Shown piece by piece: positions 1 through 64,000 of a stretch of DNA of 64,000 bases; the first letter of the stretch is position 1; each line of letters begins with the position of its first letter. The notes beneath the pieces were generated by a model, which did no database searches, had not been told where the DNA came from, and worked only from the letters and a program-made list of their open reading frames with translations. Source of the stretch: Catellatospora vulcania (GTDB lineage: Bacteria > Actinomycetota > Actinomycetes > Mycobacteriales > Micromonosporaceae); contig NZ_ML769301.1 in assembly GCF_009720385.1 (NCBI RefSeq), positions 708,911 to 772,910 on the forward strand, written 5' to 3'. A program made the translations under genes and the position numbers.

Positions 1-80
1 CCCCCCGGCGCGGGCGTCGCCCCCGCCCCCGCCGGCCCGGCCCCTCCCCCGACGGCGTTCGGTGAGGGCACGGCCCTGGC
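1..80. other. Window edge, no supported gene
   Basis: This is a very C-rich stretch. One forward frame is open and reads as Pro/Ala-rich residues, and it could be the tail of a gene that starts before the window. That frame runs on under the well-supported reverse gene at 81-314, so I do not call it. Confidence 0.3.
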
Positions 81-314
81 TCAGTTCAGCGGCTCTCCAC
101 CGGAGACGCTGCCCTGCGGTCTGCCCGGTGCCCCGCGGCGGGACCTGATCGCTTTCTGCAGGTCCGCCAGCTGCCGGGACAACCGGACGAGCTCCGCGAT
201 GAGGTGCCGGCCGCGCAGACGAAGATCGGCGAAGTCGCCGTCGAAGTCGGCCGGTTCGGCCGTGCCGGCCCGCCGTGGCATGTCGTTCCAGTTCGGCTTG
301 TCGGCCCAGCTCAT
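81..314 (-). CDS. Hypothetical 77-residue protein
   Basis: I do not recognise the family. The product is a small, charged, soluble protein that begins MSWADKPNW. Its middle (about residues 25-58) is rich in Leu, Arg, Asp and Gln with a heptad-like pattern, so a short amphipathic helix or coiled coil is likely. The ATG at 314 is chosen because GGAG and GAGG purine boxes lie just upstream; an in-frame ATG nine codons earlier lacks such a site. No signal peptide or membrane segment is visible. The neighbours give no functional clue. Confidence 0.6.
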   Translation of the reverse strand: MSWADKPNWNDMPRRAGTAEPADFDGDFADLRLRGRHLIAELVRLSRQLADLQKAIRSRRGAPGRPQGSVSGGEPLN

Positions 315-408
315 CTCGTGCTCCTCTCCATCGGCTCGCACCTACCCCGTCCGCGCCGTCCGAAACGACCTGTTTCCGTGCGGTTGCCGGGACTCTGCGT
401 GACGAAGG

Positions 409-1365
409 TCAGGAGGCGGGCGGTCCGAGCACGACCGGGGCGCGCAGCGGGGCGGCGAGGCTCGCGTCGGCGAGCACGGTCCCGTCCGGGCGCAGCGTCA
501 GCACGCTGTTGCCGGACTCGGCCAGCAGCGCGTCGCCCGTCGCCCAGACCGCGAGGTACGGGAACGGCTTCGCCTCACCCGTGGCGGTGTCGATCAGCTG
601 GACGTTGTCCGGCTTGATCTGGTCGGGGCGCGCCACGACCCGGCTGCCGTCCGGCGACCAGGCGAACGGGCTCTGCGGCATGCCCTTCACCGGCAGGGAG
701 CGGGTCGGCTCGCCCGTCCGGGCGTCGAACAGCTGCAGGCTCTGCACCAGCTCGGCCGCCTCGCCCCGGGACCGGTCCGCGATCGGCATCGCGACCTCCT
801 TGCCGTCCCGGGTGAAGACGAAGGAGCAGGTGCTGCAGTCGTACCTGGTGTGGCTGATCCAGTGCTCGGTGGTCTTGCCCGTCGTCATGTCGACCACGGC
901 GAAACCGACCGCGAAGGGGTCCTTGCGGTTGATCGTGGCGACGAGGCGGTCGCCGTCGGCCGACCAGGGATTGAGGCCGCCGTAGAAGCCGAGCATCATG
1001 TACCGGTCGACTGCGATCACCTTGCCCCCGGCGACGTCGGCGACGCGCAGGCTCCCGCCGCCGACGGCGTGCCGCCGGCCGGTCGGGTCGAGGATGGCGT
1101 CCGCCGGCAGCTTCAGCGGCACGTAGGCCTTGCGGGCCCGGTCGAGCAGGCGGTCGCCCGCGGCGACGACCTGCCAGCCACCCGCGAGCTGCTGCGGCGT
1201 CTCACCGAGGGTGGACAGCGACGGTCCGGTGGAAGGCGCCCCCGACGGGGCCGTCCCGGCAGGCTGCGGCGAGGCGCAAGCGGCCAGCGCGGTCGCGGCG
1301 ACCGCCGCCGCGAGCAACCCGCCCATGATCGCCTTGCGCCGGGTGTGCCGCAGTGGGCCGTTCAT
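409..1365 (-). CDS. Lipoprotein with TolB/WD40-like beta-propeller
   Basis: The 318-residue product starts with a basic n-region and a long Ala/Leu stretch ending in the lipobox LAAC near residue 29, so it should be exported and lipid-anchored on the outer face of the membrane. A Pro/Ser/Thr-rich linker follows. The rest contains repeated blades with signatures such as WSADGDRL and WSPDGSRV, typical of TolB/WD40-like propellers that bind ligands or proteins. A GGAGG site precedes the ATG at 1365. No catalytic motif is visible and the ligand is unknown. A Cys pair (DCSTCS) in the middle may form a disulfide. Confidence 0.75.
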   Translation of the reverse strand: MNGPLRHTRRKAIMGGLLAAAVAATALAACASPQPAGTAPSGAPSTGPSLSTLGETPQQLAGGWQVVAAGDRLLDRARKAYVPLKLPADAILDPTGRRHAVGGGSLRVADVAGGKVIAVDRYMMLGFYGGLNPWSADGDRLVATINRKDPFAVGFAVVDMTTGKTTEHWISHTRYDCSTCSFVFTRDGKEVAMPIADRSRGEAAELVQSLQLFDARTGEPTRSLPVKGMPQSPFAWSPDGSRVVARPDQIKPDNVQLIDTATGEAKPFPYLAVWATGDALLAESGNSVLTLRPDGTVLADASLAAPLRAPVVLGPPAS

Positions 1366-1532
1366 ATGGTCGCCTCCGTGGTCGGGACGCCCGCGCGCCC
1401 ATGGTTCCGAAGGGGACGGCGTATCGCGGTGAACATGTGCGGCCGACCCCCGTGCCGCGGAACAGGATATGGCGCAGCGCGCCGCCGCGCAGTCCGGTGC
1501 GCGCTCCTGCGCCGGCGGGGGAGGAGCCCCCG

Positions 1533-2114
1533 TCAGCGGCGGTCGTAGAGGAAACCGCGCAGGGTCCGGCTCAGCCAGGGCATGACCAGATAGGTCAGGA
1601 TCGGGGCCAGCAGCAGCGGCAGGATCGCGGCGCGCACCACCATCGGCAGCGGCAGTTCGCTCAGATGCTCCGCGCCCAGCAGCTGGAACACCAGCACGCA
1701 CGGGTAGACCCCGAGGAACGACACGATCGCCATCTTCCACCGGGGCGGGGGCAGCACCGGGCGGCCGGGCAGGCTGAACCAGGTCTCCATGCCGGTGGTG
1801 GTCTCCCGCGGCTCGGCCTCCACGGCGATGCCCGCGAGATGGCGTACGACCACCTCGCGCTCCGGCGAGGTCAGCCAGCGGCTCAGGTCGCGGCCGTTGC
1901 GGAACCGCAGCACGCAGTGGTAACGCGGCTCGACGTCCTTCGGGGCGTCCCGCGGGCGCAACCAGGTCACGCCCTGGTGGCCGGGGAAGCGCGCCGACGC
2001 CGCGTTGACCTCTTCGAGCCAGCGTTCGAAATCGGCCTCCCGGCCGGGCACGACCGCCCAGGTGAACAGCACCGAGACAGGTTCGTCGTCGGGCACGGGA
2101 GCGGGCTCGGTCAC
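1533..2114 (-). CDS. Antibiotic-biosynthesis-monooxygenase-like (ABM) domain protein with membrane tail
   Basis: The 193-residue protein has two parts. Residues about 10-105 look like a dimeric alpha-beta-barrel (ABM) domain, with the pattern VVPGREADFERWL, then HQGVTWLRP and YHCVLRF. The C-terminal 70 residues hold two hydrophobic segments, as in membrane proteins annotated as ABM-type hydrolases. The GTG at 2114 follows a GGAGGG site. It ends the leftward run that includes the molybdenum hydroxylase genes (15 bp gap to the large subunit), so it may be cotranscribed with them. The substrate is unknown. Confidence 0.7.
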   Translation of the reverse strand: MTEPAPVPDDEPVSVLFTWAVVPGREADFERWLEEVNAASARFPGHQGVTWLRPRDAPKDVEPRYHCVLRFRNGRDLSRWLTSPEREVVVRHLAGIAVEAEPRETTTGMETWFSLPGRPVLPPPRWKMAIVSFLGVYPCVLVFQLLGAEHLSELPLPMVVRAAILPLLLAPILTYLVMPWLSRTLRGFLYDRR

Positions 2115-2128
2115 CGGCGGCCCTCCGG

Positions 2129-4360
2129 TTACAGCAGGGATTCGATGGTGATCGGCAGCCGGTGGTGCCGGCGGCCCGTGGCGTGCCAGATCGCGTTGGC
2201 GATCGCGGCGGCGGTGCCGACCATGCCGACCTCGCCGACGCCCTTGACGCCCAGCGGGTTGACCACGGTGTCCGTGGTCTCGATCGTCTCGATGACCACG
2301 TCGGGCGCGTCGGCGTTCACCGGGACCAGGTACTCGCCGAGGCTCGCGTTGGCCCAGCGGCCGTCCGGGCCCATGATCGTGCCCTCCAGCAGGGCGTGGC
2401 TCATGCCCCAGAGCATGCCGCCCATCAGCTGGCTGTGCGCGGTCTTGCGGTTGAGCACCCGGCCGGGGTCGAACACCCCGATGAGCTGCCGCACCCGGCA
2501 CAGGCCCAGGTCGGGGTCGACGGCCACCTGCGCGAACTGCGCGCCGAACGTCATCGTGCCGTACGGGGTGTCCATGCCCGGCGGGTTCCACGTGCCCAGC
2601 GCCTCCGCGTCGGGCATGAACGAGCGCTGCAGCAGCTCGGCGTAGGTCTCGCCGGTGCCGGGGCGGTCCCGCAGCGCCATCCGGCCGTCGCTGACCACGA
2701 CCTGCCTCGGGTCGGCGCCGTGCAGCGGCGAGTGCTCGTCGGCGACGGCCTGCGCGATGAGCTGATCGCGCAGCGCGGTCGCGGCGATGTGCACGGCGGC
2801 GCTGACCATGCCGGCCCCGGCCGAGCCGACGGCGGCGGCGGTGTTGGGCAGGTCGCTGTCGCCGTACTGGACGCGCATCCGCTCCAGCGGCACGCCCAGG
2901 CCGTCGGCGGCGACCTGGGTCATCGCGGTCGCCGAACCGGTCCCGATGTCGGAGAAGCTGGACTGCACCACGGCGCTGCCGTCGGCGAAGATGCGGGCGC
3001 GGGCCCGCTGCGGGTTGCCGGGCGGGGTCACCGGATACCCGGAGCTGGCCATGCCCCAGCCGAGCAGCCAGTTCCCGTCGCGTTGCGTGCCGGGCCGCGG
3101 GTCGCGTTCGGACCAGCGGGCCAGCTCCGCGCCGCGCCGGTAGCAGTCGCGCAGGCCTTTGCTGGACCACGGGTTGCCGCTGCCCGGATCGGTCTCGGCG
3201 TAGTTGCGCAGCCGCAGTTCGAGGGGGTCCAGGTCGAGTTTCTCGGCCAGTTCGTCCATGGACGTCTCCATGACGAACATGCCCGACGCCTCACCGGGGC
3301 AGCGGGTGAACGTCGGCGTCATGGTGTTCGCCTTGATCAGGCGGTAGACGCCCTCGTAGTCCGGGCAGGCGTACATCTGGGAGGCCACGCCCAGCGACGG
3401 CTCGGCCCAGTCGTCGAAGTGCGAGGTGGGGGAGAGCTTGTGGTGGCGGATCGCGGTCAGCCTGCCGTCGCGGTCGGCGCCCAGCGTGAGCCGCTGCTCC
3501 TGCTCCTCGCGGTGCCCGACGGAGCTGAACATCTGCTCGCGGGACAGCGCCAGCCGCACCGGGCGGTGCACCGCCCGCGCGGCGAGCGCGGCCAGCGCCG
3601 GATGGTCCCAGATCATCGCCTTGCAGCCGAAGCTGCCGCCGACGTAGTCGGTGACCACGCGGATGTGCGAGGGCATCACGTTGAGCAGCTCGGCGACGGT
3701 GTGCAGGGTGGCGTTGGGGCCCTGGGTGGCGTCGTACAGGGTGAGCCGGTCGCCCTCCCACACCGCCGTGGTCGCCGAGCACTCGATCGGGTTGTGGTGG
3801 TTGGCCGCGCAGTAGTACGTGTTCTCGACGGTCACCTGCGCGCGGTCCAGCGCCGCCGCCGCGTCGCCGCGGGCGATCCGGCCCGGGATGAACCCCGCGA
3901 AGATCTTCTCCGCCTCGTACGCCCGGTCGCGCCCCTGCTCGACCGTGGTGATCGACGCCGTCTCCTGGTAGGTGACGCGCACCAGCCGGGCCGCGTGCTC
4001 GGCCTGGTCGAGCGTCTCGGCGACGACCATGGCCAGATGCTGCCCGGCGTAGTGGATCACCTCGTCCTGCATCGGGAAGAACGTCTGCCCGGACGCCGCC
4101 GCCCCGAACAGCGACGGCAGCAGCGGCGGCACCGAGCCGCCCTTGGGCAGATTCAGGTGGTGCAGCACGGCGAGCACGCCCTCGGCCCGCTCGGCGTCGT
4201 AGGTGTCGATGAGCTCCACCCGGCCGCTCGGGATGCGCGAGGTGACCAGCACCGCGTGCGCCAGGCCGGGCAGCGCGATCTCGGCCGAGTAGCGGCCCGC
4301 GCCGGTGACCTTCGCGTGCCCGTCGACCCGGTCCAGCGGCTGCCCGATCGCGGCGGTCAT
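2129..4360 (-). CDS. Xanthine dehydrogenase family, molybdopterin-binding subunit
   Basis: The 743-residue large subunit is expected to bind the molybdenum-cytosine-dinucleotide cofactor and hydroxylate an aromatic heterocycle or aldehyde. The N-terminus begins IGQPLDRVDGHAKVTG and matches the a/b-hammerhead domain. GGSFGCK and PGEASGMFVME are cofactor-binding segments, and GVKGVGEVG near the C-terminus carries the catalytic glutamate. The ATG at 4360 overlaps the stop of the FAD subunit in an ATGA, so translation is coupled. Gene order (2Fe-2S, FAD, Mo) is the usual one for this family. The substrate cannot be read from the sequence. No accessory chaperone (XdhC/CoxF type) is adjacent. Confidence 0.9.
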   Translation of the reverse strand: MTAAIGQPLDRVDGHAKVTGAGRYSAEIALPGLAHAVLVTSRIPSGRVELIDTYDAERAEGVLAVLHHLNLPKGGSVPPLLPSLFGAAASGQTFFPMQDEVIHYAGQHLAMVVAETLDQAEHAARLVRVTYQETASITTVEQGRDRAYEAEKIFAGFIPGRIARGDAAAALDRAQVTVENTYYCAANHHNPIECSATTAVWEGDRLTLYDATQGPNATLHTVAELLNVMPSHIRVVTDYVGGSFGCKAMIWDHPALAALAARAVHRPVRLALSREQMFSSVGHREEQEQRLTLGADRDGRLTAIRHHKLSPTSHFDDWAEPSLGVASQMYACPDYEGVYRLIKANTMTPTFTRCPGEASGMFVMETSMDELAEKLDLDPLELRLRNYAETDPGSGNPWSSKGLRDCYRRGAELARWSERDPRPGTQRDGNWLLGWGMASSGYPVTPPGNPQRARARIFADGSAVVQSSFSDIGTGSATAMTQVAADGLGVPLERMRVQYGDSDLPNTAAAVGSAGAGMVSAAVHIAATALRDQLIAQAVADEHSPLHGADPRQVVVSDGRMALRDRPGTGETYAELLQRSFMPDAEALGTWNPPGMDTPYGTMTFGAQFAQVAVDPDLGLCRVRQLIGVFDPGRVLNRKTAHSQLMGGMLWGMSHALLEGTIMGPDGRWANASLGEYLVPVNADAPDVVIETIETTDTVVNPLGVKGVGEVGMVGTAAAIANAIWHATGRRHHRLPITIESLL

Positions 4361-5352
4361 GCGGCTGCTCCTCGCGCGGTGAGGGTCTCCAGCGCCCGGA
4401 TCATCGTGCGCTGTACCAGCTCGATCTTGAAGCCGTTCATGGTCTGCGGCACCGCGTCGGCCAGCTCGGCCTGCGCGGCCCGCGCGAACGTCTCCCGGGT
4501 CGCGGGCGCGCCGTGCAGCACCTGCTCGGCCTTGCGGGCCCGCCACGGCTTGGTGGCCACGCCGCCCAGCGCCAGCCGCACCTCGGCGACCACGCCGTCG
4601 GTGACCGTCAGCGCGCAGGCCGCCGAGGCGAGCGCGAACTCGTACGACTCCCGGTCGCGCACCTTCAGGTAGAGCGAGTTGCGGGCCGCGGGCAGCGCCG
4701 GGACCTCGATCGCGGTGATCAGATCGCCGTGGTTGAGCGGGTGCTCGCGTTCGGGGGTGTCCCCGGGCAGCAGGAAGAAGTCGTCGATCGCGATGGCGTG
4801 GTGGCCGCCGGAGTTCTGCACGTGGATCATCGCGTCGAGCGCGACCAGTGCCACCGCCGCGTCCGACGGGTGCGTGGCGATGCAGTGCGGGCTGGCGCCC
4901 AGCACGGCGTGGCCGCGGTTGACCCCGGCGATGGCGCTGCACCCGGTGCCCGGCTCGCGCTTGTTGCAGCTCGCCTCGGCGTCGCGGAAGTACGAGCAGC
5001 GCACCCGCTGCAGCATGTTGCCGCCCATCGAGGCCATGTTGCGCAGCTGTGCCGACGCGCCCAGCAGCAGCGCCTCGGACAGCATCGGGAAGCGGTCCAG
5101 CACGACCGGGGCCAGCGCGACGTCGTTCATGCGGGCCAGGCCGCCGACCCGCACCGCGCCGTCGGGCTGCACCTCGATGTGGTCGATGGGCAGGTCGTTG
5201 ATGTCGACCAGGCGCTGCGACGGTTCGGCGTAGATGCGCAACATGTCGATCTTCGTGGTGCCGCCGGCCAGGTACGCGCTGGTCGGGTCGGCGGCGACGG
5301 TGGCGATGGCGGTGGCCACGTCAGAGACCCGCGAATAGCTAACCGGTCGCAC
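4357..5352 (-). CDS. Xanthine dehydrogenase family, FAD-binding subunit
   Basis: The 331-residue medium subunit passes electrons from the Fe-S centres to FAD. AGGTTKIDML near residue 30 and SMGGNMLQRVRCSYFRD near residue 95 are FAD-contacting motifs of the PCMH-type fold. A Cys-containing segment with NKREPGTGCSAI follows, as in related carbon monoxide or quinoline dehydrogenase-like subunits. I choose the GTG at 5352 (MRPVSYSRV, the usual family N-terminus) because GGGAGG lies 10 bases upstream; the GTG at 5361 would sit almost on that site. The gene overlaps the 2Fe-2S gene by 14 bp and the large-subunit gene by 4 bp. Confidence 0.87.
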   Translation of the reverse strand: MRPVSYSRVSDVATAIATVAADPTSAYLAGGTTKIDMLRIYAEPSQRLVDINDLPIDHIEVQPDGAVRVGGLARMNDVALAPVVLDRFPMLSEALLLGASAQLRNMASMGGNMLQRVRCSYFRDAEASCNKREPGTGCSAIAGVNRGHAVLGASPHCIATHPSDAAVALVALDAMIHVQNSGGHHAIAIDDFFLLPGDTPEREHPLNHGDLITAIEVPALPAARNSLYLKVRDRESYEFALASAACALTVTDGVVAEVRLALGGVATKPWRARKAEQVLHGAPATRETFARAAQAELADAVPQTMNGFKIELVQRTMIRALETLTARGAAA

Positions 5353-5866
5353 CGCGTACACCTCCCACGCCGTCGCGCACGTCGCGGATGGCCGTGCGGA
5401 TGTTCGGGTACGCCGCGCACCGGCAGATGTTGCCGCTCATCCACTCGCCGATCTCCGCGTCGGAGCCGGCATGCCCCTCGGCCAGCAGCGCCACCGCCGA
5501 CATGATCTGCCCGGGGGTGCAGTAGCCGCACTGGAAGGCGTCCTCGGTCAGGAACGCCTTCTGCATCGGGTGCAGGCTGCCGTTGTCGGCCATGCCCTCG
5601 ATGGTGGTGATCTCGCGGCCCTCGCAGGCGATGGCCAGGGTCAGGCAGGCGACCACCCGCCGCTTGTCCACCCACACCGTGCACGCGCCGCAGGCGCCCT
5701 GGTTGCAGCCCTTCTTCGCGCCGGTGAGGTTCATATGGTCGCGCAGGCAGTCCAGCAGGCTGACCCGTGGTTCGATCCGCACCACGTGGGTGGCCCCGTT
5801 GACGTTGAGCACCACATCGACCCGGCCCGGTCCCTGCACGGCATCCGGCAGATGGGAAGCCACCAT
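5339..5866 (-). CDS. Xanthine dehydrogenase family, 2Fe-2S subunit
   Basis: The 175-residue small subunit carries two [2Fe-2S] clusters. CNQGACGACTVWVD with a later Cys forms the plant-ferredoxin-type site in the N-terminal half. CGYCTPGQIM with CRCAAYPNI forms the second, helical site. It relays electrons from the molybdenum centre to FAD. It is the first gene of the leftward operon, and its ATG at 5866 follows a strong GAGGAGGAG site. Length and motif order match complete family members. Confidence 0.92.
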   Translation of the reverse strand: MVASHLPDAVQGPGRVDVVLNVNGATHVVRIEPRVSLLDCLRDHMNLTGAKKGCNQGACGACTVWVDKRRVVACLTLAIACEGREITTIEGMADNGSLHPMQKAFLTEDAFQCGYCTPGQIMSAVALLAEGHAGSDAEIGEWMSGNICRCAAYPNIRTAIRDVRDGVGGVRGATG

Positions 5867-6085
5867 CGCTCCTCCTCTTCCCGCGCTTCAGGCCACGCTA
5901 TAGCAGCCAGCCGGTCATATCAGGGCGAATACGCATAGTCCGGGCCGCGCCGCGCAGCGGCCGGCAGCCGGGCCGGGCGGCACGCGCTCGTGCCCCCCGG
6001 AAGCTCGCTGGCTGAGCTGCGAAGACGTGCTAGGAAAGCGGACAATATGCCTGCATGGGAGCCGCCGGCGGGCGAGGATCGGCAC
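5867..6085. other. Divergent promoter region
   Basis: This 219-base gap separates the leftward hydroxylase operon from the rightward phosphoketolase gene. It should hold both promoters. A TATAGC hexamer reads leftward near 5896-5901 and a TAGGAA reads rightward near 6030, but I cannot pair either with a convincing -35. No clear operator palindrome is seen. Confidence 0.4.
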
Positions 6086-8485
6086 ATGACGGTGACAGAG
6101 CGACCGGGCGCCGGGCACACCGCCGGTGTGACGCACCTGCGCGACGATGACCTGAGCAGGCTCGACGCCTGGTGGCGGGCGGCCAACTACCTGACCGTGG
6201 GCCAGATCTACCTGATGTCCAACCCGCTGCTGCGCGAGCCCCTGCGGCCCGAGCACATCAAGCCGCGGCTGCTGGGCCACTGGGGGACCAGCCCCGGACT
6301 GAACATGCTGTGGGCGCACCTCAACCGGACCATCACCAACCGGGACCTCAACGCGATCTTCATCTGCGGTCCGGGCCACGGCGGCCCGGCGATCGTGGCG
6401 AACACCTGGCTGGAGGGCACCTACAGCGAGCTGTATCCGAGCGTGGACCGCAGCGAGTACGGCATGGGCCGGCTGTTCCGCCAGTTCTCGTTCCCGGGCG
6501 GCATCCCCAGCCACGTGGCGGCCGAGGTGCCGGGCTCCATCCACGAGGGCGGCGAGCTCGGCTACTCGCTGATGCACGCCTACGGCGCGGCGCTGGACAA
6601 CCCCGGGCTGCTGGTCGCCTGCGTGATCGGCGACGGCGAGGCCGAGACGGGGCCGCTGGCGTGCAGCTGGCTGGCCAACACGTTCCTCAACCCGGTCACC
6701 GACGGGGCGGTGCTGCCGATCCTGCACCTCAACGGGTACAAGATCGCCAACCCGACGGTGCTGGCCCGCATCCCCGAGGCCGACCTGATGTCGATGCTGC
6801 ACGGGTTCGGCTACCACCCGATCCTGGTGTCGGGCAGCGACCCGGTGCGGGTGCACCACGAGCTGGCGTACGCCCTCGACATGGCACTGGACGAGATCGC
6901 CGCGATCCAGTCGCACGCCCGCCAGGGCGCCGACGGCGAGCGCCCGCGCTGGCCGATGATCGTGCTGCGCACCCCGAAGGGCTGGACCGGCCCGAAGGTC
7001 GTCGACGGCGTGCCGATCGAGGGGACCTTCCGGGCGCACCAGGTGCCGCTGGCCCAGGTCCGGGACAATCCCGAGCACCTGGCGGACCTGGAGCAGTGGA
7101 TGCGCTCGTACCGACCGGAGGAGCTGTTCGACGCGACCGGCGCGCCGATGGGCTTCCTCGCGCCGCTGGCCCCGCGCGGCTCGCGCCGGATGAGCGCGAA
7201 CCCGCACACCAACGGCGGCCTGCTGCTGCGCGACCTGGTCCTGCCCGACATCCGCGGGTACGCCGTCGACGTGCCCCAACCCGGCGTGCCGCAGGCGGAG
7301 GCGACCCGGGTGCTGGGCGTCTGGCTGCGCGACGTGATCCGGTCCAACCCCGACCGGTTCCGGCTCTTCGGCCCCGACGAGGTCAACTCGAACCGGCTCG
7401 GCGCGGTGTTCGAGGTGACCGACCGCGAGTTCGACGCGCGGATCTACGCCGGCGACGACCACCTCGCGCCGACGGGCCGGGTCATCGAGGTGCTGTCGGA
7501 GCACCTGTGCGAGGGCCTGCTGGAGGGCTACCTGCTCACCGGCCGGCACGGCCTGCTGACCAGCTACGAGGCGTTCATCCACGTGATCGACTCGATGGTG
7601 AACCAGCATGCCAAGTGGCTGAAGGTGACCCGGGGCATCGAGTGGCGGCGGCCCGTCGCGTCGCTGACCTTCCTGCTGTCCAGCCACGTGTGGCGGCAGG
7701 ACCACAACGGCTTCTCGCACCAGGACCCGGGCTTCATCGACCACATGGTCAACAAGAAGGCCGAGATCACCCGGATCTACCTGCCACCGGACGCGAACAC
7801 GCTGCTGTCCACGATGGACCACTGCCTGCGCAGCCGCGACTACGTCAACGTGGTGGTGGCCGGCAAGCAGCCGCAGGCGTCCTGGCTCAACATGACAGAC
7901 GCGGCCCTGCACTGCCGCCGCGGCCTGGGCATCTGGGCCTGGGCCGGCAACGACGCGGGCGGCGTGCCGGACGTGGTGATGGCCTGCGCCGGCGATGTGC
8001 CGACGCTGGAGACCATGGCCGCGGTCGACCTGCTCCAGCGCTACCTGCCCGCGCTGAAGGTGCGCGTGGTCAACGTGGTCGACCTGATGCGGCTGCAGCC
8101 CGACACCGAACACCCGCACGGCCTGCCCGACCCGCAGTTCGACGCCATCTTCACCACCGACCGGCCGGTCGTCTTCGCCTTCCACGGCTACCCGAGCCTG
8201 ATCCACCGGCTCACCTACAAGCGCGCCAACCACCGCAACATGCACGTGCGCGGGTACCGGGAGGAGGGCACCACGACCACGCCGTTCGACATGGTGATGC
8301 TCAACGACCTGGACCGGTTCCGGCTGGTCATCGACGTCATCGACCGGGTGCCGGGGCTCGGCGTGACGGCGGCCGGGCTGCGCCAGTACATGACCGACGC
8401 GCGCCAGCGCGCCCGCGACTACACCCGCGCCAACGGCCAGGACGCGCCCGACATCACCGACTGGACCTGGCCGGGGCGGGCCTGA
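6086..8485 (+). CDS. xfp: Phosphoketolase (xylulose-5-P/fructose-6-P)
   Basis: The 799-residue protein is a full-length thiamine-diphosphate phosphoketolase. It cleaves xylulose 5-phosphate (and often fructose 6-phosphate) with phosphate to give acetyl phosphate. Supporting segments include [38 protein letters not shown] (the ThDP/Mg motif), [11 protein letters not shown] and [18 protein letters not shown] start at the ATG at 6086 (MTVTERPG), which gives the usual family length and has a GAGG box 11 bases upstream; the upstream ATG at 6047 adds residues that look untypical. The universal stress protein gene begins 4 bases after the stop, so the two are probably cotranscribed. Acetyl phosphate from this route could give ATP by substrate-level phosphorylation when respiration is limited. 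Confidence 0.95.
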
Positions 8486-8489
8486 GCCG

Positions 8490-9413
8490 ATGAACAGTCT
8501 CGACGCCGGAGCCGGACCGGCGATGAACACCGAGGACGGGGGCGCCCGTCCGGTCGTGGTCGGCGTGGACGGGTCGCCGTCCTCGCTGGCCGCGGTGCGC
8601 ATCGCCACCCGTGAGGCCGCCCGGCGCCACCTGCCGCTGCGTATCGTGCACGCGTTCATCTGGCCGCTGATGCACGTCAAGATGGGCCCGTCCGAGGCGG
8701 GGCCGGGCGAGGGCGGGCTGCGCCACGACGCCGAGCGCTTCCTCGCCGAGGCGGCCGCCGCCGCCCACGAGACCGACCCGTCGGTGTCCGTGCTCACCGA
8801 CCTGATCACCGGCGCGCCGTCGCCGGTGCTGCTGCGCGCCGCCCGCGACGCCGACCTGCTCGTCATCGGCGACCGCGGGCTCGGTGGGTTCACCGGCCTG
8901 CTCGTCGGCTCGGTGGCCGTGCAGTGCACCGCGCACGGCCGCACACCGGTGCTGGTCGTACGCGGCGAGCCACGCGAGTCCGGCCCCGTGGTCGTCGGCG
9001 CGGACGGCTCGCCCGACTCCACGCCGACCATCGAGGCCGCGTTCGCCGAGGCCGAGATGCGCAAGGCGGAGGTCACCGCGGTGCACAGCTGGACCCGGGC
9101 CGGCGGGCACGCGCACGGCGAGCACCACGACCACAAACACGACAGCGCCACCGTCGCCGAGGAGGAGGGCCACCTGCTGGAGGAGGCCCTGGCCCAGGTC
9201 CGCAAGGACCACCCCGACGTGCGCACCCGCGAACACCTGGTACGCGGCCGGCCCGCCAAGGTGCTGATCGAATTGAGCAAGCAGGCCCAGCTCGTCGTCG
9301 TCGGCGCGCACGGGCGCGGCGGCCTGACCGGGCTGCTGCTCGGCTCGGTCAGTCAGCAGGTGCTGCACCACGCGTACTGCCCGGTGCTGGTGGTCCCGCG
9401 CGCGACGGGGTGA
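8490..9413 (+). CDS. Tandem-domain universal stress protein
   Basis: The 307-residue protein has two UspA domains (about residues 20-155 and 165-305). Each begins with a VVVG-DGS strand (the second reads ADGS) and ends with the ATP-binding loop (GDRGLGGFTGLLVGS and GAHGRGGLTGLLLGS). This is the architecture of Mycobacterium tuberculosis dormancy-regulon proteins such as Rv1996 and Rv2005c. The second domain carries a His-rich insert (GGHAHGEHHDHKHDS) that looks metal-binding and is not a standard family feature. The start is uncertain: ATG 8490 or ATG 8523, which has GGAG further upstream. Its stop codon abuts the stop of the converging gene. Confidence 0.92.
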   Translation: MNSLDAGAGPAMNTEDGGARPVVVGVDGSPSSLAAVRIATREAARRHLPLRIVHAFIWPLMHVKMGPSEAGPGEGGLRHDAERFLAEAAAAAHETDPSVSVLTDLITGAPSPVLLRAARDADLLVIGDRGLGGFTGLLVGSVAVQCTAHGRTPVLVVRGEPRESGPVVVGADGSPDSTPTIEAAFAEAEMRKAEVTAVHSWTRAGGHAHGEHHDHKHDSATVAEEEGHLLEEALAQVRKDHPDVRTREHLVRGRPAKVLIELSKQAQLVVVGAHGRGGLTGLLLGSVSQQVLHHAYCPVLVVPRATG

Positions 9414-10058
9414 TCAGCTCGCCACGTGGGCGGCGACGGCCGGATCGAGCACCTCGGCGGCGTCCCAGCCCGGATCGTCGCCGTCCGGGTCGACGACGGC
9501 GCCGAGGAACGCCTCCTCGACCGGCCGCAGCCGCTCCACCAGCGCCCCGAACGGGTACGCGGCGGTGAATCGGGCCGCCGTGCGCCCCACCAGCAGCACG
9601 GACAGCACCGAGCCGTCGTCGAACGGCAGGCCGGGGTGGAGGTCGCCGCCCCAGTACAGGACCGGGACCTCGGCGTCGCCGTCGGCGAACCGGCCCGCCC
9701 CGGCCAGCATCAGCAGGTCGGTCAAGGTGCCGTAGGCGTCGGCGTGGTAGTCGTACAGGTAGATCTCCAGCGCGCCGCCGTGGTGCCGGGCGAGCGTGAA
9801 ACCACCGACCGCCCGCGCCGCGAGCAGCTCCAACGGGGTCCGTGCCCGGTTCGCGAGGTAGACCGCGACCGCGGCCGGCGAATCGGCGATCGCGGTCAGC
9901 TCCCAATCAGGCGTGACGTCGCCGCCGGCCCAGCCGCGCCACACCTCGTCCGGGTTCACGATCACGTCGAGGTCCGGCAGGGGCGTGGCGAGCCACGCGT
10001 CGAACCCGTCCCGCGGCATGGGGACACGGGTCGCGAGCATGTAGGACCGGCCGCCCAC
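9414..10058 (-). CDS. Hypothetical 214-residue protein
   Basis: I do not recognise the family. The product is acidic and soluble, with many Trp, Tyr and Asp residues, no signal peptide and no membrane segment. The GTG at 10058 is chosen because GGAGGT lies 7 bases upstream; the ATG at 10040 would sit 22 bases from it. It converges exactly on the stress protein (stop codons back to back) and diverges from the SulP transporter gene, with about 100 bp between starts. Nothing in the sequence suggests an enzyme. Confidence 0.65.
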   Translation of the reverse strand: MGGRSYMLATRVPMPRDGFDAWLATPLPDLDVIVNPDEVWRGWAGGDVTPDWELTAIADSPAAVAVYLANRARTPLELLAARAVGGFTLARHHGGALEIYLYDYHADAYGTLTDLLMLAGAGRFADGDAEVPVLYWGGDLHPGLPFDDGSVLSVLLVGRTAARFTAAYPFGALVERLRPVEEAFLGAVVDPDGDDPGWDAAEVLDPAVAAHVAS

Positions 10059-10159
10059 CAGGCACCTCCGTCGTCGTCGGACCGGCACGACCGTAGCGGA
10101 TCACGATCGGAGGGGAACGCCGGGGTTTCGCGGCGGTGCGCCATAAGGTACAAGTGACC

Positions 10160-11851
10160 ATGGCCGACAGACCACGATGGATCCCGCAGGCGCCCGGTGT
10201 GGTGACCCTGCGCGCCTACGACCGCACCTGGCTGCGCGGGGACGTGCTCGCCGGGGCGACGGTCGCGGCATACCTGATCCCGCAGGTGATGGCGTACTCC
10301 GGCCTGGCCGGCCTGCCGCCCGTGGCGGGGCTCTGGGCGGCCCTGCCCGCGCTGGCGCTGTACGCCCTGCTCGGCTCGTCGCGGCAGCTGTCCGTCGGTC
10401 CGGAGTCCACCACCGCCCTGATGACGGCCACCGTCATCGGCCCGCTGGCCGCGGGCGACCCGGGCCGGTACGCCGCGCTGGCGGCGGGCCTGGCCGTCAT
10501 CGTCGGCCTGCTGTGCCTGGTCTGCTGGGCGATCCGGCTCGGTTTCGTGGCCGACCTGCTGTCCAAGCCGATCCTGGTCGGCTACATGGCCGGCGTCGCC
10601 ATCATCATGATCATCGGTCAGCTGGAGCGGCTGACCGGCGTCCCGGTCGACGGCGGCACCCTGCTGGGCGAGGTCTGGGCGTTCCTCAAGGGCATCGGCC
10701 AGATCCACCTGGGCACGGTCGTGCTCGGCGCGCTGGTGCTGGCCTTCCTCTACCTGGTGCAGCGGCAGTTCCCGAAGCTGCCCGGTCCGCTGCTGGCGGT
10801 GCTGCTGGCCACGGCGGCGACCGCGCTGTTCGGGCTGCAGGACTACGGCATCGCGACCATCGGGAAGATCCCGTCGGGGCTGCCTCCGTTCGCCCTGCCC
10901 GACCTGACCGACTTCACCGACCTGCTGCTGCCGGCGGTGGGCGTGATGCTGGTCGGCTACACCGACAACATGCTCACCGCCCGCGCGTTCGCGGCCCGCC
11001 ACCGCCAGGAGGTCGACGCCGACCAGGAGCTGCTCGCGCTCGGCGTGGCGAACCTCGGGTCGGGTGTGCTGCGCGGCTTCCCGGTCAGCAGCAGCGGCAG
11101 CCGCACCGCGCTGGCCGACGCCGCAGGCGCGCGCAGCCAGGTGTACTCGCTGACCGCCCTGGTGCTGGTCGTCTGCACGCTGCTGTTCGCCAGCCCGGTG
11201 CTGTCGGCGTTCCCGACCGCGGCCCTGGGCGCGATCATCGTGTACGCCGCCCTGCGCCTGATCGACCTGCCCGGTTTCCGCAAGCTGGCCTCGTTCCGGC
11301 GCAGCGAGCTGCTGCTGGCCCTGGCCGCGTTCGGCGGGGTGCTGCTGTTCGACATCCTCTACGGCGTGCTGGCCGCGGTGGCGCTGTCGGTCGCCGAGAT
11401 GCTGGCCCGGGTCGCCCGGCCGCACGACGCGGTGCTGGGCATCGTGCCCGGGGTGGCCGGCATGCACGACATCGAGGACTACCCGCAGGCGCGCACCGTG
11501 CCCGGTCTGATGATCTACCGGTACGACTCGCCGCTGTTCTTCGCCAACGCCCAGGACCTGCGGCGGCGGGCCCTGGCCTCGGTCAGCCAGGCCCCGGACG
11601 TGAAGTGGTTCGTGCTGAACGCCGAAGCCATCGTCGAGGTCGACATCACCGCCATGGAGGCGGTCGAGGAGCTGCGCAACGAGCTGGCACAGCGCGACAT
11701 CGTGTTCGGCATGGCCCATGTCAAACAGGAACTGATGGACGAAATGGTGTCATTCGGGTTGGCGGAGGCGGTCGGCCGGGACCGGATCTTCCACACCCTG
11801 CCGACGGCCGTCGCCGCATACCGCGCCGAACACCCGGAAACCACCGTCTGA
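10160..11851 (+). CDS. SulP-family anion transporter with STAS domain
   Basis: The 563-residue membrane protein has about 12-14 hydrophobic segments. The SulP signature lies in the N-terminal part (VAAYLIPQVMAYSGLAGLPP, with SVGPEST after it). A cytoplasmic STAS domain covers roughly the last 120 residues (KWFVLNAEAIVEVDITAM). Family members carry sulfate, bicarbonate or other anions by proton or sodium coupling; the substrate here is unknown. In M. tuberculosis the SulP protein Rv1739c is encoded beside the DUF1876 protein Rv1738, and here a DUF1876 gene lies two genes downstream. The ATG at 10160 gives the typical family N-terminus; an upstream in-frame start would add eight residues. Confidence 0.92.
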   Translation: MADRPRWIPQAPGVVTLRAYDRTWLRGDVLAGATVAAYLIPQVMAYSGLAGLPPVAGLWAALPALALYALLGSSRQLSVGPESTTALMTATVIGPLAAGDPGRYAALAAGLAVIVGLLCLVCWAIRLGFVADLLSKPILVGYMAGVAIIMIIGQLERLTGVPVDGGTLLGEVWAFLKGIGQIHLGTVVLGALVLAFLYLVQRQFPKLPGPLLAVLLATAATALFGLQDYGIATIGKIPSGLPPFALPDLTDFTDLLLPAVGVMLVGYTDNMLTARAFAARHRQEVDADQELLALGVANLGSGVLRGFPVSSSGSRTALADAAGARSQVYSLTALVLVVCTLLFASPVLSAFPTAALGAIIVYAALRLIDLPGFRKLASFRRSELLLALAAFGGVLLFDILYGVLAAVALSVAEMLARVARPHDAVLGIVPGVAGMHDIEDYPQARTVPGLMIYRYDSPLFFANAQDLRRRALASVSQAPDVKWFVLNAEAIVEVDITAMEAVEELRNELAQRDIVFGMAHVKQELMDEMVSFGLAEAVGRDRIFHTLPTAVAAYRAEHPETTV

Positions 11852-11913
11852 GTCACGGAAGTCCTGGTCACGGCGGGCCCAACGGGACGACCATGGTGGG
11901 GGAGGGTGCCACC

Positions 11914-12570
11914 ATGTTCCAGAACCGCACGGACGCAGGACACCGCTTGGCGCAGCGCCTGACCTGGCTCCACGATGCCGACGTGGTCGTGCTCGGGCTG
12001 CCCCGCGGCGGCGTCGTCGTCGCGGTGGAGGTCGCCCGCGCCCTCAACGCCCCGCTGGACGTGCTCGTGGTGCGCAAACTCGGCGTGCCGTACCAGCCCG
12101 AGGTGGCCATGGGCGCGATCGGCGAGGACGGCGTCCGGGTGCTCAACCCGAGCGTGCTGGCGGCGGCGGGCGTCACGCCCGAGGCTCTCGACCGCGTGGA
12201 GCAGGCCGAACGGATCGAGTTGGAGCGCCGGGTGCAGCGTTTCCGGCACGGCCGCGACGCCGAGTCGCTCGCCGAGCGCACCGTCGTGATCGTCGACGAC
12301 GGCGTGGCCACCGGTGCCACCGCCCGCGCCGCCTGCGAGATCGCCCGCGCCCGGGGTGCGTCCCGGGTGGTGCTGGCGGTGCCGGTGGCTGCCGCGGACA
12401 CCGCCGCCGAGCTGGCCTCGGTCGCCGACGAGGTGGTCTGCCTGGAGACCCCGGAGCTGTTCATGGCCGTCGGCGAGCGCTACGCCGACTTCCGGCAGAC
12501 CTCGGACGAGGAGGTCGTGGCGCTGCTGGAGGGCTCAGCCCACATCCTGGAAGGCAGGCACCCGCAATGA
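11914..12570 (+). CDS. Phosphoribosyltransferase-domain protein
   Basis: The 218-residue protein has a type I phosphoribosyltransferase fold. [13 protein letters not shown] and [22 protein letters not shown] form the N-terminal part, and [16 protein letters not shown] is the PRPP-binding loop with its acidic pair. It resembles the N-terminal half of M. tuberculosis Rv0571c, a phosphoribosyltransferase/dienelactone-hydrolase fusion in the dormancy regulon. A hydrolase like the C-terminal half of that fusion is encoded separately at 33815. A strong GGGGGAGGG site precedes the ATG. The stop overlaps the start of the DUF1876 gene (ATGA). The nucleobase substrate is unknown. Confidence 0.88.
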
Positions 12571-12839
12571 CCACCATGAAGCGCTGGAACATCGAGGTCT
12601 TCGTCGGCGAGGACGAGGGCCGCACCTACGCCGAGGCCCGTTTGCTCGACAACGAGATCGGCGACCGGCTCATCGGCGTCGGCCGGGCCAAGCTCAACCC
12701 CGACGACCACGACATCCCCGAGATCGGCGACGAGCTCGCCGTGGCACGGGCGCTGTCCGACCTCGGCCACCGCCTGCTGGTCGTCGCCGCCGGTGACATC
12801 CAGCACGCGACCAGGGAGAAGGTACGGCTCACACATTGA
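12567..12839 (+). CDS. DUF1876 protein (Rv1738-like)
   Basis: The 90-residue protein matches DUF1876: [47 protein letters not shown]. The characterised relative is M. tuberculosis Rv1738, a highly hypoxia-induced protein whose structure resembles ribosome hibernation-promoting factors. A role in ribosome silencing here is therefore inferred from that relative. The gene is translationally coupled to the phosphoribosyltransferase gene by a 4-base overlap. Length and motifs appear complete. Confidence 0.9.
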
Positions 12840-12887
12840 CATGCCAGGGCGCGTTAGCGCCGACCGGTCGAGGGGTAGGGGGCGCGG

Positions 12888-13352
12888 ATGACGAACTTCC
12901 GGATCGTGGTCGGGGTCGACGGTTCCGAGGGCGGTCGGCGTGCGCTCCGCTGGGCGGTGCACGAGGCGGCCGGACGGGGCGGCACCGTGCAGGCCGTGGC
13001 GGCCTGGCGGTGGGACGAGACCGACGACGACATCATCGGTTCGGCCGCGCGCGAGGTCACCAGCGACATGCTCGACCGGGAGCTGGGCGCGCTGCCGTCG
13101 TTCCAGCGCGAGGGTGTGGCCATCGCGGGTGAGGTGGTCGAGGGCAGGCCCGCCGACGTGCTCGCCGCCGCGGCCGCGAACGCCGACCTGCTCGTGCTCG
13201 GCAGCCACGGGACCAGCCGGCTGATGCACACCGTGCTCGGTTCGGTCAGTGAGGAGTGCATCGGCAAGGCCAACTGCCCGGTCGTGGTCGTCCCCGTCGG
13301 CCACGAGATGCCGCACGCCGCCGAGCTGGCGGTGCCCGACTCCGCGAGCTGA
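12888..13352 (+). CDS. Single-domain universal stress protein
   Basis: The 154-residue UspA protein has the N-terminal IVVGVDGSEGG strand-loop and a C-terminal ATP-binding-type loop, GSHGTSRLMHTVLGSVSEE. In this loop the residues between the glycines differ from the tandem protein at 8490 (no second GxG), so nucleotide binding may be weaker. A GGGG-rich site precedes the ATG at 12888. It ends the rightward run that starts with the SulP gene and converges on the TetR gene with a 4-base gap. Confidence 0.92.
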   Translation: MTNFRIVVGVDGSEGGRRALRWAVHEAAGRGGTVQAVAAWRWDETDDDIIGSAAREVTSDMLDRELGALPSFQREGVAIAGEVVEGRPADVLAAAAANADLLVLGSHGTSRLMHTVLGSVSEECIGKANCPVVVVPVGHEMPHAAELAVPDSAS

Positions 13353-13356
13353 CCGG

Positions 13357-13926
13357 TCAGCGGGAAGCGCTGAGGCCGTCGAGGATGACGGTGACGACCC
13401 GATCCCGGGCCGCCGGGTCGGCAGCGAGCGGCTCTGTCGCCCGCGACGCCCCGATCAGCAGGCTCATCAGGTCCGTGACGGTCAGTTCGGGGCGCACCCC
13501 GCCGTCGCGTTGCGCCCGCTCCAGCAGTACGCCGAGGGCGGCGCGCAGGCGGGCGCCGATACCCGAGGCCGCGTCCGCCGGGCTGATGCCCGCGCCGGCG
13601 AGGGCCTGGGCGAGCGCGTTCTTGGCGGCCGACCCCTCGACCGCGCCCCGGAAGAATCCGCGCAGGGCGGCCGTCGGCTCGGGCGCGGTCGCGAGTTCCC
13701 CCGCCTGTGCCGCCAGGTGTTCCAGCCGGTCCAGGTAGACCGCGGTCAGCAGGTCTTCCTTGGTGGGGAAGTGCCGGAACACGGTGCCGGGGCCGACCCC
13801 GGCGGCGCGGGCGATCTGTTCGGTGCTCGCCGCGGTGCCGTGCTCGGCGAACACCGCCGACGCGGCGTCGAGCACGCGGGCGCGGTTGCGGCGCGCGTCG
13901 GCCCGCAGCGGCTTCTCGTCGACCAT
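13357..13926 (-). CDS. TetR-family transcriptional repressor
   Basis: The 189-residue protein has an N-terminal TetR helix-turn-helix (about residues 10-55, with ARVLDAASAVF, TEQIARAAGVGPGTVFRHFPTK cut by me into two motifs: TEQIARAAGVG and TVFRHFPTK). The C-terminal ligand domain is of the type found with SnoaL-like or oxidoreductase partners. The ATG at 13926 follows GAGGGAG. The gene diverges from a SnoaL-like gene, and two operator-like palindromes lie between them, so self-repression and repression of that neighbour are likely. The ligand is unknown. Confidence 0.9.
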   Translation of the reverse strand: MVDEKPLRADARRNRARVLDAASAVFAEHGTAASTEQIARAAGVGPGTVFRHFPTKEDLLTAVYLDRLEHLAAQAGELATAPEPTAALRGFFRGAVEGSAAKNALAQALAGAGISPADAASGIGARLRAALGVLLERAQRDGGVRPELTVTDLMSLLIGASRATEPLAADPAARDRVVTVILDGLSASR

Positions 13927-13935
13927 CAGGCTCCC

Positions 13936-13965
13936 TCGACAAACGGAGTGATCAGTCCGTATAGT
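13936..13965 (+). promoter_or_regulatory. Sigma70-type promoter for the SnoaL-like gene
   Basis: TCGACA (13936-13941) and TATAGT (13960-13965) are separated by 18 bases, each one mismatch from consensus. The first TetR operator copy fills the spacer, so bound repressor would block RNA polymerase. Confidence 0.65.
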
Positions 13966-13990
13966 CCTACTACCCGGAGTGATCACTCCG
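13944..13990. promoter_or_regulatory. Double TetR operator
   Basis: A perfect 16-base palindrome, CGGAGTGATCACTCCG, lies at 13975-13990. A copy with one mismatch, CGGAGTGATCAGTCCG, lies at 13944-13959. The centres are 31 bp apart (three helical turns), which puts both sites on the same face of DNA between the divergent TetR and SnoaL-like genes. This is the expected layout for an autoregulated TetR repressor. Confidence 0.8.
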
Positions 13991-14018
13991 ATTATGCCCT
14001 GGCCGAGGGGAGCCCGCC

Positions 14019-14417
14019 ATGCTCACCCCGCGAGAACTGTTCGACCGGCGCGTCCGGCTCATCGAGGAGAGCCGGTGGGCCGAGCTGATCGACCAGTACA
14101 CCGAAGACGCCGTCGTTGAGATGCCGTTCGCGACACCCGCCCCGGTACGCCTGGAGGGGCGGAACCAGATCGCCGCGCATCTGTCCCGGGCCGAACGGCT
14201 GCCGTTGCGCTTCACGGTCCGTGACGTGGTGCTGCACGAGACCGCCGATCCGCGGGTGCTGATCGCCGAGTACGGCTACCGGCTCACCAACACCGACACC
14301 GGGCAGACGGCCGACGTGGCCAACATCCAGACGTTCCGGATCAGCGGCGGCCGCATCACGCACACCCGTGACTTCCACGACCACCGGGCGATCGGCCGCC
14401 TGCTCGGCCACGGCTGA
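14019..14417 (+). CDS. SnoaL-like / nuclear-transport-factor-2-fold protein
   Basis: The 132-residue protein has the SnoaL-like cone-shaped fold pattern: a helix (RELFDRRVRLIEESRWAELI), then YTEDAVVEMPFATP, GRNQIAAHL and repeated strands ending GGRITHTRDFHDH. Such proteins are small-molecule isomerases, hydrolases or ligand-binding proteins. GAGGGGAG precedes the ATG. Two TetR operator copies lie upstream, so it is probably the target of the adjacent repressor and may act on the repressor's ligand. That link is inference. Confidence 0.82.
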   Translation: MLTPRELFDRRVRLIEESRWAELIDQYTEDAVVEMPFATPAPVRLEGRNQIAAHLSRAERLPLRFTVRDVVLHETADPRVLIAEYGYRLTNTDTGQTADVANIQTFRISGGRITHTRDFHDHRAIGRLLGHG

Positions 14418-14464
14418 ACCGTTGGGAAGCGGATCTGTCGGACTCCGGGTGCAGGATGGACGGC

Positions 14465-15094
14465 ATGGACAAACCGGAGATCGTATCCGCCGACCAGTGG
14501 CAGCAGGCCCGTGACGACCTGCTCAAGGCGGAGAAGGAACTGACCCGAGCGCAGGACGCGCTGGCCGCCCGGCGTCGTCGCCTGCCGATGGTGAAGTTCG
14601 ACAAGCCGTACACGTTCGACACCCCCGACGGCGCCCGCAGCCTGCTCGACCTCTTCGACGGCCGCGACGAGCTGGTGGTCTACCAGTTCATGGATCGCGG
14701 CCCCAAGCACTACTGCCCCGGCTGCACCTGGTTCACCGACAGCGTGCCGGTGCACGCGCTGCCCCTGCTGGCCGACCGCGGCATCACCTGGCTGACGGTG
14801 TCCAACATGCCGCTGGCGCAGATCGAGGCGTACAAGGCCGAGCGCGGCTGGACGCTGCCGTTCGTGTCGTCGCACGGCACGTCGTTCTCCGACGACTGCG
14901 GCGCGGGCGGCGGTTTCATGCTCAGCGTGTTCCTGCGCGACGGCGACGACGTCTACCGCACCTACAACACCACCTCCCGCGGGGTCGACCGGCTGGTCTT
15001 CACCAACAGCATCATGGACCTGGCCCCGTACGGCCGGATGCAGGACTGGGAGGACTCCCCGGACGGGTGGCCGCAGCACCCCACGTACGGCTGA
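14465..15094 (+). CDS. DUF899 thioredoxin-fold protein
   Basis: The 209-residue protein belongs to DUF899, a thioredoxin/peroxiredoxin-like family of unknown function. It has the family N-terminus PEIVSADQWQQAR, an ELTRAQDALAARRRRLPMV segment, and the core YQFMDRGPKHYCPGCTWFTD with a CPGC pair in the place of a redox motif. I prefer the ATG at 14465 to that at 14456 because AGGA sits 9 bases before it. A paralogue lies at 40311. A strong hairpin terminator follows. It may be redox-active, but this is not shown. Confidence 0.85.
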   Translation: MDKPEIVSADQWQQARDDLLKAEKELTRAQDALAARRRRLPMVKFDKPYTFDTPDGARSLLDLFDGRDELVVYQFMDRGPKHYCPGCTWFTDSVPVHALPLLADRGITWLTVSNMPLAQIEAYKAERGWTLPFVSSHGTSFSDDCGAGGGFMLSVFLRDGDDVYRTYNTTSRGVDRLVFTNSIMDLAPYGRMQDWEDSPDGWPQHPTYG

Positions 15095-15119
15095 CTGTCG
15101 GGAACCCGCACCGGCGGCA

Positions 15120-15148
15120 GCCGCCCACGGCACCGTGCCGTGGGCGGC
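15120..15148. terminator. Hairpin terminator after DUF899 gene
   Basis: GCCGCCCACGGCAC and GTGCCGTGGGCGGC form a perfect 14-base dyad around one central base, 25 bp after the DUF899 stop. A U-tract is absent, as is common in actinobacteria. Confidence 0.7.
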
Positions 15149-15269
15149 CGCCACCGGATCTGCCCTGGTGACGCCGCTGACGGCGCGGCCACGGACCCTG
15201 TCGGAGGGTGCGTACGACGGTGAACGGCCGATGGCGTGCGGCCGACGCCGCAAGTTAGAGTCTGCGTCC

Positions 15270-16379
15270 GTGACGCCACTGTCCGGCGCGATCGACCCGC
15301 GCCGCAACTCCCTCAACGCCCTGCGGCTGCTGTTCGCGGCCGCGGTGATCGTGTCCCACGCGCCGCAGGTGGCCGGGTGGCGCGACCCCTACAAGTGGGG
15401 CGATCTGGAGATCGGCGGCTGGGCGGTGGCCGGCTTCTTCGCGATCTCCGGCTGGCTGATCACGGGCAGTCGGCTGCGGCTGGACATGCGGCAGTTCCTG
15501 TGGAACCGGGTGGTGCGCATCTACCCCGGCTACTGGGCGGCGCTCGCGGTCACCGCGTTCGTGATCGCGCCGATGTCGCTGGCGTTCGACGCCGGAGCGG
15601 CCTGGGACCCGGTGTCGGCGCTGCGCTACGTGTTCGCCAACGCGACCCTGGTCGAGGTCCAGCACAAGATCCAGACCACGCTGGTGACCGCGCCCTACGA
15701 CGCGACCTGGAACCTGTCGCTGTGGACGCTCATGTACGAGTTCGCCTGCTACGTCGGCGTCGGCGTGCTGCTGTCGTTCGGCTACGCGCGCCGCGAGCGC
15801 TGGGTGACCCTCGCGGTGTTCGGCGTCCTCGCCGCGGGCACGGCCGCGTTCGAGCTCACCGACGCGGACGTGCCCGGCATCGTGGGGATGAGCTTCCGGC
15901 TCGGCGGGTTCTTCCTGGCCGGGGCGGTGCTCAAGCGCTACGCCGACGTCATCCCGTCGGTGTGGTGGCTGGCCGCGGCCGCGACCGCGGTGCTCGGCGT
16001 GCTGTGGGCGACCGGCACCGTGAAGGCGTTCGCGGCGCTGCCGCTGGGCTACCTCACCATGTACCTGGGTGGGCGGCTGCCGCTGCACAAGGTCGGGCGG
16101 CGCAACGACATCTCGTACGGCGTGTACATCTACGCGTTCCCGCTGCAGCAGTTGCTCGCGATGGCCGGGGCGACCGCCTGGGGCGTGGTCGGCTACATCG
16201 CCGCGACCCTGGTGGCGGTCGTGCCGTTCGCGGCGGCGAGCTGGTTCGCCGTGGAGAGGCCCGCGCTGCGGTTCAAGGACCTCGGCCGCCGCGGGACCGC
16301 AGTCCCCGCCGCGCCGAGTGCTCCGGCCCAGCCCGTGGCTGCTGACGTGACCATGGAGATCCCGGTCGCCCGGCCGTGA
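15270..16379 (+). CDS. Acyltransferase 3 family membrane protein
   Basis: The 369-residue protein has about ten transmembrane segments and the acyltransferase-3 (OafA/NodX-like) pattern: RNSLNALRLLFAAAVIVSHA at the N-terminus with the conserved R-x-L-A-...-H, FFAISGWLITGSR, and NRVVRIYPGYW. Such enzymes O-acylate sugars or antibiotics at the membrane. The GTG at 15270 sits nine bases after a TAGAGT -10 box (15256-15261), so the message may be leaderless; the longer open frame starting at 15135 overlaps a terminator and is rejected. The tail is Ala/Pro-rich. The acceptor is unknown. Confidence 0.85.
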   Translation: MTPLSGAIDPRRNSLNALRLLFAAAVIVSHAPQVAGWRDPYKWGDLEIGGWAVAGFFAISGWLITGSRLRLDMRQFLWNRVVRIYPGYWAALAVTAFVIAPMSLAFDAGAAWDPVSALRYVFANATLVEVQHKIQTTLVTAPYDATWNLSLWTLMYEFACYVGVGVLLSFGYARRERWVTLAVFGVLAAGTAAFELTDADVPGIVGMSFRLGGFFLAGAVLKRYADVIPSVWWLAAAATAVLGVLWATGTVKAFAALPLGYLTMYLGGRLPLHKVGRRNDISYGVYIYAFPLQQLLAMAGATAWGVVGYIAATLVAVVPFAAASWFAVERPALRFKDLGRRGTAVPAAPSAPAQPVAADVTMEIPVARP

Positions 16380-16458
16380 CGTCGCCTGCGGGTGTCCACC
16401 TCGGATGACACAATGAATCGGTGACATTTCCGGGCAGATCACCCGCTCCCGCCGTGGG

Positions 16459-17670
16459 GTGCCCGTGTACGGGCTGATCGGCCTGGCGGTGGTGCTGATC
16501 GCCTGGGCGGCGGTGTCGGCGCGCGCGGCGCGGTACAGCGTCACCGTCCCGATCGCGCTGCTGCTGGCGGGCCTGCTGCTGGCGGGCGGCGACGACGCGC
16601 CGGTCCACGTGGACGTGTTCTCGCCGGCCGTGCAGCACCTGCTGCAGCTCACGCTCGCCCTGATCCTGTTCACCGACGCCACCGAGATCAGCCTGCGCCG
16701 CCTGTGGTCGGCGGGCCGCCTGCCACTGCGGCTGCTGCTCGTCGGCTTCCCGCTGACCGTGCTGGCCGGCGTCGTGGCCGGCACGGCCCTGTTCCCGCAC
16801 GCGAGCGTATGGGTCATCGCCCTGGTCGCGGCCGCGCTGACCGCCACCGACGCGAGCCTGGCGTCCGTGCTCGTGCGCGACGAGCGCATCCCGCACGAAC
16901 TGCGCACGGCGGTGACGGTCGAGAGCGGTCTCAACGACGGCCTGGCGGCTCCGCTCGTGGTCTTCTTCGCCGCCGCGGCCGCGGCCGCGGGAACCGAACG
17001 CGGCCCCGGCGCCGTGCTCGGCCACACGATCGCCGAACTGGTGATCGCGCTGGTGGTGGGCGTGGCCGCGGGAGCGGGCGCGGGATGGCTGCTCCGGTGG
17101 GCACGACGGCGGGGGTGGAGCGCGGCGCGGTCGGAGCGGCTGGCCTACCTGGCGATCGGGGTGCTGGTCTTCGAGGCGACCCATGCGCTGCACGGCAACG
17201 GCATCGTCGCGGCGTTCGTCGCGGGTCTGTCCGTCCGGGCGGTCGACCGGGACCTGCCCGAGAAACACCTGCAGACCTCGCACGACGTGGTCGCGCTGCT
17301 GTCGGCGGGGGTCTGGTTCGCCTTCGGCTCGCTGATCCCGCGCACCCTGGCCGACCTCGCGACCTGGCGTGTCCTGCTGTACGCCTTGCTGAGCCTCACC
17401 GTCGTGCGGATGCTGCCGGTCGCGCTGAGCCTGGTCGGGCTGCGCCGCTACCCGCGCGAGGTGTGGCTGCTGTCCTGGCTCGGCCCGCGCGGGCTGCCCA
17501 GCGTGATCTTCGCACTGATCGGCGCGCAGCAGCTCACCGGCGTGCCCGCGCAGCTGGCGGTCAGCCTCATCATGGCCACGGTCCTGCTGAGCGTGCTGGC
17601 CCACGGGCTGTCGGCGATCCCGATCGCCGAGCGGTGGAGCAGCCCGGCGCCGGTGGCACCGCCGCGCTGA
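16459..17670 (+). CDS. CPA-type Na+(K+)/H+ antiporter
   Basis: The 403-residue protein has about 12 transmembrane segments and the cation:proton antiporter signatures ALILFTDATEI, ALTATDASLASVLVRD (the TDAS acidic pair region) and TVESGLNDGLAAPLV. It should exchange monovalent cations for protons across the cell membrane. The start is uncertain: GTG 16459 or GTG 16465, neither with a strong ribosome site. A hairpin terminator separates it from the converging P-type ATPase gene. Confidence 0.88.
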   Translation: MPVYGLIGLAVVLIAWAAVSARAARYSVTVPIALLLAGLLLAGGDDAPVHVDVFSPAVQHLLQLTLALILFTDATEISLRRLWSAGRLPLRLLLVGFPLTVLAGVVAGTALFPHASVWVIALVAAALTATDASLASVLVRDERIPHELRTAVTVESGLNDGLAAPLVVFFAAAAAAAGTERGPGAVLGHTIAELVIALVVGVAAGAGAGWLLRWARRRGWSAARSERLAYLAIGVLVFEATHALHGNGIVAAFVAGLSVRAVDRDLPEKHLQTSHDVVALLSAGVWFAFGSLIPRTLADLATWRVLLYALLSLTVVRMLPVALSLVGLRRYPREVWLLSWLGPRGLPSVIFALIGAQQLTGVPAQLAVSLIMATVLLSVLAHGLSAIPIAERWSSPAPVAPPR

Positions 17671-17684
17671 TGCCCGTGCGCAGG

Positions 17685-17708
17685 CGGTGTGGGGGAGACC
17701 CCACACCG
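17685..17708. terminator. Bidirectional hairpin terminator
   Basis: CGGTGTGGGG and CCCCACACCG form a perfect 10-base stem around a GAGA (GNRA-type) tetraloop. It lies between two converging genes (stops at 17670 and 17720) and can serve both. Confidence 0.8.
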
Positions 17709-17719
17709 GCGGTCGAGAC

Positions 17720-20479
17720 CTACGCGGCGACCTTGTCGGCCACCGGCTCGACCCGGGGCGCCGCGGGACTCGGCGCGCGGTGGCGGATCACGACCTTGAT
17801 GAGTTCCTCGACGACCAGCAGGGTCAGCGCGATCGCGATGGCGGTGCACCACAGCCGCAGGCTGAGGCCCGTGGTGCCGAAGATGCGCTCCAGCGGGTCG
17901 AGCAGGGTGACCACGATGATCCCGAGCAGCGCCAAGCCGTAGCGGCGCAGTTGCGCGCGCCCGGGGATGGCCGACCGGTCGAAGATCGTGCCGTGCTGGT
18001 CGCGCGACAGCAGCCCGGCTACCAGGTGGAACAGTGACAGCGTGGTCAGCAGCATGGTGGCGCCGGCGACCGCCCCGCCGTGCGCGTGCCCGATCTGGTA
18101 CGCCCACAGCGACCCGACCGTCATCACGAAGCCCTGCACGCACAGCCGCACCCAGTTGGCCCTGGACAGCACCGGAGTGCCCACCGGGCGGGGTGGCCGG
18201 CGCATCAGACCGGCGGTCGGCTCGTCGAACCCCAGCGCGATCGCGATCGGGATGTCGATCACCATGTTGATCCACAGGATCTGCAGCGGGTTGAGCGGCG
18301 TGCCCGCGGCGATGTTCAGCAGGCCCGCGCCGATGAAGATCGCGATGTACGCGACCAGCGTCGACATCTGGAACCGCAGGTACTTGAGCAGGTTGTCATA
18401 GAGGCCGCGGCCGTACTCGACGGCCTTGACGATGGTGGCGAAGTTGTCGTCGGTGAGGATCATGACCGCGGCTTCCTTGGACACCTCCGTGCCGGTGATG
18501 CCCATGGCCACCCCGATGTCGGCGGCTTTGAGCGCCGGGGCGTCGTTGACGCCGTCGCCGGTCATCGACACGACGTTGCCGCTGGCCTTGAGCAGGCGCA
18601 CCAGCCGCAGCTTGTCCTCGGGGGCGACCCGGGCGATCACGCCGAGCTGCGGCAGCTGCGCCAGCAGCTCCTCGTCGCTCATCGCCGCGAACTCGGTGCC
18701 GGTGACGGCGCGGCCCTCGATGCCCAGCTCCCTGGCGATGGCCGCGGCGGTGGTCGCGTGGTCGCCGGTGATCATCCGGACCCGGATGCCGGCGCTGCGG
18801 CACTCGGCGATCGCGGCCTTCGCCTCGGGCCGGGGCGGGTCCACGATGCCGACCATGGCCAGCAGCGTGAGGTCGCGTACCTGCTCGATCAGGTTCGCGG
18901 ACGGGTCGAACGACGCCGGGTCGAAGTCGCGCCGGGCGACCACCATGACCCGTTCGCCGGCCGCCGCGATGCGGTCGTTGGCCTCTTCGGCCAGGTGCCG
19001 GTTGGCGTCGGTGACGGCCGTGAGGGTCCCGTCCGGGCTGCGGTACGTCGTGGCGCGGGCGATCAGCACGTCCGGCGCGCCCTTCACGTAGCAGCGGACC
19101 ACCGGCTCGCCGTCGTCGCCGGTCATCCGGTGGAACGTGGCCATGAACTTGTAGTCGGAGTCGAACGGCGCCTCGGCGATGCGGGGGTAGGCGCGGCGGG
19201 TCTCGTCCAGGTCCAGCCCGCCCTTCGCGGCGAGCACGATCAGGGCGCCCTCGGTCGGGTCGCCGATCAGGTTCTCGCCGTCGAGCACGGCGTCCGCGCA
19301 CAGCGCCATCGGCAGCAGGTACGGGTCCAGGTCGAAGCGCTCGCCGCCGACGTGCCTGATCTCGCCGTCGGTGCGGTAGCCCTCGCCGCTGACGGTGAAC
19401 CGGTTCTGCCCGGGGATGGCCAGCTCGCGTGCCGTCATCTTGTTCAGGGTGAGGGTGCCGGTCTTGTCGGAGCAGATCACCGACGTCGAGCCGAGCGTCT
19501 CCACGGCGGGCAGGCGTTTGACGATCGCGTTGCGGCGGGCGATCTCGCGGGTGCCGATGGACAGCAGCGCGGTGACGACCGCGGGCAGGCCGGTCGGGAT
19601 CGCGGCGACGGCCAGCGCGACGCCGGTGATGAACAGGGTGTCGAACGACTCGCCCCGGGCCAGGCCGATGAGCACGACCAGGGCCAGGGCGATGCCCGCG
19701 ATCGTGGCGATGATCTTCGAGAGGCTGTCGAGCTGCTTCTGCAGCGGCGTCTTGTCCTGCTCGGTGCCGGCCAGCAGGTGGGCGATGTGGCCGATCTCGG
19801 TGCCCATGCCGGTGGCGGTCACGATCATCTCGCCGCGGCCGCGGGTGACCGAGGTGTTCATGTACGCCATGCAGACCCGGTCGCCCAGCGGCACGTCCTG
19901 CCCGGCGACCGGGTCCGGGCTCTTGCCGACCGGCAGGCTCTCGCCGGTCAGCGCCGCCTCCTCGATCTCCAGCGTCGCCGCGACGCAGATCCGCCCGTCG
20001 GCGGGCACCAGGTTGCCCGCCTCCATGAGCACGACGTCGCCGGGCACCAGCTGCGCGGCGTCGACCTCGACGGCCTGACCGTCGCGGCGCACCCGGGCCA
20101 CCGTCTTGAGCATCTGGGCCAGCGCCCGCACGCTCTCCTCGGCCTTGGCCTCCTGGCGCAGCCCGACCACCGCGTTGAACACGGTCAGCCCGGCCAGCAC
20201 CAGGGTGGTGCCCCACTCGCGGGTGACCAGCTGGTTGACCACCGCCGCGGCGAGCAGCACGAGCTGCATGAAGTCGCGGTACTGGCGCAGGAACGCCGCG
20301 ACCGCCGACTCCTTCTTCGTGGCGGTCAGCCGGTTCGGCCCGTGCTCGCGTATCCGGTCGGCCGCCTCCGCCGCGGTGAGCCCGCGGTCCACGGTGACCC
20401 CGAACGACTCCGCGACCTCCGGCACCGTCCTGCCGTACCACGGCTCTGCAACGGGCACGGTCTTCTGAGCACCGGTCAC
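17720..20479 (-). CDS. P2-type cation-transporting ATPase
   Basis: The 919-residue pump has the full P-type order: N-terminal cation-ATPase domain, actuator loop LTGESLPVGK, the M4 motif AIPTGLPAVV, phosphorylation loop DKTGTLT (Asp near residue 337), KGAPDVL, MITGDHATTA and TGDGVNDAPALK. The C-terminal membrane bundle is present. The motifs fit the P2 (Ca/Mn or Na/K-like) branch, close to the M. tuberculosis dormancy-regulon pump CtpF (Rv1997). PTGLP replaces the PEGLP seen in SERCA-type pumps, so the transported ion is uncertain. The GTG at 20479 follows an AGAGAGCGAG stretch. Its neighbours also resemble dormancy-regulon proteins. Confidence 0.93.
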   Translation of the reverse strand: MTGAQKTVPVAEPWYGRTVPEVAESFGVTVDRGLTAAEAADRIREHGPNRLTATKKESAVAAFLRQYRDFMQLVLLAAAVVNQLVTREWGTTLVLAGLTVFNAVVGLRQEAKAEESVRALAQMLKTVARVRRDGQAVEVDAAQLVPGDVVLMEAGNLVPADGRICVAATLEIEEAALTGESLPVGKSPDPVAGQDVPLGDRVCMAYMNTSVTRGRGEMIVTATGMGTEIGHIAHLLAGTEQDKTPLQKQLDSLSKIIATIAGIALALVVLIGLARGESFDTLFITGVALAVAAIPTGLPAVVTALLSIGTREIARRNAIVKRLPAVETLGSTSVICSDKTGTLTLNKMTARELAIPGQNRFTVSGEGYRTDGEIRHVGGERFDLDPYLLPMALCADAVLDGENLIGDPTEGALIVLAAKGGLDLDETRRAYPRIAEAPFDSDYKFMATFHRMTGDDGEPVVRCYVKGAPDVLIARATTYRSPDGTLTAVTDANRHLAEEANDRIAAAGERVMVVARRDFDPASFDPSANLIEQVRDLTLLAMVGIVDPPRPEAKAAIAECRSAGIRVRMITGDHATTAAAIARELGIEGRAVTGTEFAAMSDEELLAQLPQLGVIARVAPEDKLRLVRLLKASGNVVSMTGDGVNDAPALKAADIGVAMGITGTEVSKEAAVMILTDDNFATIVKAVEYGRGLYDNLLKYLRFQMSTLVAYIAIFIGAGLLNIAAGTPLNPLQILWINMVIDIPIAIALGFDEPTAGLMRRPPRPVGTPVLSRANWVRLCVQGFVMTVGSLWAYQIGHAHGGAVAGATMLLTTLSLFHLVAGLLSRDQHGTIFDRSAIPGRAQLRRYGLALLGIIVVTLLDPLERIFGTTGLSLRLWCTAIAIALTLLVVEELIKVVIRHRAPSPAAPRVEPVADKVAA

Positions 20480-20546
20480 GGTGACTCGCTCTCTCGCATG
20501 GGCGCACCCGCCGGACCCGGCGCGTGCACCCGGGCCGGGCCGGCGG

Positions 20547-20897
20547 TCAGCCGGCCAGGATCGCGGCCTTCTGCTGCTCGAACTCAGCGTCGGACAGCAC
20601 GCCCGAGGCCTTGAGATCGGCGAGCGTCTTCAGCTGCGCGAGCTTGGCGTCCATCCCGCCCCCGGCGGGCGCCTGCGGCGCGGCCTGCTGCTGATACGCC
20701 TGCTGCTGGGCCAGCTGCTGCTGGTAAGCCTGCTGCTGCTGGTACGCGGCCTGATCGGCGTACGCCTGCTGCTGCGCCGCCTGCTCGTCCTCCTGGCTCG
20801 CCCACCGGCCGGCCTGCCGCCGCGACACGCGGTTGGACACCGCCGTCGCCGTGCCGGCCACCACCGCCGTGCGCGCGACCCCTCGAAGCAGTCCCAT
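20547..20897 (-). CDS. SHOCT-domain protein with Gln-rich linker
   Basis: The 116-residue protein has three parts: an Ala/Val/Thr/Arg N-terminus, a low-complexity Gln/Ala/Tyr linker (repeats of AYQQQ, about residues 40-75), and a C-terminal SHOCT helix pair (LKTLADLKASGVLSDAEFEQ). SHOCT modules are thought to mediate oligomerisation or membrane-associated assembly. The ATG at 20897 is chosen because GGGGGA lies 5 bases upstream. It sits between the P-type ATPase and the DUF6325 gene, both leftward. Confidence 0.85.
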   Translation of the reverse strand: MGLLRGVARTAVVAGTATAVSNRVSRRQAGRWASQEDEQAAQQQAYADQAAYQQQQAYQQQLAQQQAYQQQAAPQAPAGGGMDAKLAQLKTLADLKASGVLSDAEFEQQKAAILAG

Positions 20898-20922
20898 GGT
20901 CATCCCCCGTTTCGGTAATGCG

Positions 20923-21372
20923 CTAAGCGCCGGACTCCGCCGCGGCCAGCAGCGCCTGCACCGGGATCCGGCCGCTGGCGACCATCTGCGCCCCGCCGCG
21001 GCGCCACGCCCTGGCCAGCGGCGCCGCCCAGGTGTTCTCGTAGAGGATCAGGCCGGCCGAGTTGCCCGGCTCGATCGCGTTGGCCGCCTCGTTCAGGTCG
21101 TCCCGGTCGAGCAGCCCGGACGCCGCGCCCTGGAACACCGCGAACTCGCGTGCGCCGGTGGCGTCCATGTCCTCGACGGCCACGGCGGTGACCGTGCCGT
21201 CGGTGTCCTTGCGGATGAAGGCGAGGTCGAGGATGCGGATGACGCCGCGATCCACCAGGTCCAGCAGCAGCGGGATGCCCTCGCCGGTCATCTTGTTGCC
21301 CGGGAACTCGATCACCACGTAGTCGATCGGGCCCATTTCCTCGAACTCGCTCACGTCATCGGTCTGGCTCAT
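20923..21372 (-). CDS. DUF6325-type (DUF1269-like) protein
   Basis: The 149-residue protein has the core GPIDYVVIEFPGNKMTGEG, then LLDLVDRGVIRILDLAFIRKD, typical of DUF6325/DUF1269 proteins. They are small acidic cytoplasmic proteins of unknown function, often found beside SHOCT-domain genes as here. The ATG at 21372 follows GGGAGG; the open frame extends 31 codons further upstream but lacks a ribosome site there. A long inverted repeat lies 40 bases before the start. Confidence 0.83.
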   Translation of the reverse strand: MSQTDDVSEFEEMGPIDYVVIEFPGNKMTGEGIPLLLDLVDRGVIRILDLAFIRKDTDGTVTAVAVEDMDATGAREFAVFQGAASGLLDRDDLNEAANAIEPGNSAGLILYENTWAAPLARAWRRGGAQMVASGRIPVQALLAAAESGA

Positions 21373-21411
21373 GTCATGCCTCCCAAGCAGCGTTGTGACC
21401 GCCCGCCCCGC

Positions 21412-21438
21412 GCCCGTGCCTGCATCGTAGGCACGGGC
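21412..21438. promoter_or_regulatory. Inverted repeat upstream of DUF6325 gene
   Basis: GCCCGTGCCT and AGGCACGGGC are perfect 10-base arms around a 7-base loop. The repeat lies between the DUF6325 start (21372) and the converging-side end of the next gene (21503). It could be a terminator for the upstream leftward gene or an operator for the DUF6325 promoter. Confidence 0.5.
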
Positions 21439-21502
21439 CGGGTCGCGGCGAGCGTGAATCGGCAAGGCGGCCGACCGTCCCGGCGGTGGCCGACCGCCCC
21501 GG

Positions 21503-23599
21503 TCATACCGTCGCCGCGGATCGCTTCCGCTTGGCGGCGGTGCCGAGTTCGGGACGTCCCCGGCCCTGGCGGTCGGTGTGCAGCAGCCCGCGGCCGAACG
21601 CGTCGACCCGGCCCCAGCGGCCCGGGATGCCCAGCAGTTCGATCTGGCCGATGCCCATGGGCAGCGCCGCGTCGACGACCAGGCTGTCCTCCAGCGGCTG
21701 CAGGCCCAGCATGGTCCGCAGCAGCAGCAGGGGAGCGCCCGTCGACCAGGCCTGCGGGCTGCACGCCGTCGGATACTGCACCGGGTACTTGGTCGCCTCG
21801 CGCGGGTAGCCGCCGAACGCCTCCGGCAGGCGGCCGTCGAAGTACTCGGCCGCGTCGAGGATGCCGGCGGCGATCTGCGCCGCCTCCTTCTTGAAGCCGT
21901 AGCGGCGCAGGCCCCAGGCGATGAACGAGCAGTCGAACGGCCACACCGTGCCGACGTGGTAGCCGATCGGGTTGTACCGCTTCTCGCCCAGGGCCAGGGT
22001 GCGCACGCCCCACCCGGAGAACAGCCGGGGCCCCATCAGGTGCCGGGCCACCGCGCGGGCGCGCGACTGCGGGACGATGCCGCTCCACAGTAGGTGGCCG
22101 ATGTTCGAGGTCAGCACGTCGACCTGCTTGCCCTCGGTGTCCAGCGCCAGCGCGTAGTACTCGCCGTCGGCGACCCAGTAGTCCTTGTTGAACCGGCGCT
22201 TGAGGTCCGCGGCCTGCTTCTCCAGCTTGTTCGCGTAGTCGGGGTCCTTCCATACCAACCGCGCCAGGCGCGCCCCGCGCATCCGGGCGTCGTAGGCGTA
22301 GCCCTGCAGCTCGCAGGTGGCGCGCGGGAAACCGGGCAGGCTGCCGTCGGAGTAGGAGATGGAGTCCCAGGAGTCCTTCCAGCACTGGTTCTCCAGGCCC
22401 GACTTCTCGTTGCGCCGCTGGTACCAGACGTAGCCGTTGCCGAGCAGGTCGGCGTACTCGTCGACCCAGCGCAGCGCGGCGCGGGCCTCCAGTTCCAGGT
22501 CGCGTACCAACGCCTTGTCGCCGGTCCAGCGCTCGTACTCGTCGAGCAGCACCACGAACAGCGCGGTGGCGTCGGCGTTGCCGTAGTACGGGCTGTGCGG
22601 CTGCTCCTGGAACGCCGCCGACTCGCCGTAGCGGATCTCGTGCAGGATCCGGCCCGGGTCCTCGTCGCGGAAGTCGTCGAACCGGCTGCCCTGGCGGGCC
22701 GCCAGCTCCCGCAGCGTGGTGGCGGCGAGTTCCGGCGCGAACGGCAGTGCCTGCAGGCTGGTGAAGATGCTGTCCCGGCCGAACATGGTCATGAACCAGG
22801 GCAGGCCAGCGGCGGGCAGGCTGCGCCCGGCCGAGGTCAGCGGGGAGAAGCGCAGCGCCGCCAGGTCGATCAGGCTGCGCCGGTAGGTGCGCCGCAGCGG
22901 TTCCCACTCGCACTCCAGTTTCGGTGCGCCCTCCAGCCAGCGGTCCAGGTCCTCGCCCATGTCCTCGGCCGCCTTGGGGCCGCCGAGCCGGGTGCGCTTG
23001 CCGTCGCGGCCGATGAGGATCGGCGTGACGTGCAGCTCACACGTCCAGGGCACCTGAGGTTCGACCCGGATCTTGTAGGTGAGGCCGTGCTTGTCCATCT
23101 TCGCGCGCGGTTCTGAGGTGATCTCCGTGGCGCGGTGGAAGGTGTCGCGTCGATAGCCGAAGACCAGCCGGTCGCGCTCGACGCTGTGGTACAGCTCGCC
23201 CTTCTTGCCTTCGTTGTTCTTGACGTCGAACAGGTCGGAGAAGTCGCTGCCCGCCTCCATGTGCACGGTCAGCTCGACGGCCTTCTCGCCGTGATTGAGC
23301 ACCGCCAGCCGCTCTTTGAAGCCGTCGGTGACCGTGCGCTGCCGCATCACGGACAGTTGTGCGTCGATGTACACGGTGCCGCCGCCGGGGGCGAGGAAGA
23401 ACCTGGTCTCGAAGTACTGCAGGTCGTCGACGGACAGGGTGCCCAGCCGCTGGCCGTCGACGGTCAGCACCCAGGTCGACAGGAACCGGGTGTCCCAGGC
23501 GAACAGCCCGGACGGGTCGGTGCGGGACGCCTCGATGTCGCCCCGGTCGTCGCTGACGACGAAGGTGTTGCCGTTGAGGATGCGCACCTGTTCAGCCAC
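21503..23599 (-). CDS. Amylo-alpha-1,6-glucosidase-like glycosidase
   Basis: The 698-residue protein has an N-terminal glycogen-debranching-like beta domain (VVSDDRGDIEASRTDPSGLF, FLAPGGGTVYID) and a C-terminal six-hairpin (alpha/alpha)6 catalytic domain. The latter shows PWFMTMFGRDSIFTS, GRILHEIRYGE, YYGNADATALFV and GTVWPFDCSFIAWGLRRY. It should trim alpha-1,6-linked glucose or related storage or osmolyte sugars in the cytoplasm; no signal peptide is seen. Its start overlaps the end of the SCP2 gene by 8 bp, implying coupling. The basic tail AAKRKRSA is unusual for an enzyme. Confidence 0.87.
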   Translation of the reverse strand: MAEQVRILNGNTFVVSDDRGDIEASRTDPSGLFAWDTRFLSTWVLTVDGQRLGTLSVDDLQYFETRFFLAPGGGTVYIDAQLSVMRQRTVTDGFKERLAVLNHGEKAVELTVHMEAGSDFSDLFDVKNNEGKKGELYHSVERDRLVFGYRRDTFHRATEITSEPRAKMDKHGLTYKIRVEPQVPWTCELHVTPILIGRDGKRTRLGGPKAAEDMGEDLDRWLEGAPKLECEWEPLRRTYRRSLIDLAALRFSPLTSAGRSLPAAGLPWFMTMFGRDSIFTSLQALPFAPELAATTLRELAARQGSRFDDFRDEDPGRILHEIRYGESAAFQEQPHSPYYGNADATALFVVLLDEYERWTGDKALVRDLELEARAALRWVDEYADLLGNGYVWYQRRNEKSGLENQCWKDSWDSISYSDGSLPGFPRATCELQGYAYDARMRGARLARLVWKDPDYANKLEKQAADLKRRFNKDYWVADGEYYALALDTEGKQVDVLTSNIGHLLWSGIVPQSRARAVARHLMGPRLFSGWGVRTLALGEKRYNPIGYHVGTVWPFDCSFIAWGLRRYGFKKEAAQIAAGILDAAEYFDGRLPEAFGGYPREATKYPVQYPTACSPQAWSTGAPLLLLRTMLGLQPLEDSLVVDAALPMGIGQIELLGIPGRWGRVDAFGRGLLHTDRQGRGRPELGTAAKRKRSAATV

Positions 23600-23954
23600 G
23601 GCCGACCGCCGAAGGGTGGGTGCTGCGCATCGGGCCGGTGAAGACGCGCTGGAAGAGCAGCAGCAGCTCCGGGTCGCCGCCGGCTTCGAGCGCTCCGCGC
23701 AGCAGCGCCGCGAACGCGTTGTCCTTGCCGGTGACGATGTTCTCGAACACGTCGGTGTCGGCCTCGACCGAGCAGTCGGCCTTCTGGTTGCGCCGCGACA
23801 CGGCGAACGTGCCGTGGTCGATCGTCACGAACCAGCGCTGGACCTTGCCTTTCGCGCCGATGTCGAACCGGATACTGCCTGAGCTGCGCCTTAGTAACGG
23901 CTCCTCGCCGCGTTGGGCGAGGTCGGCGAAGAACTGGTCGGTCGCCGTGGGCAT
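23592..23954 (-). CDS. SCP2 sterol-binding-domain protein
   Basis: The 120-residue protein is a single SCP2 domain: a helix FFADLAQRGEEPLL, then GSIRFDIG, WFVTIDHGTFAVSRR, CSVEADTDVFENIVTGKDN and a C-terminal helix. These domains bind lipids or hydrophobic ligands. The ATG at 23954 is chosen because AAGGAG lies nine bases upstream; the ATG at 23963 touches that site. The open frame then overlaps the glycosidase gene. Its partnership with a glycosidase is not explained by known biochemistry. Confidence 0.85.
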   Translation of the reverse strand: MPTATDQFFADLAQRGEEPLLRRSSGSIRFDIGAKGKVQRWFVTIDHGTFAVSRRNQKADCSVEADTDVFENIVTGKDNAFAALLRGALEAGGDPELLLLFQRVFTGPMRSTHPSAVGRG

Positions 23955-24094
23955 GTGCACCATCTCCTTGGGAGGGGCGGGTCCCGGGCGCGGCGGAGAG
24001 CGAAGGTCGCCACGGTCTCATCAGGTCGCGGAGGACCGTGCGGACCCGTAGGTATGTGTTCTGAGCGTAGCCGCGACGCACCTTTCGGGAGGTT

Positions 24095-25321
24095 TTATCG
24101 CGTATTCAGCTTCGGTGGGACTGTCGCGTCCACCGGCGGCCGGCGGTTGCGCTGGGTCCACGTGTAGGCGAGCGCGGCCAGCGCCACCAAGGCGAGCAGC
24201 AGCAATCCGATGGTGTAACGGCCGGTGGCGCCGTAGACGGCGCCCATCACCAGGGGCGGCACGAACCCGCCGAGCCCGCCCATCGCACCGACGATGCCGG
24301 TCACCGCACCCACCTTCGGCCGCGGCACCACCTGTGCGAGCAGCGAGAACACCGCACCTGCCCCGGCGCCCAGCATGGCCGCCATGATCAGGAACGTGAT
24401 CGTCGCCCACGGGTACAGCGGCGGGGCGAACGACTGCCAGGCCGCCATCACGGCCAGCACGGCCAGGCAGCAGGCCAGCACCTTGGCACCCCCGACCCGG
24501 TCGGACAGCCAGCCGCCGGGCGGCCGGAACAGCACCGCGACGAGCGTGAACCCGGCCGCCTTGAGCGCGGCGTCGCCCTGCTCCAGGCCGTACTGGCTCT
24601 GCAGGTAGGTGACCAGGTAGACGGCGAAGGAGACGTACCCGCCGAAGGTGACCGCGTACAGCGCGGACAGCGGCCAGGTCATCGGCTGGCGGGCGGCCTC
24701 GGTGAAGCGGTGGGAGAACGGCTCGGCAGGCACCGTGCGGCCGGGCGGCTCGCGCAGCACCAGCCAGGCGACGACGCCGTAGACCGCCAGCACCACCGCG
24801 CACAGGTAGAACTGGGCGTTGGGCCCGATCTCGCGCATCGGCTTGGTCAGCAGCGCGGCGATGGCGGTCCCGCCCATGCCCATGCCGATGACACCGAGCG
24901 CCAGGCCGCGTTTCGACGGCGGGAACCAGCCGTTGCCGTGCGGGATCGCCGCCGCGAACGGGGTGCCGCCGATGCCCAGGAAGAACCCGACGACCAGCAT
25001 CGCCAAGTACGAGCCGCCGGCCACGGTCAGCGCGAGCACGGGCAGGATGGTCAGGAAGGCGATCGCGGGCAGCATGACCCGTGCCCCGAGCACATCGGTG
25101 AGCGCGCCGACCGGGATCCGGCCCAGCGAGCCGACCAGCACCGGCACCGCGACCAGGATGGACTGCTGCACCGAGGACAGCCCGAGCTGCTGCTTGTAGA
25201 TTGCCGACAGCGGCGAGATCAGCCCCCACGCCCACGCGGTGAGCAGGAAGCCCAGCGCGGCGAGGATCAGGTTGACGTACGCCCCCCGCGGCACTCGCTC
25301 CGTGGCGGCCGGGGCGCTCAC
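24095..25321 (-). CDS. narK: NarK-family nitrate/nitrite transporter
   Basis: The 408-residue MFS protein has 12 predicted membrane segments. The nitrate-porter signatures are ALGVIGMGMGGTAIAALL and GAMGGLGGFVPPLVMG, the latter being the second nitrate signature. GIGGTPFAAAIPHGNGWFPP and an Arg-containing GRIPVGALTDVLGAR motif also fit. It should exchange nitrate for nitrite or import nitrate. The GTG start overlaps the stop of the small membrane gene upstream in GTGA. As last gene of the nitrate-type operon it supplies the substrate for the molybdoenzyme. Confidence 0.9.
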   Translation of the reverse strand: MSAPAATERVPRGAYVNLILAALGFLLTAWAWGLISPLSAIYKQQLGLSSVQQSILVAVPVLVGSLGRIPVGALTDVLGARVMLPAIAFLTILPVLALTVAGGSYLAMLVVGFFLGIGGTPFAAAIPHGNGWFPPSKRGLALGVIGMGMGGTAIAALLTKPMREIGPNAQFYLCAVVLAVYGVVAWLVLREPPGRTVPAEPFSHRFTEAARQPMTWPLSALYAVTFGGYVSFAVYLVTYLQSQYGLEQGDAALKAAGFTLVAVLFRPPGGWLSDRVGGAKVLACCLAVLAVMAAWQSFAPPLYPWATITFLIMAAMLGAGAGAVFSLLAQVVPRPKVGAVTGIVGAMGGLGGFVPPLVMGAVYGATGRYTIGLLLLALVALAALAYTWTQRNRRPPVDATVPPKLNTR

Positions 25322-25620
25322 CGGTCGCGCCGTTCGCCCAGGCGCCATGCCCACAGCGCGACGAGGAACGAGGCGACTCCGAACGCGGCCGCCCACCAGG
25401 CGACCGTCGTCTGGCCCTGCATCCACGCGTTGAGCCCGACTCCGATCGCCCAGAGCTGGCCGACCAGGATGGACAGCACCAGCGCGAGCCGCCCGGACAG
25501 CATCGAGGAGCGTTCCGGGTCGGTCTCGCCACCCGCGCCGGGTCCCGGGCCGGTGCTGCGCACCCGCGGGTCGCCGTACCCGCTGGTGGATTTGATCTGC
25601 GGGTAGCGCGCGTCGGTCAT
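25318..25620 (-). CDS. Small two-helix membrane protein of the nitrate operon
   Basis: The 100-residue protein has a soluble, Gly/Pro-rich N-terminus (about 40 residues) and two hydrophobic helices (roughly 44-62 and 70-92), ending in RLGERRDR. I do not recognise a named family. Start and stop both overlap neighbours by four bases (ATGA with the Rieske gene, GTGA with narK), so it is clearly part of the operon. A role as a membrane assembly factor or anchor is inference. Confidence 0.75.
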   Translation of the reverse strand: MTDARYPQIKSTSGYGDPRVRSTGPGPGAGGETDPERSSMLSGRLALVLSILVGQLWAIGVGLNAWMQGQTTVAWWAAAFGVASFLVALWAWRLGERRDR

Positions 25621-26147
25621 GACTGCTCCTGTTCGCCTGACAGCGCGGTGCCCACGGCCCAGATGCCGCCGTCGCGCTCCTCCAGCAGCACCCGGGGCAG
25701 GGGTCGCGGCGGCGGCCCGGCGGTCACCGCGCCGGTGCGCGGGTCGAACACGCCCTCGTGGCAGGGGCAGTACAGCTCGCCCTGCTCGCCGCGGTCGGCC
25801 CGCCACAGCACCCCGCAGGCCAGGTGCGTGCAGATCGACGAGTACGCGACCAGCGTCCCGTCGGCCATCCGCAGCGCGACGGCCCGGTCCTCCTCGCCGG
25901 GGTAGCTGAACGCCACCGACCGGCCCGGCGGCAACTGCTCGGCGACCAGCTTCGGCGGGGCTGCACCCTCGCCGTGCCGGTGGAAGATCCCCGAAGCGAC
26001 CGCGATGCCGCCCGCCGCCAGGCCGCCGGACATCGTGACGGCCAGGCGCAGGTAGTCGCGGCGGCTGGTCAGCGAGTCCGCCGCGATGCGCTCCCGCAGC
26101 GCCGCGACCTCCTGTTCGGTGTGCGGGGCCCGCTCATCGACGCTCAC
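25617..26147 (-). CDS. Rieske 2Fe-2S protein with Tat-type signal
   Basis: The 176-residue protein begins with a Tat-like SRRDYLRLA motif (residues 28-36) and a hydrophobic stretch (39-55). A Rieske domain follows: C106-x-H108 and C127-x2-H130 bind the cluster, while C111 and C129 are placed to form the stabilising disulfide. It should be an electron carrier on the outer membrane face. In this operon it probably links the quinol-oxidising membrane subunit to another partner. The GTG at 26147 follows AAAGG. It overlaps the next gene in ATGA. Confidence 0.9.
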   Translation of the reverse strand: MSVDERAPHTEQEVAALRERIAADSLTSRRDYLRLAVTMSGGLAAGGIAVASGIFHRHGEGAAPPKLVAEQLPPGRSVAFSYPGEEDRAVALRMADGTLVAYSSICTHLACGVLWRADRGEQGELYCPCHEGVFDPRTGAVTAGPPPRPLPRVLLEERDGGIWAVGTALSGEQEQS

Positions 26148-26202
26148 AGTGCCGGCCTTTCGTTCGCGACTGCGGGGCTCCGCTGCGCTGTGCTCCTCGC
26201 GC
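26148..26202. repeat. Intergenic element with GC-skewed repeat
   Basis: Within an otherwise overlapping operon this 55-base gap stands out. It contains GCGACTGCGGGGCTCCGC and TCCTCGCGCTCACAGTG; the CGCTCACAGTG part also occurs at 26140-26150. It may be a dispersed repeat inserted between the Fe-S and Rieske genes. Confidence 0.4.
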
Positions 26203-26853
26203 TCACAGTGGCTCCCCGAGCACGTTGTCCGCCGACGGCTCCAGGTGCCCGGCCGGTTGCGGGCTGCCGGTGACCCGCGCGTGCTCGCCGGCTCCGCCGG
26301 GCAGCGGCTGATCCGGCCGTCCCTTGGGGACCACCATCGCCACGCCCGTGGAGATGATCGACCCGTCGAAGTCGAATGTGCTGGCGACTTCGACGCCGGG
26401 CCGCTCGGCGCGCAGCTCTTCGAGGGTGCCGTAGAAGATGGAACCGGTCGGGCACACCGTGGCGCACATCGGGGCCAGCCCGTACGACGTCCGGTCGTAG
26501 CACAGGTTGCACTTGAACTGGAGCTTCGCTTCCAGGTCGATCTTCGGCACGCCCATCGGGCAGGCGTTGACGCAGTTGCCGCAGCCGATGCAGCGGCTCT
26601 TGTCCGCGTCGTGCACCACCCCGTCCGGGGTGACCAGGATGGCCTCGGCCGGGCACACCTGCGCGCACGGCGCGACGGGATCCTCGCAGTGCATGCACAC
26701 CGTCGGGCTGGACGCGACGCTGCCGCCCTGGTCCAGATAGTCCAGATGGATCATCGACTTGCCGCGGTGCGAGTCGCACTCCCGGCACGCCGACACGCAG
26801 GCCTGGCAGCCGATGCAGCGGCCCGGATCGATCACGATGGTGCGTCCCATCAT
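26203..26853 (-). CDS. Four-cluster 4Fe-4S ferredoxin-type subunit
   Basis: The 216-residue protein contains CIGCQACVSACREC, CMHCEDPVAPCAQVCP, CIGCGNCVNACPMGVP and CNLCYDR...CATVCP sets, as in the electron-transfer (NrfC/DmsB/HybA-like) subunits of molybdoenzymes. About 16 Cys can hold four [4Fe-4S] clusters. It should carry electrons between the membrane subunit and the molybdopterin protein. No Tat signal is present, so it would act in the cytoplasm unless co-exported. Its ATG overlaps the stop of the molybdopterin gene (ATGA). Confidence 0.92.
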   Translation of the reverse strand: MMGRTIVIDPGRCIGCQACVSACRECDSHRGKSMIHLDYLDQGGSVASSPTVCMHCEDPVAPCAQVCPAEAILVTPDGVVHDADKSRCIGCGNCVNACPMGVPKIDLEAKLQFKCNLCYDRTSYGLAPMCATVCPTGSIFYGTLEELRAERPGVEVASTFDFDGSIISTGVAMVVPKGRPDQPLPGGAGEHARVTGSPQPAGHLEPSADNVLGEPL

Positions 26854-29135
26854 GGCTGTGACGTGCCCCTTCCCTGCGACGAGGTGGGTGGCTGCAGCTC
26901 ACCGCGCGAGCGCTGGGTGTCGGCGTACGGCTCCCGCCCCGGCGGCATCGGCGGCGCGGGCACCACGGTGACCGCGTCGGCCGGCTCGATCCGGCAGGCG
27001 CACACCTTGTACTCGGGGATCTTGGAGCGCGGGTCGAGCGCGTCGATGGTCAGCTCGTTGGCCGCCACCGGGTACGGCCAGTGGTACGGCACGAACACCG
27101 TGTCGGGCCGGATCGCCTCGGTGACCAGCGCCGGGAACGTCGCGGCACCGCGCCGGGTGACCACGGTGACCGCGTCGCCGTTGGCGAACCCGTGCGAGGG
27201 GTGCACCTCCACCCATGGCCGCGGCGTCTGCTCGACAAGCCCGCCCAGCCGCCGGGTCTGGTTGCCCGACAGGAAGTGCGCCACGGTCCGGCCCGTGGTC
27301 AGCGACATCGGGAACGTGTCGTCATAGGGGTCCGCGGGCGGGTGCCAGCGCACCGCCTGCAGGTGGACCTTGCCGTCGGCGTGGTACGTGCGCCCGCCCT
27401 CGAACAGCCGCGGCGTGCCCGGATGGTCCAGGTCGGGGCAGGGCCAGGCGATGCCGCCGGTCTCGTCGAGCCGCGCGTACGTGATGCCGTAGTAGTCGTT
27501 GACCGTGCCCCGCGAGGCGATCCGCAGCTCCTCGAACACCTGCTCGGAGTTCGCGAACTCGAACTTGTCCCCGGCGCCGAGCCGCCTGGCCAGCTCGCAC
27601 AGCACCCAGGTGTCGGTGCGCACCCCGGGCAGCGGCTCCTGGGCCTTGCGGTGGCGCACCACCCGGGCCTCGGCGTTGGCCATCACCCCGTCGTCCTCGG
27701 CCCAGCTCGTCACCGGCAGCACCAGGTGCGCGTTGGCGGCGGTCTCGGACAGGAAGAAGTCGCACTGGGCGTGGAACTCCAGGGCGTCGTACCCCTCCTT
27801 GACCACGTGGTAGTTCGGCAGCGACACGAACGGGTTGTTGCACATGCCGAACAGGCCGCGGATCTCGCCGCGGCGCATCTGGTGCACCATCTCCATCATC
27901 GAGGTGCCTGCCTGCGGCAGGTCCTCGACGTCGATGCCCCAGATGTTCGCGACCTGCATCCGGTGCACGGGGTCGCTGATGTTGCGGCCGCCGGGCAGCA
28001 TGTCCGACTTCTGGCCGTGCTCGCGCCCGCCCTGCCCGTTGCCCTGCCCGGTGATGGTCCCGTAGCCGGCCCCGGGCTTGCCGAGGTTGCCGGTGGCCAC
28101 ACACAGGTTGATCACGGTGAGGCAGTTCTCCACGCCCTGGGTGTGGTGCTCGATGCCGCGGGCGTGCCAGGCCATCGCCTTGCCCGCGGTCGCGAACATC
28201 CGCGCCACCTGGAAGACCTGCTCGGCGGGGATGCCGCAGATCTCGGCGGTCCGCTCCGGCGGGCACTCGGCGGCGGCCGCCCGCACCTCGTCCCAGCCGG
28301 TGGTGTGCTCGGCGATGAATGCTTCGTCGGTCAGGCCCTCGGTGACGATCACGTGCAGCACGGCGTTGAAGAACGCGGCGTCGGTGCCCGGCCGCAGCGC
28401 GACGTGGATGTCGGCGGTGCGGGCGATGCTGGTCTCCCGCGGGTCGACCACGATCATCTTCGCGCCGCGGTCGCGCGCGCCCCACAGGTACTGCGTCATC
28501 ACCGGGAAGCACTCGCCCACGTTGGAGCCGGCGATCAGCAGGCAGTCGGTGAGCAGGCAGTCCGCGAACGGGTTCGCCGCCCGGTCGATGCCGAACGACA
28601 GCTTGTTCGCCCCGGCCGCGCTGACCATGCACAGCCGGCCGTTGTAGTCCACGTGCCGGGTCCGCAGCGCCACCCGCGCGAACTTGCCCACCAGGTACGT
28701 CTTCTCGGTGAACAGGCTCGCCCCGCCCAGCATGCCGAACGCGTCGCGGCCGTGCTCGGCCTGGATGCGCTGGATGTGCTCGGCGGTCACGTCGAGGGCC
28801 TGCTCCCAGGACACCGGCCGCAGGTCGTCGGCGCGGCTCTTGCGGTACAGCGGCGCGGTCAACCGGTCCGGATGATTGACCTGCTGGTAGGCGTTGAGGC
28901 CCTTCGGGCACAGCCGCATCCGGTTGATGTCGTGGTCGCGGGGCTCGACGCCGAACACCTTGCCGTCGTGCACCCGCAGGTACATGCCGCACTGCACGCC
29001 GCAGAAGCAGCAGTGCGTCGGGACGAGGGTCTCCTCGCCCCGGATCGCCCGCCACTTGTCGGCCGGCAGCCCGCCCGCGTCGCGGAACCGGCCGGTGCCC
29101 GGCGGGGTGATGTTCGGGTCGAGGGGGATGGTCAT
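26850..29135 (-). CDS. Molybdopterin oxidoreductase, nitrate-reductase type
   Basis: The 761-residue protein has an N-terminal [4Fe-4S] site (C42, C45, C49, C76), a molybdenum-ligating Cys near 169 (GRLCMVSAAG, the position of Cys in NapA/NasA enzymes) and the bis-MGD binding pattern, with a C-terminal cofactor domain (LTTGRTVAHFLSGNQTRR). It is most like assimilatory/periplasmic-type nitrate reductases and formate dehydrogenase-like relatives. The neighbouring narK makes nitrate the most likely substrate. No signal peptide is visible, so it is probably cytoplasmic. The Cys ligand and NarK argue for nitrate over formate. Confidence 0.88.
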   Translation of the reverse strand: MTIPLDPNITPPGTGRFRDAGGLPADKWRAIRGEETLVPTHCCFCGVQCGMYLRVHDGKVFGVEPRDHDINRMRLCPKGLNAYQQVNHPDRLTAPLYRKSRADDLRPVSWEQALDVTAEHIQRIQAEHGRDAFGMLGGASLFTEKTYLVGKFARVALRTRHVDYNGRLCMVSAAGANKLSFGIDRAANPFADCLLTDCLLIAGSNVGECFPVMTQYLWGARDRGAKMIVVDPRETSIARTADIHVALRPGTDAAFFNAVLHVIVTEGLTDEAFIAEHTTGWDEVRAAAAECPPERTAEICGIPAEQVFQVARMFATAGKAMAWHARGIEHHTQGVENCLTVINLCVATGNLGKPGAGYGTITGQGNGQGGREHGQKSDMLPGGRNISDPVHRMQVANIWGIDVEDLPQAGTSMMEMVHQMRRGEIRGLFGMCNNPFVSLPNYHVVKEGYDALEFHAQCDFFLSETAANAHLVLPVTSWAEDDGVMANAEARVVRHRKAQEPLPGVRTDTWVLCELARRLGAGDKFEFANSEQVFEELRIASRGTVNDYYGITYARLDETGGIAWPCPDLDHPGTPRLFEGGRTYHADGKVHLQAVRWHPPADPYDDTFPMSLTTGRTVAHFLSGNQTRRLGGLVEQTPRPWVEVHPSHGFANGDAVTVVTRRGAATFPALVTEAIRPDTVFVPYHWPYPVAANELTIDALDPRSKIPEYKVCACRIEPADAVTVVPAPPMPPGREPYADTQRSRGELQPPTSSQGRGTSQP

Positions 29136-29136
29136 G

Positions 29137-30138
29137 TCAGAACCCCGGCTTCACGGTCGTGCGGTAGGCCTGCCCGCGCCGCAGCCGCTTGCACCGCGGG
29201 CAGACTTCGGCGAGGGAGTCGAAGTCCAGCTTCAGGTCCCGCATGGTGGCGCGCAGGTTGTCCACGTACGCCGTGGTGTCGATGGGCTCGCCGCAGTTGC
29301 GGCACTGCCTGATCTCGCCGTGCCCGGTGTACTTGAACAGCTGCATGCCGACCGCCGCCGGGCGCTGGGCGATGTGGAAGAACTTGCCGAACGGCAGGTA
29401 GAGCAGGGTCAGCACCACCGCGGCCATGTGCAGCACGGCCAGGAACTCGTAGCCGCCGCCGTGCAGGAACACGCTGGAGAACGTCAGCAGCAGCCCGGTC
29501 ACCGAGATGATGATCAGCGCGAGCAGCGGCACCAGGTCGTAGCCGAAGCGCTGGCCGGTGCTCGCCTCGCGGTCGCGCATGCGCCGGATCAGGAAGTAGG
29601 TCGCGCCCGCGATGACCAGCACCGCCGCCAGGTCGAGCCCGTGGAACAGCAGCCAGCCGAGCACCGACAGAGCGTCGAACTTCACCACCCCGAAACCCCA
29701 GATGTTCATGGTGTACTGCGGCCCGGCCCCGGTGTTCGCGGTGAAGGTGAACCAGCCCCAGGTCAGCGGGAAGGTGATCGCCGCGGCCAGCAGGCAGCCC
29801 CAGAAGATCAGCTGGTGCGCCGCCCAGCGCGAGCGCGAGCGCGCGCCGAGGAACTTCTGGAAGCCGAGATACGTGGCGATCATGCGGGGCAGCGCGGTCG
29901 GCGTCCGCCGCAGGTTCTGCCAGGACAGCGCCGCTCCCCAGCCCTTGCGGAACAGCCGCCGGGCGCCGGGGGAGGAGATCCACACCATGTAGCGGTACGC
30001 GATGCCGAAGGCGAGGAACACGCTGGCGATGGCGTACGGGGCGAGCGCCGAGTCGAAGTTGTGCAGCCCCCTGCTGCCCAGGAAGATCGCCGCGCAGAGC
30101 ACCAGGGCGGTGACGATGCCGACGATCACGGGCCTCAT
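29137..30138 (-). CDS. NarI/HdrE-like membrane cytochrome with CxxC tail
   Basis: The 333-residue protein has about six membrane segments with His residues placed for heme b (AAHQLIF, LLFHGLD, VLHMAAV, FFHIAQRP). It ends in a soluble tail with two CxxC pairs (CRNCGE and CPRCKR) that could bind zinc or iron. It resembles NarI or heterodisulfide-reductase E subunits that oxidise menaquinol. The ATG at 30138 sits seven bases after a TAGCAT -10 box, supporting a leaderless start. It is the first gene of the six-gene leftward operon and would pass quinol electrons to the Fe-S and molybdopterin subunits. Confidence 0.82.
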   Translation of the reverse strand: MRPVIVGIVTALVLCAAIFLGSRGLHNFDSALAPYAIASVFLAFGIAYRYMVWISSPGARRLFRKGWGAALSWQNLRRTPTALPRMIATYLGFQKFLGARSRSRWAAHQLIFWGCLLAAAITFPLTWGWFTFTANTGAGPQYTMNIWGFGVVKFDALSVLGWLLFHGLDLAAVLVIAGATYFLIRRMRDREASTGQRFGYDLVPLLALIIISVTGLLLTFSSVFLHGGGYEFLAVLHMAAVVLTLLYLPFGKFFHIAQRPAAVGMQLFKYTGHGEIRQCRNCGEPIDTTAYVDNLRATMRDLKLDFDSLAEVCPRCKRLRRGQAYRTTVKPGF

Positions 30139-30145
30139 GCAGCCG

Positions 30146-30151
30146 ATGCTA
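30146..30151 (-). promoter_or_regulatory. -10 box of the nitrate-type operon
   Basis: TAGCAT reads leftward and is separated by seven bases from the first ATG of the operon. Two GATAA repeats nine bases apart lie 26-40 bases upstream and could be an activator site. The -35 is not obvious. Confidence 0.5.
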
Positions 30152-30307
30152 TGTAATCGGCATATCCACCGTATGAGGTTTATCAGACTTATCGTCACAG
30201 ATGACCCGCGTCGCGCTCACGCTCGGTGATCGCACACCGTGCGGTCGCCGTCGACCGGACTCGATCGACGGATCGGCCCGTGTGCACCTCTGTATAGCGA
30301 GAGCTGT

Positions 30308-30325
30308 GTTAAGACACCGTTAACC
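30308..30325 (+). promoter_or_regulatory. PHO-box-like direct repeat
   Basis: GTTAAGA (30308-30314) and GTTAACC (30319-30325) repeat with an 11-base period. PhoP boxes of streptomycetes are 11-base direct repeats with core GTTCACC; the second copy matches 6 of 7. It lies about 80 bases before the EEP-phosphatase-type gene. Confidence 0.45.
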
Positions 30326-30402
30326 GTGGCCTGATTCTTGTCACACGGCAGAACCCGTGCACGAGAGGGGGATCCAGCCGTCCCGCCGGTAGCGTACGGA
30401 CA

Positions 30403-31374
30403 GTGACGACTCATCTGGTGAAGGCGGCCCCGCACACCCGTACGCCCGGCCCCGGCCAGCACCGCCCCCGGTGGTACGCGGCGCTGGTCGTCATGGCCGC
30501 GCTCGCGCTGGCGGCGGTGCTGGCCGGGCACCGGCTGGTGCCCAACGTCCGCAGCGTGGGCAGCCTGCTCGACTCCGTCGCACCCCTGCTCGGCTGCGGG
30601 GTGCCGGTGCTGGCGCTCGCCGCGCTGGCCTCCCGCTCACGGGCGGCGCTGCTGGCGGTCGTCCTGCCTGCTGCCGTCTGGGCGGCGCAGTTCGGCGGCG
30701 CGCTGCTGCCGCCCCAAAGCGGTCCGGCTGAGCTGCGGGTGGTCTCGCAGAACCTCTACGCGGACAACCCCGATCCGGCGGCCACCGTCGAGGCGCTGGC
30801 CGCCGACGGGCCCGACCTCATCGCGATCCAGGAGGCCACCGAAGGAGTCGCCGCGACGGCCGCGCGGCGGCTGCGCGCGGCCTACCCGTACCACGCGGTC
30901 AGGGGCACGGTCGGCCTGCTCAGCAAGCACCCGATCGGCCGGGTGAGCAGCCTCGACAGCGAAACGAGCTGGATCCGCGGGCTGCGCGCGGTGGTCGAGG
31001 CCCCGCAGGGCGACGTCGCCGTGTACGTCGCGCACCTGCGCTCGGCGCGCCTCAACGAGACCGCCGCCCGCGACCGCAACATCCAGGCCCTGGCCGACGC
31101 GGTGCGCGCCGACGACGCGAGCCGGGTGCTCGTGCTCGGCGACCTGAACACGTCCACCGAGGACCGGTCCTTCGCCCCGCTGTCCGCCCTGTTGCGCGAC
31201 GCGCAGGCCGACGCCGGGTGGGGGTTCGGCCTCACCTGGCCGTCCGCGCTGCCGGTGCTGCGCCCCGACCAGGTCCTCTACCGCGGCCTGACCGCCACCG
31301 ATGCGGGAGTGCAGCGCACCCCGGGCACCGATCACCGGGCGGTGACGTCGTCGTTCGCCTTCCCGAGCAGCTGA
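30403..31374 (+). CDS. Membrane-anchored endonuclease/exonuclease/phosphatase-family protein
   Basis: The 323-residue protein has three N-terminal hydrophobic segments (about 28-42, 55-75, 82-100) and then an EEP domain: RVVSQNLYADN, LIAIQEATEG, VAHLRSARLNETAARDRN, VLGDLNTSTED and a C-terminal GTDHRAV. These carry the metal-binding and catalytic Asn, Glu, Asp and His residues. The domain should face outside and cleave a phosphoester (nucleic acid, phospholipid or sugar phosphate). The upstream PHO-box-like repeat would fit phosphate scavenging. The stop codon lies inside the terminator hairpin. Confidence 0.88.
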   Translation: MTTHLVKAAPHTRTPGPGQHRPRWYAALVVMAALALAAVLAGHRLVPNVRSVGSLLDSVAPLLGCGVPVLALAALASRSRAALLAVVLPAAVWAAQFGGALLPPQSGPAELRVVSQNLYADNPDPAATVEALAADGPDLIAIQEATEGVAATAARRLRAAYPYHAVRGTVGLLSKHPIGRVSSLDSETSWIRGLRAVVEAPQGDVAVYVAHLRSARLNETAARDRNIQALADAVRADDASRVLVLGDLNTSTEDRSFAPLSALLRDAQADAGWGFGLTWPSALPVLRPDQVLYRGLTATDAGVQRTPGTDHRAVTSSFAFPSS

Positions 31375-31411
31375 CGCCGGTCCCGTCCCGGGCGGGACGG
31401 GACCGGCGTCA
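31372..31411. terminator. Long perfect bidirectional terminator
   Basis: Arms 31372-31389 and 31394-31411 pair perfectly over 18 bases around a four-base loop. The hairpin begins in the stop codon of the EEP gene and ends two bases before the stop of the converging isoamylase gene. Confidence 0.9.
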
Positions 31412-31413
31412 CC

Positions 31414-33714
<2,301 letters not shown>

Positions 33715-33767
33715 GGTCTTCCTTCCCGGAACGGGGGTGGTGGCCGGGGGAGCGGCGACTGAAAATT

Positions 33768-33798
33768 CTTGCAAAGTGTGACCCAGATTACGTGCAAG
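33768..33798. promoter_or_regulatory. CTTGCA inverted repeat upstream of isoamylase
   Basis: CTTGCA (33768-33773) and TGCAAG (33793-33798) form an inverted repeat with 19 bases between. Amylase and maltose promoters of actinomycetes carry CTTGCA-type repeats bound by a LacI-type repressor (MalR). The site lies 54-84 bases before the isoamylase ATG and also just before the divergent hydrolase gene. Confidence 0.5.
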
Positions 33799-33814
33799 TT
33801 TCAGGAAGGTAAAG

Positions 33815-34531
33815 ATGCGCCATCTGTCCTCAACGCGAGCGGCGGGCCGCCGGGCGAGCAAGGATGGAGAGGTGGACGAAGGAACGTCCGGAGACAACGG
33901 AACAGCGGCCGAGGTCGTCATCCCCGTGAACGGCGCCGCGCTCCAGGCCCACCTGGCCATACCCTCGCAGGCCGCCGGCATCGTCGTGTTCGTGCACGGC
34001 AGCGGCAGCAGCCGGCACAGCCCCCGCAACCAGTACGTCGCCCGCCTGCTGCGCGACGCCGGACTCGGCACCCTCCTGTTCGACCTGCTCAACGAGTCAG
34101 AGGAGAACGACCGCGGCAACGTCTTCGACATCGGGCTGCTCGCCGGGCGGCTCACCGAGGTGCTGTCCTGGCTGCGCGCCCGGCCCGCCGCGCACGGCCT
34201 GCCGGTCGGCCTGTTCGGAGCGAGCACCGGCGCGGCCGCCGCGCTGTGGGCCGCCTCGAACGGCAACGCCGACGTCGCAGCCGTGGTCTCCCGCGGTGGC
34301 CGCCCCGACCTGGCCGGCGGCCACCTCGCCGAGGTACGCGCGCCGACGCTGCTCATCGTCGGCGGTCTCGACCACACCGTGCTGGAGCTCAACGAACGCG
34401 CCGCCGCCCAGCTGACCTGCGAGCACGCCGTCGAGATCGTGCCCGGTGCGACCCACCTGTTCCAGGAGCCCGGCACCCTCCAGCAGGCCGCCGCCCTGGC
34501 CCGCGACTGGCTCGTACGCTACGTGCGCTGA
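33815..34531 (+). CDS. Dienelactone-hydrolase-like alpha/beta hydrolase
   Basis: The 238-residue protein has an alpha/beta-hydrolase core: GIVVFVHGSGSSRHSPRN (oxyanion region), GASTGAAAA with the nucleophile Ser in GxSxG, GGLDHTV with Asp and GATHLF with His. It resembles the C-terminal half of the M. tuberculosis fusion Rv0571c; its phosphoribosyltransferase half corresponds to the gene at 11914. AGGAAGG five bases before the ATG at 33815 supports this start; a GTG at 33872 would drop a poorly conserved N-terminus. The substrate is unknown. Confidence 0.85.
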   Translation: MRHLSSTRAAGRRASKDGEVDEGTSGDNGTAAEVVIPVNGAALQAHLAIPSQAAGIVVFVHGSGSSRHSPRNQYVARLLRDAGLGTLLFDLLNESEENDRGNVFDIGLLAGRLTEVLSWLRARPAAHGLPVGLFGASTGAAAALWAASNGNADVAAVVSRGGRPDLAGGHLAEVRAPTLLIVGGLDHTVLELNERAAAQLTCEHAVEIVPGATHLFQEPGTLQQAAALARDWLVRYVR

Positions 34532-34535
34532 TGCC

Positions 34536-35018
34536 TCAACGTCGGGGCCGATCGGTGCGGTGCAGCCGGTAGCGCAGGAAGCGGTCGTCCCCGATGCTCG
34601 TCTCGCCGTCGGTGCGGAAGCCGAGCCGGGCGACGCCGTGGGCGCTGCGGCGGCTGGGTGGCAGCAGGATGGTCACCGAGCCGAACCCGAAGGTGCCGAA
34701 CGCCTCGTCCAGCACCCGGTCGCAGATCGCCGCGCCGTGGCCCCAGAACCGCGGATGCAGGACCAGGGCCAGGTCGGCGTCACCGTCCTCGGGCTGCAGG
34801 CCGCCCCAGCCGGCGAACTCGCCGTCGACGAGGAAGGCCCACGGGCCGTACCCGTGCTCGCGCCACAGCTGCTCCTTGGCTGCCACGAACGCGGCGCACT
34901 CCACCGCGCCGAAGTCGCCCGCGGCAAGGGGCATGTGGCGGCGTACCGAGCGGTGGTTCATCAGCGAGATGATGGCGGCCGGGTCGATGCCGCCGAGCCG
35001 GGTCAGCTGCAGGTCCAT
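34536..35018 (-). CDS. GNAT acetyltransferase
   Basis: The 160-residue protein is a RimJ/RimL-like GNAT: FLVDGEFAGWGGLQPEDGDADLALVLHPRFWGHG contains the acetyl-CoA strand and loop (written in parts: GWGGLQPEDG, LHPRFWGHG). Residues SRRSAHGVARLGF form the typical C-terminal helix and bulge. It likely acetylates an amine of a small molecule or a protein N-terminus. GGAGGGAG precedes the ATG. It converges on the hydrolase gene with a 4-base gap. Confidence 0.82.
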   Translation of the reverse strand: MDLQLTRLGGIDPAAIISLMNHRSVRRHMPLAAGDFGAVECAAFVAAKEQLWREHGYGPWAFLVDGEFAGWGGLQPEDGDADLALVLHPRFWGHGAAICDRVLDEAFGTFGFGSVTILLPPSRRSAHGVARLGFRTDGETSIGDDRFLRYRLHRTDRPRR

Positions 35019-35052
35019 CTCGCTCCCTCCGCTCGGTGTTCCGGCGGGGCGT

Positions 35053-35607
35053 TCACACGATCGAGGAGCGCTGCTCGGGTGTCAGCGGCTGCAGGCCGTC
35101 GGCGATCCGGGCCAGGTCGTCGTCGTGCAGGACGTCCTCGGGGTCGGCGGCCCGCAGCTGCTGGCGCACGGCGCGGTAGAACTCCTGCAGCGCGTCGTTG
35201 AGCCGGGCGATCGGCGGGGTGTCGGTGTACCGGTCCGCGCGGGGATCCCGGTTGTCGACGCCCTGCACGGCCACCGCGTACGCGTGGTGCATGACCACCC
35301 GGGCCGCGACCTGTACCCGCCGGTTGCCGACGAGCCGCAACTGCTCCATGGCGATCCGGAGCTTCTCCTGCGCGTCGTCGATGCGCTGCTTCCGGGCGTC
35401 CTTGTCGCTGCTGTGGCGGTAACGCTCCGAATGGTGGCGCAGGCTCCGCGCGGCCTCGGCGAGCTGGGCGCTCTTGTCGAAGAGGACCGCCTCCCAGCGG
35501 GCTTTCGTGTCGCCGGCCATCTTCGTCCTGTTGACGCGCAGGGCGGCGGACGCGGCCAGCACCGCCGCCAGCACACCGCCCCCGAAACTGAGCGCATTCG
35601 ACCACAT
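35053..35607 (-). CDS. Hypothetical protein with N-terminal membrane anchor
   Basis: I do not recognise the family. The 184-residue product has one hydrophobic segment near the N-terminus (residues 8-22) and a long charged helical body rich in Arg, Asp, Ala and Gln, probably coiled coil. The ATG at 35607 is six bases after TACATT, a -10 box, so the message is probably leaderless. It precedes the GNAT gene in the same direction, 34 bp away. Confidence 0.65.
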   Translation of the reverse strand: MWSNALSFGGGVLAAVLAASAALRVNRTKMAGDTKARWEAVLFDKSAQLAEAARSLRHHSERYRHSSDKDARKQRIDDAQEKLRIAMEQLRLVGNRRVQVAARVVMHHAYAVAVQGVDNRDPRADRYTDTPPIARLNDALQEFYRAVRQQLRAADPEDVLHDDDLARIADGLQPLTPEQRSSIV

Positions 35608-35696
35608 GCGACCAATGTAGAGGCTGGCGCCACCGCGCCGGACGACACGCCCGGCGGCCGGCGGATTGATGCCCAGCCGTCAGCCGGTGGTGGCGA

Positions 35697-35858
35697 AGCT
35701 GTGGACGCGGACAGCTCGCGCCACCGGTCGAGGTCGTCGCCGACCTCCTTGCGCTTCGCCTCGATGTCGGTGACGCAGCTGCTGCCCAGGGCGGGCCGGA
35801 CCGGCTTGCGTGCAGTGTCGACGATGGCGAGGACCGCGGTGGCGGCCTGGTCGCGGCA
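35697..35858 (-). pseudogene. C-terminal remnant of a short-chain dehydrogenase
   Basis: One reverse frame reads RDQAATAVLAIVDTARKP, then RPALGSSCVTDIEAKRKE and DDLDRWRELSAST. This is the usual C-terminal pattern of classical SDR oxidoreductases (DPxxAAxAIL, LPLGxDA, a basic helix and W-x-x-L-S-x-ST). No Rossmann motif or catalytic YxxxK precedes it; the next base upstream is the end of the TetR gene. I infer a deletion that removed most of an SDR gene formerly next to the TetR regulator. Confidence 0.55.
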
Positions 35859-35862
35859 GCTG

Positions 35863-36450
35863 CTAGCGGGCGAACGGTGCGATGACGCCGTCCACGACCT
35901 TGCGGACCGCATCGGCGTCCGGCGGGGCGCCGGTGCGGTCGGCGAAGAGCAGATGCGCGGAGCCGATCAGCATGGCGGCGAGCGTGTCGGCGTCGGCGTC
36001 GGGGGCGATGCGGCCGAGATCCTGCTCAGCGCGCAGGTACGAGGCGATCATGATTGCGGCCTCGGTCAGCACCGGGACGCCGGCCGGCCAGGTCTGCCGC
36101 AGCCGGGCCCGCAACTCGTCCCGGAAGGTCACGAGCGCGACGATCGCCACCGCCACCGACCTGAACACAGCTGTCAGCACGTCGGCCAGGTTGTCGGCGA
36201 GGGCACCGGTTCCGGCGCTTTCGCGCAGCGCCGCCGCCTGCGGCACCATGCGGTCGACGCGGTCGAGGACGTACTGGGCGAGGAAGTCGTCGAAGTCGTC
36301 GAAGTGCCGGTGCAGCACGCCCTTGGCGCAACCGGCCTCGGTGGTGAGCGCCCGGCTGGTCAGCGCGCTCGGCCCGTCCCGGAGCAGGATGCGGTCGGCG
36401 GCGTCGAACAGCTGCTCGCGTACGTCGCGGATGGCCACCCCGGTCGGCAT
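35863..36450 (-). CDS. TetR-family repressor
   Basis: The 195-residue protein has an N-terminal TetR DNA-binding domain: VREQLFDAADRILLRDG, LTSRALTTEAGCAKGVLHRHF. The larger ligand domain follows. The ATG at 36450 follows GGGAAAGGG. It diverges from a SAM methyltransferase gene and a nested double operator lies between them, so it probably represses both. The fragment of an SDR gene that follows it may have been its former target. Confidence 0.88.
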   Translation of the reverse strand: MPTGVAIRDVREQLFDAADRILLRDGPSALTSRALTTEAGCAKGVLHRHFDDFDDFLAQYVLDRVDRMVPQAAALRESAGTGALADNLADVLTAVFRSVAVAIVALVTFRDELRARLRQTWPAGVPVLTEAAIMIASYLRAEQDLGRIAPDADADTLAAMLIGSAHLLFADRTGAPPDADAVRKVVDGVIAPFAR

Positions 36451-36492
36451 CGAACGCCCTTTCCCGCTGTCTCGTCGGCTCACTCCGTTGTC

Positions 36493-36532
36493 GAGTGGGC
36501 ATGTGCCCACTACTGTGGGCACATGCCCACTC
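36493..36532. promoter_or_regulatory. Nested double operator over the methyltransferase promoter
   Basis: Two 18-base arms (36493-36510 and 36515-36532) are perfect inverted copies separated by TACT. Each arm itself contains GTGGGCA-N2-TGCCCAC, a dyad operator; centres are 20 bp apart. The -10 hexamer TACTGT (36511-36516) begins in the spacer, a TTGTCG -35 lies 17 bases upstream, and the methyltransferase ATG (36523) lies inside the second copy. A bound TetR dimer pair would cover promoter and start. Confidence 0.8.
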
Positions 36533-37350
36533 TATCGCGTGAGCCGCAGCCCGCCGGGCCGGAGCCGCACCGGCACCGCCAGGTGGCGGAGTCCTTCGGC
36601 ACCGATCCCGACCGCTACGACCGGGCCCGGCCGCGTTATCCCGAGGCCCTGGTGCAGCAGATCGTCGCGGCGAGTCCCGGCACGGCCGTCCTCGACGTCG
36701 GCTGCGGGACCGGCATCGCAGCCCGGCAGTTCCAGGCCGCCGGCTGCACGGTGCTCGGCGTGGAGCCCGACCCGCGGATGGCGGCGTTCGCGCGGCGCAC
36801 CGGAGTCCAGGTCGAGGTCTCGACGTTCGAGGACTGGGATTCCGCCGGCCGCGGTTTCGACGCGGTCATCGCGGGGATGGCCTGGCACTGGGTGGACCCG
36901 GTGGCGGGGGTGGCCAAGGCGGCGCAGATGCTGCGTCCGGGGGGCAGGCTGACGCCGTTCTGGCACGTGCTCCAGCCGCCGCCCGAGCTGGCTCACGCCT
37001 CCCGCGAGGTCTTTCAGCGCGTCATGCCCGACTCGCCGTTGACCATGCCGCCGGGCGGCGCGTCCGTGCTGGACGGCTACCAGGTGATGTTCGACAAAGC
37101 CGCCGAGGGGATCCGGCTGGCCGGCGCATTCGACGAGCCGGAGCAGTGGCGGTTCGACGGCGAGCGGACGTACACCCGCGAGGAGTGGCTGGACCAGCTG
37201 GCCACCTCCGGCGCCCTGACCCGGCTCCCGGCGGACCGGCTCGCCGAGGTGCTGGCCGCCGTCGGCGACGCCGTCGACGCGATGGGCGGCACCGTCACGG
37301 TCCCGCACAGCACCGTCGCCGTCACCGCCGCGCGCGTCGCCACCGTCTGA
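36523..37350 (+). CDS. Class I SAM-dependent methyltransferase
   Basis: The 275-residue protein has VLDVGCGTGIAARQF (SAM motif I), VLGVEPDPRM (motif II) and a later GFDAVIAGMAWHWVDP. The N-terminus VAESFGTDPDRYDRARPRYP is typical of small-molecule methyltransferases of the UbiE/Coq5-like class. The ATG lies six bases after a TACTGT -10 box and inside an operator, so translation is probably leaderless and strongly repressible. The substrate is unknown. Confidence 0.87.
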   Translation: MPTLSREPQPAGPEPHRHRQVAESFGTDPDRYDRARPRYPEALVQQIVAASPGTAVLDVGCGTGIAARQFQAAGCTVLGVEPDPRMAAFARRTGVQVEVSTFEDWDSAGRGFDAVIAGMAWHWVDPVAGVAKAAQMLRPGGRLTPFWHVLQPPPELAHASREVFQRVMPDSPLTMPPGGASVLDGYQVMFDKAAEGIRLAGAFDEPEQWRFDGERTYTREEWLDQLATSGALTRLPADRLAEVLAAVGDAVDAMGGTVTVPHSTVAVTAARVATV

Positions 37351-37433
37351 CCTCCGTCGCTGTCCGGCAGACCGCGAAGGCAAGCGCAGCGGGCCGGATC
37401 CCGCCGCATCGGCCGGCCCGGCCCGGCCCGGCA

Positions 37434-37439
37434 TATAGT
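37434..37439 (+). promoter_or_regulatory. Leaderless -10 box
   Basis: TATAGT ends seven bases before the ATG of the NRDE gene, so transcription should start at about the first base of the coding region. Confidence 0.55.
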
Positions 37440-37446
37440 GCCGATC

Positions 37447-38160
37447 ATGTGTACGGTCGCCGTCAGTTTCGAGCCGTCGTCACCGGTGCCGCTGCTGGTG
37501 CTGGCCGTACGTGACGAGCTGCTGATGCGGCCCTGGGAGCCGCCGGCCGAGCACTGGCCGCGCCACCCGGGCGTGCTCGGCGGGATCGACCTGGTCGCCG
37601 GGGGCACCTGGCTGGCCGTCGACCCGGCCGCCCGCCGGGCCGCCTTCGTGCTCAACGGGCGCGGGCGGCTGGCCGCCGAACACGGCCGCCGATCCCGCGG
37701 CGACCTGCCGCTGCTCGCCGCGGCCGGGCTGCCCGTGCCCGGTGACCTGCGCGCCTTCGATCCGTTCTACCTGATCACGGCAGATATCTCCGGCGCGGCA
37801 ATGGTGGGGTGGGACGGTGAGACCCGGACCGACACGGCGCTGCCGGAGGGGTTCACGGTCATCGTCAACAGCGGCGACGACCCGGCCGAGCCCCGCGCCG
37901 CGCACCTGCTCGCGGCGCTGCGGGCCACCCCGCGTCCGGACCCCGCTGAGGGCTGGGGCGGCTGGCCGGTGCTGGCTGCGGGGGAGGGGATCGATCGTGA
38001 GGACTCGCGGGCGCTGATCCTGCGGCACACCTTCGGCGACGACCTGCGCTACGGCTCCAGTTCGGTCACCCTGCTCGCGATCGGCCCCCGCCTGGTGCGC
38101 TACGACTTCGCACCCGTACCGGACGAACCAGGTCCGGTGTCGCTCACCCGCATCGTCTAG
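37447..38160 (+). CDS. NRDE/TANGO2-family protein
   Basis: The 237-residue protein starts MCTVAVSF, with Cys2 at the position of the presumed N-terminal nucleophile of NRDE (TANGO2-like) proteins. VRDELL takes the place of the family's NRDE motif. GTWLAVD, VLNGRGR and a late HTFGDD... segment also match. The function of bacterial members is unknown; eukaryotic TANGO2 is linked to lipid or heme handling. The ATG at 37447 is supported by the Cys2 rule and by the leaderless promoter. Confidence 0.8.
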   Translation: MCTVAVSFEPSSPVPLLVLAVRDELLMRPWEPPAEHWPRHPGVLGGIDLVAGGTWLAVDPAARRAAFVLNGRGRLAAEHGRRSRGDLPLLAAAGLPVPGDLRAFDPFYLITADISGAAMVGWDGETRTDTALPEGFTVIVNSGDDPAEPRAAHLLAALRATPRPDPAEGWGGWPVLAAGEGIDREDSRALILRHTFGDDLRYGSSSVTLLAIGPRLVRYDFAPVPDEPGPVSLTRIV

Positions 38161-38242
38161 GCGCGCCGCGGCACGAGCCTTGGAGCCGCGAGCGCCGCGT
38201 CCACAAAAACGGATCATGGAGTCCGGCAGCGTGCGTTGATCG

Positions 38243-38635
38243 TCACCAGTCCCGGCCGGCGGTCAGCGCCTCCCGGTCCTCGCCGCGGCGGGCGCACAGC
38301 GCCCGTACGTCGACACCGGCATCGGTCAGCACGTCCTCGATGTACGCGCAGAGTTCGTCGCGCTCGTCGGTCTCGATGTGGCCGTGCTCCTCGTCGATGT
38401 CGTTGAGCGCGAGCACGACGTGCTCGGCTGCGGCGAACAGCTCGTCATCGGAAGGCTCGCGCAGCGCCGCCACCTCGGCCTCGTACGCGGCGAGCGCGGC
38501 GTCGACCGCGTCGGTGAAGGCGCGTGGCCACAGCCGTTCGGCGTAGGCCTCGTCGGGTGACAGGGTGCCTGCGGCGAGCGCCTGCTGCTGCTCACGCACC
38601 GCGCGGCGCCACTCGGTGGTCGGACGTTCGATCAT
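38243..38635 (-). CDS. Hypothetical acidic 130-residue protein
   Basis: I do not recognise the family. The protein is helical and acidic, with clusters of Asp/Glu near the C-terminus (DDELFAAAEHVV, DIDEEHGHIETDERDELC). No signal or membrane segment is visible. It is transcribed away from the SRPBCC/ArsR operon, and the ArsR operator region lies between the two starts, so it might share control. Confidence 0.6.
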   Translation of the reverse strand: MIERPTTEWRRAVREQQQALAAGTLSPDEAYAERLWPRAFTDAVDAALAAYEAEVAALREPSDDELFAAAEHVVLALNDIDEEHGHIETDERDELCAYIEDVLTDAGVDVRALCARRGEDREALTAGRDW

Positions 38636-38681
38636 GGCCCGCAGCGTAGAACCGACGTGCGACGCCCCGATGGACGGCTAA

Positions 38682-38737
38682 GTGCAACTCGTGGGTTGCG
38701 CCTCGTCGCCATCATGTGCAACTCTGGAGTTGCACAT
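38682..38737. promoter_or_regulatory. ArsR-type operator pair
   Basis: A perfect dyad ATGTGCAACTC-TG-GAGTTGCACAT lies at 38714-38737, with 11-base arms. A degenerate copy, GTGCAAC followed by GTTGCGC, lies at 38682-38701. Both are just upstream of the operon that encodes an ArsR protein, the expected place for its binding sites. Confidence 0.75.
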
Positions 38738-38765
38738 CAATTGACGGCGTTGAAGGAGTCTGCTC

Positions 38766-39212
38766 ATGAGCGAGGACCGGATCGAACGCGAGACCCTGAT
38801 CGAGGCGTCCCTGGAGCGGGTGTGGTCGCTGGTCGCGCAGCCCGGGTTCTGGGTGGCCGACAAGGCGAGCCTGCCCGGCACGGTGGCCAGGGAGGGCGAG
38901 GAGATGATCGCGAAGAACGCCGAGCACGGCGACTTCCCGGTGCGCGTGGAGAAGGTCGACCCGCCGACGTACCTCGCCTACCGCTGGGCCAGCGCGTTCC
39001 CCGGCGAGGAGCTGCGCGCCGACAACAGCACCCTGGTCGAGTTCACGCTGACCGCGGAGGGCGCGAAGACGCGGCTCCGGGTGGTCGAGAGCGGGTTCGC
39101 GGCGCTGAACGGGTCCGAGGAGCTGCGCCGCGGGGCGGTGGAGGGAAACTCCGGCGGCTGGCCGCTGGAGCTGGACGCGCTCAAGGCACGCGCCGAAGAG
39201 TCCTCCGTGTGA
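38766..39212 (+). CDS. SRPBCC (AHSA1-like) domain protein
   Basis: The 148-residue protein has the AHSA1/START-like fold: IERETLIEASLERVWSLVAQPGFW, then VEKVDPPTYLAYRW and STLVEFTLTAEGAKTRLRVVE. Such domains bind hydrophobic ligands or act as small hydrolases and are often encoded with ArsR regulators, as here. AAGGAG precedes the ATG. Its stop overlaps the ArsR start in GTGA. Confidence 0.87.
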   Translation: MSEDRIERETLIEASLERVWSLVAQPGFWVADKASLPGTVAREGEEMIAKNAEHGDFPVRVEKVDPPTYLAYRWASAFPGEELRADNSTLVEFTLTAEGAKTRLRVVESGFAALNGSEELRRGAVEGNSGGWPLELDALKARAEESSV

Positions 39213-39589
39213 CCGAAGACCAGCACGGCGACGTCTCGCCGGTCGACGGCGTGCTGGCCGCGCTGGCCGACCCCACCCGGCGTCAGCTGCTCGACCTGCT
39301 GGCCGAGCTGGGCGAGGTGACCGCGACGACACTCGCCGAGCACCTGCCGATATCCCGGCAGGCGGTGGTCAAGCACCTCGCCGTGCTGGACGCCGCGGGT
39401 CTGGTCGCCGGTCGCCGGGCTGGTCGCGAGGTGCTGTACGAGGTGCGGCCCGCGGCGCTCAACGCGACAGCGCGCTGGATGTCCGCGCTCGCGTCCGACT
39501 GGGACCGGCGCCTGGCGACCATCAAACGCATCGCCGAGGCCGCCGAGCGGGGCGCGGCCCCGCCGGATGCGGAATCCGGCGGGTCATGA
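39209..39589 (+). CDS. ArsR-family transcriptional repressor
   Basis: The 126-residue protein is a winged-helix ArsR: VLAALADPTRRQLLDLLAE, TTLAEHLPISRQAVVKHLAVL and GREVLYEVR for the wing. No Cys-rich metal site is visible, so it is not an obvious metal sensor. It is translated with the SRPBCC gene by a four-base overlap and probably binds the palindromes at 38682-38737. The pair is common in actinomycetes, with an unknown ligand. Confidence 0.88.
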   Translation: MTEDQHGDVSPVDGVLAALADPTRRQLLDLLAELGEVTATTLAEHLPISRQAVVKHLAVLDAAGLVAGRRAGREVLYEVRPAALNATARWMSALASDWDRRLATIKRIAEAAERGAAPPDAESGGS

Positions 39590-39606
39590 GAGACGGGAGG
39601 GACACG

Positions 39607-40290
39607 ATGCTGCTCCGGCAGCCCGCGACGGCGGTGACACTGGGGCTCGCCGCCGTCTCCTGGATCGTGATGATCGGGCTCATGGACGGCATGGACATGG
39701 GCTCGGCGACCCCGCTCGGCCCGTTCCCGTTCTTCGTCGCCGTGTGGGCCTCGATGATCGCGGCGATGATGCTGCCGGGCGCGGTTCCGGCGGTCGTGCG
39801 GCGGCTGCACGGCGGTGGCGGCGTGGGCGCGGCGACGCTGTTCGTCGCGTCGTACCTCGCCGTCTGGACCCTGGTGGGGATCGCCGTGTACGCGGTGTAC
39901 CGGCCGCATGGGCCGGTGGCCGCCGGCGTGGTCGTGATCCTGGCGGGCGTCTACGAGCTCACGCCGGTCAAGCGGCACTTCCGGCAGCGCTGCGGGGAGC
40001 ACGCCGGCTCCGGGTTCGGGTACGGCCTGCACTGCGTCGGTTCGAGTATCGGGCTGATGCTGGTGCTGGTCGCGGTGGGGGTCATGAGCGTCGGCTGGAT
40101 GTGCGTGATCACCGTGCTGTGCGTCGCACAGAAGCTCCTGCCCGCGCGGGCCGCCGTGGACGTGCCGCTGGCGCTGGCGATCGTCGCCCTCGGCGTCGTG
40201 ATCACGGCAGCTCCCGCGGCGGTCCCCGGGCTGACCCCGCCGACGGCTCCGGCCGTGGACGGCACCGGCCACCACCATCCGCACCACTGA
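39607..40290 (+). CDS. DUF2182 multi-pass membrane protein
   Basis: The 227-residue protein has five or six membrane segments and the DUF2182 core: WASMIAAMMLPG, YELTPVKRHFRQRCG and a GLHCVGSS-containing loop. These proteins are predicted metal-binding membrane proteins. The C-terminus is His-rich (GHHHPHH). The ATG at 39607 is chosen for its GGGAGGG site; the ATG at 39586 would overlap the ArsR stop in ATGA and is the alternative. It is the third gene of the operon. Confidence 0.82.
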   Translation: MLLRQPATAVTLGLAAVSWIVMIGLMDGMDMGSATPLGPFPFFVAVWASMIAAMMLPGAVPAVVRRLHGGGGVGAATLFVASYLAVWTLVGIAVYAVYRPHGPVAAGVVVILAGVYELTPVKRHFRQRCGEHAGSGFGYGLHCVGSSIGLMLVLVAVGVMSVGWMCVITVLCVAQKLLPARAAVDVPLALAIVALGVVITAAPAAVPGLTPPTAPAVDGTGHHHPHH

Positions 40291-40310
40291 CGACAGAAGA
40301 GGTGACCACG

Positions 40311-41075
40311 ATGATCGATCACAAGACAGGCACCAGGCAGGAATGGCTCGCGGCCCGGTTGGAGCTGCTGGAGGCCGAGAAGGCGCTGACCCGGCGCAGC
40401 GACGAGGTGGCACGCCAGCGGCAGGAGCTGCCCTGGGTACGCATCGACAAGGAGTACACCTTCGCGACCGACGGCGGCCCGGCGTCCCTGGTGGACCTGT
40501 TCGCCGGGCGCTCGCAGCTGCTCGTCTACCACTTCATGTTCGGGCCCGACTACGAGGCGGGTTGCCCGTCCTGCTCGGCGATCGCGGACGGGTTCGACGG
40601 CTCCGTCGTGCACCTCGCCAACCACGACGTCACGCTGCACGCGGTGTCGGAGGCTCCGCTGCCGAAACTGCAGGCGTACAAGCAGCGGATGGGCTGGAGC
40701 TTCCCGTGGGCGTCGTCGTTCGGCGGCGACTTCAACCACGACTTCCACGTGACGCACACCGAGGAGGAGTGGCAGTCCGGGGCGGTCGACTACAACTTCC
40801 GCTCGATGAACGTACGTCCGTCGGCGTCGGGCGAGGAACTGCCGTTCCTCAATCAGATCGCGTCGTCCGTCGGCACGGACTGGCCGACCTACCGCCGGCA
40901 GGGGCCCGGCATGAGCGCGTTCGTGCTGGACGACGGCGTCGTCTACCACACGTACTCGACCTACGAGCGCGGTGTGGACGCGATCTGGGGCATGTACCAG
41001 TGGCTCGACCGCGCGCCGCTGGGGCGCAACGAGGACGGCTTCTGGTGGCGCCGCCACGACGAGTACGACAACTGA
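40311..41075 (+). CDS. DUF899 thioredoxin-fold protein, second copy
   Basis: The 254-residue paralogue of the gene at 14465 is longer, with an extra HTEEEWQSGAVDYNF segment and a C-terminal extension. It retains QEWLAARLELLEAEKALTRR, RQELPWVRIDKEY and CPSCSA in the redox-motif position. It is the last gene of the SRPBCC-ArsR-DUF2182 operon, and DUF2182 with DUF899 suggests a shared redox or metal task. A hairpin terminator follows. Confidence 0.83.
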   Translation: MIDHKTGTRQEWLAARLELLEAEKALTRRSDEVARQRQELPWVRIDKEYTFATDGGPASLVDLFAGRSQLLVYHFMFGPDYEAGCPSCSAIADGFDGSVVHLANHDVTLHAVSEAPLPKLQAYKQRMGWSFPWASSFGGDFNHDFHVTHTEEEWQSGAVDYNFRSMNVRPSASGEELPFLNQIASSVGTDWPTYRRQGPGMSAFVLDDGVVYHTYSTYERGVDAIWGMYQWLDRAPLGRNEDGFWWRRHDEYDN

Positions 41076-41092
41076 TCTGCCGCTGACGGGGG

Positions 41093-41133
41093 AACGCGGT
41101 CGCGCCGGTGCAACTCGCCGCCGCGACCGCGTT
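41093..41133. terminator. Hairpin terminator between converging genes
   Basis: AACGCGGTCGCG (41093-41104) and CGCGACCGCGTT (41122-41133) pair perfectly over 12 bases around a 17-base loop, between the DUF899 stop and the converging GNAT stop. Confidence 0.7.
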
Positions 41134-41143
41134 GGCGGTGCGA

Positions 41144-42052
41144 TCAGGCGGCGTCCGGGCCGGGCAGCGTGCCCAGGCAGGACCACTGGACGGTGACGGG
41201 CCGGTAGCCCAGGCGCGCGTTGACGGCGAGCATCGGCGCGTTCGACTCGTCGTTGGAGGTGTACGCCGCGGTGACGCCGCCGGCGGCGGCCCGGTGCAGT
41301 GCCACCGTCTTCGCGAGCCGGGCCAGGCCGCGGCCGCGGTGCTCGGGCAGCGTCGCGGTCATGTCCGACCACATCCGCTCCCCGTCCCGCTTGACCAGGG
41401 TGAACGCGACGACCTGCCCGCCGTCCACGGCGGCGACGCTGGCGTCTTTGTCCAGGCCGAGGTTGTCCCACACCTCGTAGCGCCAGGTGTCGAACGAGAT
41501 CGCGTCCGAGGGGATGTCGCCGGGCTCGTCGGCGCTGGCCGCGACGTACGCCGCGTAGAGGACATGCTCGTCCAGCCCGGACAGCGGCACGACGGTGACG
41601 CCGTCCGGCGCGGCCGGGGCGGGCGGTGCGAACCGGGTCTCCAGCACCGAGTAGCGCAGCTCGCGGCTGGGCGTGAAGCCGCGGCCGCGGGCGAAGTCCA
41701 GCGATTCCTCCTGCACCCAGGTGCGCACCCGCTGCACGCCGAGCGCGGACAGGTGCCCGGCGGCGGCGTCGAACAGCAGCCCGCCGGCGCCCCGGCGGCG
41801 GTGCTCGGGATGCACGTGCAGCAGCGAGATCTCACCGAGGCCGGCCTCGGAGCTGGTGATGTTCCGGAACGCCGAGACCCAGCCCACGACCTGCCCGCCG
41901 GCTTCGACCACGAACGCGGTCCAGTCCCCGTCCGGCGGCTCGGCGATCATCTGCCGCGTGGAGGCGACCCCGCGCACCAGGTAGGGGTACACGGTGGCGC
42001 GCAGCGCGACCACGGCCGGGGCGTCGTCGGGCAGCGCGGTGCGAATTCTCAT
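41144..42052 (-). CDS. Tandem GNAT acetyltransferase
   Basis: The 302-residue protein has two GNAT domains. The first has LLHVHPEHRRRGAGGLLFD, a canonical acetyl-CoA loop. The second has MTATLPEHRGRGLARLAKT and NAPMLAVNARLGYRPV. Tandem GNATs include mycothiol synthase and aminoglycoside-type enzymes; the substrate here is unknown. The ATG at 42052 has AGGA upstream. Confidence 0.85.
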   Translation of the reverse strand: MRIRTALPDDAPAVVALRATVYPYLVRGVASTRQMIAEPPDGDWTAFVVEAGGQVVGWVSAFRNITSSEAGLGEISLLHVHPEHRRRGAGGLLFDAAAGHLSALGVQRVRTWVQEESLDFARGRGFTPSRELRYSVLETRFAPPAPAAPDGVTVVPLSGLDEHVLYAAYVAASADEPGDIPSDAISFDTWRYEVWDNLGLDKDASVAAVDGGQVVAFTLVKRDGERMWSDMTATLPEHRGRGLARLAKTVALHRAAAGGVTAAYTSNDESNAPMLAVNARLGYRPVTVQWSCLGTLPGPDAA

Positions 42053-42135
42053 CCGGCCATCCTGACCTGCCGCATCCTGGCGATCAAACCGTTTGCGGGC
42101 GGTGGTGGCGGGACACGGGAGGTTAGCCTGCGGCG

Positions 42136-42852
42136 GTGCCGCTGACGTTCCCCTCGCATGCCGCGCTGCCACTGCCGCTGAAACTGTGGCGTCCCCGCTG
42201 GTTCGACGGCGTGGCGCTGACGGTCGGGGCGGCCTCGCCTGATCTGGCGTACGCGCTGGACGGCTCGGGTCTGCCGGTGTTCCCGCTGTCGCACCAGTGG
42301 CCCGGCGTGGTGCTGTTCTGCCTGCCGGTGACCCTGGCCGGGGCGCTGCTGGTGCGCCGTGCGGCGGCCGTGGTCGCGGCGCACCTGCCCCGGCGGCCCG
42401 CCGCGCTGGCGCTGCGCGACTACGGGGTGCTCGGCACGGGCCGGCCCGCGCTGGTGGTCAGCGTGGGGTCGGCGCTGCTGGCCGCCGCGAGCCACCTGGT
42501 CTGGGATCGGCTCACCGAACCCGCGCCGGTGCTGGACCTGGCGTCCACCGCCGGCGGCGCGCTGGCGGCGCTGGCGCTGGCCGTGCACGTGGGCCGCCAC
42601 CGCCTGCTGCGGGCCTGGCACGGCGAGCCGCCGGCCCGGCCGGTGCGGCCGGGACTGTTCTGGCCCGTCGCGGTCGCGGTCACCGCGGCCTCGGCGGCGG
42701 TGGCGTCACAGCTGCCCGGAGCGTTCCTGCTGCACACCACCGGCGCGCGCCTGCTGCTCGGCCTCGCACTCGGTCTCGCGGCCGCCGCCGCGGCGACCAA
42801 CCTTGCGCGACCACGGCCGAGCGCGGCCGCCCCGGTGACGGCGAACGACTGA
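42136..42852 (+). CDS. DUF4184 membrane protein
   Basis: The 238-residue protein starts MPLTFPSHAALPLPL and continues KLWRPRWFDGVALTVGAASP, the DUF4184 signature. It has about six membrane segments. Its function is unknown. The GTG at 42136 lies six bases after a TAGCCT -10 box (42124-42129), so a leaderless start is likely. It converges on the S4-domain gene. Confidence 0.82.
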   Translation: MPLTFPSHAALPLPLKLWRPRWFDGVALTVGAASPDLAYALDGSGLPVFPLSHQWPGVVLFCLPVTLAGALLVRRAAAVVAAHLPRRPAALALRDYGVLGTGRPALVVSVGSALLAAASHLVWDRLTEPAPVLDLASTAGGALAALALAVHVGRHRLLRAWHGEPPARPVRPGLFWPVAVAVTAASAAVASQLPGAFLLHTTGARLLLGLALGLAAAAAATNLARPRPSAAAPVTAND

Positions 42853-42853
42853 C

Positions 42854-43060
42854 TCAGGCGACGCGCAGGCGTTCCCCGTCGATGACGACCACGTCGCCGC
42901 GGTGCAGCTGGCGGCCGCGGCGCACCTCCACCTCGCCGTTCACGGTCACCTCTCCGGCGGCGATGCGCAGTTTCGCCTCGCCACCGGTCTCGATCACCGA
43001 GGCGAGCTTCAGGAACTGGCCCAGGCGGATCATGTCATCGCGGATCGGTACGTCGGTCAC
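42854..43060 (-). CDS. Small S4-domain RNA-binding protein
   Basis: The 68-residue protein is a single S4 domain: IRLGQFLKLASVIETGGEAK, VNGEVEVRRGRQL and DVVVIDGERL. It resembles the small YbcJ/RlbA-like proteins that bind structured RNA. The GTG at 43060 gives the family length and has GAGGGAAGA upstream; the longer frame from 43120 would add an untypical N-terminus. Confidence 0.82.
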   Translation of the reverse strand: MTDVPIRDDMIRLGQFLKLASVIETGGEAKLRIAAGEVTVNGEVEVRRGRQLHRGDVVVIDGERLRVA

Positions 43061-43139
43061 GTTGCCATCTTCCCTCAACGCCGGTCCGTCGATGGCCATC
43101 GGCCGACGCCGGTGTGGCACCTCACCGCCACGGGGCCGG

Positions 43140-43868
43140 TCAGCGCAGGTTCAGGCCGCCGTCGAGCATGATGACCTCGCCGGTCAGGTAGGAGTTGCCG
43201 ATCACGGCGGCGATGAGGTCGGCGACGTCCGACGGCTGTGCCGGGCGGCGCATCGGACTGGACGTGTTCCACAGCGCGTGCGCGTCGGCCCAGTCGGCGG
43301 TCAGCGGGGTGTCGACCAGTCCGGGGGCGACGGCGTTGACGCGCACGTCGGGGCCGAGCGCGGCGGCCAGCAGCCTGGTCACATGGTTCAGCGCGGCCTT
43401 GCTGGCGGCGTACGCGATCGAGCTGCCCTTCGGGCGGACGCCCGCGTGGCTGGTCACATTCACGACGCAGCCGTTCGACTCCCGCAGCGCGGGCAGCGCC
43501 GCCGTGCACAGCAGCCAGGGCGCGATCAGGTTCACGTCGAGCAGCCGCCGCCAGTCCGCGGCGGTCAGCGCGTCCAGTTCCGCGTGCGGGACCGGCCAGC
43601 TGATACCGGCGTTGTTCACCAGCACGTCGAGCCGCCCGTGCGCGGCGAGCACCTGCGGGACCAGCCCGGCCGCGGCGTCGTTGTCGGCGAGATCCGCCTG
43701 CAGGTACGTCCCGCCGAGTGCCGTGGCCAGCGCGGTCCCGGCCGCACGGCTCGACCGTGAGTGGACCACCACGGTCATGCCGTCCGCGGCCAGCCGCCGC
43801 GCCGTCGCCGCCCCGATCCCCGACGCCGACCCGGTCACCAACGCCACTTTCCGCATCCGGTCGGCCAT
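43140..43868 (-). CDS. Short-chain dehydrogenase/reductase
   Basis: The 242-residue SDR has VALVTGSASGIGAATARR (cofactor loop), NNAGIS, a catalytic S-x-Y-x3-K set (VNVTSHAGV..., AYAASKAAL) and GLVDTPL. It is a complete classical SDR that should reduce or oxidise a small alcohol or ketone with NAD(P). Its start shares one base with the M20 stop (TGATG), so both are translated together. The pairing with a peptidase is unexplained. Confidence 0.88.
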   Translation of the reverse strand: MADRMRKVALVTGSASGIGAATARRLAADGMTVVVHSRSSRAAGTALATALGGTYLQADLADNDAAAGLVPQVLAAHGRLDVLVNNAGISWPVPHAELDALTAADWRRLLDVNLIAPWLLCTAALPALRESNGCVVNVTSHAGVRPKGSSIAYAASKAALNHVTRLLAAALGPDVRVNAVAPGLVDTPLTADWADAHALWNTSSPMRRPAQPSDVADLIAAVIGNSYLTGEVIMLDGGLNLR

Positions 43869-44965
43869 CAGATCGCGGTGAGGAAGGTGTGCAGCGCCCG
43901 GTGGTACGGCACGATCGTGGTGAGGTCGGCGTACTCCTCAGGGCCGTGCAGGCCCGCCCCGCCGATTCCGAAGATCACCGCGTCGACGCCGCGCTGGGAG
44001 TAGAAGCGCCCGTCTGCCGCGCCGTGCTTGCGCAGGAACCCGGCCGGGTAGCCCTGCGCCCGCGCCGCCTGCTGCAGCGCCCGCACCTCGGGCCGGTCAC
44101 GGTCGGCATGGTGCGGGGCGTCGGCGTGCTCGACCGCCACCGTGACGCCCGGCCCGCAGAGCTCGCCCAGGTGCGCGGCGATCTGCTCGGCGGTGCGCCC
44201 GTCGAAGCCCGGCTCGCCGGGCGGGAAACGGATGTCGAGCCAGGCCTCGGCAAGCGCCGGGACCTGGTTGAACGCCGTGTTCGGGGTGTCCAGCCGGGCC
44301 AGGTTCACCGTGGTGGCCCACGCCTCCGCCGTCGGCAGCGGATACGCCGCGTGCAGCGCCCGGATCGCCTCCGTCAGCCGCAGCAGGGCGTTGTCGCCCT
44401 GCCACGGGTACGCGCTGTGCGCCGCGCGACCGGTGGCGGTCAGCCGCGCCTGCAGGATGCCCTTCGAATCGGTGACGATCTCCAGCCCGCTGAACTCGCC
44501 GATCACCACGAACTGCCCGGTGACCCCCTGCTCCAGCTGGTGCAGGGTGCCGTTGCGCCCGCCGATCTCCTCGTCGGTGACCAGCTGCAACGCCAGCGGG
44601 TACGGCAGGCTCGGCGCGAGCTCGGCGAACACGTGCGCCATCACCAGCGCCGAGATCTTCATGTCCTGCGCACCGCGGGCGTACAGGCGCTCGCCCTCAC
44701 GGCGCGGCGTGAACTGCTCGGGGGCGGCGGGCACCACGTCCAGGTGCCCGTTGAGGATCACCCGGAACTCCGGCCGACCGGCCCCGGTGTCGCGGTAGAG
44801 CAGCGCGCTCGGCTTGCCCGCCGACTCGAACCGTTCCACGGCGAAGCCCGGCCCGACCGAGTCGAGGACCAGGTCCAGCGCACGGTGCAGCTGGTCGGGA
44901 CGGTCGGCGGTCGACGGCACGGCGAGCAGCGCCTCGGCCGTACGCAGAAAGGGCTCCAGCTCCAC
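43868..44965 (-). CDS. M20-family metallopeptidase/deacylase
   Basis: The 365-residue protein has the M20 metal sites: GHLDVVPAA (His/Asp), EEIGG (catalytic Glu and metal Glu) and a late DGRFYSQRG and AGLHGPEE with the last His. It is of the ArgE/DapE-like type that removes acyl groups or cuts dipeptides. The GTG at 44965 has GGATGGCGGG upstream. No signal peptide is seen, so it should be cytoplasmic. Confidence 0.88.
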   Translation of the reverse strand: MELEPFLRTAEALLAVPSTADRPDQLHRALDLVLDSVGPGFAVERFESAGKPSALLYRDTGAGRPEFRVILNGHLDVVPAAPEQFTPRREGERLYARGAQDMKISALVMAHVFAELAPSLPYPLALQLVTDEEIGGRNGTLHQLEQGVTGQFVVIGEFSGLEIVTDSKGILQARLTATGRAAHSAYPWQGDNALLRLTEAIRALHAAYPLPTAEAWATTVNLARLDTPNTAFNQVPALAEAWLDIRFPPGEPGFDGRTAEQIAAHLGELCGPGVTVAVEHADAPHHADRDRPEVRALQQAARAQGYPAGFLRKHGAADGRFYSQRGVDAVIFGIGGAGLHGPEEYADLTTIVPYHRALHTFLTAI

Positions 44966-45020
44966 CCCGCCATCCTGCCGCACGCGGCCGTGCGCGGCAT
45001 ACTGCTCGGGTGATCGGATC

Positions 45021-45725
45021 ATGATGGTCGGCACGATCGGCGAGCTACGGCGCTTCCCGGTCAAGTCGCTGCTGGGGGAGACGCTCACCGGGGCGGTGGT
45101 GCAGCCGCGCGGGCTCGCCGGGGATCGCCGGTGGGCGGTGCGCGGCGCGGACGGCCGCTTCGGCAGCGGCAAGAGCACCCGCCGGTTCCGGCAGATGGAC
45201 GGACTGTTCCAGCTGACCGCGCGGTACGACGGCGCGGTGCCGGTGCTGGGGTTCCCGTCCGGCGTGTCGGTGCGCGGCGACGACCCGGCGGTGCATGCCG
45301 CGCTGAGCAGGCACATCGGCGAGCCGGTGACGCTGACCGCGGAGGAGGACGTGTCGCACTTCGACGAGGGTCCGCTGCACGTGCTGACGACCGCGTCGCT
45401 GCGGCACCTGGCCGCGCTGCTGGGCGGGCCGGTCGACCCGCGGCGCTTCCGCGCCAACATCGTGATCGATGTGCCGGGCGTGTCCGCGCTGCTGGAGGAC
45501 GGCTGGCTGGGGCAGGCCCTGCACGTCGGCGACGAGGTCGTGCTGCGGGTCGCCAAGCGGATGCCCCGCTGCGTCATGGTCAACAACGCGCAGCAGGAGC
45601 TGCCGCACGACGGGCGGATCCTGCGCGCCGTCGCGGCCGCCAACGAGCTGACCTTCGGCGTGCTGGCCCACGTCGAACGCGCGGGCGCGGTCCGGTGCGG
45701 CGACCCTGTCGTACGCCGCGGTTAG
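45021..45725 (+). CDS. MOSC-domain protein
   Basis: The 234-residue protein has an N-terminal MOSC beta-barrel half (IGELRRFPVKSLLGE, PRGLAGDRRWAV) and a MOSC core with PRCVMVNNAQQELP, where the conserved Cys binds molybdenum cofactor or sulfur. FRANIVID is the family FRPNIVV-like motif. Such proteins are molybdenum-cofactor sulfurases or amidoxime-reducing enzymes. Two in-frame ATGs (45021 and 45024) are both possible. The next gene starts 11 bases after the stop. Confidence 0.87.
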   Translation: MMVGTIGELRRFPVKSLLGETLTGAVVQPRGLAGDRRWAVRGADGRFGSGKSTRRFRQMDGLFQLTARYDGAVPVLGFPSGVSVRGDDPAVHAALSRHIGEPVTLTAEEDVSHFDEGPLHVLTTASLRHLAALLGGPVDPRRFRANIVIDVPGVSALLEDGWLGQALHVGDEVVLRVAKRMPRCVMVNNAQQELPHDGRILRAVAAANELTFGVLAHVERAGAVRCGDPVVRRG

Positions 45726-45736
45726 CATCGGCGGTG

Positions 45737-46825
45737 ATGGACGCACTTGCTCTGGCCTCGTGGCGGATGCGCAACCTCGGCCTGCACGCCCCTGCCGACA
45801 CCACGCCCCAGGACGTGGTCGGCCGGCTGGGCGCGGTGCAGTCGCAGGACTACGGCCCGGCGACCTGGTCGCTCGGCGAGCGCATCACGGACGCCCACGA
45901 GCACGGGGTGCACCGTGACTTCGGCGACGGCGCGCTGCTGCGGACCCACGCGCTGCGGCCGACCTGGCACTTCCTGACCCCGGACGACATCGGCTGGGTG
46001 CTGGCGCTGACCGGCCCGCGGGTGCACCAGCTCAACGCCTACTACTACCGGCAGCTCGGCCTCGACGAGCAACTGCGCGGGCGCTGCGACGCGATGCTGG
46101 TCGAGGCGCTGGCAGGCACGCAGCTCACCCGCAAGGAGTTGACCGCGCTGTTCCAGGCGGCGGGCATCGGCACCGAGGGCTTCCGGATGGCGTACATCCT
46201 GATGAACGCCGAGCTCAACGGCCTGATCTGCAGTGGGGCGATGCGGGGCAAGCAGCACACCTATGCGCTGCTGGCAGAGCGCGCGCCGCATGCCCGGGTG
46301 CTCGACCCCGACGCCGCGCTCGCCGAGCTGACCCTGCGCTACTTCACCAGCCACGGCCCGGCCACCGTGAAGGACTTCCGCTGGTGGTCCAGCCTCACCC
46401 AGGCCGAGATCCGCCGCGGCCTGGACATGGTCCGCAGTCACGTGCGGAGCCTGGAGGTGGACGGGCTGACCTATTGGTTCGCCGGGGAGCCGCCTCCGCC
46501 GTCCGCTCCGGACGGGCCGGTCGCGCACCTGCTGCAGGGGTATGACGAGTACATCGTGGGCTACACCGAGAGCAAGCACCTGCTCGACGTCGGCGGCGTG
46601 GGCGGCGGGCAGCGGTGGGACCGGCCCGTCTACAACGGTGTGCTGATCATCGACAGCCAGGTCGCCGGGCACTGGAAACGCACCGTCGGCCGCACCGACG
46701 TCGCGATCGAGGTGCTGGTCTACGCCCCGCTCGACGCCGACCGGGCCGCGGCCGTGCGGGCCGCCGCCGACCACCACGGCCGCTTCCTCGGCCTGCCCGC
46801 GACGGTCACCACGACCGTGCTCTGA
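45737..46825 (+). CDS. Winged-helix DNA-binding (AlkX/YcaQ-like) protein
   Basis: The 362-residue protein matches the winged-helix DNA-binding family that includes AlkX/YcaQ glycosylases: VVGRLGAVQSQDYGPATWSLG, THALRPTWHFLTPDDI and LLQGYDEYIVGYTE. YcaQ and AlkZ unhook crosslinked DNA; activity of this shorter branch is unproven. The ATG at 45737 lies eight bases after a TAGCAT -10 box (45723-45728). Confidence 0.82.
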   Translation: MDALALASWRMRNLGLHAPADTTPQDVVGRLGAVQSQDYGPATWSLGERITDAHEHGVHRDFGDGALLRTHALRPTWHFLTPDDIGWVLALTGPRVHQLNAYYYRQLGLDEQLRGRCDAMLVEALAGTQLTRKELTALFQAAGIGTEGFRMAYILMNAELNGLICSGAMRGKQHTYALLAERAPHARVLDPDAALAELTLRYFTSHGPATVKDFRWWSSLTQAEIRRGLDMVRSHVRSLEVDGLTYWFAGEPPPPSAPDGPVAHLLQGYDEYIVGYTESKHLLDVGGVGGGQRWDRPVYNGVLIIDSQVAGHWKRTVGRTDVAIEVLVYAPLDADRAAAVRAAADHHGRFLGLPATVTTTVL

Positions 46826-46834
46826 GCCACGAGA

Positions 46835-47896
46835 TCACCCGCGGACAGCACCGGAGTTCTTGCTGCCCATCAGCGCGGCGGTGTCGACGGCCTCGAAGTC
46901 GGAGCCCTGCAGGTTCTTCAGCGCGCGCAGCGCGTCGTTGGACCAGCGGTCGTCCGGGGAGCCGGACAGGTACCAGGGCGAGCCGTTGTCGGCGACGATC
47001 ACGCCGTACTTCTTCATCGCCTCCGCGATGATCCGGGCCTGCTTGGGCATCTTGGAGGTGTCGACGTTCGCCTTCAGGCGCAGTCGCAGACCCATCGGCG
47101 GCAGTGCGGCGTCGGAGGAGTTCGAAGCGGCGTGGCGGGCGGGCCAGACGTAGGTGTCGCGCGAGCGCGGCACGGTGATGCGCAGGGCGTGCGTGATGCG
47201 CCCGGCGGCGACTTCCTCGTAGCGGACCAGCCCGGCGAAGATGGACAGCCCCGCCGCGTCGGCCGAGGTCCAGCCCGCGGGTCGCAGCTTGTGGGAGCGC
47301 AGGTCGAAGATCGCGCCGGAGCCTGCCCGCCAGCCCGAGCCGGACGGGTACGCCGCGTACAGCTCGTACACCTTGCACCCCGCGGCGTCGTACAGGATGA
47401 CGTGCCGGTCGCCGTCGCTGCTGCGCCCGCCCTCGACCTTGGCGTCGGCGGGCACGGGGTAGGGGCCCTTGTCGCTCTCGCCCGCGTACTCGAAGCTGAC
47501 CTTGACGGTCTTCTGGCCGGGCTTGACCGCGGTGACGGGGATGCCGATCGGCGCACCCTCCCACAGGCCCGCGCCGAAGTCGGGGTGCATGTGCGCGGCC
47601 GCGCCGATGCTGTTCACGAGCGTGCCCGAGGAGCGGTGCACGGGAAGTTTCGACACGTCCGCCCGCCAGACGCTGTCGGCCGGGAACACCCCGCACGGCC
47701 CGGCGGTGGGCGACGGCTTCACGCTGGGGCTCGCGGCCGCCGACGATGAGGGCGCGACCGTGCCGGAGGGCGCCACGAAGACCGGATCGGACGGTCCGGC
47801 CGCGCTCGGCGCGGTGCTGCCGCAGGCGGCGAGTCCGAGCACGGCGGCCAGGGCGGTCAGTCGCAGCGGCACCGCGGCGAGGGATCGTGAGAGCAC
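46835..47896 (-). CDS. Lipoprotein of unknown function
   Basis: The 353-residue product has a lipoprotein signal (ALAAVLGLAACGS, Cys near 25) and a Pro/Ser-rich linker of about 40 residues. A mature domain follows with two Trp-rich blocks (DTYVWPARHAASN, SPWYLSGSPDDRW). These are also found in secreted proteins of unknown function in actinomycetes. The GTG at 47896 lies six bases after a TAGATT -10 box, so it is probably leaderless. Confidence 0.75.
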   Translation of the reverse strand: MLSRSLAAVPLRLTALAAVLGLAACGSTAPSAAGPSDPVFVAPSGTVAPSSSAAASPSVKPSPTAGPCGVFPADSVWRADVSKLPVHRSSGTLVNSIGAAAHMHPDFGAGLWEGAPIGIPVTAVKPGQKTVKVSFEYAGESDKGPYPVPADAKVEGGRSSDGDRHVILYDAAGCKVYELYAAYPSGSGWRAGSGAIFDLRSHKLRPAGWTSADAAGLSIFAGLVRYEEVAAGRITHALRITVPRSRDTYVWPARHAASNSSDAALPPMGLRLRLKANVDTSKMPKQARIIAEAMKKYGVIVADNGSPWYLSGSPDDRWSNDALRALKNLQGSDFEAVDTAALMGSKNSGAVRG

Positions 47897-47994
47897 CCGC
47901 AGAATCTAGTGCCACCGCGCGGCACGGGCACAGCCACTGCCCTGTTGCAGGGATTATGGCCGGTAGGTGAGGTTTGTCCGCGTAGCCTCGGTAC

Positions 47995-49077
47995 ATGCTC
48001 AAAGCCGCACGCGCGCTGTCGTGGTGGGCGCTGATCCCGCCGCTGTGCGTGATCGTGCTCGTGGCGGCCTGGGGCCACAAGGTCGGCGGCGTGGGCCTGG
48101 TGATCGTCGGCATCGCACTGGTCGCCGCCGTCGTGGTGGCCGTGCACCACGCCGAGATCGTCGCGCACCACGTCGGCGAGCCGTTCGGCACGCTCATCCT
48201 CGCCGTCGCGGTGACCGCGATCGAGGTCGGGCTGATCATCATGCTGATGACCTCCGGCCCGGAGGGCCCCTCCACGCTCGCCCGGGATACGGTCTTCGCA
48301 GCGTTCATGATCGTGTGCAACGGCGTGGTCGGACTATGCCTGCTGGTCGGCGGTCTGCGCCATCGCGAAGTCGAGTTCCACGTCGAAGGCGTCACCGCCA
48401 CCCTGGCCACGCTCAGCACCGTCGCCGCCCTGGCACTGGTGCTGCCGTCGTTCACCACCAGCAGTCCCGGGCCGACCTACTCCGGGCCGCAGCTCGCCTT
48501 CGCCGGCACCGCCTCGCTGGTGCTGTACGCGGCGTTCGTCTTCGTGCAGACCATCCGGCACCGGCACTACTTCCTGCCGCTGGAGACCGAAGGCGACGAC
48601 GACCACGGTGCCGGGCCCGGCCGCAAAGCGGCCGCGGTCAGCCTGTTCATGCTGCTGCTCTGCCTGGTGGCCGTGGTCGGCCTGGCGAAGGTCGAGTCCC
48701 CGGCGATCGAGCACGTGGTCGCCGTCGCGGGCGCGCCGCGCGCCGTGGTCGGCGTGGTGATCGCCCTGCTGGTGCTGCTGCCGGAGACCGCCGCCGCAGT
48801 CCGCGCAGCTTCCCGCAACAAGATCCAGACCAGCTTCAACCTGGCCCTGGGCTCCGCGGTGGCCAGCATCGGCCTGACCATCCCGGCGATCGCCATCGCC
48901 TCGATCTGGCTCCAGAACACGCTCGTGCTCGGCCTCGACCCGAAGGACATCGTGCTGCTCGTGATCACGGTCGTGGTCACCACGCTGACCGTCGCACCCG
49001 GCCGGGCCACCCTGATGCAGGGCATGGTCCACCTGACCATCTTCGGCGTGTTCCTGTTCCTCTCCTTCGTCCCGTAG
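47995..49077 (+). CDS. CaCA-family Ca2+:H+ antiporter
   Basis: The 360-residue protein has about 11 membrane segments and both alpha-repeat signatures of calcium/proton exchangers: HHVGEPFGTLILAVAVTAIEVGL and LPETAAAVRAASRNKIQTS (quoted in parts: GEPFGTLILAVAVTAIE, LPETAAAVRAA). It should export Ca2+ (or Na+/K+) in exchange for protons. The ATG at 47995 lies six bases after a TAGCCT box, so a leaderless message is likely. A small membrane protein gene follows 79 bp downstream. Confidence 0.88.
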   Translation: MLKAARALSWWALIPPLCVIVLVAAWGHKVGGVGLVIVGIALVAAVVVAVHHAEIVAHHVGEPFGTLILAVAVTAIEVGLIIMLMTSGPEGPSTLARDTVFAAFMIVCNGVVGLCLLVGGLRHREVEFHVEGVTATLATLSTVAALALVLPSFTTSSPGPTYSGPQLAFAGTASLVLYAAFVFVQTIRHRHYFLPLETEGDDDHGAGPGRKAAAVSLFMLLLCLVAVVGLAKVESPAIEHVVAVAGAPRAVVGVVIALLVLLPETAAAVRAASRNKIQTSFNLALGSAVASIGLTIPAIAIASIWLQNTLVLGLDPKDIVLLVITVVVTTLTVAPGRATLMQGMVHLTIFGVFLFLSFVP

Positions 49078-49156
49078 CCGCGCGGGCCGGTCACTCGCGT
49101 GGGACGGCCTGCCTTAGCGCCGGTGTTCTAGGCTGCGGTCGTCGAAGGAGGAGCGG

Positions 49157-49411
49157 ATGCATCCAGCCGCGAGCAAGATTTACCGCTCGACCGCGTTGGT
49201 CCTCGCGGTCGCGGGCCTGATCGCGCTCGCGCTCGCCGCCGGCGCCAGCCCTTCCGGCGGGGCGGGCGCAGTCGGGTGGATCCTCGGCTTCTTCCTGCTG
49301 GTGGTCTCGATGATCTATATCGCGGTGCACGCCGTCGCCAGCCTGCTCTACGACCACGAGGTATGGCGGCGCAAGATGGACGCCCCGGCCGCGCCCGACG
49401 ACAACGCCTGA
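49157..49411 (+). CDS. Small two-helix membrane protein
   Basis: The 84-residue protein has two hydrophobic helices (about 12-30 and 38-58) separated by a Gly/Ser/Ala loop and a charged tail (YDHEVWRRKMDAP). I do not recognise it. GAAGGAGGAG precedes the ATG. Its own TAGGCT-type box near 49130 suggests separate transcription from the antiporter. Confidence 0.68.
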   Translation: MHPAASKIYRSTALVLAVAGLIALALAAGASPSGGAGAVGWILGFFLLVVSMIYIAVHAVASLLYDHEVWRRKMDAPAAPDDNA

Positions 49412-49493
49412 CCGCCGCCGGCCGATCGCCCGCCCGAACCACGATCGAACAAGCACGACCTTGAACACGCCGACCTGCGCCCGCCCATGATCA

Positions 49494-49568
49494 CGACGAT
49501 CTTGCTTGGACTGCTGCCGTTTCGCGGCATTGGTGCGTGTCGTACCCACAGTCCGCGCAAGATCGTCG
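49494..49568. repeat. Long imperfect inverted repeat
   Basis: Arms 49494-49513 and 49549-49568 are 20 bases long and match at 18 positions, around a 35-base loop. The arm starts CGACGATCTTGC, a motif I associate with dispersed intergenic repeats of related genomes, though I could not check this. It lies in the gap between a membrane-protein gene and a converging aminotransferase gene, so it may also terminate transcription. Confidence 0.6.
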
Positions 49569-49610
49569 CCGCGGGCCGCGGGCCGCGGGCCGCGGGCCGC
49601 GGGCCGCGGG
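49569..49610. repeat. Six tandem CCGCGGG heptamers
   Basis: The heptamer CCGCGGG occurs six times in a row with no mismatch, directly after the inverted repeat, followed by two TGGGCGGG units up to the aminotransferase stop. It is a short variable-number-type repeat and could expand or contract. Confidence 0.85.
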
Positions 49611-49626
49611 TGGGCGGGTGGGCGGG

Positions 49627-50811
49627 TCAGGGGTTGAGGCGGGTTGTGGCTTCGGTGATCACTTCGGGGCGTTTGCAGAAGGCGAAGCGGATCAGGTGGC
49701 GGCCGGCGTCCTTGTCGTCGTAGAAGACCTGGGAGGGGATGGCGACCACGCCGCTGCGTTCGGGGAGGGCCAGGCAGAAGTCGACGCCGTCGGTGCCGCC
49801 GAGCGGGCGGATGTCGGCGGTGAGGAAGTAGGTGCCCTCGGCCTGGAGCACGCCGAAACCGGCCTCGGCCAGGCCGGCGCGCAACTGGTCGCGTTGGGAC
49901 TGCAGGCCGGCGGTGAAGCCGGTGAAGTAGGTGTCGGGCAGGTTCAGTGCGACCGCGACGGCGGGTTGCAGCGGGCCGGCATTGACGAAGGTGAGGAACT
50001 GCTTGACCCGCAGCACCGCAGAGACCAGCGATGCCGGTCCACTGGCCCAGCCGACCTTCCAGCCGGTGCACGAGAACGTCTTGCCGGCCGAGGAGATGCG
50101 CAGGGTGCGCTCGCGCATGCCGGGCAGCGTCGCCAGCGGCACGTGCGGTGAGCCGGCGTCGTCGAAGACCAGGTGCTCGTAGACCTCGTCGGTGACGGCG
50201 TACGCGCCGAACTCCTGGCACAGGTCGGCGACGAGCTGGAGTTCCTCGCGGGTGAACACCTTGCCGGTCGGGTTGTGCGGCGAGTTGAGCAGCACCAGCC
50301 GGGTACGGGGGCCGAACGCGGCGCGCAGCTGGTCGGGGTCGAACGCGTAGCGCCCGTCCGGACCCGGGCGCAGCGTCACCGGGCGGCGGGTCGCCCGGGC
50401 CAGCGCGATGCTCGCGGCGTACGAGTCGTAGTACGGCTCGAAGCAGACGACCTCGTCGCCGGGCTCGCACAGCGCGAGGATCGCGGCCGCGATCGCCTCG
50501 GTGGCCCCGGCGGTGACGACGACCTCGCCGTCCGGGTCGTACTCGAGCCCCCAGAAGCGCCGCTGGTGCGCGGCGACGGCCTCACGCAGCACGGGCATGC
50601 CCGGAGCCGGCGGGTACTGGTTGAACCCGCCGCGCAGCGCGGCCGCGGCCGCGGACAGCATCTCCGCAGGCCCGTCCGTATCGGGGAACCCCTGCCCCAG
50701 GTTGACCGCCCCGGTCTTCACGGCGAGCGCCGACATGGTTGCGAAGATGGTCGTGCCGAACGGGCGCATCCGCTCCACGAGCGGATCGCCTCCGGAGAAT
50801 CCAGACGTCAT
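49627..50811 (-). CDS. Class I/II PLP aminotransferase
   Basis: The 394-residue enzyme has the fold-type I motifs GGFNQYPPAPG, VVVTAGATEAI, NSPHNPTGKVF and the lysine motif SSAGKTFSCTGWKVGW. It resembles DapC-type N-succinyldiaminopimelate or kynurenine/methionine aminotransferases. The DapC assignment (lysine pathway) is possible but unproven. A 12-base palindrome CCACGCGCGTGG (50825-50836) lies just before the start. No strong ribosome site is seen. Confidence 0.87.
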   Translation of the reverse strand: MTSGFSGGDPLVERMRPFGTTIFATMSALAVKTGAVNLGQGFPDTDGPAEMLSAAAAALRGGFNQYPPAPGMPVLREAVAAHQRRFWGLEYDPDGEVVVTAGATEAIAAAILALCEPGDEVVCFEPYYDSYAASIALARATRRPVTLRPGPDGRYAFDPDQLRAAFGPRTRLVLLNSPHNPTGKVFTREELQLVADLCQEFGAYAVTDEVYEHLVFDDAGSPHVPLATLPGMRERTLRISSAGKTFSCTGWKVGWASGPASLVSAVLRVKQFLTFVNAGPLQPAVAVALNLPDTYFTGFTAGLQSQRDQLRAGLAEAGFGVLQAEGTYFLTADIRPLGGTDGVDFCLALPERSGVVAIPSQVFYDDKDAGRHLIRFAFCKRPEVITEATTRLNP

Positions 50812-50947
50812 GCCCTATCTTCGCCCACGCGCGTGGAATTCGGCCGCCGCGTCAGACTTGGGTGCCCCGCCGTTCCTGGTTGCGCCTATTCCTGTTCGTG
50901 TTGGTGGACGGGTGGCGGCCCTCTGACCTACGAGTACTCTCGTGCGG

Positions 50948-51583
50948 ATGATCTCGCATGAAGTGACAGACGTACTCCGCAGCTGGGCAAAGGGTTTGGC
51001 CGCAGTCAGGCGCAACTCCGTGCCCATCGAGACCGCCTGGGGCCTGCGGATCGACGAGGTCCGGCCGAAGACCCGTGCCCGCTGTCTGGTGTTTCGCGAC
51101 GACCTCGACGCGGTGCGCAGCGCGGCGACGTCCGCGACCGCTCCGCACGGTGTGATCATCGTTGTCACCGCCGAGGACGCGGTAGCCGCCCTGCTCGGGC
51201 CGGCCTGGCAAAGCACGCCGCCAGAGCCGATCATGACGACCACGCTGCGGCAGATCCCGTCGAGCGTGCCCGCCGGCTACGACCTCAGCACCACGACCGA
51301 CGCGGGCGTCATCAACGTGCGCGTACATTTCGAGGGCGAGGTCGCCGCGGCGGGATACACCGCCGTGGTGGACGGTGTCGCCGTCGTGGATCGTGTCGCC
51401 ACCGAGCCCGCACATCAGCGCCGCGGCTTGGGCACAGCGGTGATGAACGCACTGACGGTGGCAGCCAAAGACCAAGGGGCTGTGACCGCAGTACTCCACG
51501 GGACAGAGGAAGGACGTGCGCTCTACGAGGGTCTCGGCTGGCAATTGCGCTCAAAGATCACGAGCTTCACTCACGCGGCATGA
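50948..51583 (+). CDS. GNAT acetyltransferase
   Basis: The 211-residue protein has a C-terminal GNAT domain: VVDRVATEPAHQRRGLGTAVMNAL and a C-terminal ALYEGLGWQLRS. The N-terminal half shows no known domain. The ATG at 50948 lies seven bases after TACTCT (50935-50940), a -10 box, so a leaderless message starting here is more likely than the GTG at 50942. Its role relative to the peptide system downstream is unknown. Confidence 0.8.
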   Translation: MISHEVTDVLRSWAKGLAAVRRNSVPIETAWGLRIDEVRPKTRARCLVFRDDLDAVRSAATSATAPHGVIIVVTAEDAVAALLGPAWQSTPPEPIMTTTLRQIPSSVPAGYDLSTTTDAGVINVRVHFEGEVAAAGYTAVVDGVAVVDRVATEPAHQRRGLGTAVMNALTVAAKDQGAVTAVLHGTEEGRALYEGLGWQLRSKITSFTHAA

Positions 51584-51672
51584 TCTTGACGACTTTGGCG
51601 GCGGATGCGACACGGCCAGTACTCGGGCGTCGAACTCGCCGGACTTCGCAACGGCTCATGGGTATCCGGGCA
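51584..51672. other. Short intergenic spacer
   Basis: About 90 bases without an open frame that I can support; it separates the GNAT stop from the terminator of the Cys-rich peptide gene. Confidence 0.4.
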
Positions 51673-51706
51673 GCGTGGTGGGGCGGAGTGCACGCCGCCA
51701 CCACGC
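51673..51706 (-). terminator. Terminator of the Cys-rich peptide gene
   Basis: GCGTGGTGG (51673-51681) pairs with CCACCACGC (51698-51706) and four more pairs extend the stem after one bulged base, around a 7-base loop. It lies ten bases after the peptide stop codon. Confidence 0.7.
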
Positions 51707-51716
51707 CGTGCCCCGG

Positions 51717-51929
51717 TCAGTTGCAGTTGTAGTAGTTGCTGGCGCAGCCGTTGTAGACCTTGTAGCAGTTGTACCCGTCGTAGGCGTAGCAGTAGCGGTA
51801 ACCCTGCGTCCGTGTCCCGCTGCAGTAGCAGCCGGTCACGTAGCAGGGCGGGCATGCTGCTGCCGCGTCGGCCTTCGGCACGACGAAGGCGGTCATGCGG
51901 TCACTGATACGCTCGATCAGCTTGATCAT
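51717..51929 (-). CDS. Precursor of a Cys/Tyr-rich secreted peptide
   Basis: The 70-residue product splits into a leader and a core. Leader residues 1-25 start MIKLIERISDRM and end in VVPKADAAAA; an A-x-A cut there would fit a signal peptidase. The core (residues 26-70) has eight Cys (26, 29, 34, 36, 47, 55, 62, 69) and eleven Tyr in 45 residues, with Asn/Gly between them. The core contains no His or acidic cluster. AAAGGAG lies five bases before the ATG. A terminator follows. Adjacent genes encode an S26 peptidase, SARP regulators, an ABC exporter and a CxxC thioredoxin. I infer a ribosomally made, disulfide-folded peptide. Lipobox-like AAAC (residue 26) means a lipid anchor is an alternative. 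Confidence 0.8.
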   Translation of the reverse strand: MIKLIERISDRMTAFVVPKADAAAACPPCYVTGCYCSGTRTQGYRYCYAYDGYNCYKVYNGCASNYYNCN

Positions 51930-52007
51930 TGAAGCTCCTTTCGTACGGGTAGCTGACGCTAACGCCGCGGCGTACACGAACCGGCCGATCGCGCTACGCA
52001 TCCAGGG

Positions 52008-52040
52008 ATGTATCTGTTTTGTATGTCGCGGCGGCATGCT
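52008..52040 (+). promoter_or_regulatory. SARP box and -10 of the S26 peptidase gene
   Basis: Heptamers ATGTATC (52008-52014) and TTGTATG (52019-52025) repeat with an 11-base period, the layout of SARP activator sites. Nine bases later comes the -10 CATGCT (52035-52040), and six bases after that the ATG of the peptidase. The same geometry occurs at 57807-57850. Confidence 0.75.
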
Positions 52041-52046
52041 GGGACG

Positions 52047-52568
52047 ATGTGGACCATCGCCGGTGCCGGACTGTTGATCGTCACCGTCTGCGTCGCGCTG
52101 GTGATCCGGCGGATGCGCGGGCGGCTGACCGTGGTGACGGTCCACGGCCAGAGCATGACTCCGGCGCTGCACCCGGGCGACCGCGTGCTCGTCCGCCGCA
52201 CTGCCCTTGACGGCGTACGCAACGGTGACGTGGTCATGGTGGCGCGCCCGTCGCTGGCGGAGAGCGCCACCTGGACCGTGCCGGGCGTGGCGAAGTCCGC
52301 CGTCGTCGCCGATGACGCCTGGGCCGGCGTGACCGGCGACTGGCTGATCAAGCGGGTGGTCGCCGTCCCGGGCGACGAGGTGCCGCGGGACACGGTGGAG
52401 GCGCTGCGCGACACCGCCGAGCAGGCGGTGCCCCCCGGCCGGTTCGTCGCGGTCGGCGACAACGCCGAGCTCAGCTTCGACTCCCGGACCTGCGGTTACT
52501 TCACCGATGAGCAGCTGTGGGGCCTGGTGGTCAAGCGGCTGGAACCTGTCGTGCCACCGCACGCCTAG
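52047..52568 (+). CDS. S26-family signal peptidase
   Basis: The 173-residue protein has one N-terminal membrane helix (residues 3-20) and an S26 catalytic domain: HGQSMTPALHPGD with nucleophile Ser36 and DWLIKRVVAVPGDEVP with general base Lys102, then VAVGDNAELSFDSR. It is the short (SodX/plasmid-type) class of type I signal peptidase. The ATG at 52047 is chosen because it sits six bases after the -10 box, giving a leaderless message; earlier in-frame ATGs (52008, 52023) lie inside the SARP box. I infer that it removes the leader of the divergent Cys-rich peptide. The SARP gene follows 32 bp later. Confidence 0.88.
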   Translation: MWTIAGAGLLIVTVCVALVIRRMRGRLTVVTVHGQSMTPALHPGDRVLVRRTALDGVRNGDVVMVARPSLAESATWTVPGVAKSAVVADDAWAGVTGDWLIKRVVAVPGDEVPRDTVEALRDTAEQAVPPGRFVAVGDNAELSFDSRTCGYFTDEQLWGLVVKRLEPVVPPHA

Positions 52569-52600
52569 TATCGACATTCGCGACGTATCGGGAGGCGTGA

Positions 52601-55402
52601 ATGGGTTGGGAGTTCCGCCTGCTCGGCCCGTTGGAACTCAGGCGGGACGGGGTCGCCGTCGCCGCGGGCTCCGTCAAACAGCGGATGCTGCTCGCCTCGC
52701 TGCTGCTCGACGTCAACCGAGTCGTCTCCGTGAACCGGCTCATCGCGGCCCTGTGGGAACGTGATCCGCCCACCTCGGCCATCGCGAACATCCGCACCTA
52801 TGCCTCGCAGCTGCGCCTGACGCTGACCGACGGCAACGGTGACAGCCGGCTCGCCGGTCGCCCGCCCGGCTATCTGCTGACGGCGGCCGACGATGAGTTC
52901 GACCTCGCTGTCTTCACCCAGCGCGCGGCGGCCGGGCGGGCCGCGATGAGCCGTGGTGAGCTGCGGCAGGCGGTCAGCGCCTTCCGGGAGGCGCTGGCGC
53001 GATGGCGGGGGCCGGCGGGCGAGGACACCTGCCAGTCCGGCCTGCTCGCGACGCGCCTCGCCGGGCTGGACCAGCAGCGGCTCACCGTCATCGAGGAGCT
53101 GGTCGCGGCCCGGCAGCAGCTTGGCGAGAACGCGCAGCTCATCCCGGAACTGCGGCAGCTCACTTACGAGCACCCGCTCCGGGAGCAGCTCTGGCAGCAG
53201 CTCATCGTCTCCCTCTACCGCACCGGCGACATCGCGGGCGCCCTGGACGCCTATGAGCAGGCCCGCTCCGCGCTCGTCCGCGATCTCGGCGTCGACCCCG
53301 GTACGGAGCTGTCCGCCCTCTACCAGGCTGTGCTCAGCCGCGATCCGGCGCTCCTGGCGGAGTCGAGGGCCGCCGACGGGACGGAGATCCGCCCGCGGGA
53401 GCTCCCCTCTGACGTGGCGCGCCTCGTGGGGCGGGACCGAGAGGTCGCGATGGCGACGGGCGCGCTGGCGGACGTGCCGACCATCGCCTTCTACGGCACC
53501 GGCGGCGTCGGCAAGTCGGCGCTCGCGGTCCATGTCGCCCACCAGATCGCGCCGTCGTTTCCCGACGGCCAGATCTATGTGGACCTGGGCGGACCCGGCG
53601 GGCAGCCCCAGGCTCCGGTGGACGTGCTGCGACGGGTCATCCGGACGCTCGGCGTGCCGGCCGATCAGATGCCGCAGAGCGAGGCGGAGGCGTCGGCGCG
53701 CTACCGGTCCTTCGTGGTAGGGCGCCAGATGATCGTGCTGCTGGACAACGCGACCAGCGCGGAGCAGGTCCGCCCGCTGCTGGTCGGCGGGGGCGGCACG
53801 GTCGTCATGATCACCAGTCGGCGGATGCTCGCGACGATCGACCGCGCCGTCCACATCGAGGTGAACCGCCTCACCGAGCAGGACGCGGCGCAGCTACTGG
53901 CGGCGGTGTGCGGACCCGAGCGGATCGCGGCCGAGCCGGCAGAGACCGCGCGCCTGGCGGTGCTCTGCGACCGGTCGCCGCTCGCCCTGCGCATCGCCGG
54001 CGCCCGTCTGGCCGCCCGGCCGCTGTGGAGCATCGGCGAACTGGTCCGGCAGCTCTCCGACGAGCGGACCCGGCTCGATACGCTCGCATTCGGCGATCTG
54101 GCCGTCCGCTCCAGCGTCGAGCTGAGCTTCCGCGCGGTCGGCGGCGACGCCGCGGCCCTGCTCGGGCTGCTCGGCCTGGTCCGCATCGACGAGTTCACGC
54201 TCAACGCGGTCGCCGCCCTGGGCGACCTGCCATCCGCTCAGGCGGCGCCGGCCTTCGACCAGCTGATCGAGCAGCGCCTGGTCGAGCAGACCGGGCCCGG
54301 CCGGTTCCGGATCGGCGACCTGGTCCGGCTGTTCGCCGGCGACCTCACCGTCGCGGGCCGTCCCGAGGCGCTGCACCGCCTGCTGTGCTTCTATCTCTGC
54401 ACGGCGCGCCGGGCCTGGGAACTGGTGCACCCCGCGTTCCGGCCGGCCCGCGACGACGGGTTCTTCGAGACCGTCCCACGGCTGGAGTTCGCCGACGCGT
54501 TAGCGGCGACGGCGTGGCTGGATCAGGAGCGGGCCAACCTGCTGACGCTGGCGCGCCAGGTGGCCGACGAGCGCGCCGCCGTCGCCCGCTTCGTGCCGCT
54601 CCTGCTCTCCTGCCTGCACCAGTACCTCGCGGCCGACGACAGCTGGGACGACCTGGACGAGCTGGCCCAGCTGTCGCGGGCCGTCGCCGTGCGTGATGCC
54701 GCCTGGCACGCCGAGGCGGAGGCGATGGTGTGCCTCGCCGCCGTCTGCCGGGCCCGCGGCACGTTCGGCCAGGCCGTCTCCTATCTGGAGCGGGCGGGCG
54801 AGCTGCGGCGCCGCTTCGGCGACGAGCACGGCGTCGCCGACTGCCTGACGGCGCTGGGTCAGACGCTGGTCCGCTCAGGTGACCTCGGGACGGGACTGGC
54901 CCGGCTCAAGGACGGCGCGGCGCTCTACGACCGGCACGGCCTGCGGCTGGCGGCGAGCCAGGCGCTGCACGAGGCCGGGGAGGTCCTGTGCCGCCTGGGT
55001 CGTTACGCCGAGGCGGAGACTTCGTTCGAGCAGGCGCTGGCGGTCCGCCAGGCCGAGCGGGACCTCACCGGCGAGGCGATCACCCTGGCCGCGATGGGCA
55101 TCACCGACTGCCTGCGCGGCAGCGATCTGCGCGCCGTGGGCAGGCTGACCGATGCGCTCGCCCGGTGCCGGGCCACCTCGGCGCACCGCCACAGCTGGCA
55201 GGCACTGATGTGGCGCGCCGCGGCGTACCAGCGGCTGGGGCAGAGCAGCGAGATGGCGGCCGATCTGCGGTCGGCCTGGGACCTGTCGCGGTCGCACGGG
55301 GACGTGAACCGCGAACGCTTCGCCACCGTGCTGCTGGAGAAGCTCAGCCGGGGCGACGAGGGCGACCTGAAGGACCGCATGGCCGCCGAGTTCCTGTTCT
55401 AA
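52601..55402 (+). CDS. AfsR/SARP-family regulator (BTAD, NB-ARC, TPR)
   Basis: The 933-residue protein has three parts. An OmpR-type winged helix and BTAD domain cover residues 1-245 (FRLLGPLELRRDGVAV, DVNRVVSVNRLIAALW, VRDLGVDPGTELSALY). An NB-ARC/STAND ATPase has Walker A GTGGVGKSA near 298 and MIVLLDNA. The rest is TPR-like repeats (YAEAETSFEQALAVR). SARPs activate secondary-metabolite promoters by binding 11-base-periodic heptamers, and such heptamers lie upstream of the peptidase and thioredoxin genes. GGGAGG precedes the ATG. It is probably cotranscribed with the peptidase gene, giving positive feedback. Its stop overlaps the converging ABC gene by 4 bases. Confidence 0.92.
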   Translation: MGWEFRLLGPLELRRDGVAVAAGSVKQRMLLASLLLDVNRVVSVNRLIAALWERDPPTSAIANIRTYASQLRLTLTDGNGDSRLAGRPPGYLLTAADDEFDLAVFTQRAAAGRAAMSRGELRQAVSAFREALARWRGPAGEDTCQSGLLATRLAGLDQQRLTVIEELVAARQQLGENAQLIPELRQLTYEHPLREQLWQQLIVSLYRTGDIAGALDAYEQARSALVRDLGVDPGTELSALYQAVLSRDPALLAESRAADGTEIRPRELPSDVARLVGRDREVAMATGALADVPTIAFYGTGGVGKSALAVHVAHQIAPSFPDGQIYVDLGGPGGQPQAPVDVLRRVIRTLGVPADQMPQSEAEASARYRSFVVGRQMIVLLDNATSAEQVRPLLVGGGGTVVMITSRRMLATIDRAVHIEVNRLTEQDAAQLLAAVCGPERIAAEPAETARLAVLCDRSPLALRIAGARLAARPLWSIGELVRQLSDERTRLDTLAFGDLAVRSSVELSFRAVGGDAAALLGLLGLVRIDEFTLNAVAALGDLPSAQAAPAFDQLIEQRLVEQTGPGRFRIGDLVRLFAGDLTVAGRPEALHRLLCFYLCTARRAWELVHPAFRPARDDGFFETVPRLEFADALAATAWLDQERANLLTLARQVADERAAVARFVPLLLSCLHQYLAADDSWDDLDELAQLSRAVAVRDAAWHAEAEAMVCLAAVCRARGTFGQAVSYLERAGELRRRFGDEHGVADCLTALGQTLVRSGDLGTGLARLKDGAALYDRHGLRLAASQALHEAGEVLCRLGRYAEAETSFEQALAVRQAERDLTGEAITLAAMGITDCLRGSDLRAVGRLTDALARCRATSAHRHSWQALMWRAAAYQRLGQSSEMAADLRSAWDLSRSHGDVNRERFATVLLEKLSRGDEGDLKDRMAAEFLF

Positions 55403-57258
55403 TCGCCGCGGCCCGCCGGCTCCGACAGCTGGTAGCCGGCGGCCTGCAACTGGAACAGCTGCGCGTATGCGCCGTCGGCGGCCATCAGCGTCACGTGGTC
55501 CCCCTGCTCGGCGACGACCCCGTCGGCGAGCACGACGATGCTGTCGGCGTCGCGCAGCGAGCCGAGCCGGTGGGAGATGAGCAGGCTCGTCCGGTCCGCC
55601 CGGTGCTCCCGCAGCCGCTGGTGCACCTCGAACTCGGCCTGGGCGTCGAGGCCCGCGCTCGGCTCGTCGAGGATCATCAGGTCCCGCTTGTCCCGCAGGA
55701 ACGCGCGGGCCAGCGCCAGCCGTTGCCACTGCCCGCCGGAGAAGCGGACTCCGGTCTCTGGATCGCCCTGGTCGGACTCGCCGAAGAACATCCGGCTCAG
55801 CATCGTGTCGTACCCTCGGGGCAGCGCCTCGACCGCGGCGTGGACGCCCGCCCGCTGCGCCGCGGCGACCAGCACCGGCCGGTCGTCGATGCTCGCGATG
55901 TCGCCGAGCCCGATGTTGTCGGCGGCGGTGAGGTCATAGCTCATGTAGTCCTGGAACACGGCGCCGATGCGCGCGCGCAACTCCGTGATCTCCACGTCGC
56001 GCAGGTCCACGCCGTCCCATGCGATGGTGCCACGGTCGGGGTCGTAGAACCGGCAGACCAGCTTCACCAGGGTGCTCTTGCCGGCGCCGTTGAGGCCGAC
56101 GAGCCCGACCGTCGTGCCGTGCGGAATGAACAGGTTCACCCCGCGCAGCACCCACGGGTGCTCGTCGCTGTAGCGGAACCACACGTCGCGCAGCTCGATG
56201 CCGCGCCGCAGCGCGGGCAGCGCGCGAGGGTCGGCACTCAGCGGCAGGTCCGGCTCGGCGTTGACGACCATCGCGTAGTGGTGGAAGACGGTGAGCTGCT
56301 GGTGCGTGTGGGCCACCGACACGATCAGCTGCTGCATCGCGCCCAGCACGCCCGGCACGACGACGAGGAACATGGCGACGTCGCCGACCGTGAGCGCCCC
56401 GGCGTGCGCCTGCCGAGCGGCCCAGACCAGGCCCGCCCCGGCGACGATCGCGCTCAGCGCGGCGAGCCCGCCCTGGGTGGTCAGCTCGCGGCGGTCCATC
56501 CGGCGCTTGGCCCCGAACACCTCCCGCAGTTCGGCCAGCATCCGCCCGCGCAGGAAGCCGCCGGTGCCGAACAACCGGATCTCCTTGGCGGCGTCGACGC
56601 TGCCGAGGAGGTTGCGGTAGAAGAACTCGCGCCGCTCGGTCGGGCCCAGGTCCCAGATCATCGCCGCCCGCCGCCGGGAGAGCTGCAGCTCCAGGAGGAG
56701 TGTCGGCACCGCCGTCGCGAGGACCGCCAGCGTCATGACCGGGCTGATCACGGCGAGCGAGCCGAGGAAGCCGAGCAGTGTCAGCACACCCCGGGTCACG
56801 CCGAGGGAGCCGTCGACCACCTGAGCCGGTGCGGCGGCGCCCTGCTGCGCCAGCCGGAGCCGGTCCAGGAAGGCGGGGTTCTCGAAGTAGGCCAGCCCGC
56901 TGAACCGTTCCACCGCGCGGTAGAGCTCATCCTGCGCCAGCAGGGCGACGCGCTGGTCGAGCTGCGTCCGCAGGTACTGGGTCAGCTGGGGAAGCGCCGC
57001 GGTGGCGAGGCCCGCGACCGCGAGGCCGCAGGCGACCGCCGTGACCGCGGCCACGGTCCCGCCGGTGGTGATCAGATCGAGCAGCATCTTGGTAAGCCAG
57101 GCGCCGGCCACCGGCACCGCCGCCCCGGCGAGGGTGCCGACGGCGTACGAGGCGGTGGTGGCGGCGGCCCCTCGGCGCGCGATGACGGCCGCGAGCCTGC
57201 CCGCGCGCAGCAGCTCCCGGCGGCTGGGCGGGGCGGCGGCGGTGAACTCGGTCGTCAT
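55399..57258 (-). CDS. ABC exporter, fused membrane and ATPase domains
   Basis: The 619-residue half-transporter has a six-helix ABC-B membrane domain (about residues 20-330) and an ATPase domain: Walker A GLNGAGKST near 388, signature VRFSGGQWQRLALARA near 503 and Walker B DLMILDEPSAGLDA near 523. It lacks the N-terminal C39 peptidase of bacteriocin exporters, so leader removal must be done by another enzyme. The adjacent S26 peptidase fits. It overlaps the thioredoxin gene by 4 bases. Its probable cargo is the Cys-rich peptide. Its upstream gene carries the SARP box. Confidence 0.93.
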   Translation of the reverse strand: MTTEFTAAAPPSRRELLRAGRLAAVIARRGAAATTASYAVGTLAGAAVPVAGAWLTKMLLDLITTGGTVAAVTAVACGLAVAGLATAALPQLTQYLRTQLDQRVALLAQDELYRAVERFSGLAYFENPAFLDRLRLAQQGAAAPAQVVDGSLGVTRGVLTLLGFLGSLAVISPVMTLAVLATAVPTLLLELQLSRRRAAMIWDLGPTERREFFYRNLLGSVDAAKEIRLFGTGGFLRGRMLAELREVFGAKRRMDRRELTTQGGLAALSAIVAGAGLVWAARQAHAGALTVGDVAMFLVVVPGVLGAMQQLIVSVAHTHQQLTVFHHYAMVVNAEPDLPLSADPRALPALRRGIELRDVWFRYSDEHPWVLRGVNLFIPHGTTVGLVGLNGAGKSTLVKLVCRFYDPDRGTIAWDGVDLRDVEITELRARIGAVFQDYMSYDLTAADNIGLGDIASIDDRPVLVAAAQRAGVHAAVEALPRGYDTMLSRMFFGESDQGDPETGVRFSGGQWQRLALARAFLRDKRDLMILDEPSAGLDAQAEFEVHQRLREHRADRTSLLISHRLGSLRDADSIVVLADGVVAEQGDHVTLMAADGAYAQLFQLQAAGYQLSEPAGRGD

Positions 57259-57800
57259 ACGGCGGCGGGCCGGGGCAGACCGGAGAGCATGGAGCCGCTC
57301 GCCACCATCGTCCCGTCGGCGGAGACGAGGCCGACCGCGGGGAAGCCCTTCACGCCGAAGGCGGCGGCGACCGGTCCCTCGTCCTTCTCCAGCACCACCC
57401 GTGCCACGTCGGACAGCTGCTCGACGGTGGCGGTGGCCTCGGCGGCCACATCGGCGACCACGACGGCGAATACCCGGTCCCGGCCACCGAGCTCAGCGGC
57501 GTAGGCGACGAACTCGGGCAGGCGCTCGCGGCAGGGCGCGCAGCCGGGCGAGAAGAAGCCGACGAGTGTCCCGTCGGCGAACGAGGCGGTGGAGACCGCC
57601 TCGCCGGCGGTGGTGACGGCGGAGAAGGAGCCGATCTGCGCGCCCGCCGGGAGGATCAAATCCGTGGCCGTAGGCCCGGTCGGCACCTTGGACAGCAGCG
57701 CGGCGTGCTCGCGCAGGCGGCGGATCATGCCGAAGGCCAGGAGCAGATTGAGCAGGCAGATGGTGGTGACGATGGCGAGCGCGATCCATAGGTATGCCAT
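57255..57800 (-). CDS. Membrane-tethered TlpA-like thioredoxin
   Basis: The 181-residue protein has one N-terminal membrane helix (residues 4-24) and a thioredoxin domain with the redox pair C87-A-P-C90 (SPGCAPCRERLPEF). A cis-Pro segment (GFPAVGLV) follows. The domain should lie outside and reduce, oxidise or shuffle disulfides. Its neighbours suggest that it forms or corrects the four disulfides possible in the peptide. It resembles MauD/TlpA partners of MauE/DoxX membrane proteins, but no MauE/DoxX gene is in the window. The ATG at 57800 follows the TAGCCT -10 by six bases, so it is leaderless. Confidence 0.88.
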   Translation of the reverse strand: MAYLWIALAIVTTICLLNLLLAFGMIRRLREHAALLSKVPTGPTATDLILPAGAQIGSFSAVTTAGEAVSTASFADGTLVGFFSPGCAPCRERLPEFVAYAAELGGRDRVFAVVVADVAAEATATVEQLSDVARVVLEKDEGPVAAAFGVKGFPAVGLVSADGTMVASGSMLSGLPRPAAV

Positions 57801-57806
57801 CCGCGC

Positions 57807-57850
57807 AGGCTAGCCAGCACGGATACAAGCGACATACAAACCTGATCCAG
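57807..57850 (-). promoter_or_regulatory. SARP box and -10 of the thioredoxin/ABC operon
   Basis: Reading leftward, CTGGATC (57850-57844), TTGTATG (57839-57833) and TTGTATC (57828-57822) repeat with an 11-base period. The -10 TAGCCT (57812-57807) follows after nine bases and the ATG after six more. TTGTATG with the following TCGC is shared with the box at 52019-52029. Confidence 0.75.
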
Positions 57851-57924
57851 ATGTGACGATGTTCGATACCACATTGGACATCCTGGCCCGGTAGGATTCA
57901 GGTGAGTTGATCAATCGAGGGTTG

Positions 57925-60900
57925 GTGCTGAGGTTGTCCCTGCGGTTTCGGTGTCTCGGCTCGCTGGAGATCCGCTGCGCGAACGAGTGGCAAGCGGTCG
58001 CCGGGGGCAAGGCGCGAACGCTGCTCGCCATCCTCATGATCCATGCCGGCGAGCCGGTCCCGGTCGGCCGCCTCATCGACGAGCTCTGGTGCGGTGCTCC
58101 GCCGGCCTCGGCGCGGTCACTGCTGCGCGGCTATGTCCTGTCGCTGCGGCGAGCCATCGGCCAGGACGGCACGATAGTCCTCACCGCCGAGGCCAACGCC
58201 TACTGCCTCCAGGTGGGCCGGGAGTCCGTGGACGCGTACCGGTTCGAGCAGCTCGCCGCGGACGGCCAGGGGGCGCTGCGAGCCGGTGACGTCGACCGGG
58301 CGGCCCGCCTCCTCGGTGCGGCCCTGTCCCTGTGGTGCGGCCCGGCCTTCGCCGCGGTGGCCACCTCGCCGCTGATCGCTGCCTACGCGTCCCGCCTGCA
58401 CGAGCTGCACCTCGCCGCGCTGGAGGCACGGATGGAGGCGGACCTGCTCGCCGGGCGGGCCGAGCAGCTCCTCGGCCCGCTGCGCCAGCTCATGCAGGAG
58501 CATCCCGCACGGGAGCGGATCATCGCCCTGTGGATGCGGGCGCTCAACGCCCAGGGGCGGCGGGCAGAGGCACTGAACGCCTATGTGGATGCACGGCGCA
58601 GGCTGGCCGAGGAGTTCGGCATCGAACCAGGACCGCACCTTCGGCAGGCCCATCGGGACATCCTCGCCGAGGACGGCGTCGACGATCCGCCCGCCTTGGA
58701 TCCGCCGGCGGCCCAGGTGGCCGCCGGCCGAAAGCAGCCCGGTGTGACCCGCGACGCGCCGTGGCAGGCGCCGGCCTCCATCGGCGATTTCACCGGACGC
58801 GACGCGGAGCTCGCCGGCTGCCTGAAGGTTCTCGACCAGGGACCGGGCACGGCGATGCACCTGGTCGCGATCTCCGGCCGGGCCGGAGTGGGCAAGACCA
58901 CGCTCATCACGCGCCTCGCCCACCTGCTGCGCGACACCTACCCGGACGGCCAGCTCTACGCCGACCTGCACGGCGACAGCGCGGAGCCGACCGCACCGGG
59001 CGAGGTGCTCGGACGCTTCCTGCGGGCGCTGGGCGTCCAGGGATCGGAGATGCCGGAGACCACGGACGAACGCTCGGCCCTGCTGCGCAGCCGGCTGGCC
59101 GGGAAAAGGCTGCTGATGCTGCTCGACAACGCCGCCGGCGAGCAGCAGGTCCGGCCACTGCTGCCCGGCGCCAGCCCCAGCGCCGCCGTCGTGGTGAGCC
59201 GCCGACGGCTCTCCGCGCTGGATGTCAGCCACTTCGTCGACCTGGATGTCTTCAGCCCGGCCTGCGCACTGAGCCTGCTGGAGCAGATAGCCGGCACCGA
59301 ACGAGTCATCGCCGAGCCGGCCGCCGCCAGCGCGCTGACCGCCCTGTGCGGCCACCTTCCGCTCGCGGTACGCATCGCCGCCGCCCGCGTCTCGGCGTCG
59401 CCCGGAACGCCGATGTCGTGGCTCGTCCAGCAGCTCATGGACGAGCGAAGCAGGCTCGACGAGCTCAGCATCGGCGACCTCGACGTGCGCACCACCATCG
59501 CCGCCGGATACCAGGGCCTGTCCACCGTGGAGCAACGGACGCTGTGCCGGCTGGCCCTGCTCGACGCCGCCGACTTCCCGGCCTGGGCAGTGGCCGCGGC
59601 CGCCGATCTGACGACGGCTGAGAACCGCCAGGTGCTGCGCGCTTTGGTCGACCGGCGCCTGCTCGACGAGGTCCGCGTCGACCAGGTCGGCCAGCTGCGC
59701 TACGGACTCCACTGCCTGGTCCGGATCTTCGCGCGAGAACCGGCCCGGCAGGAACCACCGGCAGCACAGCTCGCGGTGATCGAGCGTGCGCTGGACAGCT
59801 GGCTGACCCTGGCCCAGACCGCCAGCGCAGCCCTGGCGGCCGCGACCTTGGCCGACATCCGGCCGCCCCGCCCGAAAGCTGCCCGCGGCGACGGGGTCGA
59901 AGCCGCCGCGGGCTCCCCATCGGCGTGGTTCGAGGCGGAACGCGCGGCCATCGCCGCGGCCGTGGCCCAGGCGGCAAGACTCGGCCGAGCCGACCTGTCG
60001 TGGGGACTCGCCGCGGCGACCCACAGCTTCTACGAGCTGCGTGACCTCTTCGACGACGGCCAACACGCCCACGAGACCGCACTCGCCGCCTGCCGTGCCG
60101 CCGGCGACCAGCTCGGCGAGGCGGTCATGCTGCGCGACCTCGCGGACCTCTACAGTTCCAAACCCGGCTCCGACATCGGGCGCAAGCTCGAGCTCGCCGC
60201 CGCCGCACTGCGACTCTTCCAGCAGGTACGCCACACCCAGGGCGAAGCCGACGCGCTGTACCTGTGCGCGACGGTGCACCGGACGCGAGGCGACCACGCC
60301 GAGGCGGTCGCAAGCCTGGAGGAGAGCCTCCAGGCCTGCCGCTCCGCGGACTATCACCTCGGCGAGCTGCACGTCTGGCAGCTACTCGGCATCGTGCGCC
60401 GGCAGGAGGGACGCAACGATGAGGCGCTCACCTACGCGACCCGGGCCCTGACCATCGCGCGGGACCTGGGCAGCTCCCGGGACCAGAGCGTCGCGCTGGG
60501 CCTGATCGGCATCATCCGGCGCGACCAGGGCGATCCCCACCAGGCCGAGCAGGCGCTGGTGGCGGCGATTGCCATCGCCGAGGAGTCCGGGGACCCGGTG
60601 CAGCTGGCCTTCCTGCACGGACACCTCGGCGCGCTCTATGTCGCCAGCGGGCACCCAAGGGCGCGGCCGGTCCTCGAACGCGGGCTGGAGCTGAGCAGAG
60701 CGAGCCACTCCGTGTTCGGGCAGGCGCTGGCGCTCAACGCGCTCGGCCGGCTCGATCTCGCCGACGGCGACGCGCCTGCGGCACTGGACCGCCTCGGCAC
60801 CTCGGCACAGCTCTACCGCGAGGCGCAGAACACCTACGCCGAGGCCAAGGCCCTCGCCGTCCTCGCGGAGGCTTATCGTCTGGCCGGCGACCCCGAGCAG

Positions 60901-60996
60901 GCGCGGTCCAGCGCCCGCGCCGCCGTCCTGATCTTCCGGCGGCTGGGCAACGAGACCGAGGCCGTCCAGACGGCGCTGCTCGCGGTTGACCGGTAG
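57925..60996 (+). CDS. Second SARP-type regulator (BTAD, NB-ARC, TPR)
   Basis: The product (about 1023 residues) has the same architecture as the first SARP: winged helix/BTAD (FRCLGSLEIRCANEWQ, FGIEPGPHLRQAHRD), NB-ARC with Walker A GRAGVGKTT near 317 and LLMLLDNAAGEQQVRPLLPG, then many TPR repeats. It diverges from the thioredoxin/ABC operon; the SARP box lies between them. The start is uncertain: GTG 57925 (GAGGG just upstream), TTG 57907 or TTG 57934, which would give the family N-terminus MSLRFRCLG. It may control the operon or respond to a different signal. Confidence 0.88.
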   Translation: MLRLSLRFRCLGSLEIRCANEWQAVAGGKARTLLAILMIHAGEPVPVGRLIDELWCGAPPASARSLLRGYVLSLRRAIGQDGTIVLTAEANAYCLQVGRESVDAYRFEQLAADGQGALRAGDVDRAARLLGAALSLWCGPAFAAVATSPLIAAYASRLHELHLAALEARMEADLLAGRAEQLLGPLRQLMQEHPARERIIALWMRALNAQGRRAEALNAYVDARRRLAEEFGIEPGPHLRQAHRDILAEDGVDDPPALDPPAAQVAAGRKQPGVTRDAPWQAPASIGDFTGRDAELAGCLKVLDQGPGTAMHLVAISGRAGVGKTTLITRLAHLLRDTYPDGQLYADLHGDSAEPTAPGEVLGRFLRALGVQGSEMPETTDERSALLRSRLAGKRLLMLLDNAAGEQQVRPLLPGASPSAAVVVSRRRLSALDVSHFVDLDVFSPACALSLLEQIAGTERVIAEPAAASALTALCGHLPLAVRIAAARVSASPGTPMSWLVQQLMDERSRLDELSIGDLDVRTTIAAGYQGLSTVEQRTLCRLALLDAADFPAWAVAAAADLTTAENRQVLRALVDRRLLDEVRVDQVGQLRYGLHCLVRIFAREPARQEPPAAQLAVIERALDSWLTLAQTASAALAAATLADIRPPRPKAARGDGVEAAAGSPSAWFEAERAAIAAAVAQAARLGRADLSWGLAAATHSFYELRDLFDDGQHAHETALAACRAAGDQLGEAVMLRDLADLYSSKPGSDIGRKLELAAAALRLFQQVRHTQGEADALYLCATVHRTRGDHAEAVASLEESLQACRSADYHLGELHVWQLLGIVRRQEGRNDEALTYATRALTIARDLGSSRDQSVALGLIGIIRRDQGDPHQAEQALVAAIAIAEESGDPVQLAFLHGHLGALYVASGHPRARPVLERGLELSRASHSVFGQALALNALGRLDLADGDAPAALDRLGTSAQLYREAQNTYAEAKALAVLAEAYRLAGDPEQARSSARAAVLIFRRLGNETEAVQTALLAVDR

Positions 60997-61245
60997 CGGG
61001 CGGCCCGCAGTAGAAGGCGTGGTCGCCTCCGTCATCCTCGTTCCATCGAGCCGGGCCACGACGCACCTTCCCGTAGCCGGCAGCACCGCCGCCAGCAGTG
61101 GTCAGGACGGGATGCGCTCGCCGTAGCACCAATCGCCACGCCGACGCGAATCACCGGGATCGAATGGACTCAATCGATGTCTTGCCGCGACGCGACCCGG
61201 CTGTGGTTACCTGGCAGCAGCGGTGACGAGCCACGGGGTGCGGTC
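60997..61245. other. Intergenic stretch, lower coding signal
   Basis: About 250 bases that contain no open frame with clear coding character, and short GC hairpin-like stretches. It separates the SARP stop from a frameshifted gene. Confidence 0.4.
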
Positions 61246-61906
61246 ATGGTGTGGGTGGACGAGTACGTCGTCTCAGACATGAAGTTGACGTACCTCGACG
61301 CATACAACGAGGGGACCAGGACGGTCGCCAAGAAGCACAGCAAGCACCGGGGGCGTCATCGCCGAGCTCCGGTACCACCGTATTCCGCCGGACCGCGACC
61401 GCGGGAACGCCGAAGCCGACGAGTACCTCAATCGGCAAGCCGCATCCCAGTTCATAGGGCTGCTGGTGGAGAAGGGCATAGACCGCGCGTGGATGAGGGT
61501 TCCCGAACCGATCGGGACGGTGCCGCCCGGCGGTATCTCGATGGGGCTGGTCATCGTCACCGACGCGACGTGGAAGCCGTATCCCGATTTCAGGATCGAG
61601 ATGCCGTGGGAGATGAAAGAAGACCGAGGTGCCGCCAGAGGCGATGACCATGATCTCGCTGATCATGAGGCGTTCGGGGCAACCATGCGGTCACCGAGTA
61701 GCCGCATAGCGTCCTTGGCGGCATGCCGATGTTGGCAGTTGGTTCAAGCTGATAGCGAAGGCAACCGGGAACACACCATGGGCTACAGCAGGTCAGCGGA
61801 TAACCGTGACTGCCGTACTAATTCCTATGGAGCGGCAAGTGCGGCGAGCCGTTCCATCACCACCTGCCGTGGCAAGGCTGACCCCCGGCGGAACGCCTCG
61901 CCATAG
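61246..61906 (+). pseudogene. Frameshifted gene of unknown family
   Basis: Reading from the ATG at 61246, one frame gives VWVDEYVVSDMKLTYLDAYN and then loses coding character. The next frame, entered at a run of five G (61349-61353), gives GVIAELRYHRIPPDRDRG, NAEADEYLNRQAASQFIGLL, RAWMRVPEPIGTVPPGG and MGLVIVTDATWKPYPDF. These join into one plausible protein of about 125 or more residues if one G is removed. I do not recognise the family. The frame stays open to 61906, but the true C-terminus may be near 61630. A sequencing error in the G run is possible. Confidence 0.5.
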
Positions 61907-62160
61907 CCGGCCTGGCCGAGAGTTTGATTGAGGTCAGCCGCAAGCTTGGTCACGAATGCGTCGGAATTCTGTGACGTTCCCCGGACGACCTGGCTCATCC
62001 CGAGCGTTCGGCCGCGCCTTCCTGGTCGCCTTCCATCATCAGTATCCGGGCCAGATTCTCTGTGTACCGGGCGATGCTGAAGCTGTTGCCGAAGGTGAGG
62101 CAGCCGCGCATCACTCTTGGCAGCAGTGTGCGCGCCCCATCAACCGCCCCGGCTTCCATC
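61825..62160 (-). pseudogene. C-terminal remnant of a TPR/LuxR-type regulator
   Basis: Reverse frame 62159 to about 62000 reads LLPRVMRGCLTFGNSFSIAR, then ENLARILMMEGDQEGAAERSG and a stop. This is the typical last TPR repeat of LuxR/AfsR-type STAND regulators (LLRESL..., ENLA..., GDxExAARL). After a shift, a second frame reads AFVTKLAADLNQTLGQAGYG and EAFRRGSALP, the typical last helix (LRxxLGxxAFxxAWxxGRALP). The upstream part is absent. I infer a decayed, truncated regulator gene. Confidence 0.55.
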
Positions 62161-62422
62161 CTGCGCCTACCGCGAAGCCTTGCCTGATGCGTCGCCGCCC
62201 TCGATATCGCCGCCTCGGCCCCGCATGCGGGAGAGCCGGCGGGGCCGGCGGAGCGGGCGGGACGATGTTCGACTATGTACGTTCGTGGGCCTTTGCGTAC
62301 CGAGTATGGCGCGCGGATTCAGCAAAGTTAACCCTGTTGTCACGCAGCTGAAATCCAGCGCTCCCTCTGCCCGCCCGGCCGAGGGACCTGCCGTCGGCTT
62401 CGACAGAGGGAAGTTGATCCGC
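62161..62422. other. Upstream region of the GH43 gene
   Basis: About 260 bases that I see no gene in. It should hold the GH43 promoter; AGTTAACC near 62327 and TTGTCACG near 62337 stand out but I cannot assign -35 and -10. Confidence 0.35.
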
Positions 62423-63907
62423 GTGAAGGAGAACCTCCGCCCCCGGCCCCCCATCCGTCGCCTCGTCCGGTCGATCCGGATGGCCGCAGCCGCAGCCGCA
62501 GCTGCAGTCCTGTTCGCCGGCGCCGCCGTCGGCTTCGCGGTGTCGCCGGCCAGCGCGGCCCCCGTGGACATCGCCAACGGCACCCAGTTCCGGGACAGCA
62601 GCGGGAACGTGCTGCACGCCCACGGTGGCGGCGTGCTGCAGGTGAGCGGCTACTACTACTGGTTCGGCGAGAACCGCAACGCCGACAACACCTTCCGTGC
62701 CGTCTCGGTATACCGGTCCACGGACCTCAAGAACTGGGAGTTCCGCAACAACGTCCTCACGCAGTCGTCGCACGCCGAACTCAACGTCTCGAACATCGAG
62801 CGGCCGAAAGTCATCTACAACAGCTCGACGGGCCGCTTCGTCATGTGGATGCACAAGGAGAACGGGTCGAACTACAGCGAGGCGCGCGCCGCCGTCGCGT
62901 CGTCGGCGACCGTGGACGGCAACTACACCTACCACGGCAGCTTCCGCCCGCTCGGCCAGCACATGTCGCGAGACATCACGCTCTACAACGACAACGGCAC
63001 CGCGTACATGATCTCCGCGGCGGACGAGAACTACGACCTGCACATCTACCGGCTGACCTCGGACTACCTGAACGTCAGCACGCTGGTCGGCAACTTCTGG
63101 AACGACGCGCACCGCGAGGCCCCGGCCATGTTCAAGCGTGGCAGCGTCTATTTCCTGCTCACCTCGGGCGCGACCGGCTGGAGCCCGAACCAGGCGAAAT
63201 ACGCTACTGCGAGCAGCATCTCCGGTCCGTGGACCGGGTGGACCAACGTCGGCGACGGCACGACGTTCAGCTCCCAGCCGACGTACGTGCTGCCGATCCA
63301 GGGGACATCGGCGACCAGCTACCTGTACATGGGCGACCGCTGGGCCGGCGCCTGGGGCGGCCCGGTGGGCGACTCGCAGTACGTCTGGCTGCCCATCAGC
63401 TTCCCCAGCAGCACCAGCATGAGCCTGACCTGGCACCCGCAGATCACCGTCGACGCCGCCACCGGCACCGTCACCGGCGGCGGATCGGCCCCGACCTACC
63501 GGATCACCGCTCGCCACAGCGGCAGGGTGATGGACGTGGTCTCGTCGTCGACGGCGAACAGCGCCGAGATCAAGCAGTACGCCTGGAACGGGGGAGCCAA
63601 CCAGAAGTGGCAGTTCCAGGACGTCGGGGGCGGCTACTACCGGCTCATGAACGTCAACAGCGGCAAATGTCTGGACGTGGCCGGCAACTCGACGGCCAAC
63701 GGGGCCAACATCATCCAGTACACCTGCGGCAGCGGCACGAACCAGCAGTGGCAGTGGGTGGCCACGGGCAGCTACTTCCAGCTGCGGGCCCGCCACAGCG
63801 GCAAGTGCCTGGACGTCGTGAGCTCGAACACGGCCGACGGCGCCGACATCCAGCAGTACACCTGCGGAAGCGGCACCAACCAGCAGTGGTCGCGCGCCAC
63901 GTCATGA
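62423..63907 (+). CDS. Secreted GH43 galactanase-like enzyme with ricin-type domain
   Basis: The 494-residue protein has a long Sec signal (RSIRMAAAAAAAAVLFAG, likely cut after SASA near residue 47). The GH43 five-bladed propeller follows: GTQFRDSSGNVLHAHGGGVL, YWFGENRNADNTFRAVSVYR, NIERPKVIYN and MWMHKENG, close to exo-beta-1,3-galactanases. A ricin-B/CBM13 domain covers about residues 345-494 with QxW motifs (QKWQFQ, QQWQWV, QQWSRA). It likely attacks arabinogalactan-type plant polysaccharide. GAGGGAAG lies ten bases before the GTG at 62423; the open frame starting at 62117 lacks coding character. Confidence 0.9.
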   Translation: MKENLRPRPPIRRLVRSIRMAAAAAAAAVLFAGAAVGFAVSPASAAPVDIANGTQFRDSSGNVLHAHGGGVLQVSGYYYWFGENRNADNTFRAVSVYRSTDLKNWEFRNNVLTQSSHAELNVSNIERPKVIYNSSTGRFVMWMHKENGSNYSEARAAVASSATVDGNYTYHGSFRPLGQHMSRDITLYNDNGTAYMISAADENYDLHIYRLTSDYLNVSTLVGNFWNDAHREAPAMFKRGSVYFLLTSGATGWSPNQAKYATASSISGPWTGWTNVGDGTTFSSQPTYVLPIQGTSATSYLYMGDRWAGAWGGPVGDSQYVWLPISFPSSTSMSLTWHPQITVDAATGTVTGGGSAPTYRITARHSGRVMDVVSSSTANSAEIKQYAWNGGANQKWQFQDVGGGYYRLMNVNSGKCLDVAGNSTANGANIIQYTCGSGTNQQWQWVATGSYFQLRARHSGKCLDVVSSNTADGADIQQYTCGSGTNQQWSRATS

Positions 63908-63924
63908 CCCGTCACCAGTCAACC

Positions 63925-63952
63925 GGTGATCGCCGTTCCCGCGGCGATCACC
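63925..63952. terminator. Hairpin after the GH43 gene
   Basis: GGTGATCGCC (63925-63934) and GGCGATCACC (63943-63952) form a perfect 10-base stem with an 8-base loop, 17 bases after the GH43 stop. Confidence 0.7.
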
Positions 63953-63981
63953 ACCACCCTGTACTGCCTGAGGAGGCAAGC

Positions 63982-64000
63982 GTGAAGTCACGCACTGCAA
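63982..64000 (+). CDS. Start of a gene cut by the window edge
   Basis: GTG with GGAGGCAAGC just upstream opens a frame that begins VKSRTA and runs out of the window. A secreted protein would fit the basic start, but nothing more can be said. Confidence 0.5.

Follow-up and report, generated by a model that had tools for sequence, protein, structure and literature searches.

The locus described here probably makes a secreted, fully disulfide-bonded peptide through dedicated post-translational machinery of a kind met repeatedly in Actinomycetes, a reading drawn from sequence to which we assign a probability of roughly 0.77. It lies within the window, that is, the whole 64-kb stretch of DNA analysed, and all six of its genes sit where the initial annotation had placed them. 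The precursor and its helper genes probably constitute a recurring, unnamed actinobacterial system for secreted disulfide-stitched peptides. The locus comprises the following features.

51666..51716, minus strand: terminator-like hairpin without a T tail, directly 3' of the precursor stop codon (folding)
51717..51929, minus strand: precursor peptide gene, 70 aa (open reading frame; family-wide conserved leader; predicted cleavage site)
52008..52568, plus strand: S26 signal-peptidase-like protease, 186 aa, candidate leader peptidase (Pfam; alignment)
52601..55402, plus strand: SARP-type regulator, BTAD + NB-ARC + TPR, 933 aa (Pfam/NCBIfam)
55399..57258, minus strand: ABC exporter, TMD + NBD, 619 aa (Pfam; no C39 peptidase domain match)
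57255..57800, minus strand: membrane-anchored TlpA/ResA-like thioredoxin with CAPC, 181 aa (Pfam; family-invariant P154)
57907..60996, plus strand: second SARP-type regulator, BTAD + NB-ARC + TPR, 1029 aa, TTG start (Pfam)

The precursor peptide and its leader

The precursor consists of 70 amino acids and follows the architecture first proposed for it, with eight Cys, none in the leader and all downstream of P-x3-A-x-A. The leader comprises residues 1-24 (MIKLIERISDRMTAFVVPKADAAA), and the predicted cut after A24 leaves a predicted core of 46 aa, of which 8 are Cys and 11 are Tyr. The description as tyrosine-rich thus stands for this precursor (11/46 predicted core residues) and fails as a family trait, Tyr making up 8.4% of pooled core residues. 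AAAGGAG lies upstream of the ATG. Two congeneric genomes (G001 and G006) encode an identical protein from DNA that differs from the window only silently or in the stop codon, and a precursor from another genus of the same family (G019) is 91% identical. In six genomes, precursor-rich or chosen, Shine-Dalgarno-like sites accompany 46 of 75 precursors versus 314 of 3365 control ATGs; some of these precursor starts are wrong, as 12 of the 75 were guessed at positions that hold no start codon. A chance short ORF was rejected on the conserved leader, the silent-only changes and the Shine-Dalgarno-like sites. Neither Pfam nor NCBIfam holds a model matching any of the five precursors tested, the window precursor among them, a solved-structure search reached a best E of 1.9, and the AlphaFold model (pLDDT 48) is too weak for use. 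The hairpin behind the stop codon folds at -38.3 kcal/mol (z -3.9; 57-nt piece, 51660-51716), with both arms visible by eye in three relatives; scans for T-tail terminators and sigma-70 promoters found none.

Across the family, hypervariable cores are headed by a conserved leader motif, L-x2-L-[GSA]-DRLL-x2-[FVL]-VP[KR]-x2-A-x-A, and all but one of 82 non-redundant precursors have A-x-A just ahead of the core. The best 9-mer Kyte-Doolittle value of the leaders has a median of 1.32 (1.17 in the window precursor) and exceeds 2.2 in 2 of 81, while the N-termini of TlpA and S26 reach 2.7 and 3.2. The helical moment surpasses the shuffle mean in 81/81 leaders, with D in the middle of 73% and R in the middle of 74%. 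In this composition test of 81 leaders a Sec-like hydrophobic stretch is absent as a rule; a Sec signal was rejected on these grounds, and leader composition suggests non-Sec export of the precursor.

The cassette and its recurrence

The helper genes proved to be what they had been taken for. The protease matches Peptidase_S26 (PF10502, 8e-21) and scores 74.6 against the NCBIfam signal peptidase I cut-off of 47; alignment pairs its Ser and Lys boxes with those of signal peptidase IB, both residues are invariant in 10/10 rows, and a later start at 52047 is possible. The exporter matches ABC_tran (PF00005, 9e-28) with no C39 among Pfam families at E<=1, and a C39 exporter was rejected. The proposal that a separate S26 enzyme replaces the C39 domain gains support from the A-x-A ahead of the core (81/82) and the invariant Ser and Lys, and S26 may well be the leader peptidase. 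Each SARP carries BTAD (PF03704), and the second is retained in the G019 cassette. The CAPC thioredoxin has Redoxin/AhpC-TSA domain matches, its CxxC and P154 being invariant in 12/12. Among solved structures StoA is its best match and ResA ranks among the top, with DsbF matching more weakly; since StoA and ResA are reductases, TlpA could be a reductase or isomerase.

The genes said to neighbour the precursor are present, in a less simple arrangement: the minus-strand precursor is parted from ABC and TlpA by two plus-strand genes, S26 and a SARP, and the exporter start codon overlaps the TlpA stop codon (ATGA). A GNAT gene at 50942-51580 was rejected as a member, with no match to it in a close cassette (L062). 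A paralogue elsewhere in the same genome also adjoins S26, ABC, TlpA and SARP genes, and this second set, together with recurrence across the class Actinomycetes, places the gene set beyond chance.

Among the matches listed (150 and 149) for 300 genomes of the window organism's family, the precursor occurs in 113 genomes and the TlpA family in 125: both in 110, the precursor only in 3 (weak matches, E 0.004 to 2e-4), TlpA only in 15 and neither in 172 (Fisher 8e-61). This coupling (110/300 with both) upholds TlpA as a partner of the precursor. In the best 80 of 118 TlpA loci, picked by TlpA N-terminus pattern and with genes counted anywhere in the locus, the precursor is present in 77, the ABC exporter in 78 and S26 in 74; the controls gave 3/80 for reversed-sequence loci and 2/108 for segments lying over 6 kb away from TlpA. 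The association of precursor, S26, TlpA, ABC and SARP, as first put forward, is therefore recurrent except for an inconstant SARP, a window-like one being detected in 35/80 loci; some of the other 45 are truncated. Precursors were gathered with HMM, length and Cys>=3 filters, under which four loci expected to hold one (L211, L218, L244, L245) gave none; in G130 the lowest-scoring call (L240, score 12) is questionable, and a leader DNA pattern recovered part of the precursors only. At most 20 precursor and 11 TlpA candidates were scored per genome, and per-genome numbers are lower bounds.

Three genomes carry 14-33 precursors each, mostly distant from the machinery. The initial annotation had staked its proposal on precursors not occurring apart from exporter, peptidase and thioredoxin; in some genomes they do, 31 of 33 in G017 lacking these locally; such genomes encode TlpA and S26 at other sites. 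Of 20 chosen stretches of ~19.5 kb centred on a precursor, 8 lack TlpA, S26 and any related exporter, 7 of the 8 coming from G017 and G035, so linkage at the locus is not obligatory. The scattered precursors suggest maturation in trans by distant machinery. A MauE family occurs in at least 36/80 loci, with CxCFG in all 36 (one member tested: PF07291, 82 bits). A CxCFG scan of the whole window found no MauE; the sister cassette on contig C13 encodes a CxCFG protein (MauE).

Probable cysteine pairing and competing explanations

The core cysteines look paired, because their number is even in 119 of 126 pooled non-redundant cores (p=2e-27) and odd in 7; in the first set it is even in 76/81. For eleven other residues, even counts occur in 56-72 of the 126 cores, about half. 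These counts leave out sequences without A-x-A (1/82 for the first count, 8/75 for the pooled count), and of the nine set aside, eight also have an even Cys count. The pooled cores contain 19.4% Cys, 7.5% Ser and 5.7% Thr, with a CxC in 49% of cores and a CC in 59%; adjacent Cys form 9% of spacings versus 21% in shuffles. A Pfam scan of the seven window genes from 50942 to 60996 found no lanthionine synthetase, and no lanthionine, YcaO or radical-SAM family was recognised among families common to at least 3/80 loci (within 6.5 kb of TlpA; by eye, plus Pfam on 10 representatives), in line with the absence noted originally; such chemistry was rejected. The commonest modifying-enzyme candidates are a short-chain dehydrogenase (7/80 loci) and a P450 (5/80). 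Parity and the lack of a common modifying enzyme both favour disulfides as the likely modification, as had been proposed.

Other readings share parts of this evidence. The A-x-A resembles a type I signal peptidase site and S26 exceeds the corresponding cut-off (74.6 vs 47), as would be expected if Sec exported the peptide, S26 were an ordinary signal peptidase and the ABC protein moved something else or gave immunity; we consider this distinctly unlikely, given leaders with D/R in the middle and without a hydrophobic stretch (2/81 above 2.2 on the 9-mer scale), and an ABC gene in 78/80 loci. Metal-binding cores, metallothionein- or ferredoxin-like and kept reduced by TlpA, would accord with the Cys content, the CxC and CC motifs and the StoA/ResA resemblance. 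However, pairing would itself lead to even counts, adjacent Cys fall below their frequency in shuffles, and MauE, for which passages of the decRiPPter paper report a suggested role in disulfide formation (PMC7794033), occurs in 36/80 loci; metal binding is very improbable.

Least probable of all is a peptide modified, as a lanthipeptide or in another way, by an enzyme from a gene at some other place in the genome or, in some loci, close by: even Cys numbers are not enforced by thioether rings and no lanthionine, YcaO or radical-SAM family was recognised among those common to at least 3/80 loci, against which stand the distance of some precursors from the cassette, the Ser and Thr in the cores and the P450 and short-chain dehydrogenase families near some cassettes. 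Finally, with maturation unchanged, the product might be a signalling peptide sensed by the TPR-containing SARPs, two of which flank the window cassette and relatives of which were detected in 35/80 loci. We regard this as unlikely; window-like SARPs went undetected in 45/80 loci, some truncated, and 14-33 different precursors per genome (three genomes) fit an arsenal better than one signal.

Related systems and the proposed pathway

In pediocin-like bacteriocins a dedicated thioredoxin-like protein aids disulfides and export is by ABC, the exporter carrying a fused C39 domain that cuts a double-Gly leader; here, in contrast, an A-x-A leader meets a separate S26. With no C39 match at E<=1 and a leader ending in P-x3-A-x-A, the locus falls outside the C39-exported class II bacteriocins. 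Prochlorosins, in which one lanthionine enzyme serves many dispersed precursors, share the conserved leader, hypervariable cores and many distant precursors, but no lanthionine enzyme was recognised here; lanthipeptides likewise have a lanthionine synthetase near the precursor, and none was found by Pfam in the seven window genes or recognised among the recurring neighbours of 80 loci. Sec-secreted disulfide peptides carry a hydrophobic signal peptide, whereas, judged on composition, 2/81 leaders exceed 2.2. The genes are consistent with a RiPP, involving leader removal and enzymatic core modification.

The bearing passages of decRiPPter (2020, PMC7794033) list MauE-containing Streptomyces clusters with precursors of at least 8 Cys as candidate RiPPs, which take up one brief paragraph in an account of 42 candidate families; the filter also required a transporter, peptidase and regulator, and one family also has MauD, with S. 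viridosporus T7A named. An S. viridosporus locus in our set (L173, strain NRRL 2414, 4.4 kb) contains precursor, MauE, TlpA and ABC, and the decRiPPter clusters very probably belong to the family found here. The window cassette shares the precursor trait (8 Cys) and lacks MauE. The main text names no S26, signal peptidase, thioredoxin or SARP, and the passages bearing on these clusters contain neither a leader motif nor a test of Cys parity nor scattered precursors (PMC7794033). The combination, initially thought to match no named class, is thus a recurring system without a name, though not wholly unrecorded. Among the matches listed in the open-licence literature, decRiPPter alone bears on the system and no characterised product was found. 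TMcins are an analogue: passages on this staphylococcal model describe a leader protease, thiol oxidoreductase and ABC exporter for a disulfide-containing RiPP, specifically an S2P-clan protease, a DsbA-like CPHC protein and separate ABC subunits, with a membrane-integrated precursor bearing one disulfide (PMC13252029). The S2P/DUF3267 protease and membrane-spanning precursor differ from the S26 protease and the leader hydropathy of 1.17 seen here.

We propose that the SARPs probably switch the cassette on and that the precursor would stay cytosolic, awaiting recognition of its amphipathic leader helix by the ABC exporter. S26 would cut after the conserved P-x3-A-x-A at the outer membrane face, and membrane-tethered TlpA would oxidise or shuffle the eight Cys into four disulfides, a pairing suggested by Cys parity. 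MauE, in many relatives, would reoxidise TlpA; for the window cassette the MauE of the C13 sister cassette, or another oxidant, would serve. We suggest that the mature peptide, of ~46 residues, would most likely act as a bacteriocin-like antimicrobial, since a conserved leader heads a hypervariable core; this is the weakest step. We give even odds to a wider arrangement in which a single central exporter/S26/TlpA(/MauE) line, or a handful of them, would serve in trans for the maturation of dozens of scattered single-gene, Cys-paired hypervariable peptides, perhaps co-regulated by a shared upstream palindrome, as a combinatorial secreted arsenal without a cyclising enzyme.

The leader motif with TlpA, S26 and ABC provides a sequence handle on numerous bacterial peptides, probably secreted and disulfide-rich, and the even-Cys rule a simple filter to find more. 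Animals and plants are the main known sources of disulfide-rich scaffolds, and a compact bacterial line folding many different cores would be useful. As a whole, the system makes the extracellular folding of disulfide-rich peptides by bacteria a directly testable question.

The window cassette and its precursor gene

All six genes that the initial annotation assigned to one disulfide-peptide pathway (window 51717..60996) are present where it placed them. The layout is as follows.

51717-51929, minus strand: precursor peptide, divergent from the S26 peptidase gene
minus strand: ABC exporter and TlpA thioredoxin, reading frames overlapping via ATGA
plus strand: two SARP regulators

Pfam matches on the window genes comprise S26, BTAD/NB-ARC/TPR regulators, an ABC exporter and a redoxin, with no C39 match in the exporter. 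The precursor has no match in Pfam or NCBIfam, and its best PDB match (E 1.9) is unconvincing. A gene for MauE, a membrane protein often found in related cassettes, is missing here and present in a sister cassette on contig C13 of the same genome (12557-13153 of the fetched stretch L061). The window cassette is a variant without MauE and with two SARPs, which the MauE-like gene of the sister cassette might serve. The next gene downstream (62117-63907), judged by eye from its translation, may encode a glycoside hydrolase that is secreted and ends in ricin-type lectin repeats; it is not counted as part of the system.

Two genomes from the window's genus encode an identical precursor protein. Its DNA differs from the window at six bases in one of them (G001), all six silent, and at six in the other (G006), four silent and two in the stop codon. 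The precursor of another genus of the family (G019) is 91% identical. AAAGGAG sits before the ATG, and a very stable hairpin lies 3' of the stop.

Leader, proposed processing and probable cysteine pairing

The first 17 precursors have a common leader and differing cores. Aligned on Pro, 81 leaders follow the consensus L-x2-L-[GSA]-D-R-L-L-x2-[FVL]-V-P-[KR]-x2-A-x-A, in which Ala occupies +4 in 100% of them and +6 in 99%; since the search pattern itself demanded A-x-A 2-5 residues past Pro, the independent part is the fixed spacing. On average, pairs of leaders share 46% identity and pairs of cores 36%, close to the 33% of shuffled cores. The leader helix exceeds its own shuffle mean in amphipathicity in 81/81 cases, and these leaders are too weakly hydrophobic for a typical Sec signal. 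The S26 protein aligns with both catalytic boxes of signal peptidase IB and keeps Ser and Lys in 10/10 rows. The natural reading is that the ABC protein would export the whole precursor, whose leader would then be cut outside, in this presumed order of enzyme steps.

TlpA features a membrane anchor (hydropathy 2.7), a CxxC and an invariant Pro. Compared by sequence with solved structures, it is closest to StoA; ResA follows closely, and DsbF matches more weakly. The one MauE member tested matches PF07291 (82 bits), and in many Streptomyces loci the MauE gene lies between precursor and TlpA. MauE has been suggested to aid disulfide formation in methylamine dehydrogenase, as reported in the decRiPPter study (PMC7794033).

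Full pairing of the cysteines would require an even count, which neither thioether chemistry nor metal binding demands. Even counts occur in 76 of 81 non-redundant cores with the motif, against a shuffle mean of 40.5 (8 Cys in 35 cores, 6 in 28, 10 in 12, 7 in 5 and 12 in 1), and in 61/63 cores pooled from four precursor-rich genomes. Among 126 pooled cores, made non-redundant by a simple alignment score <0.5, Cys is even in 119 (p=2e-27), and eleven other residues are even in 56-72. Nine precursors excluded for missing A-x-A show the same parity in 8/9, and Cys is found in 0/81 leaders. Adjacent cysteines make up 9% of spacings versus 21% in shuffles, being rarer than in shuffles, and 59% of cores contain at least one CC. 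Cysteine pairing in the cores is well supported by these statistics.

Recurrence and scattered precursors in Micromonosporaceae

A paralogue on C13 of the same genome adjoins S26, ABC, TlpA and SARP genes. Among 20 chosen stretches of ~19.5 kb, centred on precursors, 11 hold both TlpA and a related ABC exporter, nine of these also with S26; one holds S26 alone, and eight none of the three, seven of them from genomes G017 and G035. Profile searches of 300 genomes of the family detect precursors in 113 (E<=0.01) and TlpA in 125 (E<=1e-15): both in 110, precursor only in 3, all weak matches, TlpA only in 15 and neither in 172 (Fisher 8e-61). Among the matches listed, 84/150 precursors lie <=8 kb from a TlpA gene (78/102 with six many-copy genomes excluded), and 81/149 TlpA genes lie <=8 kb from a precursor.

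The coupling of precursor homologues to exporter, peptidase and thioredoxin, proposed initially, holds at the genome level and breaks down at single loci. In stretches reaching ~4 kb to each side of the precursor in most cases, 31 of 33 precursors of G017 (27 stretches) have no TlpA, S26 or ABC relatives, as do 19/22 in G035 (20 stretches) and 12/14 in G130 (10 stretches; one of the 14 doubtful). For the TlpA and S26 families, each of these genomes gives only 2-3 matches apiece, which in G017 do not lie together; G122 has 19 precursor and at least 11 TlpA matches. The simplest reading is that a few central lines mature the scattered precursors in trans.

In L070, a stretch of G017, four different precursors stand in tandem with diverged cores, which suggests duplication and diversification. 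Four short precursors cluster in L238 (G130:C4:317200-326000); their leaders keep D-R-[LM]-L without A-x-A, which may reflect an altered cleavage site or mark them as a subfamily of their own. A palindrome-like element, GTCCAC-N-GTGGAC, lies 33-224 bp upstream of precursors in G017 and G035 (L070, L194, L073, L216, L217 and others), in several loci near ATATGCG. With <=2 mismatches it precedes 14/33 precursors in G017 versus 9.4% of random windows, and 7/22 versus 6.9% in G035; it is not clearly enriched elsewhere (G130 2/14, G049 1/3, G014 0/2). As the mark of a shared regulon, discovered and tested on the same data, it is only a lead.

Relatives across actinobacteria and known systems

Scanning the GTDB species collection with the TlpA N-terminal motif yielded 118 relatives, of which the best 80 were kept. 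These span Streptomyces, Embleya, Nonomuraea, Thermobifida, Planobispora, Actinomadura, Pseudonocardia, Labedaea, Longispora, Virgisporangium, Dactylosporangium and others. Their loci contain ABC in 78/80, a precursor in 77/80, S26 in 74/80 and a window-like SARP in 35/80; at the same thresholds, the controls yield 3/80 for reversed loci and 2/108 for segments >6 kb from TlpA. At the phylum level, a strict TlpA profile (E<=1e-25) matches 2/296 genomes, one being the window's own, so the system is patchy outside the home family.

Clustering 697 neighbour genes <=6.5 kb from TlpA gives, besides precursors, ABC (72 of 80 loci), a regulator group (38; labelled SARP in 32, with a LuxR-type protein as at least one other member), MauE (36), TlpA (30) and S26 (22) as the commonest families, counts that are too low where the simple gene caller picked another frame. 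An antisense-frame group in 12 loci lies, by eye, over S26. Each remaining family occurs in <=7/80 loci, so the system has no modifying enzyme that its loci share. The remaining families include a short-chain dehydrogenase (7), a helix-turn-helix protein (7), an MFS transporter (5), a P450 (5; L127, L145, L146, L181, L184) and an AraC regulator (5), others being rarer. In a few loci the P450 or the dehydrogenase might play a part, the P450 as a possible tailoring enzyme; their proximity slightly lowers our confidence in the disulfide-peptide reading and slightly raises that in an enzyme-modified product.

The decRiPPter study (PMC7794033) describes three candidate families from Streptomyces that carry mauE, and in one case mauD as well; every family has a precursor with 8 or more Cys, and S. 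viridosporus T7A is among the genomes named. Since the S. viridosporus locus of our set has leader, MauE, TlpA and ABC, as in the family found here, the decRiPPter mauE families very probably belong to the same system. TMcins (PMC13252029) operate along similar lines, using components that are unrelated. Searches of open-licence literature turned up neither a characterised product nor a named class, and any biological activity of the peptide would be a guess. As a whole, the cassette belongs to a real, recurring and apparently uncharacterised actinobacterial disulfide-peptide system.
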